Positions 1 to 64,000 of a stretch of 64,000 bases of DNA are shown here, piece after piece (within the stretch, counting starts at the first letter, position 1; each line of letters starts with the position of its first letter). The notes beneath the pieces were generated by a model. It worked only from the letters and a program-made list of their open reading frames with translations, searched no databases and was not told the DNA's origin. Made by a program: the position numbers and the translations under genes. Source of the DNA: Balneola sp. (GTDB taxonomy: Bacteria; Bacteroidota; Rhodothermia; Balneolales; Balneolaceae); assembly GCA_002694685.1 (NCBI GenBank), contig NZMW01000001.1, positions 620,001 through 684,000 of the forward strand, written 5' to 3'.

Positions 1-1167
1 TCCTACTCCCCAAACGAAATCCTGATTGGCAAAGAAAGTGAGATTTAATGCTGATGGAATTCCAAACCCAAAACCGGCTCCACATATAATAAATGTGGCC
101 TTCTTACGGTCGGTTCCCATATCTACAAATACTTTAACCGCCATTTCAATCATAGATATCAATGAGCTAAAGGCTGCAAACGTTAGACCAAGAAAGAATA
201 GAATAGCAAAGATGCCGCCTCCTCCCATTTTAGCAAACAGCTGCGGCATCCAGATAAAGGTTAAACCTGTAGAGGCAGGGCCTGAAGTTTTCATAACCTC
301 CAATATCTCTCCACTTCCCATTTGTGGGCTTAAAGTCCCAAATACCGTCGAGAAAATGATCATCGCTGATACCAGAGAAACGATGTTATTTCCAATACCC
401 GTCTGAAAAGCACTAATGGTCACGTCATCAGATTTTCGCATGTAAGCCGCATAAGTAAGAATCAAACCCCACGCTGCTCCAGTGTCCCAGGCGTTCTGGG
501 TTAGAGCTTCCAGCCAGATTTCAGGTTTCTTCAACGTTGCCCAGTCTGGGGTAAACAAATATTCCAGACCTAATCCACTGTTCTCCAGCGAAAGTGCTTT
601 AATAAGTGATACTACAAGAACCAAGAGTAATGATGGAATCAGAACCTTATTCACTTTTTCAATAGAGGAGATTCCTTTAATTACAATAAAGCCTCCGACC
701 CCCATCACAAAAGCGTGACCTATTATTGGGAAGTTAGATCCCTGAAAGCCTTCCCATATCATATTAGCCTGCTGCAGGTCTGCGGGTAAAGCTGAGGTAA
801 TGGATGTGATTAGATAATAGACACACCAGCTGGCAACCACACTGTAGTAAAACATAATAGCGGTGGCAACAAATGCCACAAAACCACCAAGCCAGCCTTT
901 TTTCTTTCCGATTAATTCAACAAAAGAACCTACAACCCCTTTCCGGCCATTACGTCCCATTCCATATTCAGCGATAATAAGAGGTATAGACCAGAGGATT
1001 AGAAAACAAGCCCAGGCAAACAGAAAAGCTCCTGCTCCTTCTTCTCCTCCGTTTTGAGCTGCGATTCTTGGAAATCTCCAAATATTACCCGTCCCAACTG
1101 CAATACCAAGTACACTTAATATCATACCTAGCTTAGAAGAAAAACGTTGTTTTGAATTTGCCGACAT
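1..1167 (-). CDS. Sodium-dependent symporter, NSS/SNF family (3' end cut by the window)
   Basis: Reading the minus strand from the ATG at 1167 gives 389 codons without a stop up to base 1. The N-terminus, MSANSKQRFSSKLGMILS followed by VLGIAVGTGNIWRFPRIAAQ, carries the NSS/SNF signature (unwound TM1 Na+ and substrate site, GTGNIWRFP). Further hydrophobic segments follow at regular spacing, including a TM6-like stretch with NAWDTGAAWG. The family moves amino acids or related solutes into the cell with Na+; the substrate cannot be read from sequence. The C-terminal helices lie outside the window. It is divergent from the DUF2723 gene across 176 bp. Confidence 0.9.
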   Translation of the reverse strand, partial: MSANSKQRFSSKLGMILSVLGIAVGTGNIWRFPRIAAQNGGEEGAGAFLFAWACFLILWSIPLIIAEYGMGRNGRKGVVGSFVELIGKKKGWLGGFVAFVATAIMFYYSVVASWCVYYLITSITSALPADLQQANMIWEGFQGSNFPIIGHAFVMGVGGFIVIKGISSIEKVNKVLIPSLLLVLVVSLIKALSLENSGLGLEYLFTPDWATLKKPEIWLEALTQNAWDTGAAWGLILTYAAYMRKSDDVTISAFQTGIGNNIVSLVSAMIIFSTVFGTLSPQMGSGEILEVMKTSGPASTGLTFIWMPQLFAKMGGGGIFAILFFLGLTFAAFSSLISMIEMAVKVFVDMGTDRKKATFIICGAGFGFGIPSALNLTFFANQDFVWGVG

Positions 1168-1248
1168 AAAGATGTTTTAAAGTTTAAAATACCATTCGAA
1201 CTTTCCCGTTTTAGCTGCGAGAAGTTTAAATTCTTATGTATCTTAGAT

Positions 1249-1279
1249 TTTGATTAGTATTAGGCTGTGCTTATAATTG
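1249..1279 (+). promoter_or_regulatory. Bacteroidota-type promoter for the DUF2723 gene
   Basis: TTTG at 1249-1252, a 19-base spacer, then TATAATTG at 1272-1279, one mismatch from TAnnTTTG. It sits about 64 bases before the ATG at 1344. The match to the -33/-7 consensus is seen; its use is inferred. Confidence 0.5.
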
Positions 1280-1343
1280 CGAGCCTATCATAAAATGTTA
1301 TCCACGAATATCCAAACTTTTTTGAGCAGTTAAACAAGATTTC

Positions 1344-4322
1344 ATGTTTTCAGACCATAAAACAACCAACAAGTACCTCGCTCTCTTTACCTTTATTGTT
1401 TCACTTGTCATTTATACGCTAACACTCGCGCCTACGGCCAGTTTTTGGGATGCCGGTGAGTTTATAGCTGTAGCACATGGCCTTCAGGTTAATCACCCGC
1501 CGGGAGCACCTTTTTATTCTATAGTCGGTCGCATCTTCTCAATGTTCATGCCTACTGAATACATTGCCCTTAGCATCAACTTTATAAGTGCGCTGAGTTC
1601 TGCATTAACGGTGATGTTTTTATATCTGATTGTGGTACGACTTGTACGCGAATGGAAAGGCGATCCTGATGAAATGGATATCATGGATAAAATCGGGATG
1701 TATGGCGGTGCTTTGGTTGGCGCACTTAGCTTTATGGTTACCGACACCTTTTGGTTTAGTGCAGTTGAGGCCGAAGTGTATGCCATGTCGATGTTCTTCA
1801 CCTCTATTGTAGTTTGGATGGCATTAAAATGGGCTGAAAATTACGATAAGCCTTATAATGAAAGGTGGCTGGTTTTGATTGCCTACATGTTCGGTATAGC
1901 TATTGGAGTTCACTTGCTGAATTTGCTGGCCCTCTTCTTTGTAGCACTCATAGTGTACTTCAAGCTTAAAGAATTTGAGTGGAAATCGTTTTTGTTGATG
2001 GGAGTCGGTTCAGTCATAGCCTTCTTCACGGTATATCCATTTACCATCCAAAGTATACCCACCATCGCTAACAGCGTAGATGATGCTACTTATGGACTTA
2101 TCGGACCGCTTACGTTCATCTTCCTCTTTATGGCCACCGTTGCCTATGCTATTTACTATACCCATAAAAACAAAAAGCGCATCGCCAATATCGTTGCCAT
2201 CAGTTACGCTATGATCTTGATTGGGTTCTCTTCGTACTCAGTAATTATGATCCGCTCTATTGCAGATCCTCCCATTGATGAAAATGACCCTGAGACGGTA
2301 GAAGCTTTTATCAGTTATCTGAAAAGGGAACAGTATGGTGCTACTCCCATTTTAAAAGGAAATAATTTCAACGAGCAAACCGGTCAGATTGATCGCAACA
2401 ATGAAGAGTTTTTTCCGCGCCGTTATTCACCTGCACCAAATCACCTAGAATATTATGCGCAGTACGATTCTGACTGGGATTACTTTTGGGATTATCAGGT
2501 AAACCATATGTATATCCGGTATTTCAACTGGAATTTCATTGGAAGGGAAGCTGATATCCAAGATGCCGGCTGGAGGTCCGGCATTCAGGAGCCTCAGTAC
2601 CCAGACAACCCCGCCAGTAATGCCTATTTCTTTATACCATTCATACTTGGTCTTTTTGGAATGATTTTCCATTTCACCTCCGACTGGAAACGAGCTTCAG
2701 CCATACTCGCACTCTTTATAGTCACCGGTCTGGCCATTATTGTGTTCCTTAATCAACCACCCTATCAACCCAGGGAGCGTGATTATGCCTATGTGGGCTC
2801 CTTCTTTGCCTTTGCAATTTGGCTTGGGCTGGGGGTCACTGGAATCATCGAGATGATTAAAGAATATGCCAATAATAAATTTATAGGCTATGCAACTGTG
2901 GCTTTATGTCTGTTGGCTTCACCTGTATGGATGGGTTATCAAAATTGGGATGACCACGACCGCAGCGAGCGATATGTAGCACCTGATTATGCGAGAAATT
3001 TACTTGAGTCAGTGGCGCCAAATGCTATCCTCTTTACCAATGGTGATAATGACACCTTCCCTCTTTGGTATGCTCAGGAAGTGGAGGGAATAAGAACTGA
3101 CGTTCGAATTGTTTGTCTGAGTCTGTTAAACACAGACTGGTATATCAAGCAGCTCCGTGACCAATGGTCACATGAGTCTGCACCTCTTCCTATTTCACTA
3201 TCAGATGATGAAGTGGAACGAGTTACTTCAGGGATCAGTCAGTGGCAACCTCAGGACATTGAAATCCCCGTAGATAAAGACATGCTTAAAAAAGCATTCT
3301 CTGAAGACATGAGCTACAAAGAAGCAATCGGAGTTAAGCCCGATACTTCCCTCCCGATCCTACAGAAAGGTGTTGATTTTGAAATGCCGGTAGATTCACT
3401 TGATGACTCTATTTCATGGACTGTGAATGGACGTTTCTATGGTCAAAATCAGCAAGGTCAGCGAATTTATTATCTACAGGTTCAAGACCGTTTGATCCTT
3501 GATATACTTCGCACCAATAACTGGTTACGCCCTGTATACTTTGCGAATACGGTCTCTAGTCAGAGTCAGCTTAATCTTCAGGACTATTTCCGTACTGAAG
3601 GTAAAGCCTACCGCGTGATTCCTAAAGACTTTGGAGCCAGCCAGGACGGTTATATAGATACCGACATCTATACAGATCGTCTTGAAAAGTTCCAGTTCCG
3701 TGAGTGGAATAATCCTGATTTATATATGGATGAAAACATTCGCAGAATGCTAAGCAACTACCGATTTAACTTCATGGCACTTGCCAAGCAGTATCAGAAA
3801 GATGGACAAGTTGATAGTGCTCGTTACTGGTTAAAATGGGGTGAAGAAAAAATTCCATTCAGAGCTTCAGAAACTAACACATCACTGAAACTTCTTTATT
3901 CGGTACGATATGCTCAGGTTGGCCTCGAAGAAGACGCATTCCGTCTTGCAAACTCAAGCAAGTCTGGTTTAGTTGAAATGCTGAACAAAAACTTAAACCG
4001 TTTTTCCAATATCGAAGCTGAATTCAACAGTCTGAATCAGGAATTAGAAACTGCAAAAGCACGTGGTGATATTCGAACTCAGCGTGAAATTCGTCCGCAG
4101 CTGCAGAAACTTAATAATGATGCTCAGCAGTATCTGACTGAAGTGCGTACAGCAAGGCAGTCGTTAGTGCTGGTTCAATATGCTTACTTCCAAAGTGGCA
4201 ATACAGAGGAAGCTCAAGCACTCGCAACTGAAGTTAACGCAGCAATGGGATCTAGTTTCCCTCCTATGCCGGATACAAAAGAAGCCAGTGAACAAGAAAT
4301 TAGCAGATATGGACTCAATTAA
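1344..4322 (+). CDS. DUF2723 family polytopic membrane protein (PMT/GT-C-like)
   Basis: A 992-residue protein. The N-terminal half is polytopic and opens with the DUF2723 hallmarks: a first membrane helix, then TLAPTASFWDAGEFIA and NHPPGAPFYSIVGR, around residues 25-65. An acidic Asp/Glu pair after the first helix is typical of GT-C enzymes that use lipid-linked sugars, so a role as a protein O-glycosyltransferase is plausible but unproven. Membrane segments continue to about residue 530. The soluble C-terminal part (about 540-992) has helical, TPR-like sequence near its end. Proteins of this family and length are common in Bacteroidota. A consensus-like promoter lies upstream. No other glycosylation gene is adjacent. 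Confidence 0.85.
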   Translation: MFSDHKTTNKYLALFTFIVSLVIYTLTLAPTASFWDAGEFIAVAHGLQVNHPPGAPFYSIVGRIFSMFMPTEYIALSINFISALSSALTVMFLYLIVVRLVREWKGDPDEMDIMDKIGMYGGALVGALSFMVTDTFWFSAVEAEVYAMSMFFTSIVVWMALKWAENYDKPYNERWLVLIAYMFGIAIGVHLLNLLALFFVALIVYFKLKEFEWKSFLLMGVGSVIAFFTVYPFTIQSIPTIANSVDDATYGLIGPLTFIFLFMATVAYAIYYTHKNKKRIANIVAISYAMILIGFSSYSVIMIRSIADPPIDENDPETVEAFISYLKREQYGATPILKGNNFNEQTGQIDRNNEEFFPRRYSPAPNHLEYYAQYDSDWDYFWDYQVNHMYIRYFNWNFIGREADIQDAGWRSGIQEPQYPDNPASNAYFFIPFILGLFGMIFHFTSDWKRASAILALFIVTGLAIIVFLNQPPYQPRERDYAYVGSFFAFAIWLGLGVTGIIEMIKEYANNKFIGYATVALCLLASPVWMGYQNWDDHDRSERYVAPDYARNLLESVAPNAILFTNGDNDTFPLWYAQEVEGIRTDVRIVCLSLLNTDWYIKQLRDQWSHESAPLPISLSDDEVERVTSGISQWQPQDIEIPVDKDMLKKAFSEDMSYKEAIGVKPDTSLPILQKGVDFEMPVDSLDDSISWTVNGRFYGQNQQGQRIYYLQVQDRLILDILRTNNWLRPVYFANTVSSQSQLNLQDYFRTEGKAYRVIPKDFGASQDGYIDTDIYTDRLEKFQFREWNNPDLYMDENIRRMLSNYRFNFMALAKQYQKDGQVDSARYWLKWGEEKIPFRASETNTSLKLLYSVRYAQVGLEEDAFRLANSSKSGLVEMLNKNLNRFSNIEAEFNSLNQELETAKARGDIRTQREIRPQLQKLNNDAQQYLTEVRTARQSLVLVQYAYFQSGNTEEAQALATEVNAAMGSSFPPMPDTKEASEQEISRYGLN

Positions 4323-4329
4323 GTCTTTC

Positions 4330-4361
4330 TTTTAAACTTATTGTCTGGTGCCGTATATTTG
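4330..4361 (+). promoter_or_regulatory. Candidate promoter before the 148-aa gene
   Basis: TATATTTG at 4354-4361 is a perfect TAnnTTTG -7 element. Twenty bases upstream is TTTT (4330-4333) in place of TTTG. It ends 20 bases before the ATG at 4382, so the leader would be very short. Confidence 0.4.
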
Positions 4362-4381
4362 GGCACACTAATTTATTACTT

Positions 4382-4828
4382 ATGATTCATCAGTTTACTA
4401 AAGAAAATATTGACGCCATAGGAAAAGTCCTTGGAACAACTCCAAAACCACTTGGGAATGATGTATTCCGTTTCGAAGTGAAAAATGAGGAAGAGCCCCG
4501 CAAATTGGCTCTGGAAATTCACCTTGGGCTTGACGTCAATGAAGAGCAAATGAACATGGTATCGGTGTATGCCTACAATACCTTTCTTCAACTCCACAAC
4601 TGCACTGCTTTTGTGGCTAGTGAAATGCTTCAGCAAGTTACCTTTTTCGGGAAGTCAGGATCTAAAACATCTGGCCTGATTGTTGAAAAAACAGCAGGGT
4701 GTAGCCTGTATGCCAACGTAGATAATTCCATACTTAGTGGCGATTTCACTCAACTCCCTGAAGACTTGATGATGTGCGGTATTGCCCTTTCTCTGACAGA
4801 GTCTATGGATGACGACTTCACCTTTTAA
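4382..4828 (+). CDS. Conserved-looking hypothetical protein, 148 aa
   Basis: I do not recognise a family. The product is soluble and acidic with no signal peptide or membrane helix. It looks like an alpha/beta fold: alternating charged helices and hydrophobic strands, with three cysteines in the second half. It has its own candidate promoter and ends 11 bases before ybeY, so it probably heads the transcript that includes ybeY and the DUF445 gene. A small cytoplasmic protein co-expressed with ribosome maturation is all the context supports. Confidence 0.7.
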   Translation: MIHQFTKENIDAIGKVLGTTPKPLGNDVFRFEVKNEEEPRKLALEIHLGLDVNEEQMNMVSVYAYNTFLQLHNCTAFVASEMLQQVTFFGKSGSKTSGLIVEKTAGCSLYANVDNSILSGDFTQLPEDLMMCGIALSLTESMDDDFTF

Positions 4829-4839
4829 AGGTCTATGAT

Positions 4840-5304
4840 TTGAGCAATGAAACTCCTTCTCCCCTTCAAATTTTTAATGAGAGTGAAGTAAAAGTTCCGC
4901 TTCGGCAAAAGAAGGCTGAGTCAATTCTTAACATGATCTCAGACCAGGAAAGCATAAGTTTTACTCTTGTTGAAATTGTTTTTGTGAGTGAAGAAGAAAT
5001 TGTTCGTATTAATAAAGAACATCTCGACCGGTATTATGTAACCGACATTATTTCATTTCGGTATGATGACGGGCAAGAATCAGATGATCAGTCGGCCATT
5101 GAAGGAACCCTGTACTGCTGTGCTCCTCGTATTATAGAACAATCAGCTGAGTTTAAAGAACCTGTGGAGCGTGAATTTCAACGAATTTTTATTCACGGCC
5201 TCCTTCATCTTGCAGGATATGAAGACACATCAGATAAAGAAAAAGCAGCGATGACCAAGCTCGAGAATAAATATTTAGCATTGGCAGAAGCAGCTAACAA
5301 ATAG
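4840..5304 (+). CDS. ybeY: Endoribonuclease YbeY (16S rRNA maturation)
   Basis: A 154-residue UPF0054 metalloprotein needed for 16S rRNA 3'-end processing and ribosome quality control. The metal site is HGLLHLAGYED: His119 and His123 are kept, and the third ligand position (129) is Asp instead of the usual His. To my knowledge this change also occurs in other Bacteroidota YbeY proteins, so it need not mean loss of activity. Upstream, the TDIISFRYDD segment matches the family core. The start is TTG at 4840; no in-frame ATG fits the expected N-terminus. It lies 11 bases after the preceding gene and 35 bases before the DUF445 gene. Confidence 0.92.
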   Translation: MSNETPSPLQIFNESEVKVPLRQKKAESILNMISDQESISFTLVEIVFVSEEEIVRINKEHLDRYYVTDIISFRYDDGQESDDQSAIEGTLYCCAPRIIEQSAEFKEPVEREFQRIFIHGLLHLAGYEDTSDKEKAAMTKLENKYLALAEAANK

Positions 5305-5339
5305 GGTGTTTCTTCGTACAGCATTCACAAAAAAAGCGG

Positions 5340-6479
5340 ATGGACAAAGAAGAAAATTCAAATATCATTAAAGAGCGGAGTAAACAATACGGAACCCAGC
5401 TTTGGGATCTAATTCGTACACAAGTAGATAAACATTCTTCTGTTCCGGAAACCATATCGGAACAAAGCATCCCTCCCAAGAAAGTAAGTGAACATCGCTG
5501 GTTAATGAACTTGCTGTTTATAGTTCCCTATATTTTATTAGCCGTATTTGGGGTTTCTTTCTTTTGGGACTTTAATGGAATGTCGGCTACTCTGTTTGAT
5601 CTCTCCTTTTCCTTTGAAGGACTACTTCGCATAATTAGCATAAGTGGCCTGATTGGTTTTTTGACGAACTGGCTGGCTATCACTATGCTCTTTCGTCCCA
5701 CCCACCGACGGCCAATATTAGGTCAGGGACTTATTCCCGCACAGAAAGACCGGATTGCCTATCGTTTAGCAAGCGCAGTTTCTGAAGACCTTATCAATCC
5801 TGAAATAATAAAACATAAGATTCAGGAATCCGGAGCTATTGCAAAGTATCGGGAGAAGGCTACCGTTTACGTAAAGAATATTATCGATGACCCGGAATTC
5901 AGGGAAAACCTTAAGGCGTTGGTCGTTAGCTATGTGGATGAGATGATTGCAGATCCTGAAGTAAGATCCTCTATAGCCCAAAAACTTATCCGCCAAATTG
6001 ATGACGCCATCGATGAAAATTCATTCGAGAAAGTTGCCCTCAAAGCCTACAGTTTTTTAAAAGGTCAAGAGATGCAGGATTTAGTTGAAAGTGCTCTTAT
6101 TAAACTCCCAACCGGCATTGAGAATGGATTGAATAAGATGGATGTCTTTTTGGATGAACTCCCGGACAAACTGGATGAGCATGGCGCTGTAATTGAAGAG
6201 CTGGTGACTAATCTTTTGTACAAACTTATCAACCAGCTTGATGTACATGCGCTTGTAGAAGACAATCTGCGGCAATACGACGAAAAGAAGCTTGAAAAAC
6301 TCATCAAAAATGCCAGTAATGATCAGCTCCAGTACATTCAGTATTTAGGAGCCGTTCTCGGTACTTTTGGGGGCTTTATTATTTGGGAGCCGGTTGCCAG
6401 TCTTGTTGTTTTAACCGTTATTATTGGTTCAACTGTTGCTGCAGATATTGTTCTACATAGAATGAAACAGAACATTTAA
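5340..6479 (+). CDS. DUF445 family membrane protein
   Basis: A 379-residue protein with membrane segments near residues 58-78, 95-120 and at the C-terminus (about 345-375). The stretch LIGFLTNWLAITMLFRP followed by HRRPILGQGLIPAQK is the DUF445 signature (YheB/YjiN type). The long middle part (about 150-330) is helical, charged and probably soluble. The family's function is not established; an envelope role is a guess. Same strand and close spacing with ybeY suggest co-transcription. Confidence 0.85.
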   Translation: MDKEENSNIIKERSKQYGTQLWDLIRTQVDKHSSVPETISEQSIPPKKVSEHRWLMNLLFIVPYILLAVFGVSFFWDFNGMSATLFDLSFSFEGLLRIISISGLIGFLTNWLAITMLFRPTHRRPILGQGLIPAQKDRIAYRLASAVSEDLINPEIIKHKIQESGAIAKYREKATVYVKNIIDDPEFRENLKALVVSYVDEMIADPEVRSSIAQKLIRQIDDAIDENSFEKVALKAYSFLKGQEMQDLVESALIKLPTGIENGLNKMDVFLDELPDKLDEHGAVIEELVTNLLYKLINQLDVHALVEDNLRQYDEKKLEKLIKNASNDQLQYIQYLGAVLGTFGGFIIWEPVASLVVLTVIIGSTVAADIVLHRMKQNI

Positions 6480-6520
6480 ACGTTGGTATTTATCAAAATA
6501 AAATAACCTGATACTTTTTT

Positions 6521-8191
6521 ATGAATCACTTTTCGAAGCTCTTCACCCTTCTTTTTCTGGTACTTTTTTCAATCAGCTGTGCCGGAACTAAATCTACTTT
6601 AACCACAGAAACAACAACTTCCGAAAACACTGAATCAGAGGTGAATTCGGAGACTGAAGTAGAAGCTGTTTCCGCTGCTGAAACCTGGCATCTCACTCCT
6701 GCCAATTCCACGCCTTATTATGGTACCGGTGTAGAAAAAGCTTATGCAGAGCTATTAGCCGATAAGGCTCCTGGAGAAAAGGTAATTGTAGCTATCATTG
6801 ATTCGGGTACAGATATCGAACATGAGGATCTGGAAGCCAATGTTTGGGTGAATGAAGATGAAATCCCCGGAAACAGAACCGACGATGATGGAAATGGTTA
6901 CGTAGATGATGTTTATGGCTGGAACTTCATTGGGGGCCCGGATGGCTCGCACGTTAATAAAGACACCTATGAGCTCACCCGTCTCTATTCCAAGCTGAGC
7001 AATAAGTATATGGGTATGAGTAAAGATTCAGTTTCGGAAGAGAACCTGGAGGAATACGAATATTATCAGGAAATAGAAGAAGCCTATAACAGAAGAGTAG
7101 AACAGAATAACAGGAACCTAAATCAGGTTGGGCAGTCAGCACAAGCTATTTTGTTTGCCAAACAAACACTGAATGTCTCAAACATCGATTCCGTATCTAC
7201 CGAAGACCTGCAAATTTCAGAAGGTGATACTCAGCAAATGCAACAGGCCAAACAAATCATGAGCTACCTTTTGAATAACGGTGCTACTGAGTCTGATATC
7301 AGTGAACTTCAGGAATATTACGAGCACCTTCAGGGCTTAGCTAATTATGGATTAAATCCGGATTTCAACCCAAGAGATATTGTCGGCGATGATTATGACG
7401 ATCTCAGAAACCGTTTTTATGGAAATAATGATGTAATCGGTCCCACCAGCGATCATGGAACACACGTTGCAGGAATTGTTGGGGCCATCAGAGATAACAA
7501 CCTTGGCGCCACCGGTATTGCTGATATCGAGCTTATGATTCTTCGTACCGTCCCTGACGGCGATGAACGAGATAAAGATGTAGCTAATGCTATTCGCTAC
7601 GCTGCAGAAAATGGAGCCCGTGTGATTAACATGAGTTTCGGAAAAGGCTACTCCCCTCGAAAATTTTATGTAGATGATGCGATTCGCTATGCCGATAGCG
7701 TAGGGGTACTTATGATTTCAGGTTCAGGAAATGGAAGTGAAAATGTTGATTCTACTGACTCATACCCAACCCGTTACTATGATGACGGTGGATTTGCGAC
7801 CAATTACCTCCGTGTTGGAGCTTCTTCCTGGCAATCTGATTCCATGCTGGTAGCTAGTTTCAGTAACTACGGCAAAGAAAACGTAGATATTTTTGCTCCG
7901 GGCGTAGATGTCTATTCTACTTATCCCAATAACGAATATAAAATGGAAAGCGGGACAAGCATGGCTTCACCGGTAGTTGCGGGTGTCGCAGCTTTAATTA
8001 TGTCTTATTACCCTGAACTATCTGCAACTGAGGTTAAGAGCATTATTTTAGAAACGGTAACCAAAGTTGATCAAGTTGTTTATAAGCCCGGAACTCAGGA
8101 AGGCATTCCTTTTTCTCAACTATCTTCTACCGGCGGAATTATCAATGCCTATGAAGCTCTAAAACTAGCCGAAGAAAGGTCTCAACAATAG
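6521..8191 (+). CDS. S8 family subtilisin-like serine protease, predicted lipoprotein
   Basis: A 556-residue subtilase. The N-terminus is a lipoprotein signal ending in SISC, so Cys20 is the likely lipidated residue, followed by a Ser/Thr/Glu-rich linker. The triad is complete: Asp94 in IDSGTD, His312 in DHGTHVAG and Ser480 in SGTSMASP. The distance from Asp to His is unusually long because a helix-rich, Gln/Glu-rich insert of about 160 residues (about 145-305) separates them. An oxyanion-type region with GSGNGSEN precedes the Ser motif. Expected location is the periplasm or the outer-membrane surface; the substrate is unknown. The next gene follows after 4 bases. Confidence 0.93.
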   Translation: MNHFSKLFTLLFLVLFSISCAGTKSTLTTETTTSENTESEVNSETEVEAVSAAETWHLTPANSTPYYGTGVEKAYAELLADKAPGEKVIVAIIDSGTDIEHEDLEANVWVNEDEIPGNRTDDDGNGYVDDVYGWNFIGGPDGSHVNKDTYELTRLYSKLSNKYMGMSKDSVSEENLEEYEYYQEIEEAYNRRVEQNNRNLNQVGQSAQAILFAKQTLNVSNIDSVSTEDLQISEGDTQQMQQAKQIMSYLLNNGATESDISELQEYYEHLQGLANYGLNPDFNPRDIVGDDYDDLRNRFYGNNDVIGPTSDHGTHVAGIVGAIRDNNLGATGIADIELMILRTVPDGDERDKDVANAIRYAAENGARVINMSFGKGYSPRKFYVDDAIRYADSVGVLMISGSGNGSENVDSTDSYPTRYYDDGGFATNYLRVGASSWQSDSMLVASFSNYGKENVDIFAPGVDVYSTYPNNEYKMESGTSMASPVVAGVAALIMSYYPELSATEVKSIILETVTKVDQVVYKPGTQEGIPFSQLSSTGGIINAYEALKLAEERSQQ

Positions 8192-8195
8192 AATA

Positions 8196-9647
8196 TTGCC
8201 AGACTCAAACCCACAATATGACGCAGTAGTTATCGGTTCAGGTCCTAATGGACTAAGTGCAGCTGTTCGTCTATCTCAAGAGGGTTTAAAAGTCATAGTA
8301 TTAGAAGCTAAACCGACCATTGGTGGCGGAACCCGAACACAGGAACTAACGGAACCGGGTTTTCTGCATGATGTCTGTGCAGCTGTAGTTCCAACAACGG
8401 CAGGATCGCCTTACTTAAACTCTCTTGGATTAGATAAGTATGGGCTAGAGTTCATTCACCCTGAAATTCCCTATGCCCACCCTCTTGATCATGGAGGTGC
8501 AGCCATCGCTCATCGATCAATTGAAAAAACTGCGGATGGTCTTGGAGTAGATGGCCGTGCCTACAAACGCCTTTATGGAGAGTTTGTTGACCATTGGGAT
8601 TACCTCTCTAAGGATGTTTTCGGAACTCTGCGCCTACCTAAGCATCCGCTATTGATGGCTCGGTTTGGTTGGTATGGCCGGTATTCTGCTAAGCATTTAA
8701 CAAATTCATTATTCAAGACAGAAAAGGCTAAAGCGTTGTTTGCAGGTTGTGCGGCGCACAGTATCATGCCACTCACCAATGCTTTTAGCGCTTCATTTGG
8801 ATTGGTTTTAGGAAGTTCAGCTCACTCAGTTGGGTGGCCCATCGCCAAAGGCGGTACTGCTTCCATAACAAATGCTTTGGCTGAGCTTCTGAAAGCAAAT
8901 GGCGGGATTATCCAAACAGATCATGAAGTAGATTCTTTGGATGATATACCTTCCGCAAAAACAGTTTTATTTGATTTGACCCCTCAACAAATTTCTAATA
9001 TTGCCGGTGATCGGATTCCAAAAAAATACAAAGAGAAACTCGATGCCTTTGAATACGGGCCCGGTGCCTGTAAGGTAGATTGGGCATTATCTGAACCGGT
9101 TCCATGGACCAATGAGGAATGCAGAAAAGCCGGCACTCTTCATCTTGGTGGCACTTTTGATGAAGTGGCAGAAGGTGAAGACGTTATTTGGAAAGGTAAA
9201 CATCACGACAAACCGTATGTTTTACTTTCTCAGCCTAGTCTATTTGACGGCACTCGTGCCCCAGAAGGAAAGCACACCCTTTGGGCTTATTGCCACGTTC
9301 CTAACGACTCCAAAGAAGACAGAACCGAGGTCATTGAAAATCAGATAGAGCGATTTGCTCCCGGTTTCAAAGATACCATTATCAGCAAGAATACTATTAC
9401 CGCACAGGGTTTTGAGCAATATAATTCGAACTACATCGGCGGTGATATCAATAGTGGTGCACAGTATTTCAAACAACTCTTTGGTCGGCCAGTTTTGAAG
9501 TGGAACCCTTATAAGATGCCGGTAGACGGAATGTACATTTGTTCTTCTTCCACCCCGCCGGGCGGTGGCGTTCATGGGATGTGTGGCTACCATGCAGCTC
9601 AATCTGCACTCAAAAATGAATTTGGAATTTCGTCTGATAAAAGCTGA
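8196..9647 (+). CDS. FAD-dependent oxidoreductase, phytoene-dehydrogenase-like (COG1233 type)
   Basis: A 483-residue flavoprotein. The Rossmann dinucleotide fold is at the N-terminus (VVIGSGPNGLSAA, residues about 11-23), with the acidic residue binding FAD ribose in VIVLEAK shortly after. GGGTRTQELTEPGF and the C-terminal PPGGGVHGMCGYHAA are typical of the phytoene desaturase/PYROXD2-like superfamily. The substrate is unknown: this branch is broad, and the gene is 12 kb from the carotenoid-type cluster, so I do not call it CrtI. The start is TTG at 8196, 4 bases after the protease stop. The iron permease gene begins 19 bases downstream. Confidence 0.82.
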   Translation: MPDSNPQYDAVVIGSGPNGLSAAVRLSQEGLKVIVLEAKPTIGGGTRTQELTEPGFLHDVCAAVVPTTAGSPYLNSLGLDKYGLEFIHPEIPYAHPLDHGGAAIAHRSIEKTADGLGVDGRAYKRLYGEFVDHWDYLSKDVFGTLRLPKHPLLMARFGWYGRYSAKHLTNSLFKTEKAKALFAGCAAHSIMPLTNAFSASFGLVLGSSAHSVGWPIAKGGTASITNALAELLKANGGIIQTDHEVDSLDDIPSAKTVLFDLTPQQISNIAGDRIPKKYKEKLDAFEYGPGACKVDWALSEPVPWTNEECRKAGTLHLGGTFDEVAEGEDVIWKGKHHDKPYVLLSQPSLFDGTRAPEGKHTLWAYCHVPNDSKEDRTEVIENQIERFAPGFKDTIISKNTITAQGFEQYNSNYIGGDINSGAQYFKQLFGRPVLKWNPYKMPVDGMYICSSSTPPGGGVHGMCGYHAAQSALKNEFGISSDKS

Positions 9648-9666
9648 GATAAGCGTATCTTAAACC

Positions 9667-11361
9667 ATGCTTAAATCGCTACATACGACCATTCAAAATC
9701 TGCGGCCGGATTCCAAAAAAATCCAGCAAAAATCTCCCAAATGGACGCTATTCAGCATGGCTATTGCACTGCTGATTTCGATTCCAATACTCACGGTCGT
9801 ATTCTCAATTTTTACTCCTGCAGGAGAAATTTGGAGTCACCTTGCTGAAACAGTGCTTAGTGACTACATCCAAAACTCACTGCTTTTAATTTCTGGTGTA
9901 ACTTTTGGGGTGATATTGGTTGGGGTTTCTTCTGCCTGGCTTATTACCATGTGTGAGTTTCCGGGGCGGCGCTTTTTTGAATGGGCTTCTATCCTCCCTT
10001 TTGCAATTCCGGCCTATTTAATGGCTTACATCTATACCGATTTTCTGGATATTACCGGGCCCTTTCAAACCACCATCAGAAATCTCTTTGGCTTAGGCAT
10101 AGATACTTATTCGTTTCCTAACATCAGGTCTATCGAGGGTGCTATTTTGATCATGTCACTCTCTTTCTATCCATATGTGTATATGTTGGCGAGATCTTCT
10201 TTTCTATCTCAATCAACCAATCTGCTTGAAGCCAGCCGGATAATGGGATATTCTACCTGGCAAAGCTTTTTTAGAGTGGCTTTACCTGTAGCCCGCCCGG
10301 GTATAGCGGCAGGACTTGCCCTCGCCCTCATGGAGACCCTTAACGACTTCGGGACAGTTCAGTATTTTGGTGTGCAAACGTTTACTACCGGTATTTATCG
10401 AACTTGGTTTGGGTTGGGTGAACGTCCAGCAGCAGCTCAGCTTGCCGCTTTCCTTTTATCCTTTATTGTTGTTCTATTGATTTTAGAGCGGTGGTCCCGA
10501 AATAGAATCAGTGATGAAAAATCCAACTCTGCACGCTTTAAAAGACTCAACCGTTTTGATTTAGGCGGCTTGAAAGCCTGGACAGCATTTACAGCTTGTT
10601 TTCTGCCCGTTTTATTAGGCTTTATACTCCCCGTGATTTTATTACTGGAGATGTTTTTTTCCAATCTGAATTATCTGGATTTCAAATTTCTGGAATTAGC
10701 TCTCAACTCATTTACGGTCTCAGCAATCACAGGAATACTGGCAGTGACACTGGCTTTGGTGATGGCTTATTCAGCTCGACTTAATCCAACCAAATCTGTA
10801 AAACTGTTCAATCGAATCAGTTCTTTGGGATATGCTATTCCCGGATCCGTTATAGCAGTTGGCGTTTTAATTCCATTTGGCCTCTTTGATAATACCATAG
10901 ACGCCTTTTTTAGAGATAAACTAGGGTTTTCAACCGGACTTCTTCTAAGTGGAACCATGTTTGCCATGGTTTTCGCCTACCTGGTTCGCTTTCTTTCAGT
11001 TTCATTTGGAGGCGTTGAAGCCAGCATGGAAAAAATCACCCCAAACATGGATGAAGCCGCCAGAGGAATGGGTTACACCTTCGGCAAAGTATTAAGAAGG
11101 ATTCACATCCCAATGATGTCGGGAGGACTTCTCACTGCCGGTTTACTGGTGTTTGTAGATGTGATGAAGGAATTGCCTGCCACTCTTATCGTGCGCCCCT
11201 TTAACTTCGACACGCTTGCCGTCCAGGTATATAGATATGCCTCTGATGAACGACTGGCAGAATCCGCCGGAGCGGCATTGATGATTGTTCTAGTAGGGAT
11301 TATTCCGGTTATCATCATCAGCCGAACCATTGCTAAATCCCGGAAATCAGAAACGCAGTAG
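9667..11361 (+). CDS. Ferric iron ABC transporter permease (FbpB/AfuB-like)
   Basis: A 564-residue inner-membrane protein made of two fused permease halves, each with about six helices. Each half carries an EAA loop that contacts the ATPase: EASRIMGYSTWQSF with ALPVARPG in the first half, and DEAARGMGYTFGKVL with HIPMMSGG in the second. This fused layout is typical of FbpB-type Fe3+ permeases. The gene faces an Fe3+-binding lipoprotein gene across 287 bp, which supports the assignment. No ATPase (FbpC) gene is in the window, so it must be encoded elsewhere. Confidence 0.9.
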   Translation: MLKSLHTTIQNLRPDSKKIQQKSPKWTLFSMAIALLISIPILTVVFSIFTPAGEIWSHLAETVLSDYIQNSLLLISGVTFGVILVGVSSAWLITMCEFPGRRFFEWASILPFAIPAYLMAYIYTDFLDITGPFQTTIRNLFGLGIDTYSFPNIRSIEGAILIMSLSFYPYVYMLARSSFLSQSTNLLEASRIMGYSTWQSFFRVALPVARPGIAAGLALALMETLNDFGTVQYFGVQTFTTGIYRTWFGLGERPAAAQLAAFLLSFIVVLLILERWSRNRISDEKSNSARFKRLNRFDLGGLKAWTAFTACFLPVLLGFILPVILLLEMFFSNLNYLDFKFLELALNSFTVSAITGILAVTLALVMAYSARLNPTKSVKLFNRISSLGYAIPGSVIAVGVLIPFGLFDNTIDAFFRDKLGFSTGLLLSGTMFAMVFAYLVRFLSVSFGGVEASMEKITPNMDEAARGMGYTFGKVLRRIHIPMMSGGLLTAGLLVFVDVMKELPATLIVRPFNFDTLAVQVYRYASDERLAESAGAALMIVLVGIIPVIIISRTIAKSRKSETQ

Positions 11362-11384
11362 TTTCTTCAAAACATAAAGCAGCT

Positions 11385-11564
11385 GCAGGTCTGAAGACCT
11401 TTGCTCATATATTATTGAAATTGAATCCGGCTATGAACCATTATTATTGACCCGAATTAATACTAGTAATACTGGTTCCAGAGCACCGCTTCTGAGCACC
11501 GCTTCTGAGCACCGTAACGAGTATCAAATTCTGTCATAAACAAGCGAAGGTCTTCAGACCTGAT
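11385..11564. repeat. Inverted-repeat-bounded intergenic element with 13-bp tandem repeats inside
   Basis: The sequence from 11385 (core AGGTCTGAAGACCT) recurs as its reverse complement from 11543 (core AGGTCTTCAGACCT), giving about 20 paired bases with one mismatch. Each core is itself nearly palindromic. Between them, 11481-11514 holds GAGCACCGCTTCT twice plus a partial third copy. It lies between the convergent iron permease and binding-protein genes. No coding sequence is visible. A small MITE- or REP-like element is possible; a bidirectional terminator is less likely because T-runs are missing. Confidence 0.6.
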
Positions 11565-11648
11565 GCAAAAAAAGGAACACCAAATATCGAAGCTCTTTAC
11601 TTCAACATTCAATGTTCCTTATTCAATATTCATTATTCCGCAGCCGGT

Positions 11649-12668
11649 TTATTTCCAGCCGGCTCGGTCCATAATTTGAATGGCTTCCGGGTTATTTCTT
11701 CCCAGAGCAGATACGTTTACAGCGTCGCTCTTAAACTCACCAAAGCTCTCTAAAACTTCAGCAAGCTCAGCATCATCGTTGATTGGATATTCATTATTTC
11801 CACCGATGAAATACTCTTGTGCTTCCGGAGTGGTTAAGTATTCCAGAAATTTAATCGCGTTTTCTTTGTTAGGAGAGTTTTCCAGAATTCCGGCTCCACT
11901 GATGTTGATGTGAGCTCCTCTACCATCTTCTCCCTGATTCGGAAATACAAATTCTACTTTCGAAGCAGCTTCTTTATCCGCCTCGTCATTTCCGGTAATC
12001 ATAACCGCCAGGTAATAGTGATTGGCAACGGCTACATCACAAACACCGGCAGCAACACCGCGAATCTGGTCGCGATCTCCGCCTTGTGGGTCACGGGCAA
12101 AGTTTGCAACCATTCCTTCTGCCCATTCTTCCGTAGCCTCAGCTCCGATGGTCTCAATCATAGAAGCAACCAGTGACTGATTATAGATATTATTGGAAGA
12201 ACGGATACAAACACGGCCTTCAAAACGAGGATCGGCTAAATCTTCATACGTGAGTTCTTCATAGTTCTCTACGGTCTCCGGATTTGCGACAATCCCACGA
12301 ACACGTTTTGAAAGACCGATCCATAAGCCCTCTGGGTGACGGAAAGAAGATGGAATTCGTTCTGCTAAGGTTTCAGATTCAAAAGGTTGAAGAATATCAG
12401 CTTCTTCAGCTCTCCAAAGTCGACCCGCATCTACGGTAATCAAGATATCAGCCGGGGAATTAAGTCCTTCACTTTTCACACGCTCGATAAGTTCATCGGA
12501 ACCACCTTCAATAAGGTTTACCTCTATTCCGGTTTGTTCGGTGAATTCAGCATACAAAGCCTGATCAGTATCATAATGGCGGGCTGAATATACGTTTACT
12601 TCTTCCTGTGTAGAACAAGAAACAAAAATCATCGCAAGAATTACAAGCGATAGAAATGACGATTTCAT
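11649..12668 (-). CDS. Fe(3+) ABC transporter substrate-binding lipoprotein (FbpA/FutA-like)
   Basis: A 339-residue type II periplasmic binding protein. The signal peptide ends in FVSC, making Cys18 the likely lipidated residue. The mature part opens with VNVYSARHYDTDQALY, the usual FbpA/FutA start, and contains GGSDELIERVKSEG, the SKRVRGIVAN region and AVANHYYLAVM, whose tyrosine pair corresponds to the iron ligands of the family. It should capture Fe3+ in the periplasm for the convergent permease. The two genes are not in one operon, so separate promoters are implied. Confidence 0.92.
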   Translation of the reverse strand: MKSSFLSLVILAMIFVSCSTQEEVNVYSARHYDTDQALYAEFTEQTGIEVNLIEGGSDELIERVKSEGLNSPADILITVDAGRLWRAEEADILQPFESETLAERIPSSFRHPEGLWIGLSKRVRGIVANPETVENYEELTYEDLADPRFEGRVCIRSSNNIYNQSLVASMIETIGAEATEEWAEGMVANFARDPQGGDRDQIRGVAAGVCDVAVANHYYLAVMITGNDEADKEAASKVEFVFPNQGEDGRGAHINISGAGILENSPNKENAIKFLEYLTTPEAQEYFIGGNNEYPINDDAELAEVLESFGEFKSDAVNVSALGRNNPEAIQIMDRAGWK

Positions 12669-12762
12669 AAATAAATAGATTTGTGAGTTTTTTAGTTAGC
12701 AACCCAAAACTAAGGTTTATTTAGATGCATTCTAAATAAAATATTTAACCATCCGTAAAAAC

Positions 12763-13089
12763 TTATTCATGGTCTTTAGGATCCAGCCGCCTAAGAGTCT
12801 GCCACTGGTACATTCCACTGTTATGCCCGTCTCCCCACGTAATCTGAATAGCGTGATTTCCTACCTGTTCGATATTTCGGATCTCGATCCTCGGAGGATT
12901 CTCTTCATGAAAAGCTTCCGGTTCAAAATCTCCCATACTTCCATGTCCACCCCGGCACATTACACAAGGGCAGTTTTTTCGCAGACCATACAAAGGAAAC
13001 ACAGAAGTATGTCCGTCTTCCCATGATATTTCCAGAACCTGTTCTTTATTGCTAACTTCGATGCCCGTTGGCGTTGTAGTTGCGTCCAT
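12763..13089 (-). CDS. DUF971 (GBBH-like N-terminal domain) protein
   Basis: A 108-residue protein formed of one DUF971 domain, as found at the N-terminus of gamma-butyrobetaine hydroxylase. It has the typical LEISWEDGHTSVFPL strand pair and the CPCVMCRGGH cluster, whose Cys and His residues are placed to bind a metal (zinc in the eukaryotic relatives). Stand-alone bacterial copies are often near Fe-S or Mrp genes, but none is seen here. The ATG at 13089 is preferred over the TTG one codon earlier. It is divergent from the 234-aa membrane protein gene across 44 bp. Confidence 0.85.
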   Translation of the reverse strand: MDATTTPTGIEVSNKEQVLEISWEDGHTSVFPLYGLRKNCPCVMCRGGHGSMGDFEPEAFHEENPPRIEIRNIEQVGNHAIQITWGDGHNSGMYQWQTLRRLDPKDHE

Positions 13090-13133
13090 CAAAACCTATT
13101 TTTCAGTGTTAAAAATCTAACCAAAATTAATCA

Positions 13134-13838
13134 ATGCTCTGGATAGTTGTATCAGCATTTGTAGTAGCATCAATAAGTAGTTGGCTCGGTTATAAACGCC
13201 TTTTATATCTTGATCAAATCAACCCAAGAAAGCTTTCCTATACCCTTTTGGGTGTTTTAATTGTTTTTTTGATTCTCCAATTCCTCCATAGAATCGGATA
13301 TTTTCCGGAGGCTGTTGCGGGAGCCTTCATGGCAAATGTGTATGCCTCTTCCTTTGGATTTTTTCTGGGAGCCGCTATTCAACAGTTTAATCAGAAAAGT
13401 AATTATGGCGAGATTACTTATGTGAACCGCTCATTCTGGACAGATATCTTCCCCAATATCGTAACGATTGGCTTGATCCTGTTTGGACTGCAACGAACGG
13501 CTCTTTTTTCGGATTTACCCATCACCCCGATCCGTATCACTTCCGGACTATCAATTATCGCAATCGGAGCCTATAGTTTTACCATCCGTTTAGTACCCGA
13601 GTTACGCAAAAAGGGGCTTGTACTTCTGGATCGAAAGATTAGTTGGGATGACTTCCTTACCTACTCCTGGTTTTCCGAAGGTATTATTGAAATTGAGTAT
13701 AAGCTGAATGATGAAATCCGTAGCTTCAAAACGATGATTCCTGATGAAGATGAATTGTTCGTTGAAAAAATGCTCTCAAAAAAGATTGCCGAAAAGCTCG
13801 AGAAAGACGAATTTGACGAGTATGAAGAGATTGATTGA
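13134..13838 (+). CDS. Predicted membrane protein with acidic cytoplasmic tail, 234 aa
   Basis: No family recognised. Hydrophobic segments lie near residues 1-20, 34-52, 62-82, 107-122 and 130-150. A soluble C-terminal region of about 80 residues ends in a strongly acidic tail (EKDEFDEYEEID). The arrangement suggests a small inner-membrane protein with a cytosolic tail. It sits between the DUF971 and yajQ genes; 79 bp of AT-rich DNA separates it from yajQ. Confidence 0.7.
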   Translation: MLWIVVSAFVVASISSWLGYKRLLYLDQINPRKLSYTLLGVLIVFLILQFLHRIGYFPEAVAGAFMANVYASSFGFFLGAAIQQFNQKSNYGEITYVNRSFWTDIFPNIVTIGLILFGLQRTALFSDLPITPIRITSGLSIIAIGAYSFTIRLVPELRKKGLVLLDRKISWDDFLTYSWFSEGIIEIEYKLNDEIRSFKTMIPDEDELFVEKMLSKKIAEKLEKDEFDEYEEID

Positions 13839-13917
13839 CAGTTGACAGTAAGATATTTCCAGCTAACCAACCAGTTCCAATCTATTTTAAATTTTGAATC
13901 AATAATTTTGAATTCCC

Positions 13918-14406
13918 ATGGCCTCATTTGATATCGTAAATAAAGTTAACACACAGGAAGTTGATAACGCCATCAACAACACCCTAAAAGAAATTAGTAC
14001 CCGCTACGACTTTCGTGGACTCCATACCGAAGTAGAATTTCACAGCAAAGAAAATAGAATACATTTAGTGGCTGCTGAAAGCATGAAAATGGAAGCAGTT
14101 AAAGATATGCTGATTAAGAATTTCATTAAGAGAGGAGTTAGCCCAAAAGTGCTGGATTTTGGCGATCCTCAGGGCACTTCACAGGGGCATCTAAAAATGG
14201 ATATAGCGATGAAAGAAGGAATTGACCGGGAAACCGCTAAGAAAATCGTGAAAGAGATTAAGAGCCTGAAAGCAAAGGTAAATCCAGCCATCCAAGACGA
14301 TCAGGTTCGCGTTGATGGAAAGAAAATTGATGATTTACAGGCTGTTATCAAACATCTGAAATCCAAAGATATGGGTGTTCCTCTCCAGTTTGTGAATATG
14401 AAGTGA
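13918..14406 (+). CDS. yajQ: YajQ family (UPF0234) nucleotide-binding protein
   Basis: A 162-residue full-length YajQ protein. It opens with MASFDIVNKVNTQEVDNAI and STRYDFRG, both diagnostic, and has DRETAKKIVKEIKS and KSKDMGVPLQFVN at the C-terminal end. The fold is two ferredoxin-like domains. Family members bind nucleotides, and one in Xanthomonas binds cyclic di-GMP and acts with a transcription factor; whether this one does is unknown. It is cytoplasmic. The start is ATG at 13918. Confidence 0.93.
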   Translation: MASFDIVNKVNTQEVDNAINNTLKEISTRYDFRGLHTEVEFHSKENRIHLVAAESMKMEAVKDMLIKNFIKRGVSPKVLDFGDPQGTSQGHLKMDIAMKEGIDRETAKKIVKEIKSLKAKVNPAIQDDQVRVDGKKIDDLQAVIKHLKSKDMGVPLQFVNMK

Positions 14407-14423
14407 TTCGGTGAAGCGGTTAT

Positions 14424-14926
14424 ATATGGTGATTTTTTTGAAAATATTGTAAGGATCTCTTCTCGATTTGCTCTTACTCTTTAAATGAGAATTAATATTG
14501 AGAAATGACATTTAAGGAGTGGGAGAATAAAGTTCCAAAAGAAATCACGAATGATATAGTCTGGAAAATCGAAGCTTATAGATTTGGCCTTTTTCTATCA
14601 GATGCCTGTTGGAAAGATTCCAGCTCAATTATTGCTGAAAAAAGGTTTGCCCTAGCAGATCAGTTATATAGGTCAGTTGGATCTATAAGTGCAAATATAG
14701 TAGAGGGTTATTCGAGGCTATCAAATAAGGAAAAGGCTCGGTTTTGTGAAATTGCACTCGGTTCAGCAAGAGAAGCACGGGATTGGTATTTCAAGAGTAG
14801 ACATATCATAGGTGAAGAAACTGCTCAAACACGGATAATCATGCTCACATCCATAGCCAGGCTACTTCAAAGTATGATATCAAATCACAGAAAATACGGT
14901 AGCTAATTCCCACCATATCACCATAT
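14424..14926. repeat. 10-bp inverted repeat bracketing the four-helix-bundle gene
   Basis: ATATGGTGAT at 14424-14433 is matched by its exact reverse complement, ATCACCATAT, at 14917-14926. The right copy is part of an 8-bp tandem repeat (CACCATAT twice, 14911-14926) that touches the stop codon of the convergent CoA-binding gene. The repeat encloses the gene at 14505-14906 and could mark the borders of an inserted cassette. Confidence 0.45.
14505..14906 (+). CDS. Four-helix-bundle protein of the 23S rRNA intervening-sequence (IVP) family
   Basis: A 133-residue helical protein. The core LYRSVGSISANIVEGYSR, then KARFCEIALGSAREARDW, is the family signature, with the conserved Arg-Ser, Asn and Glu-Gly positions of the bundle. 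The founding members are encoded inside intervening sequences of 23S rRNA, but most copies, like this one, stand alone. Their function is not known; related bundles occur with retroelements such as diversity-generating retroelements (Avd), but no reverse transcriptase or template repeat is visible here. The gene is bracketed by a short inverted repeat and lies in otherwise AT-rich spacer DNA, consistent with a mobile cassette. Confidence 0.88.
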   Translation: MTFKEWENKVPKEITNDIVWKIEAYRFGLFLSDACWKDSSSIIAEKRFALADQLYRSVGSISANIVEGYSRLSNKEKARFCEIALGSAREARDWYFKSRHIIGEETAQTRIIMLTSIARLLQSMISNHRKYGS

Positions 14927-15354
14927 CACTTAAAATACCTATCCCACTCTACCATAATGCATTTGTTGCGGACGTAAGGGAGTTGATTTTCTTCTGCGAT
15001 CTGTTCGGCTTCCGGTGATGATACATCTAACTGGGTCCACACTATTGGGTTTTGGCTCGTCTTCTCTTTCCAGTCAGCGACTTCTTGTACAGCATCTGCT
15101 GCATATTCTGAGTTTCGGAACACATTCACCATATCTATTTGGACGTCTTCAGGGATATCATTTATGCTATTGTAGCATTTCTCTCCAAAGATTTCCTCGG
15201 CTTTGGGATTTACAGGAATCACCCTGTAGCCTTTCTCCTGCAGGAATTTTGCTGCGTAGTTACTTGTGCGATACATATCCGGTGAGCAGCCAATCATGGC
15301 TATTACCTTAGCCTCTGAAAGGGCCTCATTGATATTACTAATTGTTTCAATCAT
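14926..15354 (-). CDS. CoA-binding domain protein (YccU-like)
   Basis: A 142-residue protein equal to one CoA-binding Rossmann domain, as in the N-terminal part of succinyl-CoA synthetase alpha. Visible marks are AMIGCSPDMYRTSNYAAKFL, YRVIPVNPKAEEIFGEK and the C-terminal NKCIMVEWDRYF. The usual length of YccU proteins is similar. The ligand is presumably CoA or a nucleotide; the cellular role is not established. It converges on the four-helix-bundle gene, and its stop codon overlaps the CACCATAT tandem repeat. Confidence 0.88.
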   Translation of the reverse strand: MIETISNINEALSEAKVIAMIGCSPDMYRTSNYAAKFLQEKGYRVIPVNPKAEEIFGEKCYNSINDIPEDVQIDMVNVFRNSEYAADAVQEVADWKEKTSQNPIVWTQLDVSSPEAEQIAEENQLPYVRNKCIMVEWDRYFK

Positions 15355-15443
15355 TAAAACCTGTCTCCATTACCGTCAATTGTACTCAAAGATCCTTATC
15401 TTAAAGCAGTTAATCACTATAAACTAAAAATAACTTATTTATT

Positions 15444-15875
15444 TTGTCTAAAGTAAAAGACGGTGACACCGTAAAAGTCCATTACACTGGAAAATTAGAA
15501 GACGGATCTGTGTTTGACACATCTGAATCCCGAGACCCTCTTGAAGTAACATTGGGCGAAGGCAAATTGATCCCAGGTTTTGAAAAGGCTGTTGTTGGTT
15601 TAGCAGTTGGAGATAAAACCACAGCCAATATTGAATCTGCCGATGCTTATGGCGACCGAAGAGAAGATCTGGAGCTATCAATTGAAAAAGACCAGCTTCC
15701 TGAAGATGTTGAGCCACAAGTAGGTATGCAACTTCAATTAAATCAACCAAACGGACAACCCGTTCCGGTTCAGATTACAAAAGTAGAAGAGGAAAACATC
15801 ACGATTGATGCAAACCATCCTCTGGCAGGTAAAGACCTGACTTTTGATATTGAGCTTGTTGAGATCGTAAACTGA
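15444..15875 (+). CDS. FKBP-type peptidyl-prolyl cis-trans isomerase, SlyD-like
   Basis: A 143-residue protein with the SlyD plan: a split FKBP domain (VHYTGKLEDGSVFDTS and GKLIPGFEKAVVGL) with an inserted flap domain around residues 70-130, then a closing FKBP strand. It should speed prolyl isomerisation and act as a folding chaperone in the cytoplasm. The His-rich metal-binding tail of E. coli SlyD is absent. The start is TTG at 15444; a TAA codon lies in frame just upstream. It is followed by a strong terminator, so it is probably a single-gene transcript. Confidence 0.92.
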   Translation: MSKVKDGDTVKVHYTGKLEDGSVFDTSESRDPLEVTLGEGKLIPGFEKAVVGLAVGDKTTANIESADAYGDRREDLELSIEKDQLPEDVEPQVGMQLQLNQPNGQPVPVQITKVEEENITIDANHPLAGKDLTFDIELVEIVN

Positions 15876-15897
15876 TCCCGACCTTCTATCAAATTAC

Positions 15898-15932
15898 ATG
15901 GAGTCTTTCGCAAGGGAGACTCCATTTTTTTT
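15898..15932 (+). terminator. Rho-independent terminator after the FKBP gene
   Basis: A perfect 9-bp stem, ATGGAGTCT (15898-15906) with AGACTCCAT (15917-15925) around a 10-base loop, is followed by seven T residues. It begins 23 bases after the stop codon. Confidence 0.9.
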
Positions 15933-15958
15933 ATAAAGAAATATTTTCCTCTACTTTT

Positions 15959-16104
15959 GTCATCCCGAGTGAACTAATTCAGATAAGGTTTCTGAGTTTG
16001 ACCACGAGGGATCTCAAAATTAAATAATCAAGTAATTTTAAACCTTGAGATCCTTTCCGTTTTGCATCTTAATTCGGTAAAAACTTCTAAGCGCTCTGGA
16101 CGAC
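15959..16104. repeat. Imperfect inverted-repeat element (REP/MITE-like)
   Basis: The 146-bp spacer segment starts GTCATCCCGAGTGA (15959-15972) and ends GCGCTCTGGACGAC (16091-16104), whose reverse complement matches the start at 10 of 14 bases. Inside is GAGGGATCTCAAAATT, with a partly complementary TTGAGATCC further on. GTCATCCCGAG...GGATCTC elements are common between genes in this group of bacteria. No gene is seen in it. Confidence 0.5.
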
Positions 16105-16132
16105 AAGTAGTAAACACCTAAATTCCTTTTCC

Positions 16133-17278
16133 ATGGCCGATTTTTCTCAAAAAAGCACCATTTCCATAACCTGCCCAAAGCGCATCACCCCTTACCTTAA
16201 AGATGAGCTTACTAATCTCGGATTTCCGATTCACAAAGTACGTCACGCAGGGATTGAGACCGAAGGCACGCTGAATGACTGCATGATGTTGAATCTGAGC
16301 CTTAGAACCGCACATCGCGTTCATTATCGTCTCAAAGATTGCAGACCGCAGAATGGAGATCAGCTTTATGATGAGCTGATGAAGATCCCATGGGAAGATT
16401 ATATCGATCGGCATGGATATGTAAGTGTTACTTCCTTCATCAATAATAAAACGGTGACCAACACCCAGTTCGCCAATATGAAGGTAAAAGATGCGATTGT
16501 GGATCGTATCAGAAACAAAACAGGTACCCGCCCTGATTCAGGACCTAATCTGAATAAAAGTGTTGTTTTTGTGTTTTGGAAGAATGACAGAGCACAGATT
16601 TATTTAGATACTTCCGGAGAATCCATTTCGCGCCGTGGTTACCGGACTGAAACCAGCACAGCCCCAATGCAGGAAACACTCGCAGCATCTATGATTTTAG
16701 CGAGTAAGTGGAAACCGGGAAATCATTTTATAAATCCGATGTGTGGTAGTGGGACTATCGCTATTGAAGCCGCGCTACAAGCTCTGAATAAAGCTCCAGG
16801 CTTGCTAAGGCCTAATTATGGTATCAAGCATATACTTGGCTTTGATGAAGAGCGCTGGAACGATTTAAGGTCAGATTTAAAGAATAAGGCTAACAAAGAC
16901 TTTGAAGGACGCATCATTGCTACTGATTATGATGTAAGAGCGGTTGATGCTACTCGTAAAAATGCCCGAACTGCCGGCTTAGACCATCTTATTGAAGTGA
17001 AAAAGTGTGATTTCAGCGAAACCGAGATTCCCGAAGGAGATCCGGGCGTAATTATGCTGAACCCTCCTTACGGAGATCGTATTGGAAACGAGAAAGATCT
17101 TGAGCCGGTGTATGAAGGAATCGGTGATTATTTCAAACAAGAGGCTACCGGTTGGTGGGGATATGTATTTACCGGAAATTTCGATCTCGCCAAGAAAATA
17201 GGATTGCGAACCAATCAACGCATTGAGTTTTATAACTCTACCATAGATGCCCGCTTACTGGAATATGAGCTGTACTGA
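16133..17278 (+). CDS. THUMP-domain class I SAM-dependent RNA methyltransferase (RlmL-like)
   Basis: A 381-residue protein with an N-terminal ferredoxin-like/THUMP region (about 1-160) and a C-terminal UPF0020 methyltransferase domain. The SAM site is NPMCGSGTIAIEAAL, and the catalytic motif NPPYGDRIG fits N2-guanine methyltransferases. In E. coli the equivalent half of RlmKL makes m2G2445 in 23S rRNA; the length here matches the stand-alone YpsC/RlmL form without the RlmK half. The exact target base is inferred from homology. The ATG at 16133 follows a repeat-bearing spacer. Confidence 0.9.
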   Translation: MADFSQKSTISITCPKRITPYLKDELTNLGFPIHKVRHAGIETEGTLNDCMMLNLSLRTAHRVHYRLKDCRPQNGDQLYDELMKIPWEDYIDRHGYVSVTSFINNKTVTNTQFANMKVKDAIVDRIRNKTGTRPDSGPNLNKSVVFVFWKNDRAQIYLDTSGESISRRGYRTETSTAPMQETLAASMILASKWKPGNHFINPMCGSGTIAIEAALQALNKAPGLLRPNYGIKHILGFDEERWNDLRSDLKNKANKDFEGRIIATDYDVRAVDATRKNARTAGLDHLIEVKKCDFSETEIPEGDPGVIMLNPPYGDRIGNEKDLEPVYEGIGDYFKQEATGWWGYVFTGNFDLAKKIGLRTNQRIEFYNSTIDARLLEYELY

Positions 17279-17367
17279 TCACAGATTTTGAGGATTTAAG
17301 GATGATGGGATTTTTTTAGAATATTCATAAAGTGAATATTTGCTATCTGTGAAATCCCCACATCCTA

Positions 17368-18618
17368 CTAATCTGTAATCCTGTTCTTCTCCTCAATCCA
17401 TTTGCTCATAAACTTGGTACTTGCAGCCATATGGTATTGTAAGATAGATCCCATAAAGTTCTGTTGCCGATGGCTTTGAAGTTTATCTAAAACTTGATCA
17501 ATTCCTTTCTTGAAGTGCTTTCTCCAAACCATTTTGTTGTACCTCTGGTTAATAATTTGGATACCATTCTCTTGAGCTGCTAACAACTTTGTGTCATCCA
17601 GATACAGCTCAATTGCTTTTTCAGCAAACAGATTGGGATCGTCTTCTATAAAACCCGGCCAGGTCAGGTCACCGTGCATTGACTCAGCTCCAATTGATGT
17701 TGTTACACTCGGCGTGCCACACTGCATTGCTTCGATCAGCTTCCCTTTCAGTCCGGCACCGAACCGCAAAGGTGCTAAAAGAACTCTCGAATTACCTACC
17801 ACCTCTTTTGCGTCTTCTGCCCTCCCCTTTACTAAAAACCCTTGCTTTGGATTATGCAGTTGCTCCACTTTTTGAGAAGAATAGGCTCCATAAATGTGCA
17901 GTTCAGCTTCAGGGATTTCCTTCCTTATTAAAGGCCATATCTCTTCCTTCAAATACAATACGGCATTCCAATTGGGTTCGTGTAAGAAGTTACCAATAGA
18001 TATAAAGTGATTACGTTTATCAATTGGTGTCCAGTTTCTTACAGTATTCTCATTAATATTATCTAACATGAATGGAAGGTGCAAAAGTAAGCGTTCATCA
18101 ATCCGAAAAACTTCTTTAAGTAACTTCATTTCGTACTCCGAAATTATCAGCGAGAGGTCGCATCGAAGAATACTTGCAATTTCACGCTTAGCCGTATCGT
18201 TAAACAAATCTGATTGATTGAACTCCCTCCCTTCTTTCCATGCTTGCTGTCGGGCTAGTCTTAGGCAGTGGAGATCTTCGGTATCCAAAATCTTTAACGC
18301 ATTCGGGCAACATTCAGTAACGCGCCATCCAAATTGTTCTTCGGTCATAAAACGATCAAACAAAACGATATCCGGATTTAGCTCAATTACAAAATGATCA
18401 AAAGAGGAATTGTTTAGCTTAATCTGAGCTGATTGAATACCTAACTCATTTAGCTCAACAGAAAATTCTTTGTTTGAGGCTGCAGCAGCAAAAGTGATAT
18501 CATAACCCTCAGATTGGAAAAAATCGATAAGCTCAATCATTCTCGAGCCAGCTGCCGATGAAGCAGGTTCCGGCCAGACTTTCCCAATTATCAATACCTT
18601 TAACTCTCTACTACTCAT
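17368..18618 (-). CDS. Glycosyltransferase, GT4-like (GT-B fold)
   Basis: A 416-residue protein. The N-terminal half starts with a Rossmann strand (LKVLIIGKVWPEPASSAAG) and the C-terminal half has the GT4 donor site: FISIGNFLHEPNW, ELHIYGAY, VKGRAEDAKEV, and APLRFGAGLKGKLIEAMQCGTPSV with SIGAESM, where the Glu of the EX7E-type motif is seen. Donor and acceptor are unknown. No polysaccharide cluster surrounds it, and it is transcribed alone. It could decorate a lipid or surface glycan. Confidence 0.85.
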   Translation of the reverse strand: MSSRELKVLIIGKVWPEPASSAAGSRMIELIDFFQSEGYDITFAAAASNKEFSVELNELGIQSAQIKLNNSSFDHFVIELNPDIVLFDRFMTEEQFGWRVTECCPNALKILDTEDLHCLRLARQQAWKEGREFNQSDLFNDTAKREIASILRCDLSLIISEYEMKLLKEVFRIDERLLLHLPFMLDNINENTVRNWTPIDKRNHFISIGNFLHEPNWNAVLYLKEEIWPLIRKEIPEAELHIYGAYSSQKVEQLHNPKQGFLVKGRAEDAKEVVGNSRVLLAPLRFGAGLKGKLIEAMQCGTPSVTTSIGAESMHGDLTWPGFIEDDPNLFAEKAIELYLDDTKLLAAQENGIQIINQRYNKMVWRKHFKKGIDQVLDKLQSHRQQNFMGSILQYHMAASTKFMSKWIEEKNRITD

Positions 18619-18755
18619 GAAATAATATAAACTGACTATTTTTATTAACCATACAATTTAAGACATTTATGCGCCGTTTTATTTACTGTTAATAAATTCA
18701 GCAGTCTAAATACTGTCTATTGAGTCGGTACAAACAAATTAATCAGGGAAACAAT

Positions 18756-19625
18756 ATGAAATCTTCAAAACTATGGGTTGCCTTTCTTTCACTAATACTT
18801 CTGATTGGATTCACAGATAAAATCAATGCTCAAACAGACACTGACACCACAACATATCTGGTAATTAAGAATGACGGTTCAAGATATATTGGGCAAATAC
18901 TCTCTCAGGATTCCCGTGAAGTAGTGCTGCTCACCAAGGAGCTTGGCGAAATTGCTATTCCAAAGCACGAAATCAAAGAAATCAGAGAGCTAAGTACTGA
19001 TGAGGTAAATGAAGATGGTTCACTTAAAACCAGCAGTCCTTTCTCAACTCGTTATTATATAACAACGAACGCCCAGGCCGTCTCAAAGGGTGATAACTAC
19101 ATTATTTGGAATTTATATGGCCCTGATATTCAATTTGGAGTAAGTGATAATTTTGGAGTTGGACTAATGACCACTTGGTTTGGCTCACCAATTGTTGGCT
19201 CTGCAAAGTACAGTCTCGTTAATGATAAGAAAATAGGTGTAGCTGTAGGAACTCTATTGGGAACAGGGTCATGGGCTTCTCCTGAATACGGTATTGCGGT
19301 TCCATTTGGCTCTTTCACTTATGGAAGTATCGAAAAGAATGTATCCTTATCGCTTGGTTATGGAGCCGTCTTTGGACCCGGAAGCTCCGGCGGGTCGCCA
19401 CTGTTTTCACTGGCAGGCATTAATAGAGTGAGTGAGCGTGTAAGCTTGGTTTTTGACTCTTTTGTAGTAACAGAAGACAGTGAGGTGGCCGCATTGATAA
19501 TCCCTGCAATAAGATTACACTCAAGTCCGGAAAAAGCATTCCAAATTGGTTTTGCAGCCGTTGCTGCTGATGGAGAGCTATTACCAATGCCCTTCCCTTT
19601 TCTGCAATGGTTCAGGAAGTTGTAA
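18756..19625 (+). CDS. Secreted beta-barrel-like protein with N-terminal small domain (paralogue A)
   Basis: No named family recognised. From the ATG at 18756 it has 289 residues; a TTG 36 bases earlier is less likely because it would put a charged tail before the signal peptide. The signal peptide runs to about residue 26 (KINAQ). A small domain follows with the pattern DGSRYIGQILSQDSREVVLL and ELGEIAIPKHEIKEI. The rest is glycine-rich, amphipathic beta sequence like an outer-membrane barrel. It is clearly related along its length to the convergent gene at 19745-20638. Probable location: outer membrane. Confidence 0.75.
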   Translation: MKSSKLWVAFLSLILLIGFTDKINAQTDTDTTTYLVIKNDGSRYIGQILSQDSREVVLLTKELGEIAIPKHEIKEIRELSTDEVNEDGSLKTSSPFSTRYYITTNAQAVSKGDNYIIWNLYGPDIQFGVSDNFGVGLMTTWFGSPIVGSAKYSLVNDKKIGVAVGTLLGTGSWASPEYGIAVPFGSFTYGSIEKNVSLSLGYGAVFGPGSSGGSPLFSLAGINRVSERVSLVFDSFVVTEDSEVAALIIPAIRLHSSPEKAFQIGFAAVAADGELLPMPFPFLQWFRKL

Positions 19626-19669
19626 AAAGACCGCTCTAATGAATGAATCAAAGAATGGTTATGCCGCCT

Positions 19670-19693
19670 CGAGCAGATATTTACATCTGCTCG
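19670..19693. terminator. Hairpin between the convergent barrel genes
   Basis: CGAGCAGAT (19670-19678) and ATCTGCTCG (19685-19693) form a perfect 9-bp stem with a 6-base loop, 45 bases after one stop codon and 52 before the other. There is no T-run on either side, so it may act as a weak or bidirectional terminator or only protect 3' ends. Confidence 0.45.
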
Positions 19694-19744
19694 TTCTGCA
19701 TATAGCTAGCATCTTTACTGTCCAGATTTAAGAATAGTTGGGTT

Positions 19745-20638
19745 TTATTTACCAAAGGGTATTGCAACTCCCAGCCAAGGCACGCCAATAAATCCACCGC
19801 CTATGCTTTCTCCAACAACAAATGGCCGGATTAAACCAAAATCTACAGCAAAGTTCTCGGGCGCCCATCGTAAAGATCCTGACAATAAACCTACAGTTTC
19901 ACCACCAGACGAGACAAAGTAATTTTCGGATATCAAGTAGAGTTTTTTATTAATCCTATACATCCCGTTTAGGTTTATCAGTGGGATATCAGACCAATTT
20001 CCATCAGCATAGCCGTAGCCAATTCCTAAAGACACGTTATTGTCCCGGTTTCCGGCTGTAACCACTCCATAAGCCATTCCAAAACCGGAATCATCCTCTC
20101 CAACAACCGTCCCAAAAAGCCCCCCGGCCGCAACATGAAGTTTATCACTCGCTATAGGAATTGAAACCTTAGGCATTAACCAAAACGGAGTAGCTCCGGT
20201 CCCAAACAAAAATGTCGGAATAACACCTGCTCCCATTGAGAATTTATTCGTTAAACCATAGTTCACGTTATTGAAGAAAACCCAGGTATTCTGATAATAA
20301 CCTTCCCCTTTTTTCAACCCGATTGCATTCGTACTAAACAAATAGCGGGTGCTATGGGGATTCTCAAACCAGTAATCACCATCTTCCTTCAAATGCTTGG
20401 GATCAATGACTTCCATGCTTCTAATTCTATTCCGCTGTATGGTGATTTCCCCAAGATTTTCAGTGTCCAAAACTATTTCCTCAGCGTTTTCAGAAACAAT
20501 AGTCCCAATAAAAGTATTTCCATCTTTCGTTACGACGCGGTAGGTATTTACTTCTTGCTGTGCAAAGACCGGCTCAGTTATCAAAAGTGCAATCAGTGTG
20601 AATAGAAAGCAGCTGATGAGTAAGGTGAATTTTCTCAT
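19745..20638 (-). CDS. Secreted beta-barrel-like protein with N-terminal small domain (paralogue B)
   Basis: 297 residues with a clear signal peptide ending near VFAQQ (residue 28). The small domain reads DGNTFIGTIVSENAEEIVLD then NLGEITIQRNRIRSMEV, aligning with paralogue A without large gaps. Next come a Ser-Thr-Arg-Tyr motif (HSTRYLFSTNA; SFSTRYYITTNA-like in A) and a glycine-rich barrel-like region ending in hydrophobic residues. The family is unnamed to me. A spaced inverted repeat (20692-20700 / 20734-20742) lies upstream of the start and might be an operator. The convergent arrangement suggests an old inverted duplication. Confidence 0.75.
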   Translation of the reverse strand: MRKFTLLISCFLFTLIALLITEPVFAQQEVNTYRVVTKDGNTFIGTIVSENAEEIVLDTENLGEITIQRNRIRSMEVIDPKHLKEDGDYWFENPHSTRYLFSTNAIGLKKGEGYYQNTWVFFNNVNYGLTNKFSMGAGVIPTFLFGTGATPFWLMPKVSIPIASDKLHVAAGGLFGTVVGEDDSGFGMAYGVVTAGNRDNNVSLGIGYGYADGNWSDIPLINLNGMYRINKKLYLISENYFVSSGGETVGLLSGSLRWAPENFAVDFGLIRPFVVGESIGGGFIGVPWLGVAIPFGK

Positions 20639-20691
20639 TATCCCGATTTTATTGATTTAGATATGTGAAAAGCTAAACGCAATTAACTCTC

Positions 20692-20742
20692 TCTTATTAG
20701 GCACACAATAAAAAAAAATTAGCTCTCAACCCACTAATAAGA
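20692..20742 (-). promoter_or_regulatory. Spaced 9-bp inverted repeat upstream of paralogue B
   Basis: TCTTATTAG at 20692-20700 and CTAATAAGA at 20734-20742 are exact reverse complements, 33 bases apart, in the 116-bp gap between paralogue B and the O-methyltransferase gene. It could be an operator or a chance AT-rich match. Confidence 0.25.
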
Positions 20743-20754
20743 ATTGTTCCCACA

Positions 20755-21414
20755 CTATTTTTTTTGAATGATTGTAACTCCATCCCGTATCGGAAGCATC
20801 AACTGTTCAACCCGCTCATCTGAGGCTATTTCTTTATTGAAAGCATCCAATGCTATTGATTTATGGTCCTTAGGCTCCAAGACAAAGCCATCCCACAATA
20901 CATTATCGACCACTATTAACCCGCCTGTCTTAAGTAATGGCAACACCTTTTCAAAATAAAGTGAGTAGCTAAGCTTGTCTGCATCCATGAATACTAAATC
21001 AAACTCTCCATCAAGTTCAGTTACCAAATCCTGGGCGTTACCTTTTAGTAATTTAATTTTCTGATCCTTATCAAAACGCTTGAAATGCTCCTCAGCCAGC
21101 TCCTGATACAACAAATTCATTTCCAGAGTAATGACTTCCCCTCCCTCCGGCAAAGCTTCTGCAATCATCAGAGCTGAATACCCCGTAAATGTACCAATCT
21201 CCAAAACTCGCTTAGCTCCACTAATACGCACGAGCATTTTTAATAACTGACCTACTAAATTTCCACTCAGCATGTCGATATACTCTAATTCCTCACTAGA
21301 TGACGTAACAAGAGCTTTTATGCTTTCAGACTCCTGCGTGGTCATCTTACGTGCATATTCTTCTATCTTAGGATCCGTTATTTGAACGATCGATTGGTCT
21401 CTGTGCTTCTTCAT
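20755..21414 (-). CDS. Class I SAM-dependent O-methyltransferase (catechol-OMT-like)
   Basis: About 219 residues from the ATG at 21414; a GTG 18 bases upstream is possible but less likely. The SAM-binding core is seen: KRVLEIGTFTGYSALMIAEALP, then VITLEMN, then FDLVFMDADKLSY with the metal-binding Asp, and GGLIVVDNVLWDG. This is the PF01596 type, which methylates hydroxyl groups of catechols, phenols or related small molecules in a Mg2+-dependent way. The substrate is unknown. It is divergent, by 49 bp, from the acyltransferase of the carotenoid-type cluster, so a link to that cluster is possible but unproven. Confidence 0.88.
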   Translation of the reverse strand: MKKHRDQSIVQITDPKIEEYARKMTTQESESIKALVTSSSEELEYIDMLSGNLVGQLLKMLVRISGAKRVLEIGTFTGYSALMIAEALPEGGEVITLEMNLLYQELAEEHFKRFDKDQKIKLLKGNAQDLVTELDGEFDLVFMDADKLSYSLYFEKVLPLLKTGGLIVVDNVLWDGFVLEPKDHKSIALDAFNKEIASDERVEQLMLPIRDGVTIIQKK

Positions 21415-21463
21415 GATTGAAAGATAAGGCACAACACCCTATTATCACCAAAAAAAGAAAGCA

Positions 21464-22129
21464 TTGAATATCATACCTGCCGACGAATCTCGCTTTTTCA
21501 TCTGGTTTTTTGACCAATATACCCGCTGGTCGCTAAAGAGACGTTTTAATCAAATATGGGTGAAACAGGGATATCACCCCACTTCGGCTTCCAAGACGGT
21601 TTATTTCTTAAACCATAATCTTTGGTGGGATGGCTTGATTCCGCTTTATCTGAATCGCAATTTCTTCAAGCAAAAAGCCCGGGCTTTGATGGAAGATAAA
21701 CAGATGAGACAGTATACATTCTTCAGTAAAATCGGAGCTTTTTCAATTAACCTTGAAGATCCTAAAGCCTCTATTTCTTCTTTGCGTTATGCGGTTGAGT
21801 CTATGGAAAGAGACAACTCATCTTTGTTCATTTACCCGGAAGGATCTATAACTCCACCCTCCGAATCAGCTCCAAATTTCAAAGACGGGCTCGCCTGGAT
21901 TTACACCAAAACCGAGCAAGTCGACTTTGTACCCATTCATATTTACGCCCACTTCATGAATGGCAGTAAACCGGAGCTATATTTATCAATAGGAGAATCA
22001 GTTAATCATGATAAATCACTAAGCAGGAATGAATTAACAAAATTATTTGAAGAAGATATTCAGCAAATTAACACCCAAACAAGAGCTGTAGCTGGAATCT
22101 CTGAAGAGGGCTTTGAAGCTCAATTTTAG
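21464..22129 (+). CDS. PlsC-type acyltransferase, candidate carotenoid glycoside acyltransferase (CruD-like)
   Basis: A 221-residue 1-acylglycerol-phosphate acyltransferase-fold protein. Motif I is NHNLWWDG, giving the catalytic His51 and Asp56 (HX4D); motif III is FIYPEGS (about residues 122-128). The family transfers fatty acyl groups to hydroxyls. Here the neighbours are a CrtC-type hydratase and a GT2 enzyme, as in the chlorobactene glucoside laurate pathway of green sulfur bacteria, where CruD is the acyltransferase. The role as CruD is inferred from context. The start is TTG at 21464. It converges on the crtC-like gene with 15 bases between. Confidence 0.8.
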   Translation: MNIIPADESRFFIWFFDQYTRWSLKRRFNQIWVKQGYHPTSASKTVYFLNHNLWWDGLIPLYLNRNFFKQKARALMEDKQMRQYTFFSKIGAFSINLEDPKASISSLRYAVESMERDNSSLFIYPEGSITPPSESAPNFKDGLAWIYTKTEQVDFVPIHIYAHFMNGSKPELYLSIGESVNHDKSLSRNELTKLFEEDIQQINTQTRAVAGISEEGFEAQF

Positions 22130-22144
22130 CCTAAATAATTAAGG

Positions 22145-23212
22145 TTACCATGTCCACGGGTACATCAGCCTTGATTTTTGCACCCAATGTGGCTGCTCAT
22201 CCATATACCTGAGTCGCATATGCACCAGAGGCCAGTACACTCTTGAGTATATATTTTCGGGATATATAAACTCTGAAATACCATGTGCTGCATGAACTTG
22301 ACTGTTGTACTTAATTATTGAATTACCCAAGAAACGCTGATAGAAAGGGCCATCATCTATTTTAGATTTACATTGAATATTTACTGATACTTGTCCTGCT
22401 TTTAAATCTATTTTCCGGGCAGAATTCAAGCCAAACCAATTTCTCGTAAAATAGTCGAGATCTGCCTCTTTAAAATGCTCCATCACCTTTTGATTTGCAC
22501 GGTCTATCATCCATCCCTCAAACTGAGTTTGCTCGTGCTTTTGCATGAGGTAATAGACAAAGGTGAAGTCTTCAAAATGGTACCTTCCCCAATACCAATC
22601 CCGGAAACTTTCTTTCATTGGTTCATGCCCGGTATTATGATCATGGTATCCCGAACCTTCAAAACGAAACTCCTCTTCCCCATGGATACCATCCACATCA
22701 AAAAAAACAGAAACATCAGTTCGTGGCTGTATCAAATTCCAGATATGCCGGTCTGTACTTTCGGAAGTGATTAGATCCGGCTTTGTTCTGTTCCCCTGCC
22801 CTTTGATCTCTCCTTTTATAGAATGACCAGATGCTAACTTCTGATCTAGCTTTATATTGAACTCGAACTCATTCCCTTTACCTGAGTACTGCACAGTATC
22901 GTTACCGACCTTCAATTCAGGTTTATTGTTATCCCAGGAAAATTCCCCTTCATCAAATTCCAGAAAGCTGTAGTAGATGGTCTTTCCATTTTTGTAGAGA
23001 GAAACGCTTATAGCGGGATATGCGTCCTGTAGGGCTTTTTCTGCCTCTAAGTCGTTAATGTATCTCGTTGAGAATGGATTATGTTCATAGAAGATGATCA
23101 CATAACCAAAGTTTCCATCAGCACTTAATCCATCAAAGTACCACCACTCATAGCCACCGAACGACTTTTTGAAATCTGGAGTTATGTGCCTTTCATCTGT
23201 AGATATATTCAT
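22145..23212 (-). CDS. crtC: Carotenoid 1,2-hydratase (CrtC-type)
   Basis: A 355-residue protein of the CrtC/AttH lipocalin-like family. Recognisable marks are YEWWYFDG near the N-terminus (about residues 22-29) and GYHDHNTGHEPM then DWYWGRYHFEDF in the middle, the conserved acidic and His residues of the hydratase. CrtC adds water across the terminal C-1,2 double bond of acyclic or monocyclic carotenoids, making a tertiary alcohol that can be glycosylated. No signal peptide is evident. The start is ATG at 23212 rather than the TTG two codons before. It is divergent by 58 bp from the GT2 gene and convergent with the acyltransferase gene. Confidence 0.85.
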   Translation of the reverse strand: MNISTDERHITPDFKKSFGGYEWWYFDGLSADGNFGYVIIFYEHNPFSTRYINDLEAEKALQDAYPAISVSLYKNGKTIYYSFLEFDEGEFSWDNNKPELKVGNDTVQYSGKGNEFEFNIKLDQKLASGHSIKGEIKGQGNRTKPDLITSESTDRHIWNLIQPRTDVSVFFDVDGIHGEEEFRFEGSGYHDHNTGHEPMKESFRDWYWGRYHFEDFTFVYYLMQKHEQTQFEGWMIDRANQKVMEHFKEADLDYFTRNWFGLNSARKIDLKAGQVSVNIQCKSKIDDGPFYQRFLGNSIIKYNSQVHAAHGISEFIYPENIYSRVYWPLVHMRLRYMDEQPHWVQKSRLMYPWTW

Positions 23213-23270
23213 ACTCAAATAAACTAATCGTGTTGGTGAACGGCAACGCTCTGTTTACTAACTTTCGTTC

Positions 23271-24416
23271 ATGGAAATCTTTCTTTACATAGCAGCCAGC
23301 TACATTGGATTCACTCTTTTTGTATTTACAAGGAATTGGTTTGAGTTTAAATCACTGTCTGATCAACCACATTTTACTTCCGAAAAAGCAACGCCATTGG
23401 TCAGTATTTGCATTCCGGCTCGTAACGAGGAGGCTGTCATAGATCAGTGTGTGACTTATGCCCTTAAACAAGATTACCCCAATTTTGAAGTTTTGGTGCT
23501 GGATGATAACTCAACAGATGGAACTACAGAAATTCTGGAAGAGCTTTCAGGAATCATCAACAACCTGCACCACCTCAAAGGCAAGCCTAAGCCTGATGAA
23601 TGGCTTGGAAAGCCATGGGCCTGCCATCAGCTAAGCAAACACGCCAGTGGGGAGTATTTAGTTTTTATTGATGCCGATGTTTGGTTAGAAGAGCATGCGA
23701 TCAGCAAGGCTATCCATGCCCTACAAAACTCAAATGCCATTACCGTTTGGCCCAAGCAAGCTGTAGAAACCTTTTGGGAAAAGTTGATTATCCCCATGAT
23801 TTATTATGGACTCTATTCTCTCCTCCCTGCGAAATATGTTGAGCAGAGCCCAAAATGGTTGCCCCAGAATCTTAGAAAAAAGATGGCTCCTCAGTTCGCA
23901 GCTGCATGTGGACAGTTTATAGCCTTCACAAAAAACGCTTATGAAACCATTGATGGACATACTTCCGTGAAACAAGAAATTGTGGAAGATGTTGAGCTCT
24001 CTAAAACAATAAAGCGGAACGGGCTGTCAATTACCATGTATGATGGAGTCGACACCGTAAACTGCCGGATGTATCAAAATCATTCTGATATTTTCGAGGG
24101 ACTCCGAAAAAACTTCTTTGTTGGCTTTGGCCGAAATGTACCGCTCTTTCTTTTCATGGCGACTATGCAAGTCATCACATTTATACTTCCGGTCATCTTT
24201 CTTTTCATTGGAAATTCATTTGTTCAAACCTTATCTGCTGCTCTCATAGGTGTATTCCTGATACAGCGCTGGCTGATGGATTATAGGTTTGGCTGGAATC
24301 CTTTTGTAAGCCTGCTTCAACCTTTAACCATCCTTTGGTATGAAGTATTAGGTATACGTTGTCTATGGGATCATTTCACCGGAAAAAAGGCAACCTGGAA
24401 AGGGCGTGAAGTCTGA
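23271..24416 (+). CDS. GT2 family membrane glycosyltransferase, candidate carotenoid glucosyltransferase (CruC-like)
   Basis: A 381-residue protein with an N-terminal helix (1-20), a GT2 catalytic domain and three or four C-terminal membrane helices (about 290-360). Catalytic marks: SICIPARNEE, VLDDNSTDGT, the DXD motif DAD at 134-136 in FIDADVW, and QEIVEDVELSK, which holds the ED catalytic base region. CGQFIAFTKNAYETIDGH is typical of CruC/CrtQ-like enzymes. The context with a CrtC-type hydratase and an acyltransferase suggests it puts glucose on the hydroxyl made by the hydratase. The donor and acceptor are inferred. Confidence 0.8.
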   Translation: MEIFLYIAASYIGFTLFVFTRNWFEFKSLSDQPHFTSEKATPLVSICIPARNEEAVIDQCVTYALKQDYPNFEVLVLDDNSTDGTTEILEELSGIINNLHHLKGKPKPDEWLGKPWACHQLSKHASGEYLVFIDADVWLEEHAISKAIHALQNSNAITVWPKQAVETFWEKLIIPMIYYGLYSLLPAKYVEQSPKWLPQNLRKKMAPQFAAACGQFIAFTKNAYETIDGHTSVKQEIVEDVELSKTIKRNGLSITMYDGVDTVNCRMYQNHSDIFEGLRKNFFVGFGRNVPLFLFMATMQVITFILPVIFLFIGNSFVQTLSAALIGVFLIQRWLMDYRFGWNPFVSLLQPLTILWYEVLGIRCLWDHFTGKKATWKGREV

Positions 24417-24485
24417 ATAAAATTAATCCCGAATTCGAAAATATTCGTTTTCATTTTTGCTCATTGATAGACATATTTAGGATGT

Positions 24486-25403
24486 ATGAAAGCATTGATC
24501 AGCAAATACCTGAAATACCTTAGAGTAGAACGAAATGCTTCAGAACATACTATCATTTCTTATGAAAATGACCTCTCCTCTTTTCTTGATTTCACGGCTA
24601 AAGTAAACGAGCAAAAGCCAGAACAGGTTGATATATCTCTTATCACAAGATTAAGTATAAGGCTTTGGCTGGGCGACTTATCCGAACAAGGTCTTGCTAA
24701 AACATCTATCGCACGAAAGGTTGCCGCACTGCGTTCTTTCTTTAAGTACTGTTTTAAGCGTGGACATATTGATAAAAATCCGGCTCACCTTTTGGTGGTA
24801 CCCAAAAAGGAACAGACCTTACCTAAAACGGCCACGGTTGAAGATATCACCAGAATGATGGAAGCCGTGGACACAGAAACGGTTAGAGGATTACAGGATC
24901 GAGCCATCCTTGAATTATTTTATGCAACCGGGATGCGTCTCAGCGAACTAACCGGGTTGAACTTGACCGACATCGACCTTAACCAAAATCAGGTTACGGT
25001 TCACGGGAAAGGAAATAAACAACGGATTATTCCACTGGGCAAAACAGTGGTAACTATTTTGAAAGAGTTCAGAACAAAAAGAACAGAGTTGTACGGACAA
25101 CGTACGGACAGTGATGCCAGAAAAGCTTTGTTTATTGCAGCAAGCGGTCAGCGCATGTATGATCGAGCTGTCCGCTATATGGTTGAAGATTATCTAAAAA
25201 AAACGAGTGAGGTCACACAAAAAAGTCCTCACGTATTGCGCCATAGTTTTGCGACACATATGTTAGACAATGGTGCAGACATACGAATCATTAAAGAATT
25301 TTTGGGCCACGCTAACCTTGCTGCAACGCAAGTGTATACACACACCAGTATGGAAAGACTGAAGAATGTATATGAGCAGGCTCACCCAAGAGCGAAAACG
25401 TAA
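24486..25403 (+). CDS. xerC: Tyrosine recombinase XerC
   Basis: A 305-residue tyrosine recombinase with an N-terminal SAM-like core-binding domain (about 1-95) and a catalytic domain with all active residues: Arg151 (ATGMRLSEL), Lys175 (HGKGNKQR), His249 and Arg252 (HVLRHSF), His275 (FLGHANL) and Tyr284 (TQVYTHTS). It should resolve chromosome dimers at dif with a XerD partner. Full length and housekeeping neighbours (hpf, hprK) argue against a phage or island integrase. XerC against XerD cannot be settled with full certainty from this alone. Confidence 0.9.
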   Translation: MKALISKYLKYLRVERNASEHTIISYENDLSSFLDFTAKVNEQKPEQVDISLITRLSIRLWLGDLSEQGLAKTSIARKVAALRSFFKYCFKRGHIDKNPAHLLVVPKKEQTLPKTATVEDITRMMEAVDTETVRGLQDRAILELFYATGMRLSELTGLNLTDIDLNQNQVTVHGKGNKQRIIPLGKTVVTILKEFRTKRTELYGQRTDSDARKALFIAASGQRMYDRAVRYMVEDYLKKTSEVTQKSPHVLRHSFATHMLDNGADIRIIKEFLGHANLAATQVYTHTSMERLKNVYEQAHPRAKT

Positions 25404-25423
25404 AATAACATTCATTATTAATT

Positions 25424-25429
25424 AAGGAG
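25424..25429 (+). promoter_or_regulatory. Clear Shine-Dalgarno site before hpf
   Basis: AAGGAG six bases before the ATG at 25436. It stands out because most genes here have AT-rich leaders without such a site, as is usual in Bacteroidota, and hpf is expected to be strongly translated. Confidence 0.5.
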
Positions 25430-25435
25430 TTCAAA

Positions 25436-25735
25436 ATGAAAACCACATTCACAGCACGTCACTTTGAAGCAAGTGCAGACCTACAGCAATACAGTCGCGA
25501 TAGTGTAGAAAAATTGGAGCAGTTTTATGACCGTATTGTAATGTGCGATATTATTTTACAGCCTACCCCGGCCGATGAAAATCCTCAACAGGCTGAGCTT
25601 ATTGTAAAAGTACCCAGAAAGATATTAAAAGCTAAAGAATCTGCTACAACTTATGAGCAGGCTTTACATAGCGCCGTAGAAGTTATTAGCCGGCAGTTGA
25701 AGAAATACAAAGAGAAAATGCACGCAACCCACTAA
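25436..25735 (+). CDS. hpf: Ribosome hibernation promoting factor, short form
   Basis: A 99-residue protein of the HPF/RaiA (sigma-54 modulation) family. It shows the beta-alpha-beta-beta-beta-alpha pattern: FTARHFEASADLQQYSRDSVEKL at the start and a basic C-terminal helix (YEQALHSAVEVISRQLKKYKEK). It lacks the long-form C-terminal domain, so it would act like YhbH/HPF, binding the 30S decoding region to stall ribosomes in stationary phase. It has a good Shine-Dalgarno site and lies between xerC (32 bp) and hprK (8 bp), probably one operon. Confidence 0.92.
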   Translation: MKTTFTARHFEASADLQQYSRDSVEKLEQFYDRIVMCDIILQPTPADENPQQAELIVKVPRKILKAKESATTYEQALHSAVEVISRQLKKYKEKMHATH

Positions 25736-25743
25736 TCACGCAC

Positions 25744-26775
25744 ATGCCTTTTAATCCACAAGACCCAATCCCGCGCAAAGATCATATTTCTGTTTCCTAT
25801 TTAGTAAGCAGATTGCGTGAACGCGTTCACATCAACATTGATGCATGTGTTTCAGATAACTGCGCTGGCGACCGTTATGTCGTTGAGGCGGATTTACACC
25901 GTCCGGGATTGGCCCTTGCGGGTTATATCAACTTATTTACTTATCAACGCATCCAGATTATTGGAAATACAGAAACCCAGTTTTTGGGGAATATGGGTAC
26001 TGATAAACAACTGGAGTCTTTTCGGAATATCACCCAGTTCGAAATACCGGTGATTTTTTTAACAGATGGAAACCAACTCCCGGAGCACTTGCTAAATGCT
26101 GCTAAGGAAGCCGGGATTCCCGTCTATTCCACCCCATATGAAACCACCCGGTTTATGTACCTCCTTCGTGATTTTTTGGAGGATCAGTTTGCCGTTCAAA
26201 CCATGGTGCATGGTTCAATGATGGATGTCTATGGAATTGGAATTTTGGTTGCTGGAAAATCAGGTATCGGCAAGAGTGAAGTTGCTCTCGACCTTGTTGA
26301 ACGTGGTCATCGTTTAGTAGCTGATGATGTAGTTATGCTTACCAAAAAGAATAATGTACTGATGTCATCTGCCACCGAAATGAGTAAACACTTCATGGAG
26401 ATACGCGGCCTTGGCATAGTAGACGTAATGTCTATGTTTGGAATCCGTGCCATTCGCTATCAAAAGAGACTGGAAGTTGTCTTGGAGCTTACGCTTTGGG
26501 ATGAGACTCGGGAGGTCGAACGCACAGGACTGGATCATGATTCAGTAAATGTGCTTGGCTTAGACATTCCTCTTATCCACTTACCTATTACTCCTGGAAA
26601 AAATATTACTGTAATTGCAGAGGTTATTGCCATGAATTATTTATTGAAACATTATGGCTATGATCCCGCAAAAGCATTCCAAGAACGTATTAAATCAAGC
26701 ATTGGCGAAAAGACAAAAGGAAGGGATATGTCTCCCAAGCGCGCCATCGAATATTTTGAAGGGGACATTGAATAA
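25744..26775 (+). CDS. hprK: HPr kinase/phosphorylase
   Basis: A 343-residue protein with the regulatory N-terminal domain (1-135) and the P-loop kinase domain. It shows His156 in VHGSMMDVYG, Walker A GKSGIGKS at 171-178, the LVADDVV strand, and the family signature EIRGLGIVDVMSMFG. It phosphorylates a serine of HPr and reverses this by phosphorolysis. No HPr or sugar PTS gene is in the window; in PTS-poor bacteria HprK may serve a regulatory HPr-like (Npr/Crh) system, which is inference. It lies 8 bases after hpf. Confidence 0.93.
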   Translation: MPFNPQDPIPRKDHISVSYLVSRLRERVHINIDACVSDNCAGDRYVVEADLHRPGLALAGYINLFTYQRIQIIGNTETQFLGNMGTDKQLESFRNITQFEIPVIFLTDGNQLPEHLLNAAKEAGIPVYSTPYETTRFMYLLRDFLEDQFAVQTMVHGSMMDVYGIGILVAGKSGIGKSEVALDLVERGHRLVADDVVMLTKKNNVLMSSATEMSKHFMEIRGLGIVDVMSMFGIRAIRYQKRLEVVLELTLWDETREVERTGLDHDSVNVLGLDIPLIHLPITPGKNITVIAEVIAMNYLLKHYGYDPAKAFQERIKSSIGEKTKGRDMSPKRAIEYFEGDIE

Positions 26776-26803
26776 TGTGTAACATTAGAGTTCTGTCTTA
26801 CTC

Positions 26804-26834
26804 TTTGAATGTGCTGTTTAGCTCATTATCTTTG
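26804..26834 (+). promoter_or_regulatory. Perfect Bacteroidota-type promoter before the M23 gene
   Basis: TTTG (26804-26807), a 19-base spacer and TATCTTTG (26827-26834) match the -33/-7 consensus exactly. The ATG is 25 bases further on. It separates the M23 gene from the hprK operon. Confidence 0.65.
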
Positions 26835-26859
26835 ACAAGTTTTTGAACAAGGTTAGTAT

Positions 26860-27834
26860 ATGTCAATAAAAAATCATTACTACTACGACGAAACAAACTG
26901 CGACTTTGTACCCATCGAGTACAATCGCGTTGAGCAAGTTGTTTACAATCTTTCTATATGGATTTTATCCGGTGTCGTTCTTACCGGCATAGGAATTATC
27001 CTCCTCTCTACATACATCGGCACTCCTGCAGAACTTGCCCTCCAAGCTGAGAATGAAGCCCTGTACGAACAGCTTGAAAGTACCCGAGGAGCTCTTATCC
27101 AGTTAGATGATCAAATCACTGAAATCGCTAAGAAAGACAACGAAGTATATCGCTCCGTACTGGGGATGGAAGAGATTTCTTATGATGAGCGGCAAGCTGG
27201 TGTTGGTGGTTCCGACCCTTACGATGAATTTGATGTTTATAACGAGTCCACATCTGAACTATTAAAATGGACCGCCTCTAAAGTTGATAATCTGGAACGA
27301 CGAATTGGTATCCAGAAATTGAGCTTTGAAGAAATTAAAAGTCAGTACAACGTCAATAAAGAAAAGATGAGCCATATTCCGGCCATCAAACCAACCTCCG
27401 GTATTCTACTAAGTGGTTATGGCGTTCGATATCATCCAATCCTTAAATATAATCGCCGGCATAACGGACTTGATTTCCGCGCCGATATTGGTGATCCCGT
27501 TTTCACTACAGGTAATGGCACCATTAAATATGCGGGACGGCAAAGCACACTTGGTTTAATCGTTATTGTCGATCATGGCTTTGGATACGAAACTCTATAC
27601 GCTCATTTGTCTGGTTTACCTAAGGGTATTAGAAAAGGAAGCAAGGTAGAACGGGGACAACAAATTGGAATGGCCGGAGACTCTGGACTTTCCGAAGGTC
27701 CTCACCTCCACTACGAAATTCATTTCAAAGGTGAGCCTGTAGATCCTATCTACTACCTCTTTGCTGACACTTCTCCGGAAGAATATGCAATGTTCAAAGA
27801 GATTTCAGAAACCAATACAAACTCTTTGGATTAA
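26860..27834 (+). CDS. M23 family metallopeptidase (LytM-type), membrane-anchored
   Basis: 324 residues: a short cytosolic N-terminus rich in Tyr, Asn and Asp, one membrane helix (about 31-51), a coiled-coil stretch (about 60-105), a linker, then a LytM domain (about 180-295). The Zn site is complete: the HNGLDF His and Asp, and HLHYEI with the HxH pair. It should cut peptidoglycan cross-links, or regulate such cutting, in the periplasm; the layout resembles the M23 proteins of Bacteroidota tied to cell shape or division. It has its own promoter and a strong terminator, so it is a single-gene unit. Confidence 0.92.
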   Translation: MSIKNHYYYDETNCDFVPIEYNRVEQVVYNLSIWILSGVVLTGIGIILLSTYIGTPAELALQAENEALYEQLESTRGALIQLDDQITEIAKKDNEVYRSVLGMEEISYDERQAGVGGSDPYDEFDVYNESTSELLKWTASKVDNLERRIGIQKLSFEEIKSQYNVNKEKMSHIPAIKPTSGILLSGYGVRYHPILKYNRRHNGLDFRADIGDPVFTTGNGTIKYAGRQSTLGLIVIVDHGFGYETLYAHLSGLPKGIRKGSKVERGQQIGMAGDSGLSEGPHLHYEIHFKGEPVDPIYYLFADTSPEEYAMFKEISETNTNSLD

Positions 27835-27857
27835 TAAGCTGATCGATTTCTTATAAC

Positions 27858-27886
27858 AAGCTCCTCCATTTTGAGGAGCTTTTTTT
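27858..27886 (+). terminator. Rho-independent terminator after the M23 gene
   Basis: AAGCTCCTC (27858-27866) pairs with GAGGAGCTT (27873-27881) around a 6-base loop, followed by a T-run to 27886. It starts 24 bases after the stop codon. Confidence 0.9.
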
Positions 27887-27944
27887 GTGGCATCAAAGTT
27901 TGCTTTTCCCTTTATTTGGTGCACTTCAAAACCAATCACATCTC

Positions 27945-29318
27945 ATGAAACGCATCTTCACTTTACTGCTATTCTTGTTACTCGCTATTTCTTCTGAAAT
28001 CACTGCACAATCTGCTCTTACTGTAGAACATCGGCAACATGCTCAGGATCTCATTAATAAGGCTATGGGAAGTGATCTTGCCTGGGAGCGACTAACGTAC
28101 ATGGCCGATACCTTTGGTCCTCGGTTCAGTGGTTCCCAAAATCTGGAAGACGCCATCGACTGGATTGTTGAAACTATGGAAGATGATGGGTTTGATAAAG
28201 TTTGGACACAACCAGTAATGGTTCCGCATTGGGTTCGGGGCGAAGAATCAGCAACTTTACTCTCTCCCAGAGAAAAAGATTTACCGATGCTTAGTCTCGG
28301 TGGCACGGTGGCTACTCCGAAAGATGGCATTTCAGCGGAAGTGATAGTCGTAAAAAGTTTTGAGGAACTGGAAAAGGTAAAAGACCAGGTGAAAGGTAAA
28401 ATTGTTCTCTATAACGCTGAATTCACATCGTATGGAAGAACGGTTCAGTATCGCGTAAACGGAGCTATTGAGGCGGCAAGACACGGGGCCGTGGCGAGTA
28501 TAATTCGTTCAATAGGTCCTTATTCTATGAAGACCCCACATACGGGTACCATGTACTACGATGATGAGGTTCCAAAAATACCTCATGCTGCAATCACCGT
28601 TGAAGACGCCATGTTAATTCAGAGGTTGTATGATCGTGGCGAGACGATTGAGATTAACCTGAATATTCAGGCTGAGACACTGCCTGATTTCGAATCCAGA
28701 AACGTTATTGCTGAAATTAAAGGCACAGAATATCCGGAAGAGATTATAGTACTTGGCGGACATATTGACTCTTGGGATGTTGGTCAGGGTGTGATGGATG
28801 ATGGAGGAGGATGTGTAGCCGCCTGGGAAGCAGTACGGTTAATGAATGAGCTTGGCATCAAACCAAAAAGAACCATTCGTGTTGTTTTATGGACCAATGA
28901 AGAAAATGGTTTGCGCGGAGCTGAGGAATATCACCGCTGGGTAAAAGAAGAAGAGAAATCTTTAGGAAATCATGTGCTTGCCATGGAATCTGATGCGGGT
29001 GTTTTCGACCCTATTGGTTTTGGGTTCTCAGGTAGCGATGAAGCTTATGAAATTCTTTCTGAAATTGGAGAGACTCTCTCTGTTATTGAGTCTGGCGAAG
29101 TCTCTAAAGGCGGTGGCGGTGCAGATATTGGTCCACTGATGCGGGATGGTGTTCCGGGTATGGGCTTATCTGTTGATGGTTCTAAATATTTTTGGTACCA
29201 CCACACCGATGCAGATACTATGGATAAATTAGATAAGGAAGACTTTAACGAGTGCGTGGCTACCATGGCTGTTTTCGCCTACGCCGTAGCTGATATTGAG
29301 GAACGGTTACCCAAATAA
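27945..29318 (+). CDS. M28 family zinc aminopeptidase/carboxypeptidase with PA domain, secreted
   Basis: 457 residues from the ATG at 27945; a start at 27885 would lie inside the terminator of the previous gene. The signal peptide ends near EITAQ. A PA (protease-associated) domain lies at about 110-250 and the M28 domain follows. Zinc ligands and catalytic residues are visible: GGHIDSWDVGQGVMDDGGG (His and bridging Asp), TNEENGLRGAEE (Glu-Glu), MESDAG (Asp) and WYHHTDADTMD (last His). The plan matches carboxypeptidase Q-like proteins. It should trim peptides in the periplasm or outside the cell. Confidence 0.9.
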   Translation: MKRIFTLLLFLLLAISSEITAQSALTVEHRQHAQDLINKAMGSDLAWERLTYMADTFGPRFSGSQNLEDAIDWIVETMEDDGFDKVWTQPVMVPHWVRGEESATLLSPREKDLPMLSLGGTVATPKDGISAEVIVVKSFEELEKVKDQVKGKIVLYNAEFTSYGRTVQYRVNGAIEAARHGAVASIIRSIGPYSMKTPHTGTMYYDDEVPKIPHAAITVEDAMLIQRLYDRGETIEINLNIQAETLPDFESRNVIAEIKGTEYPEEIIVLGGHIDSWDVGQGVMDDGGGCVAAWEAVRLMNELGIKPKRTIRVVLWTNEENGLRGAEEYHRWVKEEEKSLGNHVLAMESDAGVFDPIGFGFSGSDEAYEILSEIGETLSVIESGEVSKGGGGADIGPLMRDGVPGMGLSVDGSKYFWYHHTDADTMDKLDKEDFNECVATMAVFAYAVADIEERLPK

Positions 29319-29325
29319 CTGTTTT

Positions 29326-30009
29326 TCATTTATTCTCTTTAAGAAATGCTTTTTCGAGCTGCTCCCCTGCTTTAATGGACTGTTTTATCCAGAGGTACTT
29401 CAGCTTAGCCATTTCAGCTTCTGACAGACGCCAATTCACTTCCGAGTCTCTAAGCCTTCGTGTCAGATTATAAAGGCATATAGCGGCACTGACCGAAATA
29501 TTGAAACTTTCGCTGAAACCAGCCATGGGGATTTTAACAAATCCATCGGCTAGTTCTTTAGCTCTGTCACTAATTCCGTCCAATTCCGTCCCAAAAACCA
29601 GAGCCATTTTATTATCAATAGGCAAATCATTCAGGTTTAAATCATTTTCATGAGGAGAGGTTGCAATGACTTTATATCCCTTTGCCTTTAATGATTTAAA
29701 ACAGGCTTCAGTGTTGTCCGTATTCGGCTCGTTATATCTAAACTGCGTTAACCACTGATCGGCCCCAATGGTTACCTGATTTGATGCGTCAAATTGATTC
29801 TGATTCTCTATGATGTGTACATCCTGAATTCCAAAACCATCACAACTGCGTAGTACCGCACTGGCATTATGTGACTGATAGATATCCTCTACTACTACCG
29901 AAATATGGCGTGTTCGCAACTGCACAATCTCCTCGATTTTCTCCCAACGAGACTCTGTCGCAAATTTCCGTAAATGTTCTGTCAGCTTATTTTGAGTTTT
30001 TGGATCCAT
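29326..30009 (-). CDS. trmH: TrmH family SpoU-type RNA 2'-O-methyltransferase
   Basis: 227 residues from the ATG at 30009. Motifs of the SPOUT knot are present: SVVVEDIYQSHNASAVLRSCDGFGI (motif 1 Asn and Arg), KMALVFGTELDGIS (motif 2) and FVKIPMAGFSESFNISVSAAI (motif 3). This pattern and the C-terminal helical tail fit tRNA (Gm18) methyltransferase TrmH. The specific target is inferred. A GTG further upstream (30039) is rejected because it lies in the terminator hairpin of the response regulator gene. It converges on the M28 gene with 7 bases between. Confidence 0.88.
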   Translation of the reverse strand: MDPKTQNKLTEHLRKFATESRWEKIEEIVQLRTRHISVVVEDIYQSHNASAVLRSCDGFGIQDVHIIENQNQFDASNQVTIGADQWLTQFRYNEPNTDNTEACFKSLKAKGYKVIATSPHENDLNLNDLPIDNKMALVFGTELDGISDRAKELADGFVKIPMAGFSESFNISVSAAICLYNLTRRLRDSEVNWRLSEAEMAKLKYLWIKQSIKAGEQLEKAFLKENK

Positions 30010-30022
30010 AGATTCTTCAACA

Positions 30023-30062
30023 TAAAAAAAGCCTCGCACATATAATTAATGAACGAGGCTTT
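30023..30062 (-). terminator. Rho-independent terminator after the response regulator gene
   Basis: On the minus strand AAAGCCTCG (30062-30054) pairs with CGAGGCTTT (30036-30028) and runs into a T-run of seven. It sits 17 bases after the response regulator stop and just before trmH, so trmH needs its own start of transcription or read-through. Confidence 0.85.
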
Positions 30063-30078
30063 ACAATTCTTTGTGAAA

Positions 30079-30750
30079 TTATTCGCAGCGGAATACAAAT
30101 CCTTTTTTACGAATGGTCTCAATGTAATCAACTTCTGTATGCTCTCTGATTTTCTTTCTCAGATAGCTAATGTACACATTGATGTAGTTGGTTTGTGTAT
30201 CGAAATGAATATCCCACACTTTCTCGGCTAGCTCTTCTTGTGTAATCACCCGGTTTCTATTCTTCAGAAAATAAACCAATAGGTTAAACTCATTATTTGT
30301 GAGCTGTACTTTATCACTGTTGATAGAAAATTCACGCTTTAGTAAATCAACTCTGAGCTCTTTACAAATTAACTGCTGCTCCCCACCCGATTCGGTACGG
30401 CGTTTGATTGCATCCATACGTGCAATCAATTCCTCAGTATTAAAAGGCTTTGTCAGATAATCATCCGCGCCCACTTTCAGGCATTTAACTTTTACGTCTG
30501 TCTCTTGTTCTCCAGAAAGGATTAGCACAGGTGTAGTCACATTAGCACCTCGGATATTCTTACAAACTTCATATCCATCGCCATCAGGAAGGCCAAGGTC
30601 TAATATGATCATATCAAAATCACCGCCTATAGCATTAGACTCTCCATTAGTGGCATTGTCAGCAGTAGAAACAGAGTTTCCATTATGCTCAAGCACTGCT
30701 TTAACTAAAGTACGAACAGACGGGTCGTCTTCAATTACAAGTATATTCAT
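30079..30750 (-). CDS. Response regulator, OmpR/PhoB family, no kinase nearby
   Basis: A 223-residue protein. The receiver domain (1-115) has the acidic pocket (EDD at 7-9), phospho-acceptor Asp51 in LDLGLPDG, the Thr/Ser switch in LILSG and Lys101 in LTKPF. The C-terminal winged helix (about 128-223) contains LTNNEFNLLVYFLKNRNRVI and YIRKKG-like ETIRKKGFVF, the usual OmpR-type DNA-binding region. No histidine kinase is in the window, so it is an orphan here; its signal and targets are unknown. It ends in a strong terminator and is transcribed alone. Confidence 0.92.
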   Translation of the reverse strand: MNILVIEDDPSVRTLVKAVLEHNGNSVSTADNATNGESNAIGGDFDMIILDLGLPDGDGYEVCKNIRGANVTTPVLILSGEQETDVKVKCLKVGADDYLTKPFNTEELIARMDAIKRRTESGGEQQLICKELRVDLLKREFSINSDKVQLTNNEFNLLVYFLKNRNRVITQEELAEKVWDIHFDTQTNYINVYISYLRKKIREHTEVDYIETIRKKGFVFRCE

Positions 30751-30873
30751 GTCCTTCGTGGGGTTTTATTGTAGCTTTGTTTTCGGAATCGTAATGATTT
30801 ATGAACTGCTTTTCAATAGTTGGATTAAAATAACTTAACAAACATTAGAATCAAAGAGCTAACCAAAAGAACT

Positions 30874-31569
30874 TCATTCAGCATAATCTAATGCCTTCAA
30901 CCAACCCTTAGAGGCAGATACGAACTTATCTGACAATTCGTGACCGGCATCTAACAACTTAAATTCAGCGTCAAAACCTTCTTTTTTCAAAAGCTCTATA
31001 CATTCTTCTTGAGGATCAGGAAAAACGCTGGTATCAGTTTTTCCATGCAAGGCTAAAACTTTAATATGATTCGCCTGTTCTCTCTTTCCATCAAAAGCTT
31101 CCGTTTTGATTCGTCCTCCCACAACAATCAATTCATTTACGTGCTTCCATCTTGAGAATGCAAAATACCCTCCTAAATAGCCACCCATTGAATAGCCAAA
31201 CACACAAAGCCTGCTTATATCAATTACATCTACAAGTCCATCAATGATCTCTTGTATAAATTCGGAGGCAACTTCCATCGATTTAATAAACTGCCCCTGA
31301 TTGCCATCATACAAATACCAGGCCCTTCCCCATTTTGAGACATTGACTTCTCTAGAAGTATCATAAATTGGATATGGCCCCTGAATGAATAAGTGATAAG
31401 CATTCAAATCCAACATCTTATCCATTTTCTTTTCCAGATATTCAATGTTTTGATTATATCCATGCAGGTATAAAATAAGTGGCTTCTTCCCTTTTTTACC
31501 TGTTTCGATCAATTTATAGGGTACTTCTACTTTAAAAGAAGTTTTACCTGAAATAAGTACTTCGCGCAT
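30874..31569 (-). CDS. Alpha/beta hydrolase, phospholipase/carboxylesterase (PF02230-like)
   Basis: A 231-residue single-domain hydrolase. The oxyanion strand LILYLHGYNQN, the nucleophile elbow GYSMGG (Ser), the acid in LHGKTDTSVFPD and the His in DAGHELSD form a complete triad. There is no signal peptide, so it is likely cytoplasmic. The substrate is unknown; short-chain esters are typical of the family. It is a single gene, divergent from bioB across 141 bp. Confidence 0.85.
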   Translation of the reverse strand: MREVLISGKTSFKVEVPYKLIETGKKGKKPLILYLHGYNQNIEYLEKKMDKMLDLNAYHLFIQGPYPIYDTSREVNVSKWGRAWYLYDGNQGQFIKSMEVASEFIQEIIDGLVDVIDISRLCVFGYSMGGYLGGYFAFSRWKHVNELIVVGGRIKTEAFDGKREQANHIKVLALHGKTDTSVFPDPQEECIELLKKEGFDAEFKLLDAGHELSDKFVSASKGWLKALDYAE

Positions 31570-31650
31570 AGCTGATTTTAATTTTTTAGGATGCTTTAGT
31601 GAGTAGATACAAAATTTCTAAAACACTCCTGTAAATTTATCACAATCTAA

Positions 31651-31682
31651 ATTGGGTTTTGAAGGGATTCCTTTTAATTTCG
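31651..31682 (+). promoter_or_regulatory. Candidate bioB promoter
   Basis: ATTG (31651-31654), 20 bases, then TAATTTCG (31675-31682) give one mismatch in each half of the Bacteroidota consensus. It ends 28 bases before the bioB ATG. No BirA-type operator palindrome was recognised. Confidence 0.3.
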
Positions 31683-31710
31683 GCAAAATATTTTAATCAA
31701 TTATCTCAAG

Positions 31711-32706
31711 ATGGCTGTATTACGTAACGACTGGACCAAAGAAGAAATCTCTGACATCTATAACACTCCCCTTATGGAGCTCATATATAGAGCCCAAACT
31801 GTTCACAGGGAGCATCATGAAACCGGAGAAGTCCAGGTGTGTACGTTACTCTCTATTAAAACAGGTGGTTGCTCTGAGGATTGCGCCTACTGCCCTCAGT
31901 CTGCCCGGTACGACACAGATGTGAACGCCCAAAAGATGATGCCTAAAGAAATGATTCTCGCATCAGCTGAACGAGCTAAAGAAGCGGGAAGCACTCGATT
32001 TTGCATGGGAGCAGCCTGGAGAAGCGCTCGTAAAACAAAAGACTTTGATAAGGTATTGGATGTTGTTTCTGATATCGCAGACATGGGTCTTGAAGTTTGC
32101 GCCACACTCGGTATGCTTGATGATGACCAAGCTAAAAAACTAAAAGAAGCTGGTCTGTACGCCTACAACCACAACCTTGATAGCAGCGAAGATTTCTACA
32201 AAAAGATAATTACCACCCGCTCCTACGACGATCGCCTGGACACTATTAAAAAAGTACAGGATAATGACATCTCGGTTTGCTCGGGTGGAATTATTGGTAT
32301 GGGTGAAACCCATGAAGACCGAATGGGACTTCTCTACACCCTCTCAAATTTAGACAAGCATCCTGAGTCTGTTCCTGTAAATGCCCTAATCGCTGTGGAA
32401 GGAACGCCAATGGAAAATCAACCGAAAGTACCTTCCTGGGAAATGGCTCGAATGATTGCCACCGCCCGAATTCTGATGCCGGAATCTATGGTTCGTCTTT
32501 CAGCAGGACGCGTACGAATGAACTTCGAAGAACAAGCGCTTTGCTTTATGGCCGGAGCGAATTCCATCTTCACAGGAGAAAAACTTCTCACTACCGACAA
32601 CAACGAGCTCGAAGAGGACATGCACATGTTTGAGCTGTTTGGATTGAAGCCCCGCCCAGCTTACAAAAATGCGAAGCCTGAGCATGTGCCAGAGGCAATT
32701 GCCTGA
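31711..32706 (+). CDS. bioB: Biotin synthase
   Basis: A 331-residue radical SAM enzyme that inserts sulfur into dethiobiotin. The radical SAM cluster ligands are Cys54, Cys58 and Cys61 in CSEDCAYCPQS. Other family marks are YNHNLDSSEDFY, ICSGGIIGMGE-like VCSGGIIGMGET and LSAGRVRMNFE, where an Arg ligates the auxiliary [2Fe-2S] cluster. Length is normal. No other bio gene is adjacent, so the pathway is dispersed. Confidence 0.96.
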   Translation: MAVLRNDWTKEEISDIYNTPLMELIYRAQTVHREHHETGEVQVCTLLSIKTGGCSEDCAYCPQSARYDTDVNAQKMMPKEMILASAERAKEAGSTRFCMGAAWRSARKTKDFDKVLDVVSDIADMGLEVCATLGMLDDDQAKKLKEAGLYAYNHNLDSSEDFYKKIITTRSYDDRLDTIKKVQDNDISVCSGGIIGMGETHEDRMGLLYTLSNLDKHPESVPVNALIAVEGTPMENQPKVPSWEMARMIATARILMPESMVRLSAGRVRMNFEEQALCFMAGANSIFTGEKLLTTDNNELEEDMHMFELFGLKPRPAYKNAKPEHVPEAIA

Positions 32707-32781
32707 TTAATGGCAACTTGAGTTATTCTTAATTTAATTCTCTGTTAAAGATTAGGTAATACGTGTTTTCCATATTTTAGT

Positions 32782-33378
32782 ATGAAAACACATTACCTAA
32801 TACTATTCCTTCTGCTTGCTCTTATCTTCACCACATCTCGTCTATGTGTAGCCCAAGACACAAAAAATGAGGTTGAAGAATCCATCAGCGAGAAAGATAT
32901 GCCAGCCTTGGCTTTATCCGCTCTAAATGAATTTTGGAATGAGCAAAAAAAAGCAGATTTTTACCGGCAATTAGACGGTAAAAAGATCAGCTATGAAGTA
33001 AAGTTTGATTGGGAAGGACACTTGTACAGTTTCCAGTTTGATTCGACCGGTCTGCTCATTGATGCAGAACAACTGATTGAGTTTGATGAACTCCCAGAAC
33101 CTTTACGGAACACCATCACAGAAGAAATAGAAAAGCAGTACTCGAAGTTTAAATTTACCAGAGTTCAGCGCCAATTTTTGAATCAGCAGAAGAGCAATGA
33201 TACGATTCTTGGAGCCATAAAAAGTGGTTCAACTGATCGTTTAGCAATTCGCTATGAGATAGAAATTGACGGACAAAATAAAGATGAGCTTGGTTCCTTT
33301 GAGTTGCTGTTTGACGTAAACGGTAATTTCATTCAGAAACGTAGAATTGTGAGACGTTCCCTGGATAACATTTGGTAA
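32782..33378 (+). CDS. Secreted protein of unknown family, perhaps PepSY-like, 198 aa
   Basis: A signal peptide runs to about residue 24 (CVAQ). The mature part (about 174 residues) looks like alternating strands and helices: DGKKISYEVKFDWEGHLYSFQFD resembles half of a PepSY or beta-lactamase-inhibitor-like repeat, and RLAIRYEIEIDGQNKDELGSFEL looks like a second half. This reading is tentative. It lies 3 bases before the DUF2490 gene; the two are almost certainly one operon and may work together at the outer membrane. Confidence 0.7.
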   Translation: MKTHYLILFLLLALIFTTSRLCVAQDTKNEVEESISEKDMPALALSALNEFWNEQKKADFYRQLDGKKISYEVKFDWEGHLYSFQFDSTGLLIDAEQLIEFDELPEPLRNTITEEIEKQYSKFKFTRVQRQFLNQQKSNDTILGAIKSGSTDRLAIRYEIEIDGQNKDELGSFELLFDVNGNFIQKRRIVRRSLDNIW

Positions 33379-33381
33379 TTT

Positions 33382-34065
33382 ATGTTTTCAACAAAAGTTT
33401 GGGCATTCCTCCTTGCAGGAATGTTAGCCCCATTATGTGTTTTTTCTCAGCAAGCAGAACTTATCTGGAATCCCGAACTTTCTTATTCATGGAAAACTTC
33501 CGACCGGATGGGGTATAATGCAAAACTCTCGATATTCAATTCTGCCCGGGATTTTGACAATCAGGGTGCTGTTGATTACATCGAACCCCAGTTGTCTTTC
33601 TCATACGGGCTTTCTGCAGGCACTAAAATTGGAGGAGGTTACTATTACAGGCTCTCCACTCCCTTTTTAGATGGATATCAATATGAACATCGGTTTTTAG
33701 AGCAGATTGGGTTTATCTCTTACTTAGGAGATCGCAGACTTGCACACCGAGTTCGGCTTGAGCAACGGATTCGGTCCAGCTCCTATCAAAACAGACTGCG
33801 ATACCGGCTAAGCTATGACTTCCCTTTAAACGGCGAGAAACTGGACGCCGGAGAAAAGTACCTGATCCTAAAAGATGAGATGATGACAGCCTTCAATAAA
33901 GATGAAGCTGATGCAGAAAACAGATTTTCGATTGGCTTAGGCTGGTACTTCAACTCAAAACAAAAATTTGAAGCAGGTTTCCAATACCGAACTCAGGACA
34001 TTTTTAGTGATGGCGGAATCGAGCATTTATTTCTGCTTAGCACATCATACTATATAAACCGTTGA
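33382..34065 (+). CDS. DUF2490-like outer-membrane beta-barrel protein
   Basis: A 227-residue protein with a signal peptide ending near VFSQQ. The mature sequence is a run of amphipathic strands with aromatic ends (ELIWNPELSYSWK, RVRLEQRIRSS, NRLRYRLSYDFPL, FSIGLGWYFN, FEAGFQYRTQD, LLSTSYYIN), as in DUF2490 barrels of Bacteroidota. About 10-12 strands are likely. Function is unknown. It is coupled to the secreted protein gene just upstream. Confidence 0.8.
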   Translation: MFSTKVWAFLLAGMLAPLCVFSQQAELIWNPELSYSWKTSDRMGYNAKLSIFNSARDFDNQGAVDYIEPQLSFSYGLSAGTKIGGGYYYRLSTPFLDGYQYEHRFLEQIGFISYLGDRRLAHRVRLEQRIRSSSYQNRLRYRLSYDFPLNGEKLDAGEKYLILKDEMMTAFNKDEADAENRFSIGLGWYFNSKQKFEAGFQYRTQDIFSDGGIEHLFLLSTSYYINR

Positions 34066-34096
34066 GATTGAAAGCTCTCCAAACCTATTCCTGACT

Positions 34097-34456
34097 TTAA
34101 CTCCACCCGTTTGGCGTCAGCTTCAGTATATATATAATTGGTGATTTCAGTGAATAAGCTGAATAAATCCCCATTATTAAAAAGACAAAGTGTATGAATG
34201 GAAATAAAAGCTCAAAAAATGGAGCTGTATAACCTAGGCTTATACCATTTACTAGTGTCTTGATGAGCCAATAAAGAACTTCAAAAAAGGCAATGGTTAC
34301 AAAGAAGTGCGTAACTCCAATTACGTACTTATTCTTTCCTTCCAACAGCTTTTCCTTGTTGCTAAGCTGATGATACTGTTGGGCCAAATCTCGCCCAATC
34401 TCGTTCTCAAACTCTTTTTGGTCCAGCTCCTTCTCTATCTCATTCTTCCTCTTCAT
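34097..34456 (-). CDS. Small membrane protein, 119 aa, unknown family
   Basis: The charged N-terminal third (KNEIEKELDQKEFENEIG) looks helical, followed by two or three membrane helices (about 46-66, 78-95 and 95-108). No family recognised, though the layout resembles 2TM-domain proteins. Its ATG at 34456 lies inside the end of the upstream VOC gene (17-base overlap), which implies coupled translation. No obvious functional link. Confidence 0.6.
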   Translation of the reverse strand: MKRKNEIEKELDQKEFENEIGRDLAQQYHQLSNKEKLLEGKNKYVIGVTHFFVTIAFFEVLYWLIKTLVNGISLGYTAPFFELLFPFIHFVFLIMGIYSAYSLKSPIIYILKLTPNGWS

Positions 34457-34826
34457 AAAAGTACTCGATCATATTTCCGTCAGGATCAGCAACGAATAAA
34501 AATCGCCCTTTCTTACGGTTTGCAGGCCCACTCATGATGGTAACTTCTTTCTCCCTGAAATACTTGGCAAGTTCATCAACCTGCTTGGGCTCATCTACAT
34601 AAAAACCGAAGTGATCTACTCTAAAATCTCTTGAAGTAGGGTCATAACTGGTTTCGGCTTCAACAATTACCAGCGTATCTTTCTCACCGATTCTATAAAC
34701 GGCCATACTTTGGCCCATGGTTCTCACCAATTCAAGTCCCAAGATATCTCCATAAAATTCCTTAGAGGCATCAATACGGTTAACTCTAATAGTAATGTGG
34801 TTTAACCCTGTTGGTTTAAAATTCAT
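34440..34826 (-). CDS. VOC family (glyoxalase/dioxygenase-like) protein
   Basis: 128 residues from the ATG at 34826; a TTG further upstream is unlikely. The two beta-alpha-beta-beta-beta modules are visible: GLNHITIRVNRIDASKEFYGDILG, and DHFGFYVDEPKQVDELAKYF with ADPDGNMIEYFY. The metal ligands expected for the fold are present (His10, the second-module His, and Glu near the end). The reaction is unknown; the family includes lactoylglutathione lyases, dioxygenases and resistance proteins. It overlaps the downstream small membrane protein gene. Confidence 0.85.
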   Translation of the reverse strand: MNFKPTGLNHITIRVNRIDASKEFYGDILGLELVRTMGQSMAVYRIGEKDTLVIVEAETSYDPTSRDFRVDHFGFYVDEPKQVDELAKYFREKEVTIMSGPANRKKGRFLFVADPDGNMIEYFYEEEE

Positions 34827-34977
34827 ATGCGTTTTTCCAGATGATTCTTCATTTTTTAATTTATGAGACAAACATACAACCCTGCTCTGAAATTCCAAAC
34901 TCAAAATTCAGTCTCCAATTATTCATCAGACTTTGTAATTTAGATTCATCAAATAATTGTTCAAACAAAAGGAAAGC

Positions 34978-35661
34978 GTGTCCACACTTTTTATAGTAGC
35001 AACTCCCATAGGTAACCTTCAGGATTTATCGCCCAGAGCAGTTGAGGTTTTACAGTCGGTAGATTACATCGCTTGCGAAGACACCCGAACTTCCGGGCAC
35101 CTCCTCCAAAGGTTTCAGATTGATAAGCCTACCTTCTCTTTTCACCAACACAACGAACACCGAAAAGTTGGGCACCTGATGAATATTCTGGATGCTAATC
35201 AGGATGTAGCACTTATCAGTGATGCCGGGATGCCGGGTATTTCTGATCCGGGGTTTTTGGCTGTGCGCGCCGCTCAAAACGGGAACCACACTGTTAGTGT
35301 AATACCCGGACCTGACGCCGCTACAACTGCTGTGGTAGCCAGCGGACTCCCTTGTGACCGGTACATCTTTGAAGGCTTTCTTCCCCACAAGAAAGGAAGA
35401 CAGAAAAGATTGGGGCAACTTTCGGAAGAAGAGCTGACCATCATAATTTATGAAAGTCCAAATAGGCTGCTAAAGTTGTTGGGTGAAATTGAAGAACATT
35501 TTGAGCCCGAAAGACTGGCGGCTGTAGCCCGTGAGCTCACTAAGAAGTTTGAAGAAGTAACCAGAGGAACCATAGCCGAACTCAAGGCAGAGTATGAGCA
35601 AAGGGATTCCATCAAAGGTGAAATCGTGGTCGTAATTTCAGGAAAAGGATACTCAGAATAA
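34978..35661 (+). CDS. rsmI: 16S rRNA (cytidine(1402)-2'-O)-methyltransferase RsmI
   Basis: A tetrapyrrole-methylase-fold enzyme that methylates the ribose of C1402 in 16S rRNA. It has LFIVATPIGNLQDLSPRA at the N-terminus, ACEDTRTSGHLL, LISDAGMPGISDPG, and FEGFLPHKKGR, all diagnostic. The GTG at 34978 is chosen because it is preceded by AAGGAA and gives the normal N-terminus; a TTG at 34957 would add seven residues. At 227 residues it is the short form without the extra C-terminal extension of E. coli. Its stop overlaps the lnt start by one base. Confidence 0.93.
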   Translation: MSTLFIVATPIGNLQDLSPRAVEVLQSVDYIACEDTRTSGHLLQRFQIDKPTFSFHQHNEHRKVGHLMNILDANQDVALISDAGMPGISDPGFLAVRAAQNGNHTVSVIPGPDAATTAVVASGLPCDRYIFEGFLPHKKGRQKRLGQLSEEELTIIIYESPNRLLKLLGEIEEHFEPERLAAVARELTKKFEEVTRGTIAELKAEYEQRDSIKGEIVVVISGKGYSE

Positions 35662-37205
35662 TGATGAAGGAATGGCTTGAAAATAAGTGGGTGCTGTCTA
35701 TCTCAGCGGGAATTTTACTGGGATTGAGCTTCCCTCCCGTCAATCTCTCTTTTTTAACTTTTCCGGCTTTTATCCTGCTGTTTCATCTTTCCCAAAAATG
35801 TGACTCTTACAAACAACTGGCCTACTACAGTTATGCCGGATTTGTAGTTTGGAACTTGATTGGCACCTACTGGTTGATGATGGCAAGCCTTGGCGCCGGT
35901 ATTGCCGCAATTCTCGCGAATAGTGTGTTAATGACGATCCCACTATGCCTTGGCAAGTTCTTTTCCCAGAAGAGTAAATCTCCGCTCTTAATAGCACTGT
36001 TACAGGCTTCCGCATGGGTAGGCTATGAGTTTCTCCACCACCAGTGGGATTTATCGTGGACCTGGCTTTCTATCGGTAATGCCTGGTCAAATATGATTGG
36101 GGTTATTCAGTACATTTCGTTTACAGGGCATATTGGTATAACCTTTTGGGTAGTCCTCAGTTCTGCGTTTGCTTATCAGGTTCTGAGATATAATCAACCA
36201 AAAATACGCTATGTAGCCTTGGCGGTATTTCTCATTTTTCCCGTTTGGTCATTCTTACTTTTTGAAGACGCCAATGATGAAAGTCAATCTAATCTTACCG
36301 AAGTTGCCATTATTCAACCTAATCATGATTCTTATGAGTCCTACGGTGGAATGAGCGGGTTACCGGAAGTGATGGATAGCCTTTTCGCGTTAACATCAAG
36401 AACCATCACCCCAACAACCGATTTAATTATTTGGCCAGAAAACGCCATCGACGGATATATCTTTTTAGATTCCCCAACTTCAGATAGAATTGCTGATTCT
36501 GCTAAGGCCTGGGATATGAATTTCCTGGTTGGAACCGGGCTCTTCAAAACATACCCTAAAGATACTGATGTGCTCTACAGGGGACTTTACCAAGGCGCTC
36601 CATTCAACATCTTCAATGCCACCATGTATGTTGATGCTGATGGAAATATCTCAGCTTACGAAAAAGCGAATCTGGTGCCTATAGTTGAACGTGTACCTTT
36701 TCTGCCTACACTCACAACCTTAGATGTTTTTGGTTGGGTAAACTGGGGTGAAATTGCGGGTTTCGGAAAAGGAAACTCCGTAGATATGATTGACACCGAG
36801 AGCTTCAGAACTGGCGGCCTTGTTTGCTATGATTCCGTGTACCCCTCCTGGATTCGTGAGTTTGTACAACAGGATGCCACATTCTTAACGATTATTACTA
36901 ACGACGGCTGGTGGGGCAACACAAGCGGACATTATCAACACTTTTCCTATGCTCGGCTCCGTGCTATTGAGTTTGACCGCTGGGTTGCACGAAGCGCCAA
37001 TAATGGAATTTCAGGGATTATTGCTCCTAATGGCACTATCAAACATAAAACCGATTACTGGGTACGTACCGGATTTACCGGAACCATTCAAAACCTGCAT
37101 ACCCAGACTTTTTATACACGATTTGGGAATTGGCTTCCCCTTCTTTGCCTCTCAATTACAGTTATTGGGTTTGGCTTCTTCCGATTCCGCAAACAAGAAA
37201 ATTAA
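35661..37205 (+). CDS. lnt: Apolipoprotein N-acyltransferase
   Basis: A 514-residue inner-membrane enzyme that adds the third acyl chain to lipoproteins. About seven N-terminal helices precede a nitrilase-like domain (about 205-480) and a last helix at the C-terminus. The catalytic triad is seen: Glu in LIIWPENAIDG, Lys in YEKANLVPIVE and Cys in GGLVCYDSVYPSW. ITNDGWWGNTSGHYQH is the usual substrate-side loop. This fits the predicted lipoproteins in the window (protease at 6521, iron-binding protein at 11649). Start overlaps rsmI. Confidence 0.94.
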   Translation: MMKEWLENKWVLSISAGILLGLSFPPVNLSFLTFPAFILLFHLSQKCDSYKQLAYYSYAGFVVWNLIGTYWLMMASLGAGIAAILANSVLMTIPLCLGKFFSQKSKSPLLIALLQASAWVGYEFLHHQWDLSWTWLSIGNAWSNMIGVIQYISFTGHIGITFWVVLSSAFAYQVLRYNQPKIRYVALAVFLIFPVWSFLLFEDANDESQSNLTEVAIIQPNHDSYESYGGMSGLPEVMDSLFALTSRTITPTTDLIIWPENAIDGYIFLDSPTSDRIADSAKAWDMNFLVGTGLFKTYPKDTDVLYRGLYQGAPFNIFNATMYVDADGNISAYEKANLVPIVERVPFLPTLTTLDVFGWVNWGEIAGFGKGNSVDMIDTESFRTGGLVCYDSVYPSWIREFVQQDATFLTIITNDGWWGNTSGHYQHFSYARLRAIEFDRWVARSANNGISGIIAPNGTIKHKTDYWVRTGFTGTIQNLHTQTFYTRFGNWLPLLCLSITVIGFGFFRFRKQEN

Positions 37206-37211
37206 GTAAGC

Positions 37212-37499
37212 ACTTGAGTTCGATTTAAAAACAGTTGCTGTCATCACTCAGCCATAAATGGCACACAAGTAGGTTTTTTTTATTCGAAGGGAGTCAAACT
37301 TCTAGGTCGTCATGCTGAACCATGTGCTGAACGTAGATTCAGTATTGATTCAGCCTCTGAAAAGGACGAGGTGTTAGTAAAGAAGCTTACCGGGATCAAA
37401 GAATCACTCTTCTCAGACCCTGAATCAAGTTCAGGGTGACCACTTACTTGCCGATACACATAGTAGAGGAACTCTCAATTTGTATAATCGAACTCAGGT
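37212..37499. repeat. Nested inverted-repeat element between lnt and sprA
   Basis: The 333-bp gap 37206-37538 has no gene. Outer arms: ACTTGAGTTCGATT (37212-37225) and AATCGAACTCAGGT (37486-37499), complementary at 13 of 14 positions. Inner element 37309-37440 starts GTCATGCTGAAC and ends GTTCAGGGTGAC (10 of 12 complementary). At its right end ACCCTGAA/TTCAGGGT (37417-37437) forms an 8-bp hairpin with a 5-base loop. The inner part has the look of the GTCATnCTGA...TCAGGGTGAC repeats common between genes in this group. Confidence 0.6.
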
Positions 37500-37538
37500 T
37501 TAGTAAGCAGCTCTATCTCTTTTAAGTGATTACTGATT

Positions 37539-40500
37539 TTATCTTGACTGAATAGCAATCTTAAAGTTGAACCTAATTTCGTGGTTGGTACGTGGTGGGA
37601 AGGCAGATGACTTAGGTGTTACTTTAGTCAATGTATATTCAAAGTTTGAGGTTACCGTTTGTGAGAACCGGTACCCAAATACCAAAGAGCCATTAATTCT
37701 ATTCTGCCCGGTAACAAAGGGATCAGTAAAATCATATTGATTGACTTCCGGAATAAGATCTGTATCACTTAAAACCTCATCCACATCCTGATTCAGATAA
37801 AATTTCTTCTCAGTATCGTCGGCAAAACCACCGTTTATAGCTACGGTAATATTGTTTTTAATTTTCGGGAAAATAGGAATTCTGACATTCTTGAAAGTAT
37901 AATTAACAGTTGCTGACAGACCTTTTGACCCTCTTTCCGTTACCGTTCTACTGGAAAGAGCTAAACTGGTAGTATTGCTTTTATCAAAGCTGACTTGTGT
38001 TCTTAGGTCAGATTCCCAGGTAACATTAAGCTGAATGAGTGGTGAAAAGCGACGCTCTACGTTTATTGAATTTGGTTCATATAAGTCCTTTTGATCTATA
38101 ACGCTAAACGCCCCTAGTCCCTGTGGGTCCTGAATTCCCGTAAGCGTGTTCAGGCTCCATCCCAGTCTATAGCTTCCTGTATAGCCGTGAGTCAGTGTAG
38201 CTGCCCGCATAGCCCCGCCGATAAAAGGAATCAAGTCCTGCACGCCAGACCACGTAACTCGCCAGTTGGGCTTAGGAATAGGCGTATACCCCTTCTGCCC
38301 TATAGCGCCGGTTCCAGATCCTAAATAAGCTCTCCTAAAATCTTCTTCAAGAGTATTTCGGTTCAGTACAATTCTACCGTCGCCGTTACCTCCTGCTTCA
38401 ACTTCATCACTAATTACACCGTCCTCTGCATTCAAATCATCAAAGGCTGTTTGAAGCTGTCGTTCATATAAATCGCGATATCCTTTACCGAAAGACCATA
38501 CCGAAGAACTGATATTTCCGCTTGATGAAATAGTTGAGTTAAATTCACCACCGGGAGTCAAGGCAATGGTGTTGGTTTCGCGCTCGTCCCATTTTGTATT
38601 CCAGCTTAAATCAACCGTGAAGTTTTCAAACAGGTTGAGCTTGGTAGCCATCGTGATGTTGTCAGAATACGTGTTATTCTTGGGTAATGTGATTGCACTT
38701 CCCGAGGGACTTTGCTGGATTAATTGCGAACGAGGCAGTTCCTCATCAATACCGAGTCTGTACCCTAAAGGTGGCGAGTAATTGCCGTCAGCCTCACCAG
38801 CTAAGGAATAAAATATCTGTGAATCTCCGCTGTATCCGGCCTGCGATGATGTTTTATTTTGATTGTAGGTGATATCAACACTTTCCATACTGAAAATGGC
38901 CAGAATAGCCTTCCTTCCAAGATACCTAACGTCTTTAGCCAGATCGGGGCTTGGTGCAGCTTCTTCCCCGTCACTGTTTGAAGGGCTGGACTGGTTCCTT
39001 GCTTTAGTTTCTTTGGTATTCTCCTCTTCTAATCTCTGAAAGAATCCAATCTTGTCAATCAAACTTCCAATGCCAAGTTTTACGGTATGGTCTAACCGGA
39101 ACCTGTTGGATACACCTGCTCCTAATCCGGAACCGCTCGGACTGTTTGTCCAGCCAAATCCCCCTGCATAGGAAGCCGAATAAGTAAACCATTCCATACC
39201 TTTGAGCTTATTAAACTGAGGTCGCCAGCTCGCCGTATAGGTTTCGTCGTAATTGGATCGTCTTCCCGAAAGCGTATCTGTTATAATTCCATTTAATACT
39301 TCAAATGTTGGGGTGAGCGTGTAGGTACTACTATCGGCATCAAGCCCGGTCTTATTGATGTTTTCTCGTCCCGCAGTGGATAAATCATAGCTGGTGTTAG
39401 TACGGAATGAGATAGGAATAGATGGCGTCAGATTATAGTTAAAACCAAACCCGGATCGCTGATTAAACGTCTGACTTTGCTGCAAAGGTTGAATTTCTTC
39501 AAATCCATCATCGTCCAACTCTGCACGTCGGCGAGTCTCTTTATAAGAACGGTTCAGGTTTGCCGATGCGTTTATTGAAGTCGGCATATAGCCCAGACGT
39601 AGGTTAGACAGTACCCCAACCACCGGCACTTCTTCTGTGAATCCAAATGGTTGCCATAGCTTCACGTTATTAAACGCCAGATTATATTGAATGGATGAAC
39701 TATAGTTCCAATCATCCTGAAACTGGATTTCCGGGTTCTTGGAATGCCCCTCGTTATAGACATAACTCAGCCGGGTTTTATCAATGGTATATCGGGCTAA
39801 TTTACTTTCAGAATTCTGCTTGGATATATTTGAAACGTTAACGGAGAAATTATCACTTACCGTCTCTATTTCATTTAGGCGCTGATTTATCTGTGCTTGT
39901 TTTTCCGATTCCGTCAGCTCATCATTACTGTTTGTGGCGTCAATAAAGTCATCGGTTCTAATATCCCCTTGATTGGGTAAAAATTTAGGGGTTGAAATAT
40001 TCTTACGCGTGGTAACCGTTACAGGGAAGTTCCAGCCATATCGGTCAGGAATCAGCTTGTGCAGGTTAACCGTTGAGCTTAAGTCATATCCAATCTGGTC
40101 AGATACACTTCGTGAACCTAACCGTGATTCTAAGCCACCAAAGCCCGTTGTGGTTCTTGAGAAGTTTGAATTGAAGGTGGCAAAATCAGCAAACTTAAAA
40201 TTAGCATTTGCATTCGCTTTCCAGCCTTTCTCATTATCAAAACCGGACACTCGTAACTCATTCAACCAGAATTCCGCATTTAAACTTGGTGAACCTGGGG
40301 AATTTATATCCGATGGATCATGAGGGTTATAAATTCCCATTCCAATTTCAGAAACCCGGCCTAATGATGGATTCCCTTTGATACTCACTACTGCCCCTTC
40401 AGCTATTTCTTCACCATCTACGGAAAGGGTTGAAAGCTGCTGCTCAAACCGCTGTGTTAAATCACTTACACCCTGCTGATCCCTTATTTGTTTAAGCTGA

Positions 40501-43500
40501 TTAAAAGCAGATAGAACCATATTCATACTGTTCTGATCATATAGCCACACTTCCTCGGCATCAATTTCCAATTCTCCCCCGCCTTCAGTGCTGTATGCAG
40601 AGAATGGGAATTCAGGATCTGAGGGGGAAACCGGCTGGCGATACTCGTAATAATTCGCGTTCAGATCAGTACCCATACGAACTACTAACTCGGCACTGGC
40701 CCGACCGTTATTTGTTTTGGTTTGATCGTAATAACCTTCACCATGCACAAACATACGCATGTTGGAGTAGTTTAGAAGATTTAGTCCGCCCGGGTACACC
40801 TTCTTCACCATCTGAATTTCTCCGGGACCTAAGTTCTCAACCCCTAATACAATGGACTGCTCATTAGCTAAAGATTGAACCTGAACCCCTCTGTTTAAGG
40901 CACGAATGGAACCGTCAGGCTGGCGATAAGGAACAGGTTCACGGTTGGCATTTTCCTCAATATTGATGGTTGATACTTTAAACTCTCCGGTGAAATTCTC
41001 GTTCTCCTCAATATTCTCCACCTTACGCCACTGGCTACCAATAAATTCAAAAGTAGCAAAACGCATAGTGAATGGTTTCTCGTAACCCGACATCCACATT
41101 CGGATATGACTGATGTTTTGGAAGCCATCAATATCTCCCACTTTCCGTTTAAAGTCGTTGAGCGGTATTCTAACTAAGTGCCATCGGTTCGATTGACGAT
41201 CACTCGGAACCTTATCTACAATATAAGTTCTGTTATCAGGGTCGGGATTGGTTTCAATTTCGAGAGAGTTGAAATCGGCCGGATTTAGATTGATCTCGTA
41301 CTGGTAGTAATTATTATTGGTCTCGATGTTAGCACGGCTTATTAAGCCTTCGGTATCAGGACGTGTTGTGATAGCCCTTACCGACTCATCTCCACCCGCG
41401 GTTGGTGTATTCCCTTCGTGGTATCCCATTACCCGATAGAAACGTTCCTGGATAGGTAAATCCTGGACGCTGTTTTCCCTGTAGTACACATAATCATCGT
41501 TAGAAGGGTCAGCTAAAATAGACTGAAATTCATCACTTTCTTCTCCGTATGACTGCCGCATAGAATCGAGGAACGTACTAAACAAAGCGGTCTCTACTTT
41601 TTGCTCATCAAATCCATTGTTACTTGGCACTCCATCAAATCCAACATCCTCCAGCTCTCGGTCATCATTTGAAAATTGACCCTGAGGCGCGGTCGGATTC
41701 GCAGGAACGTAAGACCTTGGATTCTCCTGAAATGTATCAAACTCCAGATTTTCGAGGTTCGTGGCTAACCCATCTTCCGTATTCAGATCAAAGTTTGGAA
41801 CTACATCTTCGGTAATGGTTCCAATATCGATGTAGATTTTCCCGTCATAGGCAGCAATATCCTCAGCTGTAGGCTCCGCTTCACCCGGAAGAATAGGCTG
41901 CACCCAAAATTCAATGAACTCAATATTGTTCTGGGTTAAATCTTCCTGTCCCGATGGCAAGGCCGCTGTCATTCCACCCCATTGATTCTCAGGCTCGTTC
42001 TCAAGCTTGTTCCTGAGATCAAAGTTGTAGTTATAAGGGCCTCGGTTAGATGGATTATAGTAAATGTCCAGCGGCGTAAGTACCTGATCCTGTGCATTAT
42101 TCGTTTCACGCCCCGGGAAAACTTCTTCAGTGAGAACAATCTCGGCTTCAGGTTCCCTGCGGCTCGAACCGGCTAGAATACTCTCCGCATTTCTAGGAAT
42201 ACTGTACCATGAGAACTGCCCTCTTAAGTCAGAGCGGTCAATCTTAGATTCAAGGGAGCTATTCAATGACATATCTGAATCTTGAAAGAAACCCTGATCC
42301 GGCCCATATCCCGGGATAGCGGCCGGAGCAGCAGCTAAATTCCATCGCGTTGGACTGGTAAAAGAAATGCTAAGCTCAGTTCCCTCAAAATCATCGATGA
42401 ACGACAGACCGTTTTCTTCATCATTAAAAAGCTCTCCCTTATCAATAGCATCACGAACAGCATTGGTTTGAGAAACACCCGGTCTTAACTGAGCAAATTC
42501 CCCACTCACACTAATACTGGAAGTTTCCTTTGTTTGGAGAAGTGGAATCTTATCAATAAACCGGGTTATCCAGGGCGTATCAAAACTTGCATTAGCATCC
42601 AAACCCAACACCGTGTTACTAATGGATTCATTACCTATACGGATTTTGTCAGAAAGGGGCTGTTCATTTAACCTAAAGTAGGTTCCTCCAATGTTGATAT
42701 CGTCACTCACCTCATATTCTGCACGGAGTCCCGTAAAGTTCTTCTGCCCAATGGCATTCAACTGGTTCTTTTCAAATTCGATACGAATATCTTGTCCTGA
42801 AGCAAGGTATTGTTCACTCAATATTGTGATGCTTCCAAACGAGTAATCAACTTCGTAATCTACCCCTTCTGTTAATTGTGTTCCTCCAGCAAATACTTTC
42901 ACCGACCCTTCTACAATACCAAATCCAAGTGTATAGTTTCCAGATGTACCACCTGTAGAACTACCTTCAATTCTATATAGGGTATTTTTAGAAGTACTTT
43001 GATCAGCTGTGTTTTGCTTTTCATTATAAAGCTCCGTGAAGGAAAGAGCTTGAATAGTAGAATCTGAAGCGGATGTTTGCTCCAGTAACTCAGTTATTCT
43101 GTTGCCAAAAGGCTCTAAATATGGAAATAAAATGGTCCCGTTTCTCGCATCCAAGGCTATACCGGAAAAGTCAACCAGGTTATCCGGTGTAATAGCACCT
43201 TCGGTATTTGTTCTATCCAGTCCCAAATCTTGCAAAAGCGGAGTATTTCTTCCAGGAAGGTTTGTATCATCGACGTTGCCACTGGTGAATTTGACGTCAA
43301 GTTGTAGCCCTTCTTGTGTTAAGTTGGAAACTCCCAGCGAGTAAATATTTCTCATGGTTAGCGGCCATGATTTCAAGTCTGGAGTTGGGTTATTTGTACG
43401 GACGAGTTTGAAATAACTGAGACCAGAAGACTGCGGAGCTATGTCTCCTACCTCAATGGGTGTGTTTCCTTCTCCCTGAACAGGTTGGCGTATAAAAGAG

Positions 43501-44873
43501 ACAGCTAAGTAAGCTCCCGCACTAAGAGTTCGATTCAAGCTTATGTAGCCAAGCGCTTTATTGATCGAATAATCTGCTCCTTCCGTTAAAGGCCTAAAGT
43601 ATCCGTTATAGAAGTCATTACCAGCTACATCGAAATTCCCGGCTGAAGCACTTACATTACTTCTGTTTTGTGAAAGGGAATCTTCTGAAATAATATCAAA
43701 ATCAGGATTTGGAAGGCCATACTGACCGCCATTTTGTACAACTCCTAAATCAACAAAAGCGGCAGCACGTACAGCTTCAGGATCTGTAGTATTAATCTGA
43801 GGTTCTGAAATCCAAACCCTCAAATCTGATATTTGATAAGCCTGAGTTAGCTGCTGGGGGTTAGAGACATTCTGCTCAAACGTCTGCCGGTTGTAAAAGT
43901 CGATGAAAAAGTGACGGTTATTCTGATATTCAACCGGCCGGATTGCAAACTGTGTTTCTTGTGACCCGCCGGTTATAGTCTGAGTATCACTTTCCCCTTT
44001 TTGTTGAGAGACAACTGATGTTAGCCTAAGTGAGCCTAGCTCGGCCACCGATTTAATTCCGAAGAGAGAAGCACCACCACGTATCAGAGAGTTACCGGTT
44101 TCCATGGATACATTACCCATTTCTATCCGCTTGATGATTTCATCCTCATATCCTTCATAAACAATACTCAACCGGTTTTGAAAATCAAATGCACGCTCGG
44201 TATCCCAGTCTGTGGCTATAGTAAGTTTATCGCCAATAGTACCCTGAATATTTAACTGGAGGTTTTGGTTGAAGGTGGGATCGACACGTCTTTGCAGATC
44301 AGGCTCAATAGTCGGGTCATCAATGTTTTGAATTGAAACACCTACGTTCATATTTGCCGATCCATTAACACGCAGATTTACTTCCGGCTTTCCAAAAATT
44401 GTTGTAAATACGGAAGACTGCCCGCCCGGAATCTGCAGACTAAAATCGAGTAACCCTTTCCCCTGCTGATCTTGCTCCTTATAATCGTTGATAAGGGTTT
44501 TTCTTATCTGAAGCTCTTGCTGTCGTTTTTTCTCAAGAACAAACTGGTCAAAATTGAAAACCTGTGGAATATCAATTTCAATGCCATCAATTTTATGGCT
44601 TATGGTATAGTTGTCAGTAGAATCCCAGGTGGTCTCATATTGTTCTTTAGAGAGATTTATATAGTATAATTTCCCAGGTGATACCGTTCGGGATAAGCTT
44701 ACCGGTCCCTTAGGTGGGCGGTAGATGAACTTCACCCCTTCAAGGGTACTATCAGCCTCGCTAACTGTTTTTGTGGTATCGCTGGTGTCTTGTGCAGACA
44801 CACCCATCAACAGTAACCCATTCATTAAACATGCGAATGGCAGGTAATAAACTAATTTAAAAAAAGAATGCAC
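37539..44873 (-). CDS. sprA: SprA, outer-membrane translocon of the type IX secretion system
   Basis: A 2444-residue protein, within the usual SprA size range. The signal peptide ends near GVSAQ (about residue 28). The N-terminal region has PKGPVSLSRTVSPGKLYYINLS and, around residue 270, SLRLTSVVSQQKGESDTQTI, then IRPVEYQNNRHFFIDFYN, all typical of SprA. The rest is very rich in amphipathic beta-strands, as expected for its 36-strand barrel, which exports cargo with C-terminal sorting domains and supports gliding in some species. The start is GTG at 44873. It stands alone on the minus strand between repeats and the divergent lptF gene. A sorting-domain cargo is encoded at 58068. Confidence 0.95.
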   Translation of the reverse strand: MHSFFKLVYYLPFACLMNGLLLMGVSAQDTSDTTKTVSEADSTLEGVKFIYRPPKGPVSLSRTVSPGKLYYINLSKEQYETTWDSTDNYTISHKIDGIEIDIPQVFNFDQFVLEKKRQQELQIRKTLINDYKEQDQQGKGLLDFSLQIPGGQSSVFTTIFGKPEVNLRVNGSANMNVGVSIQNIDDPTIEPDLQRRVDPTFNQNLQLNIQGTIGDKLTIATDWDTERAFDFQNRLSIVYEGYEDEIIKRIEMGNVSMETGNSLIRGGASLFGIKSVAELGSLRLTSVVSQQKGESDTQTITGGSQETQFAIRPVEYQNNRHFFIDFYNRQTFEQNVSNPQQLTQAYQISDLRVWISEPQINTTDPEAVRAAAFVDLGVVQNGGQYGLPNPDFDIISEDSLSQNRSNVSASAGNFDVAGNDFYNGYFRPLTEGADYSINKALGYISLNRTLSAGAYLAVSFIRQPVQGEGNTPIEVGDIAPQSSGLSYFKLVRTNNPTPDLKSWPLTMRNIYSLGVSNLTQEGLQLDVKFTSGNVDDTNLPGRNTPLLQDLGLDRTNTEGAITPDNLVDFSGIALDARNGTILFPYLEPFGNRITELLEQTSASDSTIQALSFTELYNEKQNTADQSTSKNTLYRIEGSSTGGTSGNYTLGFGIVEGSVKVFAGGTQLTEGVDYEVDYSFGSITILSEQYLASGQDIRIEFEKNQLNAIGQKNFTGLRAEYEVSDDINIGGTYFRLNEQPLSDKIRIGNESISNTVLGLDANASFDTPWITRFIDKIPLLQTKETSSISVSGEFAQLRPGVSQTNAVRDAIDKGELFNDEENGLSFIDDFEGTELSISFTSPTRWNLAAAPAAIPGYGPDQGFFQDSDMSLNSSLESKIDRSDLRGQFSWYSIPRNAESILAGSSRREPEAEIVLTEEVFPGRETNNAQDQVLTPLDIYYNPSNRGPYNYNFDLRNKLENEPENQWGGMTAALPSGQEDLTQNNIEFIEFWVQPILPGEAEPTAEDIAAYDGKIYIDIGTITEDVVPNFDLNTEDGLATNLENLEFDTFQENPRSYVPANPTAPQGQFSNDDRELEDVGFDGVPSNNGFDEQKVETALFSTFLDSMRQSYGEESDEFQSILADPSNDDYVYYRENSVQDLPIQERFYRVMGYHEGNTPTAGGDESVRAITTRPDTEGLISRANIETNNNYYQYEINLNPADFNSLEIETNPDPDNRTYIVDKVPSDRQSNRWHLVRIPLNDFKRKVGDIDGFQNISHIRMWMSGYEKPFTMRFATFEFIGSQWRKVENIEENENFTGEFKVSTINIEENANREPVPYRQPDGSIRALNRGVQVQSLANEQSIVLGVENLGPGEIQMVKKVYPGGLNLLNYSNMRMFVHGEGYYDQTKTNNGRASAELVVRMGTDLNANYYEYRQPVSPSDPEFPFSAYSTEGGGELEIDAEEVWLYDQNSMNMVLSAFNQLKQIRDQQGVSDLTQRFEQQLSTLSVDGEEIAEGAVVSIKGNPSLGRVSEIGMGIYNPHDPSDINSPGSPSLNAEFWLNELRVSGFDNEKGWKANANANFKFADFATFNSNFSRTTTGFGGLESRLGSRSVSDQIGYDLSSTVNLHKLIPDRYGWNFPVTVTTRKNISTPKFLPNQGDIRTDDFIDATNSNDELTESEKQAQINQRLNEIETVSDNFSVNVSNISKQNSESKLARYTIDKTRLSYVYNEGHSKNPEIQFQDDWNYSSSIQYNLAFNNVKLWQPFGFTEEVPVVGVLSNLRLGYMPTSINASANLNRSYKETRRRAELDDDGFEEIQPLQQSQTFNQRSGFGFNYNLTPSIPISFRTNTSYDLSTAGRENINKTGLDADSSTYTLTPTFEVLNGIITDTLSGRRSNYDETYTASWRPQFNKLKGMEWFTYSASYAGGFGWTNSPSGSGLGAGVSNRFRLDHTVKLGIGSLIDKIGFFQRLEEENTKETKARNQSSPSNSDGEEAAPSPDLAKDVRYLGRKAILAIFSMESVDITYNQNKTSSQAGYSGDSQIFYSLAGEADGNYSPPLGYRLGIDEELPRSQLIQQSPSGSAITLPKNNTYSDNITMATKLNLFENFTVDLSWNTKWDERETNTIALTPGGEFNSTISSSGNISSSVWSFGKGYRDLYERQLQTAFDDLNAEDGVISDEVEAGGNGDGRIVLNRNTLEEDFRRAYLGSGTGAIGQKGYTPIPKPNWRVTWSGVQDLIPFIGGAMRAATLTHGYTGSYRLGWSLNTLTGIQDPQGLGAFSVIDQKDLYEPNSINVERRFSPLIQLNVTWESDLRTQVSFDKSNTTSLALSSRTVTERGSKGLSATVNYTFKNVRIPIFPKIKNNITVAINGGFADDTEKKFYLNQDVDEVLSDTDLIPEVNQYDFTDPFVTGQNRINGSLVFGYRFSQTVTSNFEYTLTKVTPKSSAFPPRTNHEIRFNFKIAIQSR

Positions 44874-45098
44874 CGGCTTTATTTACTGACTCGGTTATTA
44901 CTTATTGTCTGTAGCGTTGTGCGATAGGCTAATATGGGTTTTTAAAATTAGTATGTAGATGAATGGGTGCGGACGATAATACTATTAATTTGAGTATCTT
45001 GAAAGTTTAAAAAGCCAATCCATCCTTTAAATTATAGATAGAAAATGTCTATTATTTACGTCTGACAAAATGGAAAAGTACCCAAGCAAGAGCAAACT

Positions 45099-46526
45099 TT
45101 GAGTAGAATCATAAATAAATTACAAATAGACTTGTTAAAGCGGCATTTAAGCCCTTTTCTCTTCTGTTTTTTTACGCTGATGTTTTTACTGCTCATGCAG
45201 TTTTTGATTCTTCATATCGACAATCTGATTGGTAAAGACATTCCGATTCTTATTATTGCCGAACTGATAGCAACCAATTTAGCCTACATGGTTGTACTTG
45301 CTGCCCCCATGGCTGTTCTTGTAGCCACACTTATGGCTTACGGAAAGTTTTCGGAGCTCAACGAACTAACCGCTTTGAGAGCATCAGGAATTAATCCCTT
45401 CAAAATAATTCGTCCGGTGCTGATTGCCTCCGTTTTACTCTTCATAGGATTAGCATGGTTTTCAAATAATGTTTTACCTGAGGCGAATCAAAAAGCACGA
45501 TCCCTTTTTATTGATATCCGTTTAAAGAAACCCGGCTTTGAGTTGAAACCCAATATATTTTACGACGGCATTGAAGGCTACACCTTCCTTGTGGAGCGAA
45601 TAGATGGTGAAACTGACAGCCTTTATAGTATCACATTATTTCAGAAAGCCGATAAAACCCGAGACCGGGCATACATTGTCGCAGATAAAGGGTTACTGGT
45701 AAGCCAAGGTGAGCAAGCGCTTACACTGCACCTCATTAATGGCACAAGCATGGAGTTCACTCGGAATAAACGACGGTCTGATGACATCATAGAGCGAAAT
45801 CACTTTAAGAAACATATAATGTCGCTCGATTTGTCGAACCTTTCTTTTATGAGGTCAAACCCGGAGGATAGAAATCGAAGTGATCGCACCATGAGTTCCC
45901 GGGCTATGATGGCTGTTGTTGACTCTTTGTTCAATGAAATTGACGATCAGCAATCACTTATGAGCGAAAACATGCTCCTGTTTCCGTCTAGTAAATATCA
46001 GGGCCGAGAGTCATTCTTTAATTATGACAAATTGCTTCCTGATACTTTGAGTAACATACAGTCTATTCAAAGTCCCTACATGGTCACCAACTATTTTGAG
46101 AAAGCAGAGATACAGCGCACATTAGTGAATGAATCTATCCGGCAAATGAAGGAATACAGAACCAAGCTGGAATCAGTAAACGCTAATATTGAATGGAGAG
46201 AAAAACGCATTGCCCGTTATCTCGTTGAAATTCATAAAAAACTTTCTATTCCTTTTGCTTGTGTGGTTTTTATCCTATTTGGTGCTCCTGTTGGAATCAT
46301 GACGCGCAGAGGGAATTTTGGGTTCGCAGCCCTCATAAGTACCGTCGTACTAACTTTTTACTGGGTGTCACTCATTCAGGGAGAAAAACTAGCTGATCGA
46401 CTTTTTATAACACCACTTATCGGGATGTGGACGTTCAATGTGGTTCTCTCGTTAGCTGGTGTATATTTGATTATCAAGCTTTCAACCGGCATTCAAATTT
46501 CTAAACTCTTTGCCAAGCGTGATTAA
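45099..46526 (+). CDS. LptF/LptG family permease (LptF-like)
   Basis: A 475-residue YjgP/YjgQ family protein. It has three N-terminal membrane helices (about 20-110), a long periplasmic jellyroll-type domain (about 120-390) and three C-terminal helices (about 395-465). Visible marks: LLKRHLSPFLFCF at the first helix, LAAPMAVLVATLMAYGKFSELNELTALRASG after the third, and SIPFACVVFILFGAPVG. With LptG and the LptB ATPase it extracts lipopolysaccharide from the inner membrane. The start is TTG at 45099. It overlaps the next paralogous gene, as is usual. Confidence 0.88.
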   Translation: MSRIINKLQIDLLKRHLSPFLFCFFTLMFLLLMQFLILHIDNLIGKDIPILIIAELIATNLAYMVVLAAPMAVLVATLMAYGKFSELNELTALRASGINPFKIIRPVLIASVLLFIGLAWFSNNVLPEANQKARSLFIDIRLKKPGFELKPNIFYDGIEGYTFLVERIDGETDSLYSITLFQKADKTRDRAYIVADKGLLVSQGEQALTLHLINGTSMEFTRNKRRSDDIIERNHFKKHIMSLDLSNLSFMRSNPEDRNRSDRTMSSRAMMAVVDSLFNEIDDQQSLMSENMLLFPSSKYQGRESFFNYDKLLPDTLSNIQSIQSPYMVTNYFEKAEIQRTLVNESIRQMKEYRTKLESVNANIEWREKRIARYLVEIHKKLSIPFACVVFILFGAPVGIMTRRGNFGFAALISTVVLTFYWVSLIQGEKLADRLFITPLIGMWTFNVVLSLAGVYLIIKLSTGIQISKLFAKRD

Positions 46527-47601
46527 ACACTTCGATCGATATATCTTTTTGCGGTTACTCACCATTACAGCTGTGGTCTTGTTGATGCTGATTTTCATCT
46601 TCATCATGATCGATTTCTCAGAAAACAGTGATGATTTTACTGATCAAGGTGCCCAGATGGGAGAGATTTTCAGAAACTATTACCTGAACTATATTCCCGA
46701 AATGACCCGTCTCGTTCTTCCCGTCGCTGCCTTTGTGGCCTGTTTATTTTTGACGGGACAGCTGTCTGATCGGCTGGAAATAACGGCTCTTAAAGCTGCA
46801 GGCGTAAGTTTGTACAGATTAATAGTTCCATACCTTGTTTTTGCTACCCTTTGTGCCACTGGTATAAGTTTGTTAGATGCATATGTAATACCAAAGGCCA
46901 ATACAGGCCGAATTGCTTTTGAAGAGGAGTACCTGCAAAGTAAAAATGAACGCATTGATAGAAGCAATATATACCGGCAACCTGCGGCTGACACGAAATT
47001 TGAAGTCAATTATTTTGATAAAGATCAACAGATCGCTTACGTGTTAAGAATGGTCCAATTTGAAGGCCAGAATATTGTTAAAACTACGAATGCCAACCGC
47101 ATGGAATGGGTTGACTCAACCCAAAGCTGGAGACTTGAAAACGTGAAAGAGCGGATTTTTTCTGATATCGGCTATGTTGAGAAAAACTATGTTGAAAAGG
47201 ATACCATAATTAATGTTTTTCCCAGAGACCTTGCCAGATCTTCCTCTGACATCTACCAGCTGACCTATGAAGAAGCCGTAGATTATATTGCTTCCATTGA
47301 GAGAAGCGGAGCCGGCGGAATTGAAATCCCGCAGGTACAATTTTATGGGAGGCTTGCTTATCCCTTCTCCATAATTGTAGTAATTATTGTTGGCTTTGCT
47401 TTCGCAAGTGTGCGGCGCAGAGGCGGTAAAGGCATCTACCTTGCTGCTGGCCTAACCATAAGTTTCTTATATCTTGCCTTCATGAAAATAATAGAACCCT
47501 TTGGTCATTATGGAGCACTCTCCCCTGAATTAGCCGCTACCCTACCCCACATTTTCTTCTTTTTGGTAGGATTGGGATTATTATTTGAAGCGAAGAAGTA
47601 A
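46519..47601 (+). CDS. LptF/LptG family permease (LptG-like)
   Basis: 360 residues in the usual LptG size range. It starts IKHFDRYIFLRLLTIT and has PVAAFVACLFLTGQLSDRLEITALKAAGVSL after helix 3 and ISFLYLAFMKIIEPFG near the end. It is the second transmembrane subunit for LPS export. I prefer the GTG at 46519, which overlaps the lptF stop; a TTG nine bases earlier is also in frame. The LptB ATPase is not in the window. An opposing terminator lies just past the stop. Confidence 0.88.
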   Translation: MIKHFDRYIFLRLLTITAVVLLMLIFIFIMIDFSENSDDFTDQGAQMGEIFRNYYLNYIPEMTRLVLPVAAFVACLFLTGQLSDRLEITALKAAGVSLYRLIVPYLVFATLCATGISLLDAYVIPKANTGRIAFEEEYLQSKNERIDRSNIYRQPAADTKFEVNYFDKDQQIAYVLRMVQFEGQNIVKTTNANRMEWVDSTQSWRLENVKERIFSDIGYVEKNYVEKDTIINVFPRDLARSSSDIYQLTYEEAVDYIASIERSGAGGIEIPQVQFYGRLAYPFSIIVVIIVGFAFASVRRRGGKGIYLAAGLTISFLYLAFMKIIEPFGHYGALSPELAATLPHIFFFLVGLGLLFEAKK

Positions 47602-47607
47602 CCACAA

Positions 47608-47632
47608 TAAAAAACGCTCCGACGAAGAGCGT
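47608..47632 (-). terminator. Terminator for minus-strand transcription from the DUF3467 gene
   Basis: ACGCTC (47614-47619) pairs with GAGCGT (47627-47632) around a 7-base loop; on the minus strand the stem is followed by six T residues. It lies about 150 bases past the DUF3467 stop and a few bases from the end of lptG. Confidence 0.6.
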
Positions 47633-47784
47633 CCGGAGCAAGCTGTTATATTTCAGAGCCTATCAGGAGCGAGTTATGAATTTGCAGAGTTTCGGAATCG
47701 CGAAGTTTTGAAGTTGCAGATAATAGTGAACTCTCAGCGTTCTGCATTCAAGGTTTAATGTTCCTTGCTCCTTGTTCAAAATTC

Positions 47785-48102
47785 TTAGGCTTCAGGCTGG
47801 GGGCCCCGGTACATGTGCATATCAACCTTATCATTTGAGCTGATGGCGCCGTGTTCTTTTTCGTATCGGGCAACATTATCATTTAGCGCATTAGCTAATC
47901 GCTTAGCATGATCGGGCGTTAAAATCATTCTCTTAACTACTTTTGCTTTGGGAACGCCGGGCATTACTGCTATAAAATCCAATATAAACTCAGAGGGTGA
48001 ATGAGTGATCATAACTAAGTTGGAATAGGTTCCAGTAGCCTCTTCTTCCTTGAGTTCGATTTCCATTTGTCCCGGATTCATCGTTTGATCTTTCTTAGCC
48101 AT
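47785..48102 (-). CDS. DUF3467 domain protein
   Basis: A 105-residue single-domain protein. It shows the DUF3467 pattern: YSNLVMITHSPSEFILDF, then a hydrophobic FIAVMPGVPKAKVVKRMILTP and HAKRLANALNDNVARYE. The family is widespread in Bacteroidota and of unknown function. It is soluble, with no signal peptide. It is 53 bases downstream of the cysteine synthase-like gene on the same strand, so the two may be co-transcribed. Confidence 0.85.
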   Translation of the reverse strand: MAKKDQTMNPGQMEIELKEEEATGTYSNLVMITHSPSEFILDFIAVMPGVPKAKVVKRMILTPDHAKRLANALNDNVARYEKEHGAISSNDKVDMHMYRGPQPEA

Positions 48103-48155
48103 ACTATTTTTGGTCTAAACTTAAAGCTGATTTTAGTTTGTAGTGTGTACTATTC

Positions 48156-49139
48156 TTAATCCAGAAAACCCTGTTCTTTCATCCATTCATCATTATAAAC
48201 CTTTTGAATATAGCGGGTTCCACTGTCTGGCATTATAATAACCATTATGTCATCCTTTCCTAAAGGATTCTCCTTTATGTAATCTAAAGCACCTTTGGTT
48301 GCCGCGCCGCAAGACCAACCGATCAATAATCCTTCCTCTTGAGCAAGCCGGCGGGTCACTAAAGCAGAATCTTTATCATTCACCTGGATGACGTCATCCA
48401 CATAGTCAAAATCAATGGTACCCGGAATAATGTCTTCTCCAATACCTTCGGTCATATAAGGCTTAATTTCATTCTTGTCGAATTCACCCGTCTCAAAGTA
48501 CTTTTTGTAAACCGAACCGAAGCTATCTATGCCAATGACTTTAATATCAGGATTCTTTTCTTTCAGATATTTACCTACTCCAGATATAGTACCTCCGGTT
48601 CCCATTCCGGCTACATAATGTGTGACTTTCCCTTCCGTTTGTTCCCAAATTTCAGGTCCCGTTGTTTCATAATGAGCCACCAGGTTACTCTTGTTATCGT
48701 ACTGATTCGGATAGTAGGAATTCTCTATTTCATTACTCAACCTTTTGGCAACAGAGTAATAACTGTCAGGGTGATCAGCTTCAACATTGGTTGGGCATAC
48801 TATAACTTCAGCACCTAAAGCTTTTAGTAAATCCACTTTCGATTTACTCTGCTTATCAGTTGTTGTGAAAATACACTTGTACCCACGTGTTACTGCAACC
48901 AGTGCCAGTCCCATCCCTGTATTTCCGGATGTTCCTTCAATTATAGTTCCGCCGGGCTTTAAAAGTCCTTTCTCTTCGGCATCATCAATCATTTTAATAG
49001 CAATGCGGTCTTTGATACTATGACCGGGATTGAAATATTCTACTTTAGCAAGAAGTGTACCCTCTGAGTTGCCATTAACGTGATTCAGCTTGATGAGCGG
49101 TGTATTCCCAACCGCTTCCAGAATGGAATTATGATACAT
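48156..49139 (-). CDS. PLP-dependent cysteine synthase / cystathionine beta-synthase family enzyme
   Basis: 327 residues from the ATG at 49139; the longer in-frame start adds a hydrophobic stretch foreign to the family. Fold type II PLP enzyme: Lys43 in HSIKDRIAIKM binds PLP, GTSGNTGMGLAL binds substrate carboxylate, and GMGTGGTISGVG holds PLP phosphate. SIKDRIA and IEGTSGNTG with PYMTEGIGED are closer to the CBS-like branch than to classic CysK, but it lacks CBS regulatory domains. It could make cysteine from O-acetylserine or cystathionine from homocysteine and serine; the sequence does not decide. Confidence 0.9.
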   Translation of the reverse strand: MYHNSILEAVGNTPLIKLNHVNGNSEGTLLAKVEYFNPGHSIKDRIAIKMIDDAEEKGLLKPGGTIIEGTSGNTGMGLALVAVTRGYKCIFTTTDKQSKSKVDLLKALGAEVIVCPTNVEADHPDSYYSVAKRLSNEIENSYYPNQYDNKSNLVAHYETTGPEIWEQTEGKVTHYVAGMGTGGTISGVGKYLKEKNPDIKVIGIDSFGSVYKKYFETGEFDKNEIKPYMTEGIGEDIIPGTIDFDYVDDVIQVNDKDSALVTRRLAQEEGLLIGWSCGAATKGALDYIKENPLGKDDIMVIIMPDSGTRYIQKVYNDEWMKEQGFLD

Positions 49140-49236
49140 GAAATTAATTGTATTGATGATTTGTAAACTAAGTCTCAAAACTAAGAAATAATTCACCCAG
49201 AGGCTTGGGAATATCCCTAAGTTTTGGAATATTTCA

Positions 49237-49268
49237 TTTTAAAGTAACTAGATTAACATTTACCTTTG
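49237..49268 (+). promoter_or_regulatory. Candidate promoter before the DUF4290-like gene
   Basis: TTTT (49237-49240), 20 bases, then TACCTTTG (49261-49268), a perfect -7 element, 28 bases before the ATG at 49297. Confidence 0.45.
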
Positions 49269-49296
49269 GTAAGAATAACTAATCTTATATCAATTC

Positions 49297-49572
49297 ATGT
49301 TTATAGACCAGCAGAAGCCTAAAGATTTTGACTGTGGCTACAATCTCGACTTAATGATTGCAGCTCTTCCACGAATAGAAGACACTAAAGAACGTGTTTC
49401 TTATGCCAAACGAGTTGTCGGTCTTATAAAACAAAGCCATCCTACCTGGGTAGATAAAGACGGCAAAAGCGAAGCTGCATGGAACCACTTCTTCCATCTT
49501 GCTGAGTACGACCCTACCGAACACGGTATTTACAATCCGTATGCTACTGGCGATGATGACGACGCTGAGTAA
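49297..49572 (+). CDS. DUF4290-like small protein, 91 aa
   Basis: A short acidic protein. CGYNLDLMIAALPRIEDTKERVSYAKRVV followed by AAWNHFFHLAEYD resembles the first half of DUF4290 proteins of Bacteroidota (there: tyrosine-Gly-Arg-Asn, EDREERT, LWDHL). It stops near residue 91 where family members run longer, and ends in an Asp-rich tail. It reads as a natural short form rather than a truncation, since no remnant follows. Function unknown. Confidence 0.7.
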   Translation: MFIDQQKPKDFDCGYNLDLMIAALPRIEDTKERVSYAKRVVGLIKQSHPTWVDKDGKSEAAWNHFFHLAEYDPTEHGIYNPYATGDDDDAE

Positions 49573-49639
49573 TTAAATTTCATTCCCCCCTTCTATTTTG
49601 TTCTTATTTACTAGATAAGAAATTAGGAACGATAATTAG

Positions 49640-49670
49640 TTTAACATTGCTGTAAAATTCCGTACTTTCA
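49640..49670 (+). promoter_or_regulatory. Candidate promoter and palindrome before menF
   Basis: TTTA (49640-49643), 19 bases, then TACTTTCA (49663-49670) is a weak -33/-7 match. Overlapping it, TTTCAAT/ATTGAAA (49666-49683) forms a 7-bp inverted repeat with a 4-base centre that could be an operator. The menF ATG is at 49703. Confidence 0.3.
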
Positions 49671-49702
49671 ATTTATATTGAAAACAAAACCACAGCAGTT
49701 AC

Positions 49703-51166
49703 ATGTGCTTTAAGAATCCCGGTTTAAATGATGTCAAAGAGTGCTTCAGGCAACAAGTGTCTAAATTAGACCTTTCTGAGGCCATTAATCATATCTCTAC
49801 GCATCCGGAACAATACAAGTATCTCTCCTTCTCTATTCAAATACCCACTGTTGATGCTCTTGCCGTTTTAGAGCAATATGGTAAAAACGACACATTCCAA
49901 TATTACTGGGAAAAGCCTGTAGATCAGTTCGCAATAGCAGCGGCAGGCTCGATTAAACGAATTCAAACTACCGGATCAGATCGTTTCAGAAATGCTTCAA
50001 GCAATGGAAAAGAGCTGCTACGTCAAGTTTACCATATTTCTAACCTCAAACATCATTTGGCTTCTGTCCATCTTTTGGGTGGATTTTCCTTCTTTGACCA
50101 CAACGTGGGCAAAGAGTGGCGTGAATTTGGAGCCGGCTCATTCAATTTACCGGAATGGGTGTTAGTTAAAGATGGAAAGTTTACAATATTGACACTCACT
50201 AAAGAAATCGATCCATCTGCCACACACGAAGAAATTTATCGTTCTTACGTAACTACCCTCGATAATCTTGACAGAATATGTGATGCCGGTTCCTATAAAG
50301 TCGATGAAAAGAAACCCCTCAATACTAAAGTGAAATCACCCGGAGTTGATTCTGAAGCATACACGAACTGGGTACATTCAGTAGAAACAGCTACCGATCT
50401 CATTAAGGCAGAAGAGTTTAAAAAAATTGTATTAGCCCGAGAGCTCAATGTTCAGCTTCAGGAACCGGTTTCAGATACCCGACTTCTTAACCACCTTCGC
50501 AACCAGTATCCTGACTGTTATTCTTTTTTAATTAGTCAGGATGGATCTTCTAGCTTTATTGGAAGCACGCCCGAACGTCTCGCTTCTTTCCATGACCGTG
50601 AAGTTTTGACGGAGGGATTAGCAGGCAGTATTTCACGAGGAAAAACAGCTTCTGAAGATGCGGTGCTTGAACATGAGCTTTTGCATAGCCAAAAAGACTT
50701 GAGTGAACACGCTTTTGTTTTAGACGCTATCGAAGAAAACTTAGAACGCTATTCTGATGTAGTTGATCATCCGCTTTCACCTGGAGTAAAGAAACTATCT
50801 AATGTTCAGCATCTCTATACTCCTGTACATGCGCGTATTAAAAAGGGTGTTTCCAGGACCGAAGTACTATCAAAACTTCACCCTACTCCTGCTGTGGGCG
50901 GGTATCCGCGGGAAGCAGCCATGCCATACATCAGTAAGCTCGAACACTTTGACCGGGGCTGGTACGCAGCTCCAATTGGCTGGATTAATGCCAACGGTGA
51001 AGGGGAATTTGTGGTAGCTATACGAAGTGGATTAATTAAATCTAATGAGGTGAGATTTTTCGCAGGATGTGGTATTGTTGAGGACTCAAACCCTCAAAAA
51101 GAATGGGATGAAACAAATTTAAAATTCATCCCGATGTTAACCGCGTTGGAACATGCAAGAAAATGA
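49703..51166 (+). CDS. menF: Isochorismate synthase (MenF)
   Basis: A 487-residue chorismate-binding enzyme that converts chorismate to isochorismate, the first step of menaquinone synthesis. The conserved C-terminal domain shows KIVLARELNV, FIGSTPERLASF, LTEGLAGSISRGKT, SEHAFVLDAI, LHPTPAVGGYPREAA and FAGCGIVEDSNPQKEWDET. The first gene of a tight menF-menD-menH-menB operon: it overlaps menD by 14 bases, which settles its role as MenF rather than an entC- or trpE-type enzyme. Confidence 0.94.
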   Translation: MCFKNPGLNDVKECFRQQVSKLDLSEAINHISTHPEQYKYLSFSIQIPTVDALAVLEQYGKNDTFQYYWEKPVDQFAIAAAGSIKRIQTTGSDRFRNASSNGKELLRQVYHISNLKHHLASVHLLGGFSFFDHNVGKEWREFGAGSFNLPEWVLVKDGKFTILTLTKEIDPSATHEEIYRSYVTTLDNLDRICDAGSYKVDEKKPLNTKVKSPGVDSEAYTNWVHSVETATDLIKAEEFKKIVLARELNVQLQEPVSDTRLLNHLRNQYPDCYSFLISQDGSSSFIGSTPERLASFHDREVLTEGLAGSISRGKTASEDAVLEHELLHSQKDLSEHAFVLDAIEENLERYSDVVDHPLSPGVKKLSNVQHLYTPVHARIKKGVSRTEVLSKLHPTPAVGGYPREAAMPYISKLEHFDRGWYAAPIGWINANGEGEFVVAIRSGLIKSNEVRFFAGCGIVEDSNPQKEWDETNLKFIPMLTALEHARK

Positions 51167-52865
51167 ACCACAGAATGCTGCATTTAACTGGAGTACGGTT
51201 TTTGTACGGGCTCTATTTGAAGAAGGCATCAAACATGTAGTAATCTCACCGGGCTCCCGCTCAACCGCTTTAACCTTGGCTTTTTCTGCCCACTCGGGTT
51301 TCAAGAAGCATATTGCCATTGACGAACGCTCAGCTGCTTTTATGGCTATAGGTATTGCCAAAGCTTCCGGAAACCCAGCGGTGCTGGTTTGTACTTCAGG
51401 AACAGCATTATCAAATTATTTTCCCGCTGTAATTGAAGCATCACAATCTGGAGTACCTCTCATTATATTAAGTGCTGACCGACCTCCTTACTATCGTGGA
51501 GTTAACGCTTCACAGACTATTGATCAGTTTAAGATTTTTGGTAATTACCCGGTGTTTTTTCACGAAGTTGGAGAACCTGACACTCATGAAAGAAGCCAAA
51601 AGCGGCTAAAACTAGCGGCATCTCAGGCCGTTCAAATATCGATTGAGAAAGCAGGAGTTTCACATCTAAATTTCGCTTTCTCGAAGCCATTTGAGCCTGA
51701 CCAGGACTATCTGAAGCAAGTAGAGTTTGAGAACGAAAAACAATCCAGGAGGCCTTCTCCCAAATACTCGATCGAAAACGGGAAAATGAAGCTCGGGGAA
51801 ACTTTCTGGTCGGATATTATTTCAGCTGAAAAGCCATTAATTGTTGTCGGCCCTGTTTCGACTTCTGATCAGCTCGAATTTATTACTCCCCTTGCCCGGA
51901 TTCTAGAAGCTCCTATTTTAGCCGAACCCGGATCTATGGTTCCCACATCCCGACATACTATTCAAGGGTTTGATGGTTTTTTAAGAAATCAGGATAACTG
52001 GGAAGAACTTGACGCTGATCTGATATTAAGATTTGGGCAGCAGCCCGTAAGTAAAGCCGTCAACCAGTATTTGGATAAGCTTGATGATGTAATGCAAATC
52101 AGCTTCATGAATGAAAGTCACTGGACGGACGGCAGCCTTTCCTCCCAGAAACAAATTATACTGAAAGGACCTTTGAATATTCCTGATGTCACCGGCGGTG
52201 CCGATAAGGGCTGGCTAAAAAAGTGGAAGAAAACTGAGAAAGATTTTAAAACTTTTAGGGAAGAACAGTTACATCCTTCTGCTCCAATTACCGACGGGTA
52301 CGTGTTTTCTAAGATTATGAACAGCATTCCCAAAAAAACATTTACGATGCTTTCAAACTCTTTCCCGGTTCGGGATATGTCTCTTTTCGGGGAATTTGAT
52401 GGCAAAGAAATATATGTTAACCGGGGTGCAGCTGGGATTGATGGAATTACATCAACAGCAATAGGTCTCAGTGTTTCATCAGACAAAGCGGGAGTGCTCT
52501 TTGTAGGTGATATTGCCTTTTTGCATGACTCTAATGCCCTTTTGATGGCGAAAGAAGTTAACCACCCACTGGTAATTATTGTGCTGAATAACGGCGGTGG
52601 TACTATTTTCAGGATGCTTCCGGTGCACCAGATCAAGGATAAATACACTACCTATTTTGAAACCCCTCAACGAGTTAAAGTTGCTGCTCTTTGCCGCGCC
52701 CACAGTATCGACCATACTTTAGTTTCAAGACCGGAGCAAATTATTGCTACCTTTGAGAAACTCATACAGAAAAATGGAGTTCACGTTATGGAATGCATGA
52801 CCGGTGCTGATGAATCGATGCAAGAACGACACTCTCTTTGGAACTTTAAGATGAACAGCGACTAA
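51153..52865 (+). CDS. menD: SEPHCHC synthase (MenD)
   Basis: A 570-residue thiamine-diphosphate enzyme that joins isochorismate and 2-oxoglutarate. The N-terminal PYR domain has VISPGSRSTALTLAFS and the catalytic Glu region FKKHIAIDERSAAFMAIGIAKASG. The C-terminal PP domain has NRGAAGIDGITSTAIG and the ThDP motif GDIAFLHDSNALL to LVIIVLNNGGG. Length is normal. Overlaps menF at its start and menH by one base (ATG within TAATG). Confidence 0.95.
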   Translation: MQENEPQNAAFNWSTVFVRALFEEGIKHVVISPGSRSTALTLAFSAHSGFKKHIAIDERSAAFMAIGIAKASGNPAVLVCTSGTALSNYFPAVIEASQSGVPLIILSADRPPYYRGVNASQTIDQFKIFGNYPVFFHEVGEPDTHERSQKRLKLAASQAVQISIEKAGVSHLNFAFSKPFEPDQDYLKQVEFENEKQSRRPSPKYSIENGKMKLGETFWSDIISAEKPLIVVGPVSTSDQLEFITPLARILEAPILAEPGSMVPTSRHTIQGFDGFLRNQDNWEELDADLILRFGQQPVSKAVNQYLDKLDDVMQISFMNESHWTDGSLSSQKQIILKGPLNIPDVTGGADKGWLKKWKKTEKDFKTFREEQLHPSAPITDGYVFSKIMNSIPKKTFTMLSNSFPVRDMSLFGEFDGKEIYVNRGAAGIDGITSTAIGLSVSSDKAGVLFVGDIAFLHDSNALLMAKEVNHPLVIIVLNNGGGTIFRMLPVHQIKDKYTTYFETPQRVKVAALCRAHSIDHTLVSRPEQIIATFEKLIQKNGVHVMECMTGADESMQERHSLWNFKMNSD

Positions 52866-53686
52866 TGGACATTCGCGTTCGGGGAATATCATATCACGTT
52901 GAAATTCACCAGAACAATAAAGCTTTGCCTTCTTTAGTTTTGTTGCACGGTTTCATGGGGAGCGGAAACCAATTTGAACACCTTATTCCCGAACTAGTAG
53001 CTTTCTGCAACCCCATAACAATAGATTTATTGGGACATGGGCAAACTGAAGGAGCAGAACTCCATTACCGCTTTTCTACCAAAGAACAAATCGCCGATCT
53101 CGCTAAGTTGATTGGAGAACAACTCAAAATTCCTCTATTCCTATACGGGTATAGCATGGGAGCAAGACTGTCTTTACAACTCGCTCTATTCCGACCCGAT
53201 TTAATTAAAGGTTTGATTCTTGAAAGCGGCACTTTTGGTATTGAAGGAGAAACTGAGCGCCAAGCCCGTCAAGCACTTGATGCCCGACGTTCTGATGCCA
53301 TCATGGGTAACTTTGAAGGATTTCTAAAAGAATGGGCAGAAATGCCTTTGTTTTCTACTTCTTCTGCAGATGAAGGTTTATTGAATCAGGTCAAGGAAGT
53401 TCAGCAAAAACAGGATCCTTTTTGGCTGGCCAACAGTCTACAAGGATTTGGAACAGGAACCATGCCTTGTGTTCGAAACCGGTTGGGTGAAATGCCTATG
53501 CCTGTTCAGCTTTTGGTTGGAGAGAAAGATTCCAAGTTTCTTCACATTAACCAGCAGATGAAAAAGGAAATCAGAAATTCAGAATTAGCGGTTGTGAAAG
53601 AAGCCGGTCACCGCGTACATTTGGATCAGCCTGAAAACCTGGTTGAACACCTCAAATCATTCATACAAAAAAATACTACACCATGA
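52865..53686 (+). CDS. menH: SHCHC synthase (MenH), alpha/beta hydrolase
   Basis: A 273-residue alpha/beta hydrolase-fold lyase that removes pyruvate from SEPHCHC. It has VLLHGFMGSGNQFE (oxyanion strand), TIDLLGHGQTEG, the nucleophile elbow GYSMGARLSLQLAL with Ser, and the final His in EAGHRVHLDQPE. GYSMGGR-type elbow and position between menD and menB support MenH over an unrelated esterase. It overlaps menB by four bases. Confidence 0.92.
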   Translation: MDIRVRGISYHVEIHQNNKALPSLVLLHGFMGSGNQFEHLIPELVAFCNPITIDLLGHGQTEGAELHYRFSTKEQIADLAKLIGEQLKIPLFLYGYSMGARLSLQLALFRPDLIKGLILESGTFGIEGETERQARQALDARRSDAIMGNFEGFLKEWAEMPLFSTSSADEGLLNQVKEVQQKQDPFWLANSLQGFGTGTMPCVRNRLGEMPMPVQLLVGEKDSKFLHINQQMKKEIRNSELAVVKEAGHRVHLDQPENLVEHLKSFIQKNTTP

Positions 53687-54519
53687 ATTGGGAAACGGTA
53701 AAAGAATACGAAGACATCACGTACAAAAAGTCGAATGGCGTGGCGCGTATTGCCTTTAACCGGCCGGAAATTCGAAATGCTTTTCGTCCTAAAACGGTAT
53801 TTGAGCTTTATGAAGCATTGAGTGATGCTAAAGAGGACAATACCATTGGTGTGGTTCTTCTTAGTGGAGAAGGTCCCTCTTCCAAAGATGGAAAGTGGGC
53901 ATTCTGCTCAGGTGGGGACCAAAATGTTCGATCCAAGACAGGCTATAAAGCGGAAGATGGAATCGCAAGACTAAATATTCTAGAAGTTCAGCGGCTTATT
54001 CGTTTCATGCCGAAAGTAGTGATTGCAGTTGTTCCTGGCTGGGCGGTTGGTGGCGGACATAGCCTCCATGTGGTTTGTGATATCACCCTCGCAAGTAAAG
54101 AACACGCCATCTTCAAACAAACCGATGCCGACGTAGCCAGCTTTGACGGTGGATTTGGTTCTGCCCTCCTCGCCCGGCAGGTTGGGCAAAAACGTGCCCG
54201 TGAAATTTTCTTCCTTGGAGCTAATTATTCAGCGCAAGAAGCTTTTGAAATGGGCATGGTAAACAGAGTGGTCCCGCATGAAGAGTTGGAAGAAACAGCT
54301 TATGAATGGGCCCAGGAAATTTTGGCGAAAAGCCCGACTGCCATCAAAATGATTAAATTTGCCTTTAACGCGATTGACGATGGCATGGTAGGTCAGCAGG
54401 TATTTGCCGGAGAAGCGACTCGTTTGGCTTATATGACCGACGAGGCTGAAGAAGGTCGCAATGCCTTCCTCGAAAAACGTAAGCCCAACTGGGACAAATT
54501 TGACCGATCTCCCTCATAA
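53683..54519 (+). CDS. menB: 1,4-dihydroxy-2-naphthoyl-CoA synthase (MenB)
   Basis: A 278-residue crotonase-fold enzyme closing the second ring of the naphthoquinone. Visible: RIAFNRPEIRNAFRPKTV, FCSGGDQNVR (oxyanion loop), VVPGWAVGGGHSLHVVCDITLAS, the Asp-Gly loop ADVASFDGGFGSALLARQ typical of MenB, and RKPNWDKF at the C-terminus. Length and motifs are standard. It ends the menFDHB run and is followed, 11 bases on, by a small GNAT gene. Confidence 0.95.
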   Translation: MNWETVKEYEDITYKKSNGVARIAFNRPEIRNAFRPKTVFELYEALSDAKEDNTIGVVLLSGEGPSSKDGKWAFCSGGDQNVRSKTGYKAEDGIARLNILEVQRLIRFMPKVVIAVVPGWAVGGGHSLHVVCDITLASKEHAIFKQTDADVASFDGGFGSALLARQVGQKRAREIFFLGANYSAQEAFEMGMVNRVVPHEELEETAYEWAQEILAKSPTAIKMIKFAFNAIDDGMVGQQVFAGEATRLAYMTDEAEEGRNAFLEKRKPNWDKFDRSPS

Positions 54520-54530
54520 GAATTAACATC

Positions 54531-54809
54531 ATGGATATTAAACACGATACCACTGAAACTAAAGGCACTTTCTACATAGAGATGGAAGGTAAGCGGGTAG
54601 CCGAAATGACGTACTCCAAAGCAGGAGCTGAACGAATCATTATTGATCACACCGATGTGGCTGATGAAACCCGCGGACAAGGGTTGGGCAAGAAATTAGT
54701 ATATGAAGCTGTAGAATTTGCTCGGAAAAATAACCTGAAAATTCTGCCCCTTTGCCCTTTTGCCCGGTCGGTATTTAGCAAAAATTCTGAGATTAGAGAT
54801 GTTACCTAA
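54531..54809 (+). CDS. Small GNAT-like N-acetyltransferase (YjdJ type)
   Basis: A 92-residue protein equal to the compact YjdJ/GTLF form of the GNAT fold. The acetyl-CoA loop is VADETRGQGLGKKLV, then VEFARKNNLKILPLCPFARSVF is the conserved end with Cys. The substrate is unknown. It follows menB by 11 bases, so it is probably co-transcribed; this need not mean a role in menaquinone. It converges on an M23 gene with 12 bases between. Confidence 0.85.
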   Translation: MDIKHDTTETKGTFYIEMEGKRVAEMTYSKAGAERIIIDHTDVADETRGQGLGKKLVYEAVEFARKNNLKILPLCPFARSVFSKNSEIRDVT

Positions 54810-54821
54810 AGCCGATTAGCT

Positions 54822-55715
54822 CTAGTTCCAAACCAAGCTGTTTCTCACAAGGAATCTTTTTTTAAATCGAATCGGTATTCCTACGCTGTCTTTCACCGCG
54901 TGGATATGAAGATGAGGTTCGGAAGTATTTCCACTATTTCCGACTTTCCCTAATAAATCTCCCTTTTGTACCCTTTCTGCGCTGTCTACAACAATGCTAT
55001 TTTGTTTGAAGTGAGCCATGGTAACTTCAACTTCATTACATTCCAAAACCACATGGTTTCCGGCCGGGTGACCTTCTCCTCTTTGTGGTGGGTTCATATC
55101 AGGATTCCCTTTAGTAACATCTAAAACTTGACCATCACAAGGACTATATAGATTCTCTCCAAAAATAGCATATCTATCCAATTCTTCAGGATGAATACCC
55201 CATGCTCTAATCCCTGCGGAATTTATCTTTGAAACATCCAAAGCATAAGCTTGTGTCTTACTTACATTATGGTAGTTGATGATTGGTGAGTCGCCACCGT
55301 GACCTACAATATATAGTCCATCTTGCAAAGGAAACTCTAACTCAACACCTTCCTTCTCGGTTGAGTAGCCAGTTAATCCCCACACACAGATAGGTAAAAA
55401 AACTAAAGTGATAAGAATTTGAGTCACTGTAAACACGATGTTTTTCCACCCATCGCCGAGCTTAAATTCCCATGTTTGAGGTAATTGAGTGAGACTTTTT
55501 ATGAAAGCTGCTATAAAAAGGATCAAAACACTAAATCCTATATAAATGCTCGTCCAGGCTTGAGGTCCAATAATCCACGCGAAGCCAACCAGTGATCCTG
55601 TAAAAAGAGTTTGCAGAATAAAATTGGAGCGACTTTGAGGCTCATTTTGGTAGAACCAAAACACAAATAGCAGTGGAAGCAAAACTTGGTTGGTGAGCAG
55701 TAGAATAAATGTCAT
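54822..55715 (-). CDS. M23 family metallopeptidase with N-terminal membrane helices
   Basis: 297 residues from the ATG at 55715. Four hydrophobic helices lie at about 2-20, 32-50, 55-72 and 92-116, followed by a LytM-type domain (about 140-295). Zn ligands: the His/Asp region around AYALDVSKIN, and HLHIHAV with the HxH motif. A loop with YSPCDGQVLDV and GNHVVLECNEVEVTMAHFK fits the fold. A polytopic anchor on an M23 domain is uncommon; the usual form has one helix. The active site would face the periplasm. It may cleave peptidoglycan, or another peptide at the membrane. Confidence 0.85.
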   Translation of the reverse strand: MTFILLLTNQVLLPLLFVFWFYQNEPQSRSNFILQTLFTGSLVGFAWIIGPQAWTSIYIGFSVLILFIAAFIKSLTQLPQTWEFKLGDGWKNIVFTVTQILITLVFLPICVWGLTGYSTEKEGVELEFPLQDGLYIVGHGGDSPIINYHNVSKTQAYALDVSKINSAGIRAWGIHPEELDRYAIFGENLYSPCDGQVLDVTKGNPDMNPPQRGEGHPAGNHVVLECNEVEVTMAHFKQNSIVVDSAERVQKGDLLGKVGNSGNTSEPHLHIHAVKDSVGIPIRFKKRFLVRNSLVWN

Positions 55716-55768
55716 CAATGAGTATGATATGCTAAAATTTCAACGGGTTGCTGGAGTTCAATAATATA

Positions 55769-56986
55769 TTATTCGTGCCGAATAGCATCAACAGGAGTAA
55801 GATTTGCTGCTTTCCACGCTGGATATGTCCCAAAAAGAATTCCGACAAGCAAAGCAATTAGTAAAACTACAAACACAGTCCCAAAGCTCAATCCTGCCTG
55901 AAATGTTAGGTCCGTTAAATGGTTTATTAGTTCAACCAAACCAAAAACTCCGATTACTCCAACAATCCAGCCTATAATACATCCGACAATAGGAATAGTC
56001 ACCGACTCTGATATAAACTGCATCACAATATCTTTTTTTCTAGCTCCGGTCGCTTTTCGAATCCCGATTTCCTTAGTGCGTTCCGTTACTGAAATCAACA
56101 GCACATTCATAATCCCAATCCCTCCAACTAAAACAGAGATTCCTGTTATCGCTCCCATCACCAACTTAAAAACTAAAATACCCTGCCGAAACTGCTCTAC
56201 TCTTCCCTCATAAGTAAAAACGGTAAAAGCCTCTCTGCCTTCTTCATAATTTTTATCCAGCCAATTTTCTACAGCTGATCTCATTTCGGGCAATTCTTCA
56301 ATATTCCGGCTTTTAAATGCCAGATTCGGGCGATGACTTCCAGATACATTCTTGAGATAGGTACTCACTGGAATCATAGCCTGAGCCCCTCTGGATTCGT
56401 CATTATAGATCCCAATTACCTCAAATAATTTACCCTCAAAGCTGATAACCTCTCCAATCATAGATTTGGCATCATCTGTCCAACTTTCTGCAAGAGGTAA
56501 GGTTAACACTGTTTTTTGGGATGCTTCAGCTACATCAAATTCAGAGAAATAGTTTCCAATAATTTCAGCCTCAGAGAAGTCTGGCACGTTTTCGAGTGTG
56601 GCCTGAATATAGATGGCTAAGGCTGAATCCTTATAAGAAGCCATTCGTGAGCTTTGGTCTAAAAGTTCAACAAATCCCCATGGCTCAACTAAAATTTCAA
56701 CTTGTCTGGCTGCATCAATATCAAACTCATACACGGTATCTCTGGGCACCCTTACACCGTTTACAACATCAATGCTTTTCGGAGTCACCGACATCATCTG
56801 TATAGAAGTCGTAGTTTCAATTTGCTCCCTTCCTGTTTGCTCCAATCCATCTCCTAATGCAAGAATAGCGACCAATGAGGCTACACCAATAATGATACCG
56901 AGTGTTGAAAGAAAAGTATGCAGTGGATTGGCTCGAATATTTTGAAGGGCAATGGCGATGGATTTAAAAATCTGCTGCATAAACAT
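55769..56986 (-). CDS. MacB/FtsX-type ABC transporter permease
   Basis: A 405-residue protein with the MacB plan: one N-terminal helix (about 20-42, NPLHTFLSTLGIIIGVASLVAIL), a periplasmic MacB_PCD domain (about 45-270), and three C-terminal helices from about 280 on, with MGAITGISVLVGGIGIMNVLLISVTERTKEIGIRKATGA, the FtsX-domain signature. The ends are complete (WKAANLTPVDAIRHE). MacB-like systems use mechanotransmission to move lipoproteins, peptides or drugs. The ATPase and adaptor subunits are not adjacent. Confidence 0.9.
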   Translation of the reverse strand: MFMQQIFKSIAIALQNIRANPLHTFLSTLGIIIGVASLVAILALGDGLEQTGREQIETTTSIQMMSVTPKSIDVVNGVRVPRDTVYEFDIDAARQVEILVEPWGFVELLDQSSRMASYKDSALAIYIQATLENVPDFSEAEIIGNYFSEFDVAEASQKTVLTLPLAESWTDDAKSMIGEVISFEGKLFEVIGIYNDESRGAQAMIPVSTYLKNVSGSHRPNLAFKSRNIEELPEMRSAVENWLDKNYEEGREAFTVFTYEGRVEQFRQGILVFKLVMGAITGISVLVGGIGIMNVLLISVTERTKEIGIRKATGARKKDIVMQFISESVTIPIVGCIIGWIVGVIGVFGLVELINHLTDLTFQAGLSFGTVFVVLLIALLVGILFGTYPAWKAANLTPVDAIRHE

Positions 56987-57083
56987 AATCGGTTGAGTTT
57001 GTCAACTGAATTACGCTGTCAGTAGAGCATAGTTTCAAATCACTATAGATATAAATGTGCCAAACGGGGACGAGCGAAAGTAC

Positions 57084-57536
57084 TTATTTAATGGTGATAG
57101 TCATACTGTATTGTTGGGAAGTAATCTCGAAATGGGCGTCTTTCCAGGAAGCCGGACCAAAACGTCCACGGGCATTATTAGAGAAGCCATAAGCCTCTTT
57201 TGGGATACCCAGTAAGTTAGAATCCAATTCTCCGTTCACATTCTTATCGTGATAGACGGCTATCGCATATTTCCCATAAGGCAGACTGTCCTGTTTCCAG
57301 GAAATTCTATTTTCTTCAACAGGTAACACAATGGCATGCAGCGGTTCTTCTTTATCAGCGTAGGCTTCTTCAGAATCGAAAACAGCAATTCGTATTTCAC
57401 CTCTCTCCTCGTCAATTCCTTCAACAATTAGTTCAAAAACAGATATCTCGTTTTCTCTCTCGGGGTAAGAAATCTCTTGGGCAAATGAAGTGGTGTTAAT
57501 CAGAAAAAAAAGAGTTATAAAAAGTAATCTCTTCAT
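57084..57536 (-). CDS. DUF2141 domain secreted protein
   Basis: A 150-residue protein with a signal peptide to about residue 19 (TSFAQ). The DUF2141 beta-sandwich pattern is visible: FELIVEGIDEERGEIRIAVFDSEEAY, LPYGKYAIAVYHDKNVNGELD and IPKEAYGFSNNARGRFGPASWKDA. Found mostly in Bacteroidota and Proteobacteria; function unknown. Likely periplasmic or surface. It follows the permease gene on the same strand with a 97-bp gap. Confidence 0.9.
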   Translation of the reverse strand: MKRLLFITLFFLINTTSFAQEISYPERENEISVFELIVEGIDEERGEIRIAVFDSEEAYADKEEPLHAIVLPVEENRISWKQDSLPYGKYAIAVYHDKNVNGELDSNLLGIPKEAYGFSNNARGRFGPASWKDAHFEITSQQYSMTITIK

Positions 57537-57601
57537 TAAATGCTAATAGTTGAAATAGATGAAAATTGTTGTCGCTTATCAGTTTATGAAACCAAAATAA
57601 G

Positions 57602-57940
57602 CTAAAAAAGTTTCATTCCGTTTGGTACTTTTTTATCAGGAACGGCTAGAACGACGTTGCCCATTTCGTCAGGGAACCCCATAATAAGGCATTCTGACAT
57701 AAAGGGACCTATTTGTTTTGCCGGGAAATTAACGACGGCTACCACCTGCTTACCTTTCAGGTCATCCGGTTTATATAAATCTGTTATTTGTGCTGAAGAA
57801 CTTCGAACACCTATCTCATTACCAAAGTCGATCTCTAACTTATAAGCCGGAGTATGAGCCTCAGGAAATTCCTTCACCCCAATGATAGTCCCGGTTCTAA
57901 GTTCAACCTTCTCGAAATCACTCCAGCTAATTTCTTTCAT
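57602..57940 (-). CDS. tRNA-binding domain protein (CsaA-like)
   Basis: A 112-residue OB-fold protein equal to the stand-alone tRNA-binding domain of CsaA and the tail of MetRS. Visible: VELRTGTIIGVKEFPEAHTPAYKLEIDFG, RSSSAQITDLY, GKQVVAVVNFPAKQIGPFMSECLIMG, and PNGMKLF at the end. CsaA has been described as an export chaperone in Bacillus. It is cytoplasmic. The role here is unknown. Confidence 0.9.
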   Translation of the reverse strand: MKEISWSDFEKVELRTGTIIGVKEFPEAHTPAYKLEIDFGNEIGVRSSSAQITDLYKPDDLKGKQVVAVVNFPAKQIGPFMSECLIMGFPDEMGNVVLAVPDKKVPNGMKLF

Positions 57941-58006
57941 TCTTTAATCAATTCCGTTTTTTGTTGGCTGGTCAAAGTTAGCTAAAAGCCTTTAGAAGTC
58001 ACTTCA

Positions 58007-58043
58007 AAATAAAAGCCCTGACTCGTTAAGGAGACAAGGCTTT
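58007..58043 (-). terminator. Terminator after the sorting-domain protein gene
   Basis: On the minus strand AAAGCCTTG (58043-58035) pairs with CAGGGCTTT (58020-58012), with one G-T pair, then a T-rich tail. It starts 24 bases after the stop codon at 58068. Confidence 0.75.
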
Positions 58044-58067
58044 CAATGTGATACTTAAAATTTGATA

Positions 58068-59327
58068 CTACTTAATCAACGTCATAGATCTTACTTCCAC
58101 AAAATCTCCGCTTTGGAGTTTGTAGTAATAAATACCACTTGGCAGGCTTGATGCATCGAAATTCGTAGTATGAGTTCCTGCATTGAGATTACCTTCAACA
58201 AGCGTTGCAACCCTCCTGCCCAGTACATTATATACCTCAAGCACAACCTTTGATGCTGAGGGTATTGAGTAGCTTATATTTGTACTTGGGTTAAATGGAT
58301 TGGGATAGTTTTGTGATAAATTAAAATCACTCACTAACTCATTTGGTTTCACTGAGGTCACCGCTCCATAGGAATAGGTTGTTCGATAATCGATGAACCA
58401 CTCCCCGTCAAAGTAGGATTCTTCGGTAACGGCGTCTACGCGGTCTTCCTCATCATATGTTATCAGTGAATTATATTCAATCTCCCAATCTTCTAAATCT
58501 TCATTGTAGTATTCTTCCAAAAACTCAGTAACCATCCCATTTTCTTTTGTACCGGTGGTTCTTAAGTAAGGAATCCAGGTCTTTGTTTCGTGGTAAAACT
58601 CATCGTTATAAGTGTCTATGAAAAAGAACTCATCAAAAGCTAATTTTAGAAATTCATCAAAGGTAGCATCCGAATAAGTGTACCGGTCATCATATACTTC
58701 TCCATAGTATAGTTCAACAAAATTGCCGTCTTTGTTCAGGAAATAACCCCCGACTTCACTGATGATTTCACCTTCTTCTTCAAAGGTATTTGTGATTTCT
58801 ATAGAATCCTGTGTTATGTAATTCAGCTCAATTTTCTCTTGGTAGATCAACTCATCATCTTCATTTTCTGAATACTTTGCTGAATCCAGCCTGCCTTCGG
58901 GAGAATAATGAAAAGTCTGAGTTACGGAAGACCCAAAAAGTGAATAGGAAATACTCAACGGATACCCTTCGGCATTAAAAGTCATGGTAGTACTTTCGTC
59001 CTCAACCCACTCCTCACCATCGAAATAAGATATGTGCTGTGTGATTTCTAAACGATCTGAACTGTATTCATATTCAGCACGATATTGATCTATCCATTCT
59101 TCACCATCATAATATTGCTCAAGCCATCCACCGATGTCATTATCAGCTTTTGATTTCATATATGAAGGAACGGCAAATCTTTTATCGATTAATTTCTCAT
59201 GGATTAATCCCGACTTCTTTTGCTTTTCTTTTATCGGATGTGTGCTTTGTGCTATCGCTGCTACGCTGATAAAAAAGGTAAGAAGAAAAATACCAGCTAC
59301 AGTAAAAAGTGTACTTTTTTTAAACAT
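58068..59327 (-). CDS. T9SS cargo: secreted protein with type A C-terminal sorting domain
   Basis: 419 residues. The signal peptide ends near AAIAQ (about residue 27). The middle part contains a recurring Tyr/Phe-Asp-Gly-Glu-Trp motif: YYDGEEW (72-78), YFDGEEW (101-107) and YFDGEWF (305-311), each followed by amphipathic strands, so a series of YD-like strand repeats is likely. The last 84 residues (336-419) are a type A sorting domain: NYPNPFNPSTNISYSIP, LEVYNVLGRRVATL, NAGTHTTNFDASSLPSGIYYYKL and a final Lys. It should leave the cell through the SprA translocon. The leader has GAGAGGGG five bases before the ATG. Confidence 0.92.
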   Translation of the reverse strand: MFKKSTLFTVAGIFLLTFFISVAAIAQSTHPIKEKQKKSGLIHEKLIDKRFAVPSYMKSKADNDIGGWLEQYYDGEEWIDQYRAEYEYSSDRLEITQHISYFDGEEWVEDESTTMTFNAEGYPLSISYSLFGSSVTQTFHYSPEGRLDSAKYSENEDDELIYQEKIELNYITQDSIEITNTFEEEGEIISEVGGYFLNKDGNFVELYYGEVYDDRYTYSDATFDEFLKLAFDEFFFIDTYNDEFYHETKTWIPYLRTTGTKENGMVTEFLEEYYNEDLEDWEIEYNSLITYDEEDRVDAVTEESYFDGEWFIDYRTTYSYGAVTSVKPNELVSDFNLSQNYPNPFNPSTNISYSIPSASKVVLEVYNVLGRRVATLVEGNLNAGTHTTNFDASSLPSGIYYYKLQSGDFVEVRSMTLIK

Positions 59328-59414
59328 ATACCCCTCTCTATTTTTTTATTCTGATGACCGACATATTTTCACGGCCGAGAATAATATGCTTGAAAAAGGG
59401 GAAATTAACAATTA

Positions 59415-59449
59415 GAAAAAAACCCTGTTTCCTTTCGAAAACAGGGTTT
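59415..59449 (-). terminator. Rho-independent terminator after glnII
   Basis: On the minus strand AAACCCTGTTT (59449-59439) pairs perfectly with AAACAGGGTTT (59430-59420), an 11-bp stem, followed by a T-run. It starts 26 bases after the stop codon. Confidence 0.92.
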
Positions 59450-59475
59450 AAAACCATTATAGGTTGTATTTCTCG

Positions 59476-60486
59476 TTATGAAGCTGTGTTCACAGTCTTA
59501 ATAATTCGGGCTCCTACTTTATAAGGATCTGCGTTAGAAGCAGGACGGCGATCTTCGAGTCGTCCAATCCAGCCATCTTCTACAGTTGTTACCGGAATTC
59601 GGATAGAAGCTCCGCGGTCAGAAACCCCGTAGCTGAATTTGTCAATAGACTGTGTCTCATGCTTACCGGTCAATCGCTGATCGTTATCAGCGCCATAAAC
59701 TTCAATGTGCTCAGAGATGAAATTTCCGAAAGCTTCACATACTTCTTTCATGTATTTCTCACCGCCTTCTTCTCTCATTTTTCCATTTGAGAAGTTAGCG
59801 TGCATGCCAGAACCGTTCCAGTCAGTATCGCCAAGTGGCTTAGGATGCCAGTCAACAATAATGCCATATTTTTCAGCTGTTCGCTCAATAAGGTACCTTG
59901 CTACCCAAATCTGGTCGCCTGCACTATGAGCACCTTTGGCAAAAATTTGAAATTCCCACTGTCCGGCAGCTACTTCAGCATTAATACCTTCCACATTAAG
60001 ACCTGCTTCGAGGCAAAGATCTAAATGCTCTTCAATAATATCTCGTCCAAATGCTCGTGAGCCACCTACGCCACAGTAGTATGGTCCCTGTGGAGAAGGA
60101 TATCCGCCTTCAGGAAAACCCAATGGCAATCCTGTTTCCGGGTCATTTAAAAAATACTCTTGTTCAAAACCGAACCAGAAATCATCGCTGTCATCATCAA
60201 TGGTGGCACGGCCGTTACTCTCGTGTGGAGTTCCGTCAGCATTCAGTACTTCAGTCATTACCAGAAAGCTATGCTCACGATCAGGATCAGGAAAAATAGC
60301 AACAGGTTTTAGCAAGCAGTCAGATGAGCCGCCGGTAGCCTGCTCGGTAGAACTTCCATCAAAGTTCCACATTGGACAATCTTCCAGCTTACCGCTGAAA
60401 TCATGAACGACTTTTGTTTTGCTTCTGAGAAGCTGAGTTGGTTCATAGCCATCAAGCCATATATACTCGAGTTTAGAATACGCCAT
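59476..60486 (-). CDS. glnII: Glutamine synthetase type II (eukaryote-like GSII)
   Basis: A 336-residue enzyme that makes glutamine from glutamate, ammonia and ATP. The length and motifs are those of the eukaryote-type GSII: KLEYIWLDGYEPTQLLRSKT, MWNFDGSSTEQATG, FGFEQEYFLND, NVEGINAEVAAGQWEFQI, DTDWNGSGMHANFS, YGADNDQRLTGKHET and VSDRGASIRIP. It forms decamers and, unlike GSI, lacks the adenylylation Tyr loop. A good promoter precedes it and a strong terminator follows, so it is a single-gene unit. Some Bacteroidota carry GSIII or GSI instead, so the type is of taxonomic use. Confidence 0.95.
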   Translation of the reverse strand: MAYSKLEYIWLDGYEPTQLLRSKTKVVHDFSGKLEDCPMWNFDGSSTEQATGGSSDCLLKPVAIFPDPDREHSFLVMTEVLNADGTPHESNGRATIDDDSDDFWFGFEQEYFLNDPETGLPLGFPEGGYPSPQGPYYCGVGGSRAFGRDIIEEHLDLCLEAGLNVEGINAEVAAGQWEFQIFAKGAHSAGDQIWVARYLIERTAEKYGIIVDWHPKPLGDTDWNGSGMHANFSNGKMREEGGEKYMKEVCEAFGNFISEHIEVYGADNDQRLTGKHETQSIDKFSYGVSDRGASIRIPVTTVEDGWIGRLEDRRPASNADPYKVGARIIKTVNTAS

Positions 60487-60525
60487 ACGATCTTAGGTTG
60501 TTTGGTGGTTTGAAGTTAAACAGCT

Positions 60526-60558
60526 CAAATATAAAGTACTTTTAAGAAAAAGCTCAAC
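60526..60558 (-). promoter_or_regulatory. Bacteroidota-type promoter of glnII
   Basis: On the minus strand GTTG (60558-60555), 21 bases, then TATATTTG (60533-60526), a perfect -7 element. The ATG at 60486 is 39 bases downstream. Confidence 0.55.
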
Positions 60559-60693
60559 TTATTTAGACAAATTTTTATTAACTATTAAATAAAATAGAAT
60601 TTTTATCACTTAACCTTAATTTATTTACCTGCAACCGCTTCCAATGATGTACTCACTTAACTTATTTTTTAATCTTTATGCATTGACTTCACT

Positions 60694-60724
60694 TTTTAAG
60701 CCGCCCTTAAAAATCGTATCTTTA
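60694..60724 (+). promoter_or_regulatory. Candidate promoter of menA-menC-menE
   Basis: TTTT (60694-60697), 19 bases, then TATCTTTA (60717-60724), one mismatch from TAnnTTTG; 40 bases before the menA GTG. The rest of the 278-bp glnII-menA gap is AT-rich with nothing else recognised. Confidence 0.4.
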
Positions 60725-60764
60725 CAAACAAAGTTATCCACACCAAATCACTAACAAATTCTCT

Positions 60765-61664
60765 GTGAAAGAATCAAAATCTGCACTTTGGGTCGAAGCT
60801 GCTCGCCCCCAAACATTAGCCGCTGCGGTAGTTCCTGTACTTGTTGGTGCTTCGTTGGCTTATCAGAATGAACTGCTTAACTGGACCAACACTTCCGTTG
60901 CTTTAATTTGCGCTATGCTCATTCAGATTGGGACTAATTTTGCGAATGACTACTTCGATTTTGTAAAAGGTTCTGACACCGACGAACGTATAGGCTTCAG
61001 GCGAGCCACCGCTGCCGGACTTATTTCCCCCGAACAAATGAAAAGTGCCACCATCCTCACCATGGGACTCGCTTTTATCTTTGGGCTATATCTGGTTTGG
61101 GCCGCAGGTTGGATTGTATTAGCAATCGGTGTTTTATCACTCATATTTGGAGTTCTATATACAGGAGGTCCTTTCCCGCTTGGATACAATGGTTTGGGTG
61201 ATGTTTTTGTATTTCTATTTTTCGGGATTGTAGCTGTTATGACCACCTATTACGTTAATGCACTCGAATGGTCGGAAGCTTCTTTTTGGGCTTCCCTGGC
61301 GATTGGAGGACTTTGTGTAAATATTTTAGTGGTGAATAATCTTCGTGATGTAGATCAGGACAGGAAATCAGGCAAACGTACTTTGGGCGTTCTGTTTGGT
61401 GAAATCACCCTCAAGTTTGAATATCTCCTGATGGTGGTTTTAGCTTTTGCAATACCTCCCCACTTTTATGTTCAGTTGGGATATAATATCTGGATTATGC
61501 TTCCGTATTTATCCCTGCCGATAGCAAGTTATTACGTGTATAAAATCTGGACTGAGCAAGACAAGAAGAATCTTAACCCTATGCTGGAGCGAACCGCCAA
61601 GTACATGGTCATTTTCGGGATTCTCTTTTCCATAGGAATTTTAATGAATGGAATGAATGCTTAG
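60765..61664 (+). CDS. menA: 1,4-dihydroxy-2-naphthoate polyprenyltransferase (MenA)
   Basis: A 299-residue UbiA-family membrane enzyme with about eight or nine helices. It adds the isoprenoid tail to dihydroxynaphthoate. Marks: ARPQTLAAAVVPVLVG at helix 1, the first Asp-rich motif NFANDYFDFVKGSDTDERIG, and the second motif NNLRDVDQDRKSGKRTLGVLFG. The start is GTG at 60765. It overlaps menC by eight bases, so the two are translationally coupled. Confidence 0.95.
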   Translation: MKESKSALWVEAARPQTLAAAVVPVLVGASLAYQNELLNWTNTSVALICAMLIQIGTNFANDYFDFVKGSDTDERIGFRRATAAGLISPEQMKSATILTMGLAFIFGLYLVWAAGWIVLAIGVLSLIFGVLYTGGPFPLGYNGLGDVFVFLFFGIVAVMTTYYVNALEWSEASFWASLAIGGLCVNILVVNNLRDVDQDRKSGKRTLGVLFGEITLKFEYLLMVVLAFAIPPHFYVQLGYNIWIMLPYLSLPIASYYVYKIWTEQDKKNLNPMLERTAKYMVIFGILFSIGILMNGMNA

Positions 61665-62727
61665 TTATTACAAATATCGGCTTCCTTTCAAACAACCTTT
61701 CCGGTCAGCCGGCAAGGAATTCGCTTACCGGGAAGGGCTGATTCTTGTATTCAATGACGGAGAGGTTGAAGCCTATGGTGAAGTAGCTCCTCTCCCTGGC
61801 TTTTCTAACGAAACGCTAGCACAAGTAACTGAGGTTTTGAAGATGAACGGCAATCATCTGCAGGAAACCATTGCCAATGGAAATGGAGCAGAAACCCTCA
61901 AGATGTTAGATCAGATTCACCACTTCCCTTCTCTGGGTTTTGGGCTCGACACCCTTTTGCACGATTTAGAGGCAAAGAAAAAAGGCATTTCTCTTGGAGA
62001 TCACTTGTTCAAAGATTTCCCCGAAAGTGTTACGGCAAACGCTACACTTCCATTGAACGAAACGGCTAAAACTCTAACTAAAGCAAAGTCTTTAATCGAG
62101 CAAGGATTTGAAACCCTTAAAGTTAAAGTTGGCGATGATTTTGAAACTGAACTAAACCTTTTGCAAGATCTACGAAATCAATTTCCGGACATAAAAATAC
62201 GGATCGATGCAAATCAGGCATGGAATCAAGAGGAAGCGATAAAGCATTTAAAAACTTTACAAGCACTTGATATAGAGTATTGCGAACAACCTGTTGCTGA
62301 GGATAGAATAGCTGAATTAGCAATGGTAAAAGAGAACAGTGAAATTCCTATTGCCGCAGATGAATCAATAAGGAACAAAGAGCAGGCAACGGAACTATCA
62401 GAGAAAAAAGCAGCAGACCTCTTCGTACTGAAACCAATGCTATTGGGAACATTTGATAATATATTCGTAACAAATCGGACATCAGTTACTCATAATATTG
62501 AGTCTATATTTACTACCTCGTTAGAAAGTGCTGTTGGCAGAGCTGTAATTGCCACATTTGCTGCAGGCTTGGGAAGGAAGTTTCGGGCTCAGGGTTTAGC
62601 TACCGGAAATTTGTTCAGGCATGATGTGAGCCCTGCAAAGTGGCTCAATCAGCCAGTTATATCATTCCCTAAAAAAAACGGTTTGGGAATTAAGTTGGAT
62701 TTGGAAGGACTAAAGAAGGTATTTTAA
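61657..62727 (+). CDS. menC: o-Succinylbenzoate synthase (MenC)
   Basis: A 356-residue enolase-superfamily enzyme that dehydrates SHCHC. Catalytic and metal residues: the KVKVGDD lysine pair, RIDANQAW (Asp), YCEQPVAEDR (Glu), AADESI (Asp) and the late Lys in FVLKPMLLG. TSLESAVGRAVIATFAA matches the barrel end of MenC. Its start overlaps menA, and menE begins three bases after its stop. Confidence 0.94.
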   Translation: MLSYYKYRLPFKQPFRSAGKEFAYREGLILVFNDGEVEAYGEVAPLPGFSNETLAQVTEVLKMNGNHLQETIANGNGAETLKMLDQIHHFPSLGFGLDTLLHDLEAKKKGISLGDHLFKDFPESVTANATLPLNETAKTLTKAKSLIEQGFETLKVKVGDDFETELNLLQDLRNQFPDIKIRIDANQAWNQEEAIKHLKTLQALDIEYCEQPVAEDRIAELAMVKENSEIPIAADESIRNKEQATELSEKKAADLFVLKPMLLGTFDNIFVTNRTSVTHNIESIFTTSLESAVGRAVIATFAAGLGRKFRAQGLATGNLFRHDVSPAKWLNQPVISFPKKNGLGIKLDLEGLKKVF

Positions 62728-62730
62728 GCT

Positions 62731-64000
62731 ATGTTTAAATCGCGATTGCATATGTTTGAGTTTCGGAAAAAGGAAGCACCCCAGGTGTTTCTTTCGTCTC
62801 AGCATGGAATGTACACCTACAGTGATTTAGAACGTTTTACTGCTTTTTTTAAAGATCTTGTTGAGAAAAAAGCCGATTCCATTAAATGGCCCGTTGCCTT
62901 TATTTCGGAATCCAGCGATATGCTCATATTTGGAATCGCAGCCTGCTGGAGGCTTGGCATCCCCTTTATTCCCATCAACCCCAAGATTAAGAATGAGGAG
63001 CTCCAACATCATCTGGATGCTTTAAAACCTGTTCTGGTTTTTTGTGATACTGCCAACCGACAGCGTTTGGGTGATGACCACGTCATAAAGATGGATGAGA
63101 ATTTTTTCCTGAATGCTTTTACTTATGACATGCGAAACGTTGATCTGCCTGAACCTGAGTCCATCGACGATTCCCAAATTTTTGGATACTTCTTTACTTC
63201 AGGCACCACCAGCAAGCCTAAGATCGTGCCTCTGAAACGCCGCCAAATTAAGGCAGCAGCAAAAGCTTCAGCTCAGAACTTTAAGCCCGACCCCAACCAC
63301 TTCTGGCTGCTTTGCCTCCCGCTTAATCACATTGGCGGAATTTCGATTATCATACGGTCCGTTATTTATGACACCGCTATTTACAGGCTTGGAAATTTCC
63401 ATGAGGAAATGGTAAAAGAATTCCTGGGCGAGAATAAACGATTTCAGGCAGCTTCTTTAGTCCCCACTATGCTCAAGCGACTTTTAGACGATCCGCTTTT
63501 TAAAACGCACCGCGAGTTCAAATCAATTTTACTGGGGGGCGGACCTATCTCAGAAACGCTTCTCAAGAAGTCAGCTGAACGTGGTATCCCCATTGTTTCC
63601 AGTTATGGCATGACGGAAACCTGTGCCCAAATTATCGCTAATCCCCTCCTTGCTCCTTCCGGAATGTACACGCCGCTGAAAAGTGTGGGTAAGCCCTTCC
63701 CTCCTAACAAAATGCAAATTCGGGATGATGAGGGAAAGGTTCTGGGTAAAAATCAGTCGGGCGCACTTTGGCTCCACGGACCTCAGATTTTTGACGGCTA
63801 TTACGACAGCGATGAAAACGAAGGCCGTTTTGATGAGGACGGCTGGTTTAACACCGGTGACTTTGGCCATATAAATGGCTTTGGGCATTTATTCATAGAA
63901 TCCCGAAGGTCAGATTTAATTATTACCGGTGGTGAGAATGTGAACCCAACCGAAGTTGAGGAGGCCATGGCTAAGCTCTCCACTATAGAAGAAGCTGTGG
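62731..64000 (+). CDS. menE: o-Succinylbenzoate-CoA ligase (MenE), 3' end cut by the window
   Basis: An open frame from the ATG at 62731 runs to the window end (423 codons). It is an ANL adenylating enzyme: the P-loop-like FFTSGTTSKPKIVPLKR (about residue 153), HIGGISI, the SILLGGGPI strand, SYGMTETCAQI (about 290), and the hinge GWFNTGDFGH then SRRSDLIITGGENVNPTEVEEAM. It activates o-succinylbenzoate with CoA. The C-terminal subdomain tail lies outside. Position directly after menC supports MenE rather than another acyl-CoA ligase. Confidence 0.93.
   Translation, partial: MFKSRLHMFEFRKKEAPQVFLSSQHGMYTYSDLERFTAFFKDLVEKKADSIKWPVAFISESSDMLIFGIAACWRLGIPFIPINPKIKNEELQHHLDALKPVLVFCDTANRQRLGDDHVIKMDENFFLNAFTYDMRNVDLPEPESIDDSQIFGYFFTSGTTSKPKIVPLKRRQIKAAAKASAQNFKPDPNHFWLLCLPLNHIGGISIIIRSVIYDTAIYRLGNFHEEMVKEFLGENKRFQAASLVPTMLKRLLDDPLFKTHREFKSILLGGGPISETLLKKSAERGIPIVSSYGMTETCAQIIANPLLAPSGMYTPLKSVGKPFPPNKMQIRDDEGKVLGKNQSGALWLHGPQIFDGYYDSDENEGRFDEDGWFNTGDFGHINGFGHLFIESRRSDLIITGGENVNPTEVEEAMAKLSTIEEAV

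Follow-up and report, generated by a model that had tools for sequence, protein, structure and literature searches.

The acidic-sugar porins KdgM and NanC consist of a barrel of 12 strands and, to our knowledge, have no N-terminal domain comparable to that of the two proteins considered here. Some barrel proteins of the DUF481 family (PF04338) carry an N-terminal segment of a pattern similar to theirs. The COG4313 channels (Phenol_MetA_deg, given the accession PF13557 in PMC9581022) combine 12 strands with a segment ahead of strand 1 and, according to PMC4493636, the lumen of the barrel is occluded by the ~14 residues at the N-terminus, unlike the situation in NanC. The amyloid exporter FapF is ordered as periplasmic part, plug and 12-stranded barrel and, according to PMC5557850, is a trimer whose barrel is closed by a helical plug that salt bridges pin in place and that is connected to a coiled coil in the periplasm.

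Here we analyze two genes, P1 and P2, of Balneola sp. (assembly GCA_002694685.1) that lie in a window of 64,000 nucleotides (the whole stretch of DNA studied, contig NZMW01000001.1, positions 620,001 to 684,000), to which all coordinates without a locus label refer. Their products share with KdgM and NanC a predicted 12-stranded barrel, at an identity of about 10% and with no KdgM model among their Pfam matches. With COG4313 they share the segment before strand 1, from which they differ by an extra, putative Sm/SH3-like domain ahead of that segment and by the lack of a PF13557 match. The models agree with FapF in order and fold, a small beta domain being present instead of the coiled coil. Our preferred reading of this architecture is a variation on the plugged 12-stranded channels, and the domain pair is real and nameless in the libraries searched.

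Genes and domain layout

P1 extends on the forward strand from an ATG at 18756 to a stop codon ending at 19625 (289 amino acids), and P2 on the reverse strand from an ATG at 20638 to a stop codon ending at 19745 (297 amino acids). The sequence-only reading had taken the two for convergent paralogs that align end to end, and a BLASTP alignment of 277 columns (identity 30%, positives 55%, E value 5e-35), which excludes a chance likeness, bears this out. In P1, a signal peptide (residues about 1-25) is followed by a small five-stranded domain (33-79), a segment containing the STRY motif (about 90-112) and a 12-stranded barrel (115-288); the corresponding limits in P2 are about 1-26, 32-78, 89-111 and 112-296. 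Read from the sequence, both signal peptides end in an A-Q junction, and the motif DG...G.I.S...E.V.L.T..LGEI.I....I, the STRY segment and the glycine-rich part, all noticed in the same reading, are present in both products. A search of the genome for a third copy of the family yielded P1 and P2 only. The pair is flanked by a gene for a group 1 glycosyltransferase (17368-18618, reverse strand) and one for an O-methyltransferase (20755-21432, reverse strand).

Between the convergent stop codons lies the perfect hairpin that had been described earlier (19670-19693), with arms of 9 bp (19670-19678 and 19685-19693), a loop of 6 and a folding energy of about -17 kcal/mol on either strand. The window has five perfect hairpins of such size, while 20 order-1 random sequences average 1.95, so that this class of hairpin is not rare there, and a terminator scan called none at this position. 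In two relatives that possess only P1 (G001 and G007) a different hairpin followed by T-runs is seen by eye 3' of the gene, which makes a bidirectional terminator between P1 and P2 plausible.

Predicted fold

AlphaFold models were computed from an alignment of 28 rows for P2 and one of 27 rows for P1. Alignment A1 comprised 26 homologous proteins from loci L004-L032, with L006, L014, L016, L027, L028 and L030 omitted as cut, over-long or by choice. Both models, with mean pLDDT values of 89.8 (P2) and 83.8 (P1), show five short strands within about 47 residues, a loop segment and then twelve barrel strands. The P2 model was most similar among solved structures to KdgM (Z 18.0; 163 residues aligned at 2.6 A), VhGalP (Z 17.7; 180 at 3.8 A), NanC (Z 16.4; 171 at 3.5 A), FapF (Z 16.3; 193 at 3.6 A) and a COG4313 channel (Z 16.2; 192 at 3.8 A). 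Similarly, the P1 model was matched to VhGalP (Z 16.7; 168 at 2.6 A), KdgM (Z 15.9; 153 at 2.4 A), NanC (Z 15.8), COG4313 (Z 15.1; 186 at 3.3 A) and FapF (Z 14.1), identities to the structural matches being near 10% for both proteins. Alignments of the P2 model with FapF and COG4313 begin at residues 90 and 101, and that of the P1 model with COG4313 at residue 102. When Foldseek was used with P2, KdgM was the top match (E 8e-5), with TM-scores of 0.41-0.46 over the query and 0.68-0.76 over the target; among the best 16 matches the whole-query scores were modest (0.31-0.46). At the sequence level, searches for the barrel in solved structures gave chance-level matches, both with P2 alone and with a profile of the whole family. 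From the models, the barrel of P1 and P2 is best read as being of the 12-stranded channel type, rather than of the 8-10 strands that had been proposed from the sequence.

The strands of the small N-terminal domain (N-domain) of the P2 model run from 32-37, 42-50, 54-59, 63-68 and 72-78, with corresponding strands in P1, and both models thus contain five short strands in about 50 residues, as in Sm/SH3-like small barrels. A profile of the N-domain (A4) was built from 30 of 35 segments, the omitted ones being three of P2 type (from L015, L019 and L021) and two of P1 type that were nearly identical. Against solved structures it matched residues 237-286 of the diheme protein 7zs0 (E 8e-4) and, as the best LSm chain, 4xq3 (E 1e-3); we take the matched LSm proteins to be archaeal. 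Single members of the profile weakly matched the RimP SH3 model of Pfam (4 of 30, best 1.6e-5) and Hfq-like models, and among NCBIfam models LA_3334 (16 of 30, best 6.3e-7), LA_0442/LA_0875 (13 of 30) and TIGR02603 (9 of 30). Every score listed for P1 and P2 themselves was under its cut-off. The N-domain thus weakly but repeatedly resembles Sm/SH3-like small barrels, and the five-stranded models together with the weak profile matches point to such a fold. Of the proposal that an SH3/Sm-like domain is fused to a barrel, the domain order and the presence of a barrel were recovered in the models, the Sm/SH3 character is suggested by weak profile matches and the number of barrel strands did not hold.

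Considered alone, the N-domain shows a weak likeness to domains of Leptospira and other proteins. This likeness to Sm, LSm, Hfq and RimP-SH3 small barrels, TIGR02603 and the Leptospira domains LA_3334 and LA_0442 consists of weak profile matches; in contrast to these, the N-domain of P1 and P2 is predicted to be exported and is joined to a putative outer-membrane barrel. The N-domain is modular, since one homologue (L009:1747-2748) carries two copies in tandem (residues 27-69 and 72-124 of the open reading frame) and since it is undetectable in 5 of 81 family members, some of which may be cut or mis-started. Also, stretches like the N-domain are found inside open reading frames of about 900-1340 amino acids in several genomes of the order (G082:C280:34957-35112 and similar places), and further large proteins apparently make use of it.

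Family distribution and two subtypes

No named family had been recognized for the domain pair, and P1 and P2 indeed remain under every Pfam and NCBIfam cut-off. The KdgM model was absent from the hmmscan matches of P1 and P2 up to an E value of 10, a limit at which HMMER filters drop very weak matches, and from those of 28 family members up to 0.1. Neither PF13557 nor DUF481 (PF04338) was matched by P1, P2 or the 28 family members scanned. DUF481 is represented in the genome by one gene elsewhere (C10) which, by eye, lacks such an N-domain. A weak match of P1 to DUF5777, a membrane beta-barrel family, was under the cut-off (E 0.21), and the PHROGs collection gave one weak match, to a family of unknown function. 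In the literature, at the level of titles and the beginnings of abstracts, no report pointing to a fusion of such an N-domain to a barrel was found. A contig scan seeded with P2 alone returned 29 loci, all with titles that read as Bacteroidota-side. A family which is common in the phylum and whose members P1 and P2 lie under the Pfam and NCBIfam cut-offs marks a gap in outer-membrane annotation.

Within the order, 72 of 128 genomes match a P1 profile and 82 a P2-led profile (E <= 0.001), and most match both because the subtypes are related. Assigned by the higher score, P1 is present in 11 genomes (G000, G001, G005, G007, G022, G029, G031, G033, G060, G098 and G102), several of them partly incomplete (G098 63%, G102 86%), and P2 was counted by us from the tables in 66 genomes at E <= 1e-30. 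Both subtypes occur, among the candidates scored, in a single genome, G000, which is that of the window; at most the best 18 candidates per genome were scored in the P2-led search of the order and at most the best six in searches of the phylum, so that a second copy may escape. By chance, 5.7 genomes with both would be expected; the probability of at most one is 0.003 if genomes are independent, which, being related, they are not. When the ten other P1 genomes were searched with P2 and all candidates scored, the P1 gene was the sole match in nine, and the tenth (G033) contained two further weak, barrel-only matches. In a sample of the phylum, 82 of 394 genomes match the P2-led profile at E <= 1e-8, and the P1 profile clearly outscores it in four genomes beyond the order (G165, G223, G243 and G265).

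In a tree of 81 sequences, all 11 P1 sequences from the order fall into a single clade (support 1.0, branch of 1.43). This well-supported clade on its long branch and the P1-type matches outside the order show that the split between P1 and P2 is far older than the genus. The sequence-only reading had suggested an inverted duplication for the pair, and the convergent order and the paralogy of the two genes would suit such an event. However, P1 and P2 are only 30% identical, the P1 of the window shares 72-76% identity with the P1 of three relatives in the genus, the two proteins belong to separate old clades, and their genes occupy a site whose content varies between species. A recent inverted duplication is therefore contradicted by tree and synteny; we reject it and give it next to no credence. 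As a separate observation, three and two family members stand in a row on one strand in L012:3954-6873 and L018:4734-6891, respectively, and local tandem expansion of the family therefore also occurs.

Conservation was calculated from the 81 distinct sequences (11 of P1 and 70 of P2 type), each spanning at least 180 model positions. Among the 70 P2-type sequences the mean entropy is 1.34 bits for segment 89-111 and 0.84, 0.97 and 1.23 for barrel strands B1-B3, while the N-domain and the loops have higher values (2.17 and 2.19, respectively) and strands B4-B12 range between 1.18 (B12) and 2.24. R98, K157, N201 and R257 (P2 numbering) are shared by 93-100% of the sequences in either subtype, or by 90-100% if Y99 is included. 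Near-fixed differences between P2 and P1 include N123/P123, N117/W118, E238/D234 and D266/Q263, and such differences lie mostly on strands B1, B2, B7, B9 and B11.

Variable slot in the genus

In relatives of the same genus the genes for the glycosyltransferase and the O-methyltransferase border a slot of variable content. It contains P1 alone in G001, G005 and G007, P2 alone in G003, G004 and G006, neither gene in G002 and G009, and both only in the genome of the window. In G008, P2 stands alone beside the O-methyltransferase gene on a contig that ends inside the slot, with the left border out of view, and this P2 reads as broken near its end, with matches in more than one frame. As in the window, P1 is opposite in strand to the glycosyltransferase gene in the three genomes with P1 alone, and P2 is on the same strand as that gene in G003, G004 and G006. 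In the seven genus genomes with one subtype, tblastn and blastn revealed no clear remnants of the other in the slot.

The block also includes a gene for an RlmL-like methyltransferase (16133-17278, forward strand). In G060, a genome of another genus, P1 directly follows the RlmL-like gene in the same block, so a position of P1 close to the present one probably predates the genus. In G015 and G062, an apparent O-methyltransferase gene comes, by eye, directly after the RlmL-like gene. The history would be simplest if an ancestor had both genes and its descendants lost one or the other; alternatively, P1 or P2 may have been gained. An unrooted tree of the genus groups the window's genome with those that have P1 alone (support 1.0), but trees rooted with G060, from which G008 was omitted, place it with low support (bootstrap 55 and 62). 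No gene order common to P1 and P2 was found in the genera g4, g5 and g20 or in the family f5, so that a common slot is shown in one genus only. Clustering of the genes at 39 loci, of which several ran into contig ends and most had no more than 6-9 kb of flank, brought up no widely recurring partner gene; the largest cluster besides the family itself was an ABC-type ATPase group at seven loci, followed by blocks of three to four loci. The alternation of P1 and P2 amounts to a natural experiment, in which close species differ in the subtype filling one site.

Proposed function

With modest confidence, we favour a reading of P1 and P2 as alternative subtypes of one gated channel of the outer membrane, in which the N-domain precedes a plugged 12-stranded barrel. 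The two would be anciently diverged subtypes of one outer-membrane family of Bacteroidota, a phylum assignment taken from record titles. Once a cleaved signal peptide has directed export, the ~180 residues at the C-terminus would form an outer-membrane barrel of the KdgM/NanC/COG4313 type. The highly conserved segment before strand 1 (NPHSTRY...GLxKGEGYY in P2) would plug the lumen of the barrel, following the precedent of COG4313 and FapF, and would be held by the conserved charged residues R98, K157, R257 and E238 of P2, the last being Asp in P1. From these two precedents and from the structural alignments that start at residues 90-102, we infer that segment 89-111 plugs the lumen in contact with conserved charged residues, the small domain lying below it in the periplasm; counting against this, the top matches KdgM and NanC have no plug. 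Hanging in the periplasm, the Sm/SH3-like domain might control the plug or dock a partner, and the likeliest role would be to let a small ligand through selectively, under the control of a gate. The near-fixed differences on the strands suggest that P1 and P2 may handle different ligands or partners, and one subtype could presumably stand in for the other. Against the channel reading count the modest whole-query Foldseek scores, the 5 of 81 family members in which the N-domain is undetectable, the lack of a widely recurring neighbour that would point to a substrate, and the fact that similarity of fold shows no function; against the exchange of subtypes count that presence and absence come from related, non-independent genomes and that the common slot is seen in one genus only. 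If the plug reading is true, the family would join FapF as an example of a lumen plug with an adjoining periplasmic part. A bolder version, in which an exported Sm/SH3-like domain gating a plugged 12-stranded channel is an undescribed architecture, the two ancient subtypes are mutually exclusive in Bacteroidota and the window's genome represents a transitional or ancestral coexistence, seems to us possible but rather doubtful.

Alternative subtypes at one slot could also resemble the turnover of surface antigens, as would be expected if P1 and P2 were structural surface proteins or receptors, the barrel merely anchoring the small domain and the swaps resulting from selection by phages or predators. 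We regard this as improbable, for conservation sits in the pre-barrel segment, in B1-B3 and in single charged residues of the strands, and the subtypes are ancient and nearly fixed rather than changing fast. Both models have FapF, which is built in the order periplasmic part, plug and 12-stranded barrel, among their best structural matches, as would suit a secretion pore that opens for an unfolded polypeptide instead of a small ligand. Such a role is distinctly improbable, given that FapF, according to PMC5557850, acts together with other products of the fap operon, whereas P1 and P2 have no neighbour that recurs widely, and that in their putative periplasmic part a small beta domain takes the place of the coiled coil. 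Finally, the lipid A deacylase LpxR (Z 14.0) and the phospholipase OMPLA (Z 11.9) appear among the structural matches of P2. OMPLA uses a catalytic histidine and LpxR is believed to do likewise. As both rank below the channels and no histidine reaches 80% conservation in both subtypes across the 81 sequences, an enzyme barrel of either type is highly improbable.

Other genes of the neighbourhood

A third gene comes and goes in the slot: a predicted lipoprotein of 162-170 amino acids, whose start looks lipoprotein-like by eye, adjoins the O-methyltransferase gene in G003, G005, G006 and G008 (L083, L089, L091 and L092), with mutual identities of 31-54%, and is absent from the window. In G013 (L184/L186) a gene for a 379-amino acid product directly follows the RlmL-like gene, and near its end the last 32 residues of the RlmL-like methyltransferase are matched, in part, a second time; the 379-amino acid gene may be an insertion with a duplicated end. 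On the other side, window positions 20755-24416 harbor genes for the O-methyltransferase, a PlsC-like acyltransferase, an unassigned product of 357 amino acids that had no Pfam match at 1e-5 and may be a CrtC-like hydratase, and a family-2 glycosyltransferase. This group, which is reminiscent of a carotenoid glycoside cluster, is kept together in all nine relatives of the genus examined.

Follow-up and report, generated by a model that had tools for sequence, protein, structure and literature searches.

A conserved Balneolales locus predicted to hydrate, glucosylate and acylate carotenoid end groups

Genes and layout of the locus

The window, the whole 64,000-nucleotide stretch of DNA analyzed here (contig C1, positions 620001-684000), comes from the 3.95 Mb genome, 99.7% complete, of a marine bacterium; Gracilimonas amylolytica belongs to the same genus. 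Four genes lie side by side in it. A catechol-type O-methyltransferase (20755-21432, minus strand, 225 aa; PF01596, E 1.6e-57) is followed by an acyltransferase of the PlsC/LPLAT fold and CruD type (21464-22129, plus strand, 221 aa; PF01553, E 2e-8), a CrtC-type carotenoid 1,2-hydratase (22145-23212, minus strand; NF045922, E 1.5e-15), and a CruC-type family-2 glycosyltransferase (GT2; 23271-24416, plus strand, 381 aa; PF00535, E 7e-28). A preliminary description of this DNA had named the hydratase, the CruC-like GT2 and the PlsC-type acyltransferase within 3 kb, and all four open reading frames, the O-methyltransferase included, were found in place. The longest frame of the hydratase (22145-23218) begins with a TTG at 23218, but the ATG at 23212 fits the start of Chlorobaculum tepidum CrtC better.

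The strands differ from gene to gene, as had been described. The arrangement is more exactly one of two divergent pairs, CrtC/GT2 and O-methyltransferase/acyltransferase, with the middle members (acyltransferase and CrtC) convergent. The start codons are about 30 bp apart in the O-methyltransferase/acyltransferase pair and 58 bp apart in CrtC/GT2. Judged by its sequence and by the head-to-head order in 41/41 Balneolales genomes, the 58-bp divergent intergenic region (23213-23270) is likely the shared promoter region of crtC and the GT2 gene. Searches of nine short sequences, a weak test, found neither a -33/-7 promoter of the Bacteroidota type in the divergent gaps nor an operator motif common to the scattered crt genes.

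Relationship to CrtC, CruC and CruD

The reference genome for the controls (G114) is one that we take to be Chlorobaculum tepidum TLS: its CrtC adjoins Rieske/cytochrome b-like genes, as crtC CT0301 does. Its only strong GT2 and acyltransferase matches sit where cruC (CT1987) and cruD (CT0967) are expected by gene number, and are presumably those genes.

The window CrtC scored 57.3 bits against NF045922 (carotenoid 1,2-hydratase) and the C. tepidum CrtC 38.6 bits, both below a cut-off of 400 that is suited to purple bacteria. Since the C. tepidum protein scores below that of the window, profile cut-offs are not decisive for CrtC. The Pfam family named CrtC (PF07143) gave no match to the window protein and hit another protein of the source genome instead; because it also misses proven-type CrtCs, matching none of the three tried (window, C. 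tepidum and R. litoralis), it was not used as a criterion.

Rubrivivax CrtC loses its activity in alanine mutants of His239, Trp241, Tyr266 and Asp268 (PMC4717167), and Trp283 and Trp285 are conserved in the CrtC cavity (PMC12402844). Mapped through an alignment to R. litoralis CrtC and a D-to-W spacing of 15, the first four are all present in the window protein as H158, W160, Y191 and D193, and the two tryptophans correspond to W208 and W210. All six positions are invariant or nearly so in 26 relatives with identities down to 21%, the first four being conserved in at least 90%. Identity of the window CrtC to proven enzymes is about 27-30%. Plasmid-borne homologues of 22-26% identity, annotated as carotenoid 1,2-hydratase, adjoin crtD. 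A sequence search of the PDB with CrtC gave no match; the predicted structure (pLDDT 92.7) has a double beta-barrel fold, and its best PDB structure matches are the fungal Diels-Alderases Fsa2/Phm7/CghA and kievitone hydratase. A two-barrel model of CrtC has been published, and the fold predicted here agrees with it (PMC12402844).

The GT2 carries DDNS and DADV motifs and aligned to C. tepidum CruC with 38% identity over 387 columns (E 1e-83). Its best NCBIfam match was HpnB at 162.8 bits, far under the HpnB cut-off, followed by CruG; C. tepidum CruC gave the same profile order, HpnB then CruG. The acyltransferase has an HX4D motif (NHNLWWD) and a YPEGS block and is 29.5% identical over 183 aa (E 4e-23) to the C. 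tepidum CruD candidate, which at E<=1e-12 is the sole acyltransferase match of that genome. The Balneolales GT2s formed one clade (100/99) among CruC and GT2s of crt clusters, with staphylococcal CrtQ outside and a Thermus GT2 on a long branch. The acyltransferases likewise formed one clade (99/97), grouping with C. tepidum CruD and homologues from Bacteroidota crt clusters, and the source genome's own PlsC fell far outside; both trees leave the deep order of the CruC/CruD, crt-cluster and Balneolales clades unsettled. Placement of the two proteins in unrelated branches, which would have spoken against the preliminary description, was thus not seen. Its motif-based family assignments were borne out by profile matches, catalytic residues and the C. 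tepidum controls. The controls with CrtC, CruC and CruD support orthology of the window proteins, and by homology the GT2 is predicted to glucosylate a carotenoid 1'-hydroxyl and the acyltransferase to acylate the carotenoid-bound sugar.

Conserved linkage and the rest of the pathway

Adjacency in relatives had been proposed as a check. By match coordinates, wherever a Balneolales genome has CrtC, 41 in all, the GT2 is its head-to-head neighbor. The acyltransferase lies within 3 kb of CrtC/GT2 in 32 of these and elsewhere in nine; where relocated (one genus, g8; genomes G178, G213 and G031), it is usually still beside the O-methyltransferase. One Balneolales genome has the GT2 and acyltransferase and lacks a CrtC match. 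Of 20 Balneolales loci from three families, nearly all show the order O-methyltransferase-acyltransferase-CrtC-GT2-xerC-hprK. Because of this order and the invariant CrtC/GT2 pair, the locus is not a chance arrangement. Part of the order reflects a general synteny that takes in xerC and hprK, so adjacency in Balneolales is weaker evidence than recurrence elsewhere. The CrtC-GT2 head-to-head pair was also found at six loci from several other Bacteroidota families and on two Armatimonadota contigs. The homologue search gave no CrtC match in any Rhodothermales-side genome.

We sampled 17 Bacteroidota loci that have a GT2 homologue and lack a CrtC match, nearly all of them with an adjacent acyltransferase. 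A CruF homologue was beside the GT2 in 15 (confirmed with the PF04240 profile in five), and most CruF loci were full clusters of the order crtI-crtB-crtYcd-crtD-acyltransferase-GT2-cruF, often followed by a fatty-acid-desaturase-like gene. The presence of the acyltransferase-GT2 pair inside crt clusters beside CruF makes its link to carotenoids independent of annotation. One and the same pair thus accompanies CrtC in Balneolales and some other groups, while elsewhere its partner is the unrelated CruF. The crt clusters of Azospirillum and Thermus each have an acyltransferase-glycosyltransferase pair as well.

Single family searches of the source genome located crtB (C1:511639), crtI (C17:33715), a CrtD-like desaturase that is a crtI paralogue (C1:278447), a CrtY-type cyclase (C4:713167; PF05834, 173 bits, below the NCBIfam cut-off) and a CrtO-like ketolase (C1:192198; 385 bits against a cut-off of 1000). 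Carotenoid backbone genes, whose absence would have contradicted the preliminary description, are therefore present. CrtYcd and CruF were sought in the source genome and not found. The backbone genes are scattered, and within this genome the tailoring locus is thus physically unlinked to other carotenoid genes. A xanthorhodopsin-type pump is encoded at C1:746429 beside blh. Among PDB entries, Salinibacter xanthorhodopsin (3DDL, 315 bits) matches it best, and the pump keeps Gly at position 156 (3DDL numbering), which we take to be the carotenoid-contact or fenestration residue of xanthorhodopsin at the carotenoid-side opening.

Interpretation and comparison with known systems

The locus is best explained as a conserved set of genes for carotenoid end-group tailoring, and we consider it highly probable, judging from homology and gene context, that its enzymes hydrate, glucosylate and acylate a gamma-carotene-type pigment to give a salinixanthin-like ester. 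We infer the following reactions, substrates and step order, and likewise the kind of sugar and acyl chain. CrtC would act on a monocyclic gamma-carotene-type carotenoid, protonating and hydrating its terminal C1',2' double bond to give a tertiary 1'-hydroxyl. The GT2 would then move a hexose from an activated sugar onto this hydroxyl, and the PlsC-like acyltransferase would esterify the bound hexose with a fatty acid from the cell. Together with the CrtD-like and CrtO-like enzymes encoded elsewhere, the end product may be salinixanthin-like (4-keto, 1'-acylglucosyl, perhaps without a 2'-hydroxyl). With the three enzymes of green sulfur bacteria side by side, a fatty-acylated sugar carotenoid of known kind is very probably made. 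The assignment to a carotenoid glycoside-ester pathway, proposed in the preliminary description, thus gains support from orthology, linkage and the backbone genes. The low identity to proven enzymes (about 27-30% for CrtC, 38% for CruC and 29.5% for CruD) counts against it, as do the scattered backbone genes, the one Balneolales genome without a CrtC match and the relocated acyltransferase in nine others, and the literature searched held neither pigment chemistry nor an enzyme assay for any Gracilimonas.

The modest likeness to the CruD reference leaves some room for an acyltransferase that acts on phospholipids or another glycolipid, in which case CrtC and GT2 would yield a free carotenoid glycoside. 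The separation of the acyltransferase from CrtC in nine Balneolales genomes, usually in the company of the O-methyltransferase, points the same way. We regard this as unlikely, however: homologues of the acyltransferase adjoin a GT2 homologue inside the crt clusters of many Bacteroidota, and the source genome's own PlsC is a distant relative in the tree. Glycosylation of a non-carotenoid isoprenoid such as a hopanoid, by an HpnB-like GT2 and a CrtC-like hydratase of another terpene, is more improbable still. HpnB is the best NCBIfam match of the GT2 and the CrtC fold superfamily includes non-carotenoid enzymes, but C. tepidum CruC also matches HpnB first, the HpnB score is far under its cut-off, and GT2 homologues sit in crt operons.

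The O-methyltransferase had been called an unexplained extra. The adjacent gene is real, and by its distribution it is probably a conserved neighbor of the acyltransferase and not part of the pathway: homologues are common in Bacteroidota (179/296 genomes), many of which lack CrtC and carotenoid tailoring, and none is listed for the Chlorobiaceae(-like) family in the homologue search. There is a small chance that it is a fourth enzyme, methylating the sugar or a carotenoid hydroxyl, which would extend the tailoring pathway and not replace it. Its position beside the acyltransferase in most Balneolales, and its moving along when the acyltransferase leaves CrtC, would fit such a role, whereas its occurrence in Bacteroidota without CrtC, GT2 and acyltransferase and its absence from the crt clusters of other Bacteroidota would not. 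CrtF, the known carotenoid methylase, belongs to a different family.

Salinixanthin is the antenna of Salinibacter xanthorhodopsin (PMC13093654). A tentative extension of the tailoring pathway is that Balneolales xanthorhodopsins have as their light-harvesting antenna a salinixanthin-like acyl-glucosyl keto-carotenoid made by this locus. The Salinibacter pigment would then be reached by way of a CrtC hydratase, an enzyme missing from Rhodothermus and, by homologue searches, probably from Salinibacter. The combination of the locus with an antenna-competent rhodopsin invites the question whether light absorbed by the pigment reaches the pump. The present analysis links a locus conserved across a whole order to the synthesis of carotenoid glucoside esters, in a group for which no genetics was found in the literature searched, and describes a glycosyltransferase-acyltransferase pair that Bacteroidota join to either of two unrelated hydratases, CrtC or CruF.

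Among known systems, the carotenoid cluster of Thermus thermophilus and the staphylococcal CrtQ/CrtO system resemble the locus in that their crt clusters combine a GT2 with an acyltransferase; their GT2s are more distant in the tree, their carotenoid backbones are others, and they lack CrtC. The crtI-crtB-crtYcd-crtD-acyltransferase-GT2-cruF clusters of other Bacteroidota share the acyltransferase-GT2 pair beside a 1,2-hydratase gene, but the hydratase there is CruF (PF04240) and the backbone genes are in the same cluster.

Salinibacter ruber and Rhodothermus marinus provide the parallel for the expected product, a monocyclic keto-carotenoid acyl glucoside, and for the crtB, crtI, crtY-type and crtO-like genes; the xanthorhodopsin-type pump is as in S. 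ruber. R. marinus makes salinixanthin, and acyl-hexose fragments at m/z 341/359 are reported for it, yet it is without a CrtC or CruF homologue (PMC5822342). As the Rhodothermales-side genomes also lack a CrtC match, the comparison with Salinibacter drawn in the preliminary description stands as a chemical parallel and not as a genetic one. GT2 homologues match at E about 1e-26 to 1e-49 on the Rhodothermales side and at about 1e-58 to 1e-73 in Chlorobiaceae, the former being much the more distant.

The closest counterpart is C. tepidum, where CrtC acts first, CruC second and CruD third (PMC6166724) on the way to OH-chlorobactene and OH-gamma-carotene glucoside laurate. The likeness consists of the same three activities, homologous proteins, conserved catalytic residues and the same profile-score pattern. 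The three genes are far apart in C. tepidum (at about 312, 911 and 1885 kb), whereas they are contiguous in the window.

Genes beside the locus and a family name

The O-methyltransferase (OMT) and CruD-type acyltransferase (AT) genes form a divergent pair (20755-22129), which is also found at locus L157 of another genome. Where AT lies away from crtC, the OMT gene has usually relocated with it, as at L157. Two paralogous secreted or outer-membrane-like proteins of ∼300 aa each are encoded between OMT and a GT1 gene (18720-20638); their presence varies within the genus, and a Pfam search with both gave no match. PF07143, the Pfam family called CrtC, misses the genuine CrtC of the locus and matches another protein of this genome instead (G000:C4:139664-140221); it was rejected as a CrtC marker. 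The name is a pitfall for automatic annotation.

A possible user of the pigment

A xanthorhodopsin-type pump is encoded outside the window, ∼62 kb rightward (G000:C1:746429-747115), adjoining a blh beta-carotene dioxygenase gene. Its DTE motif was seen by eye, and it retains Gly156, the fenestration residue of xanthorhodopsin. The pump is a candidate user of the locus pigment.

Homologues in other genomes

CrtC homologues were found in Acidobacteriota (27-31%) and Phycisphaerales (∼21-23%; loci L118, L119, L121, L126, L127, L132, and L137 in all), with crtB close by in three Phycisphaerales loci. GT2, AT, and OMT lie together in the Balneolales genome G290 (L095); no CrtC match was found across that genome, and no CruF near these three genes. 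Loci of other Bacteroidota (L080-L094 and L098) mostly hold clusters of the order crtI-crtB-crtYcd-crtD-AT-GT2-cruF, implying that the predicted ability to make acylated carotenoid glycosides is widespread across the phylum.
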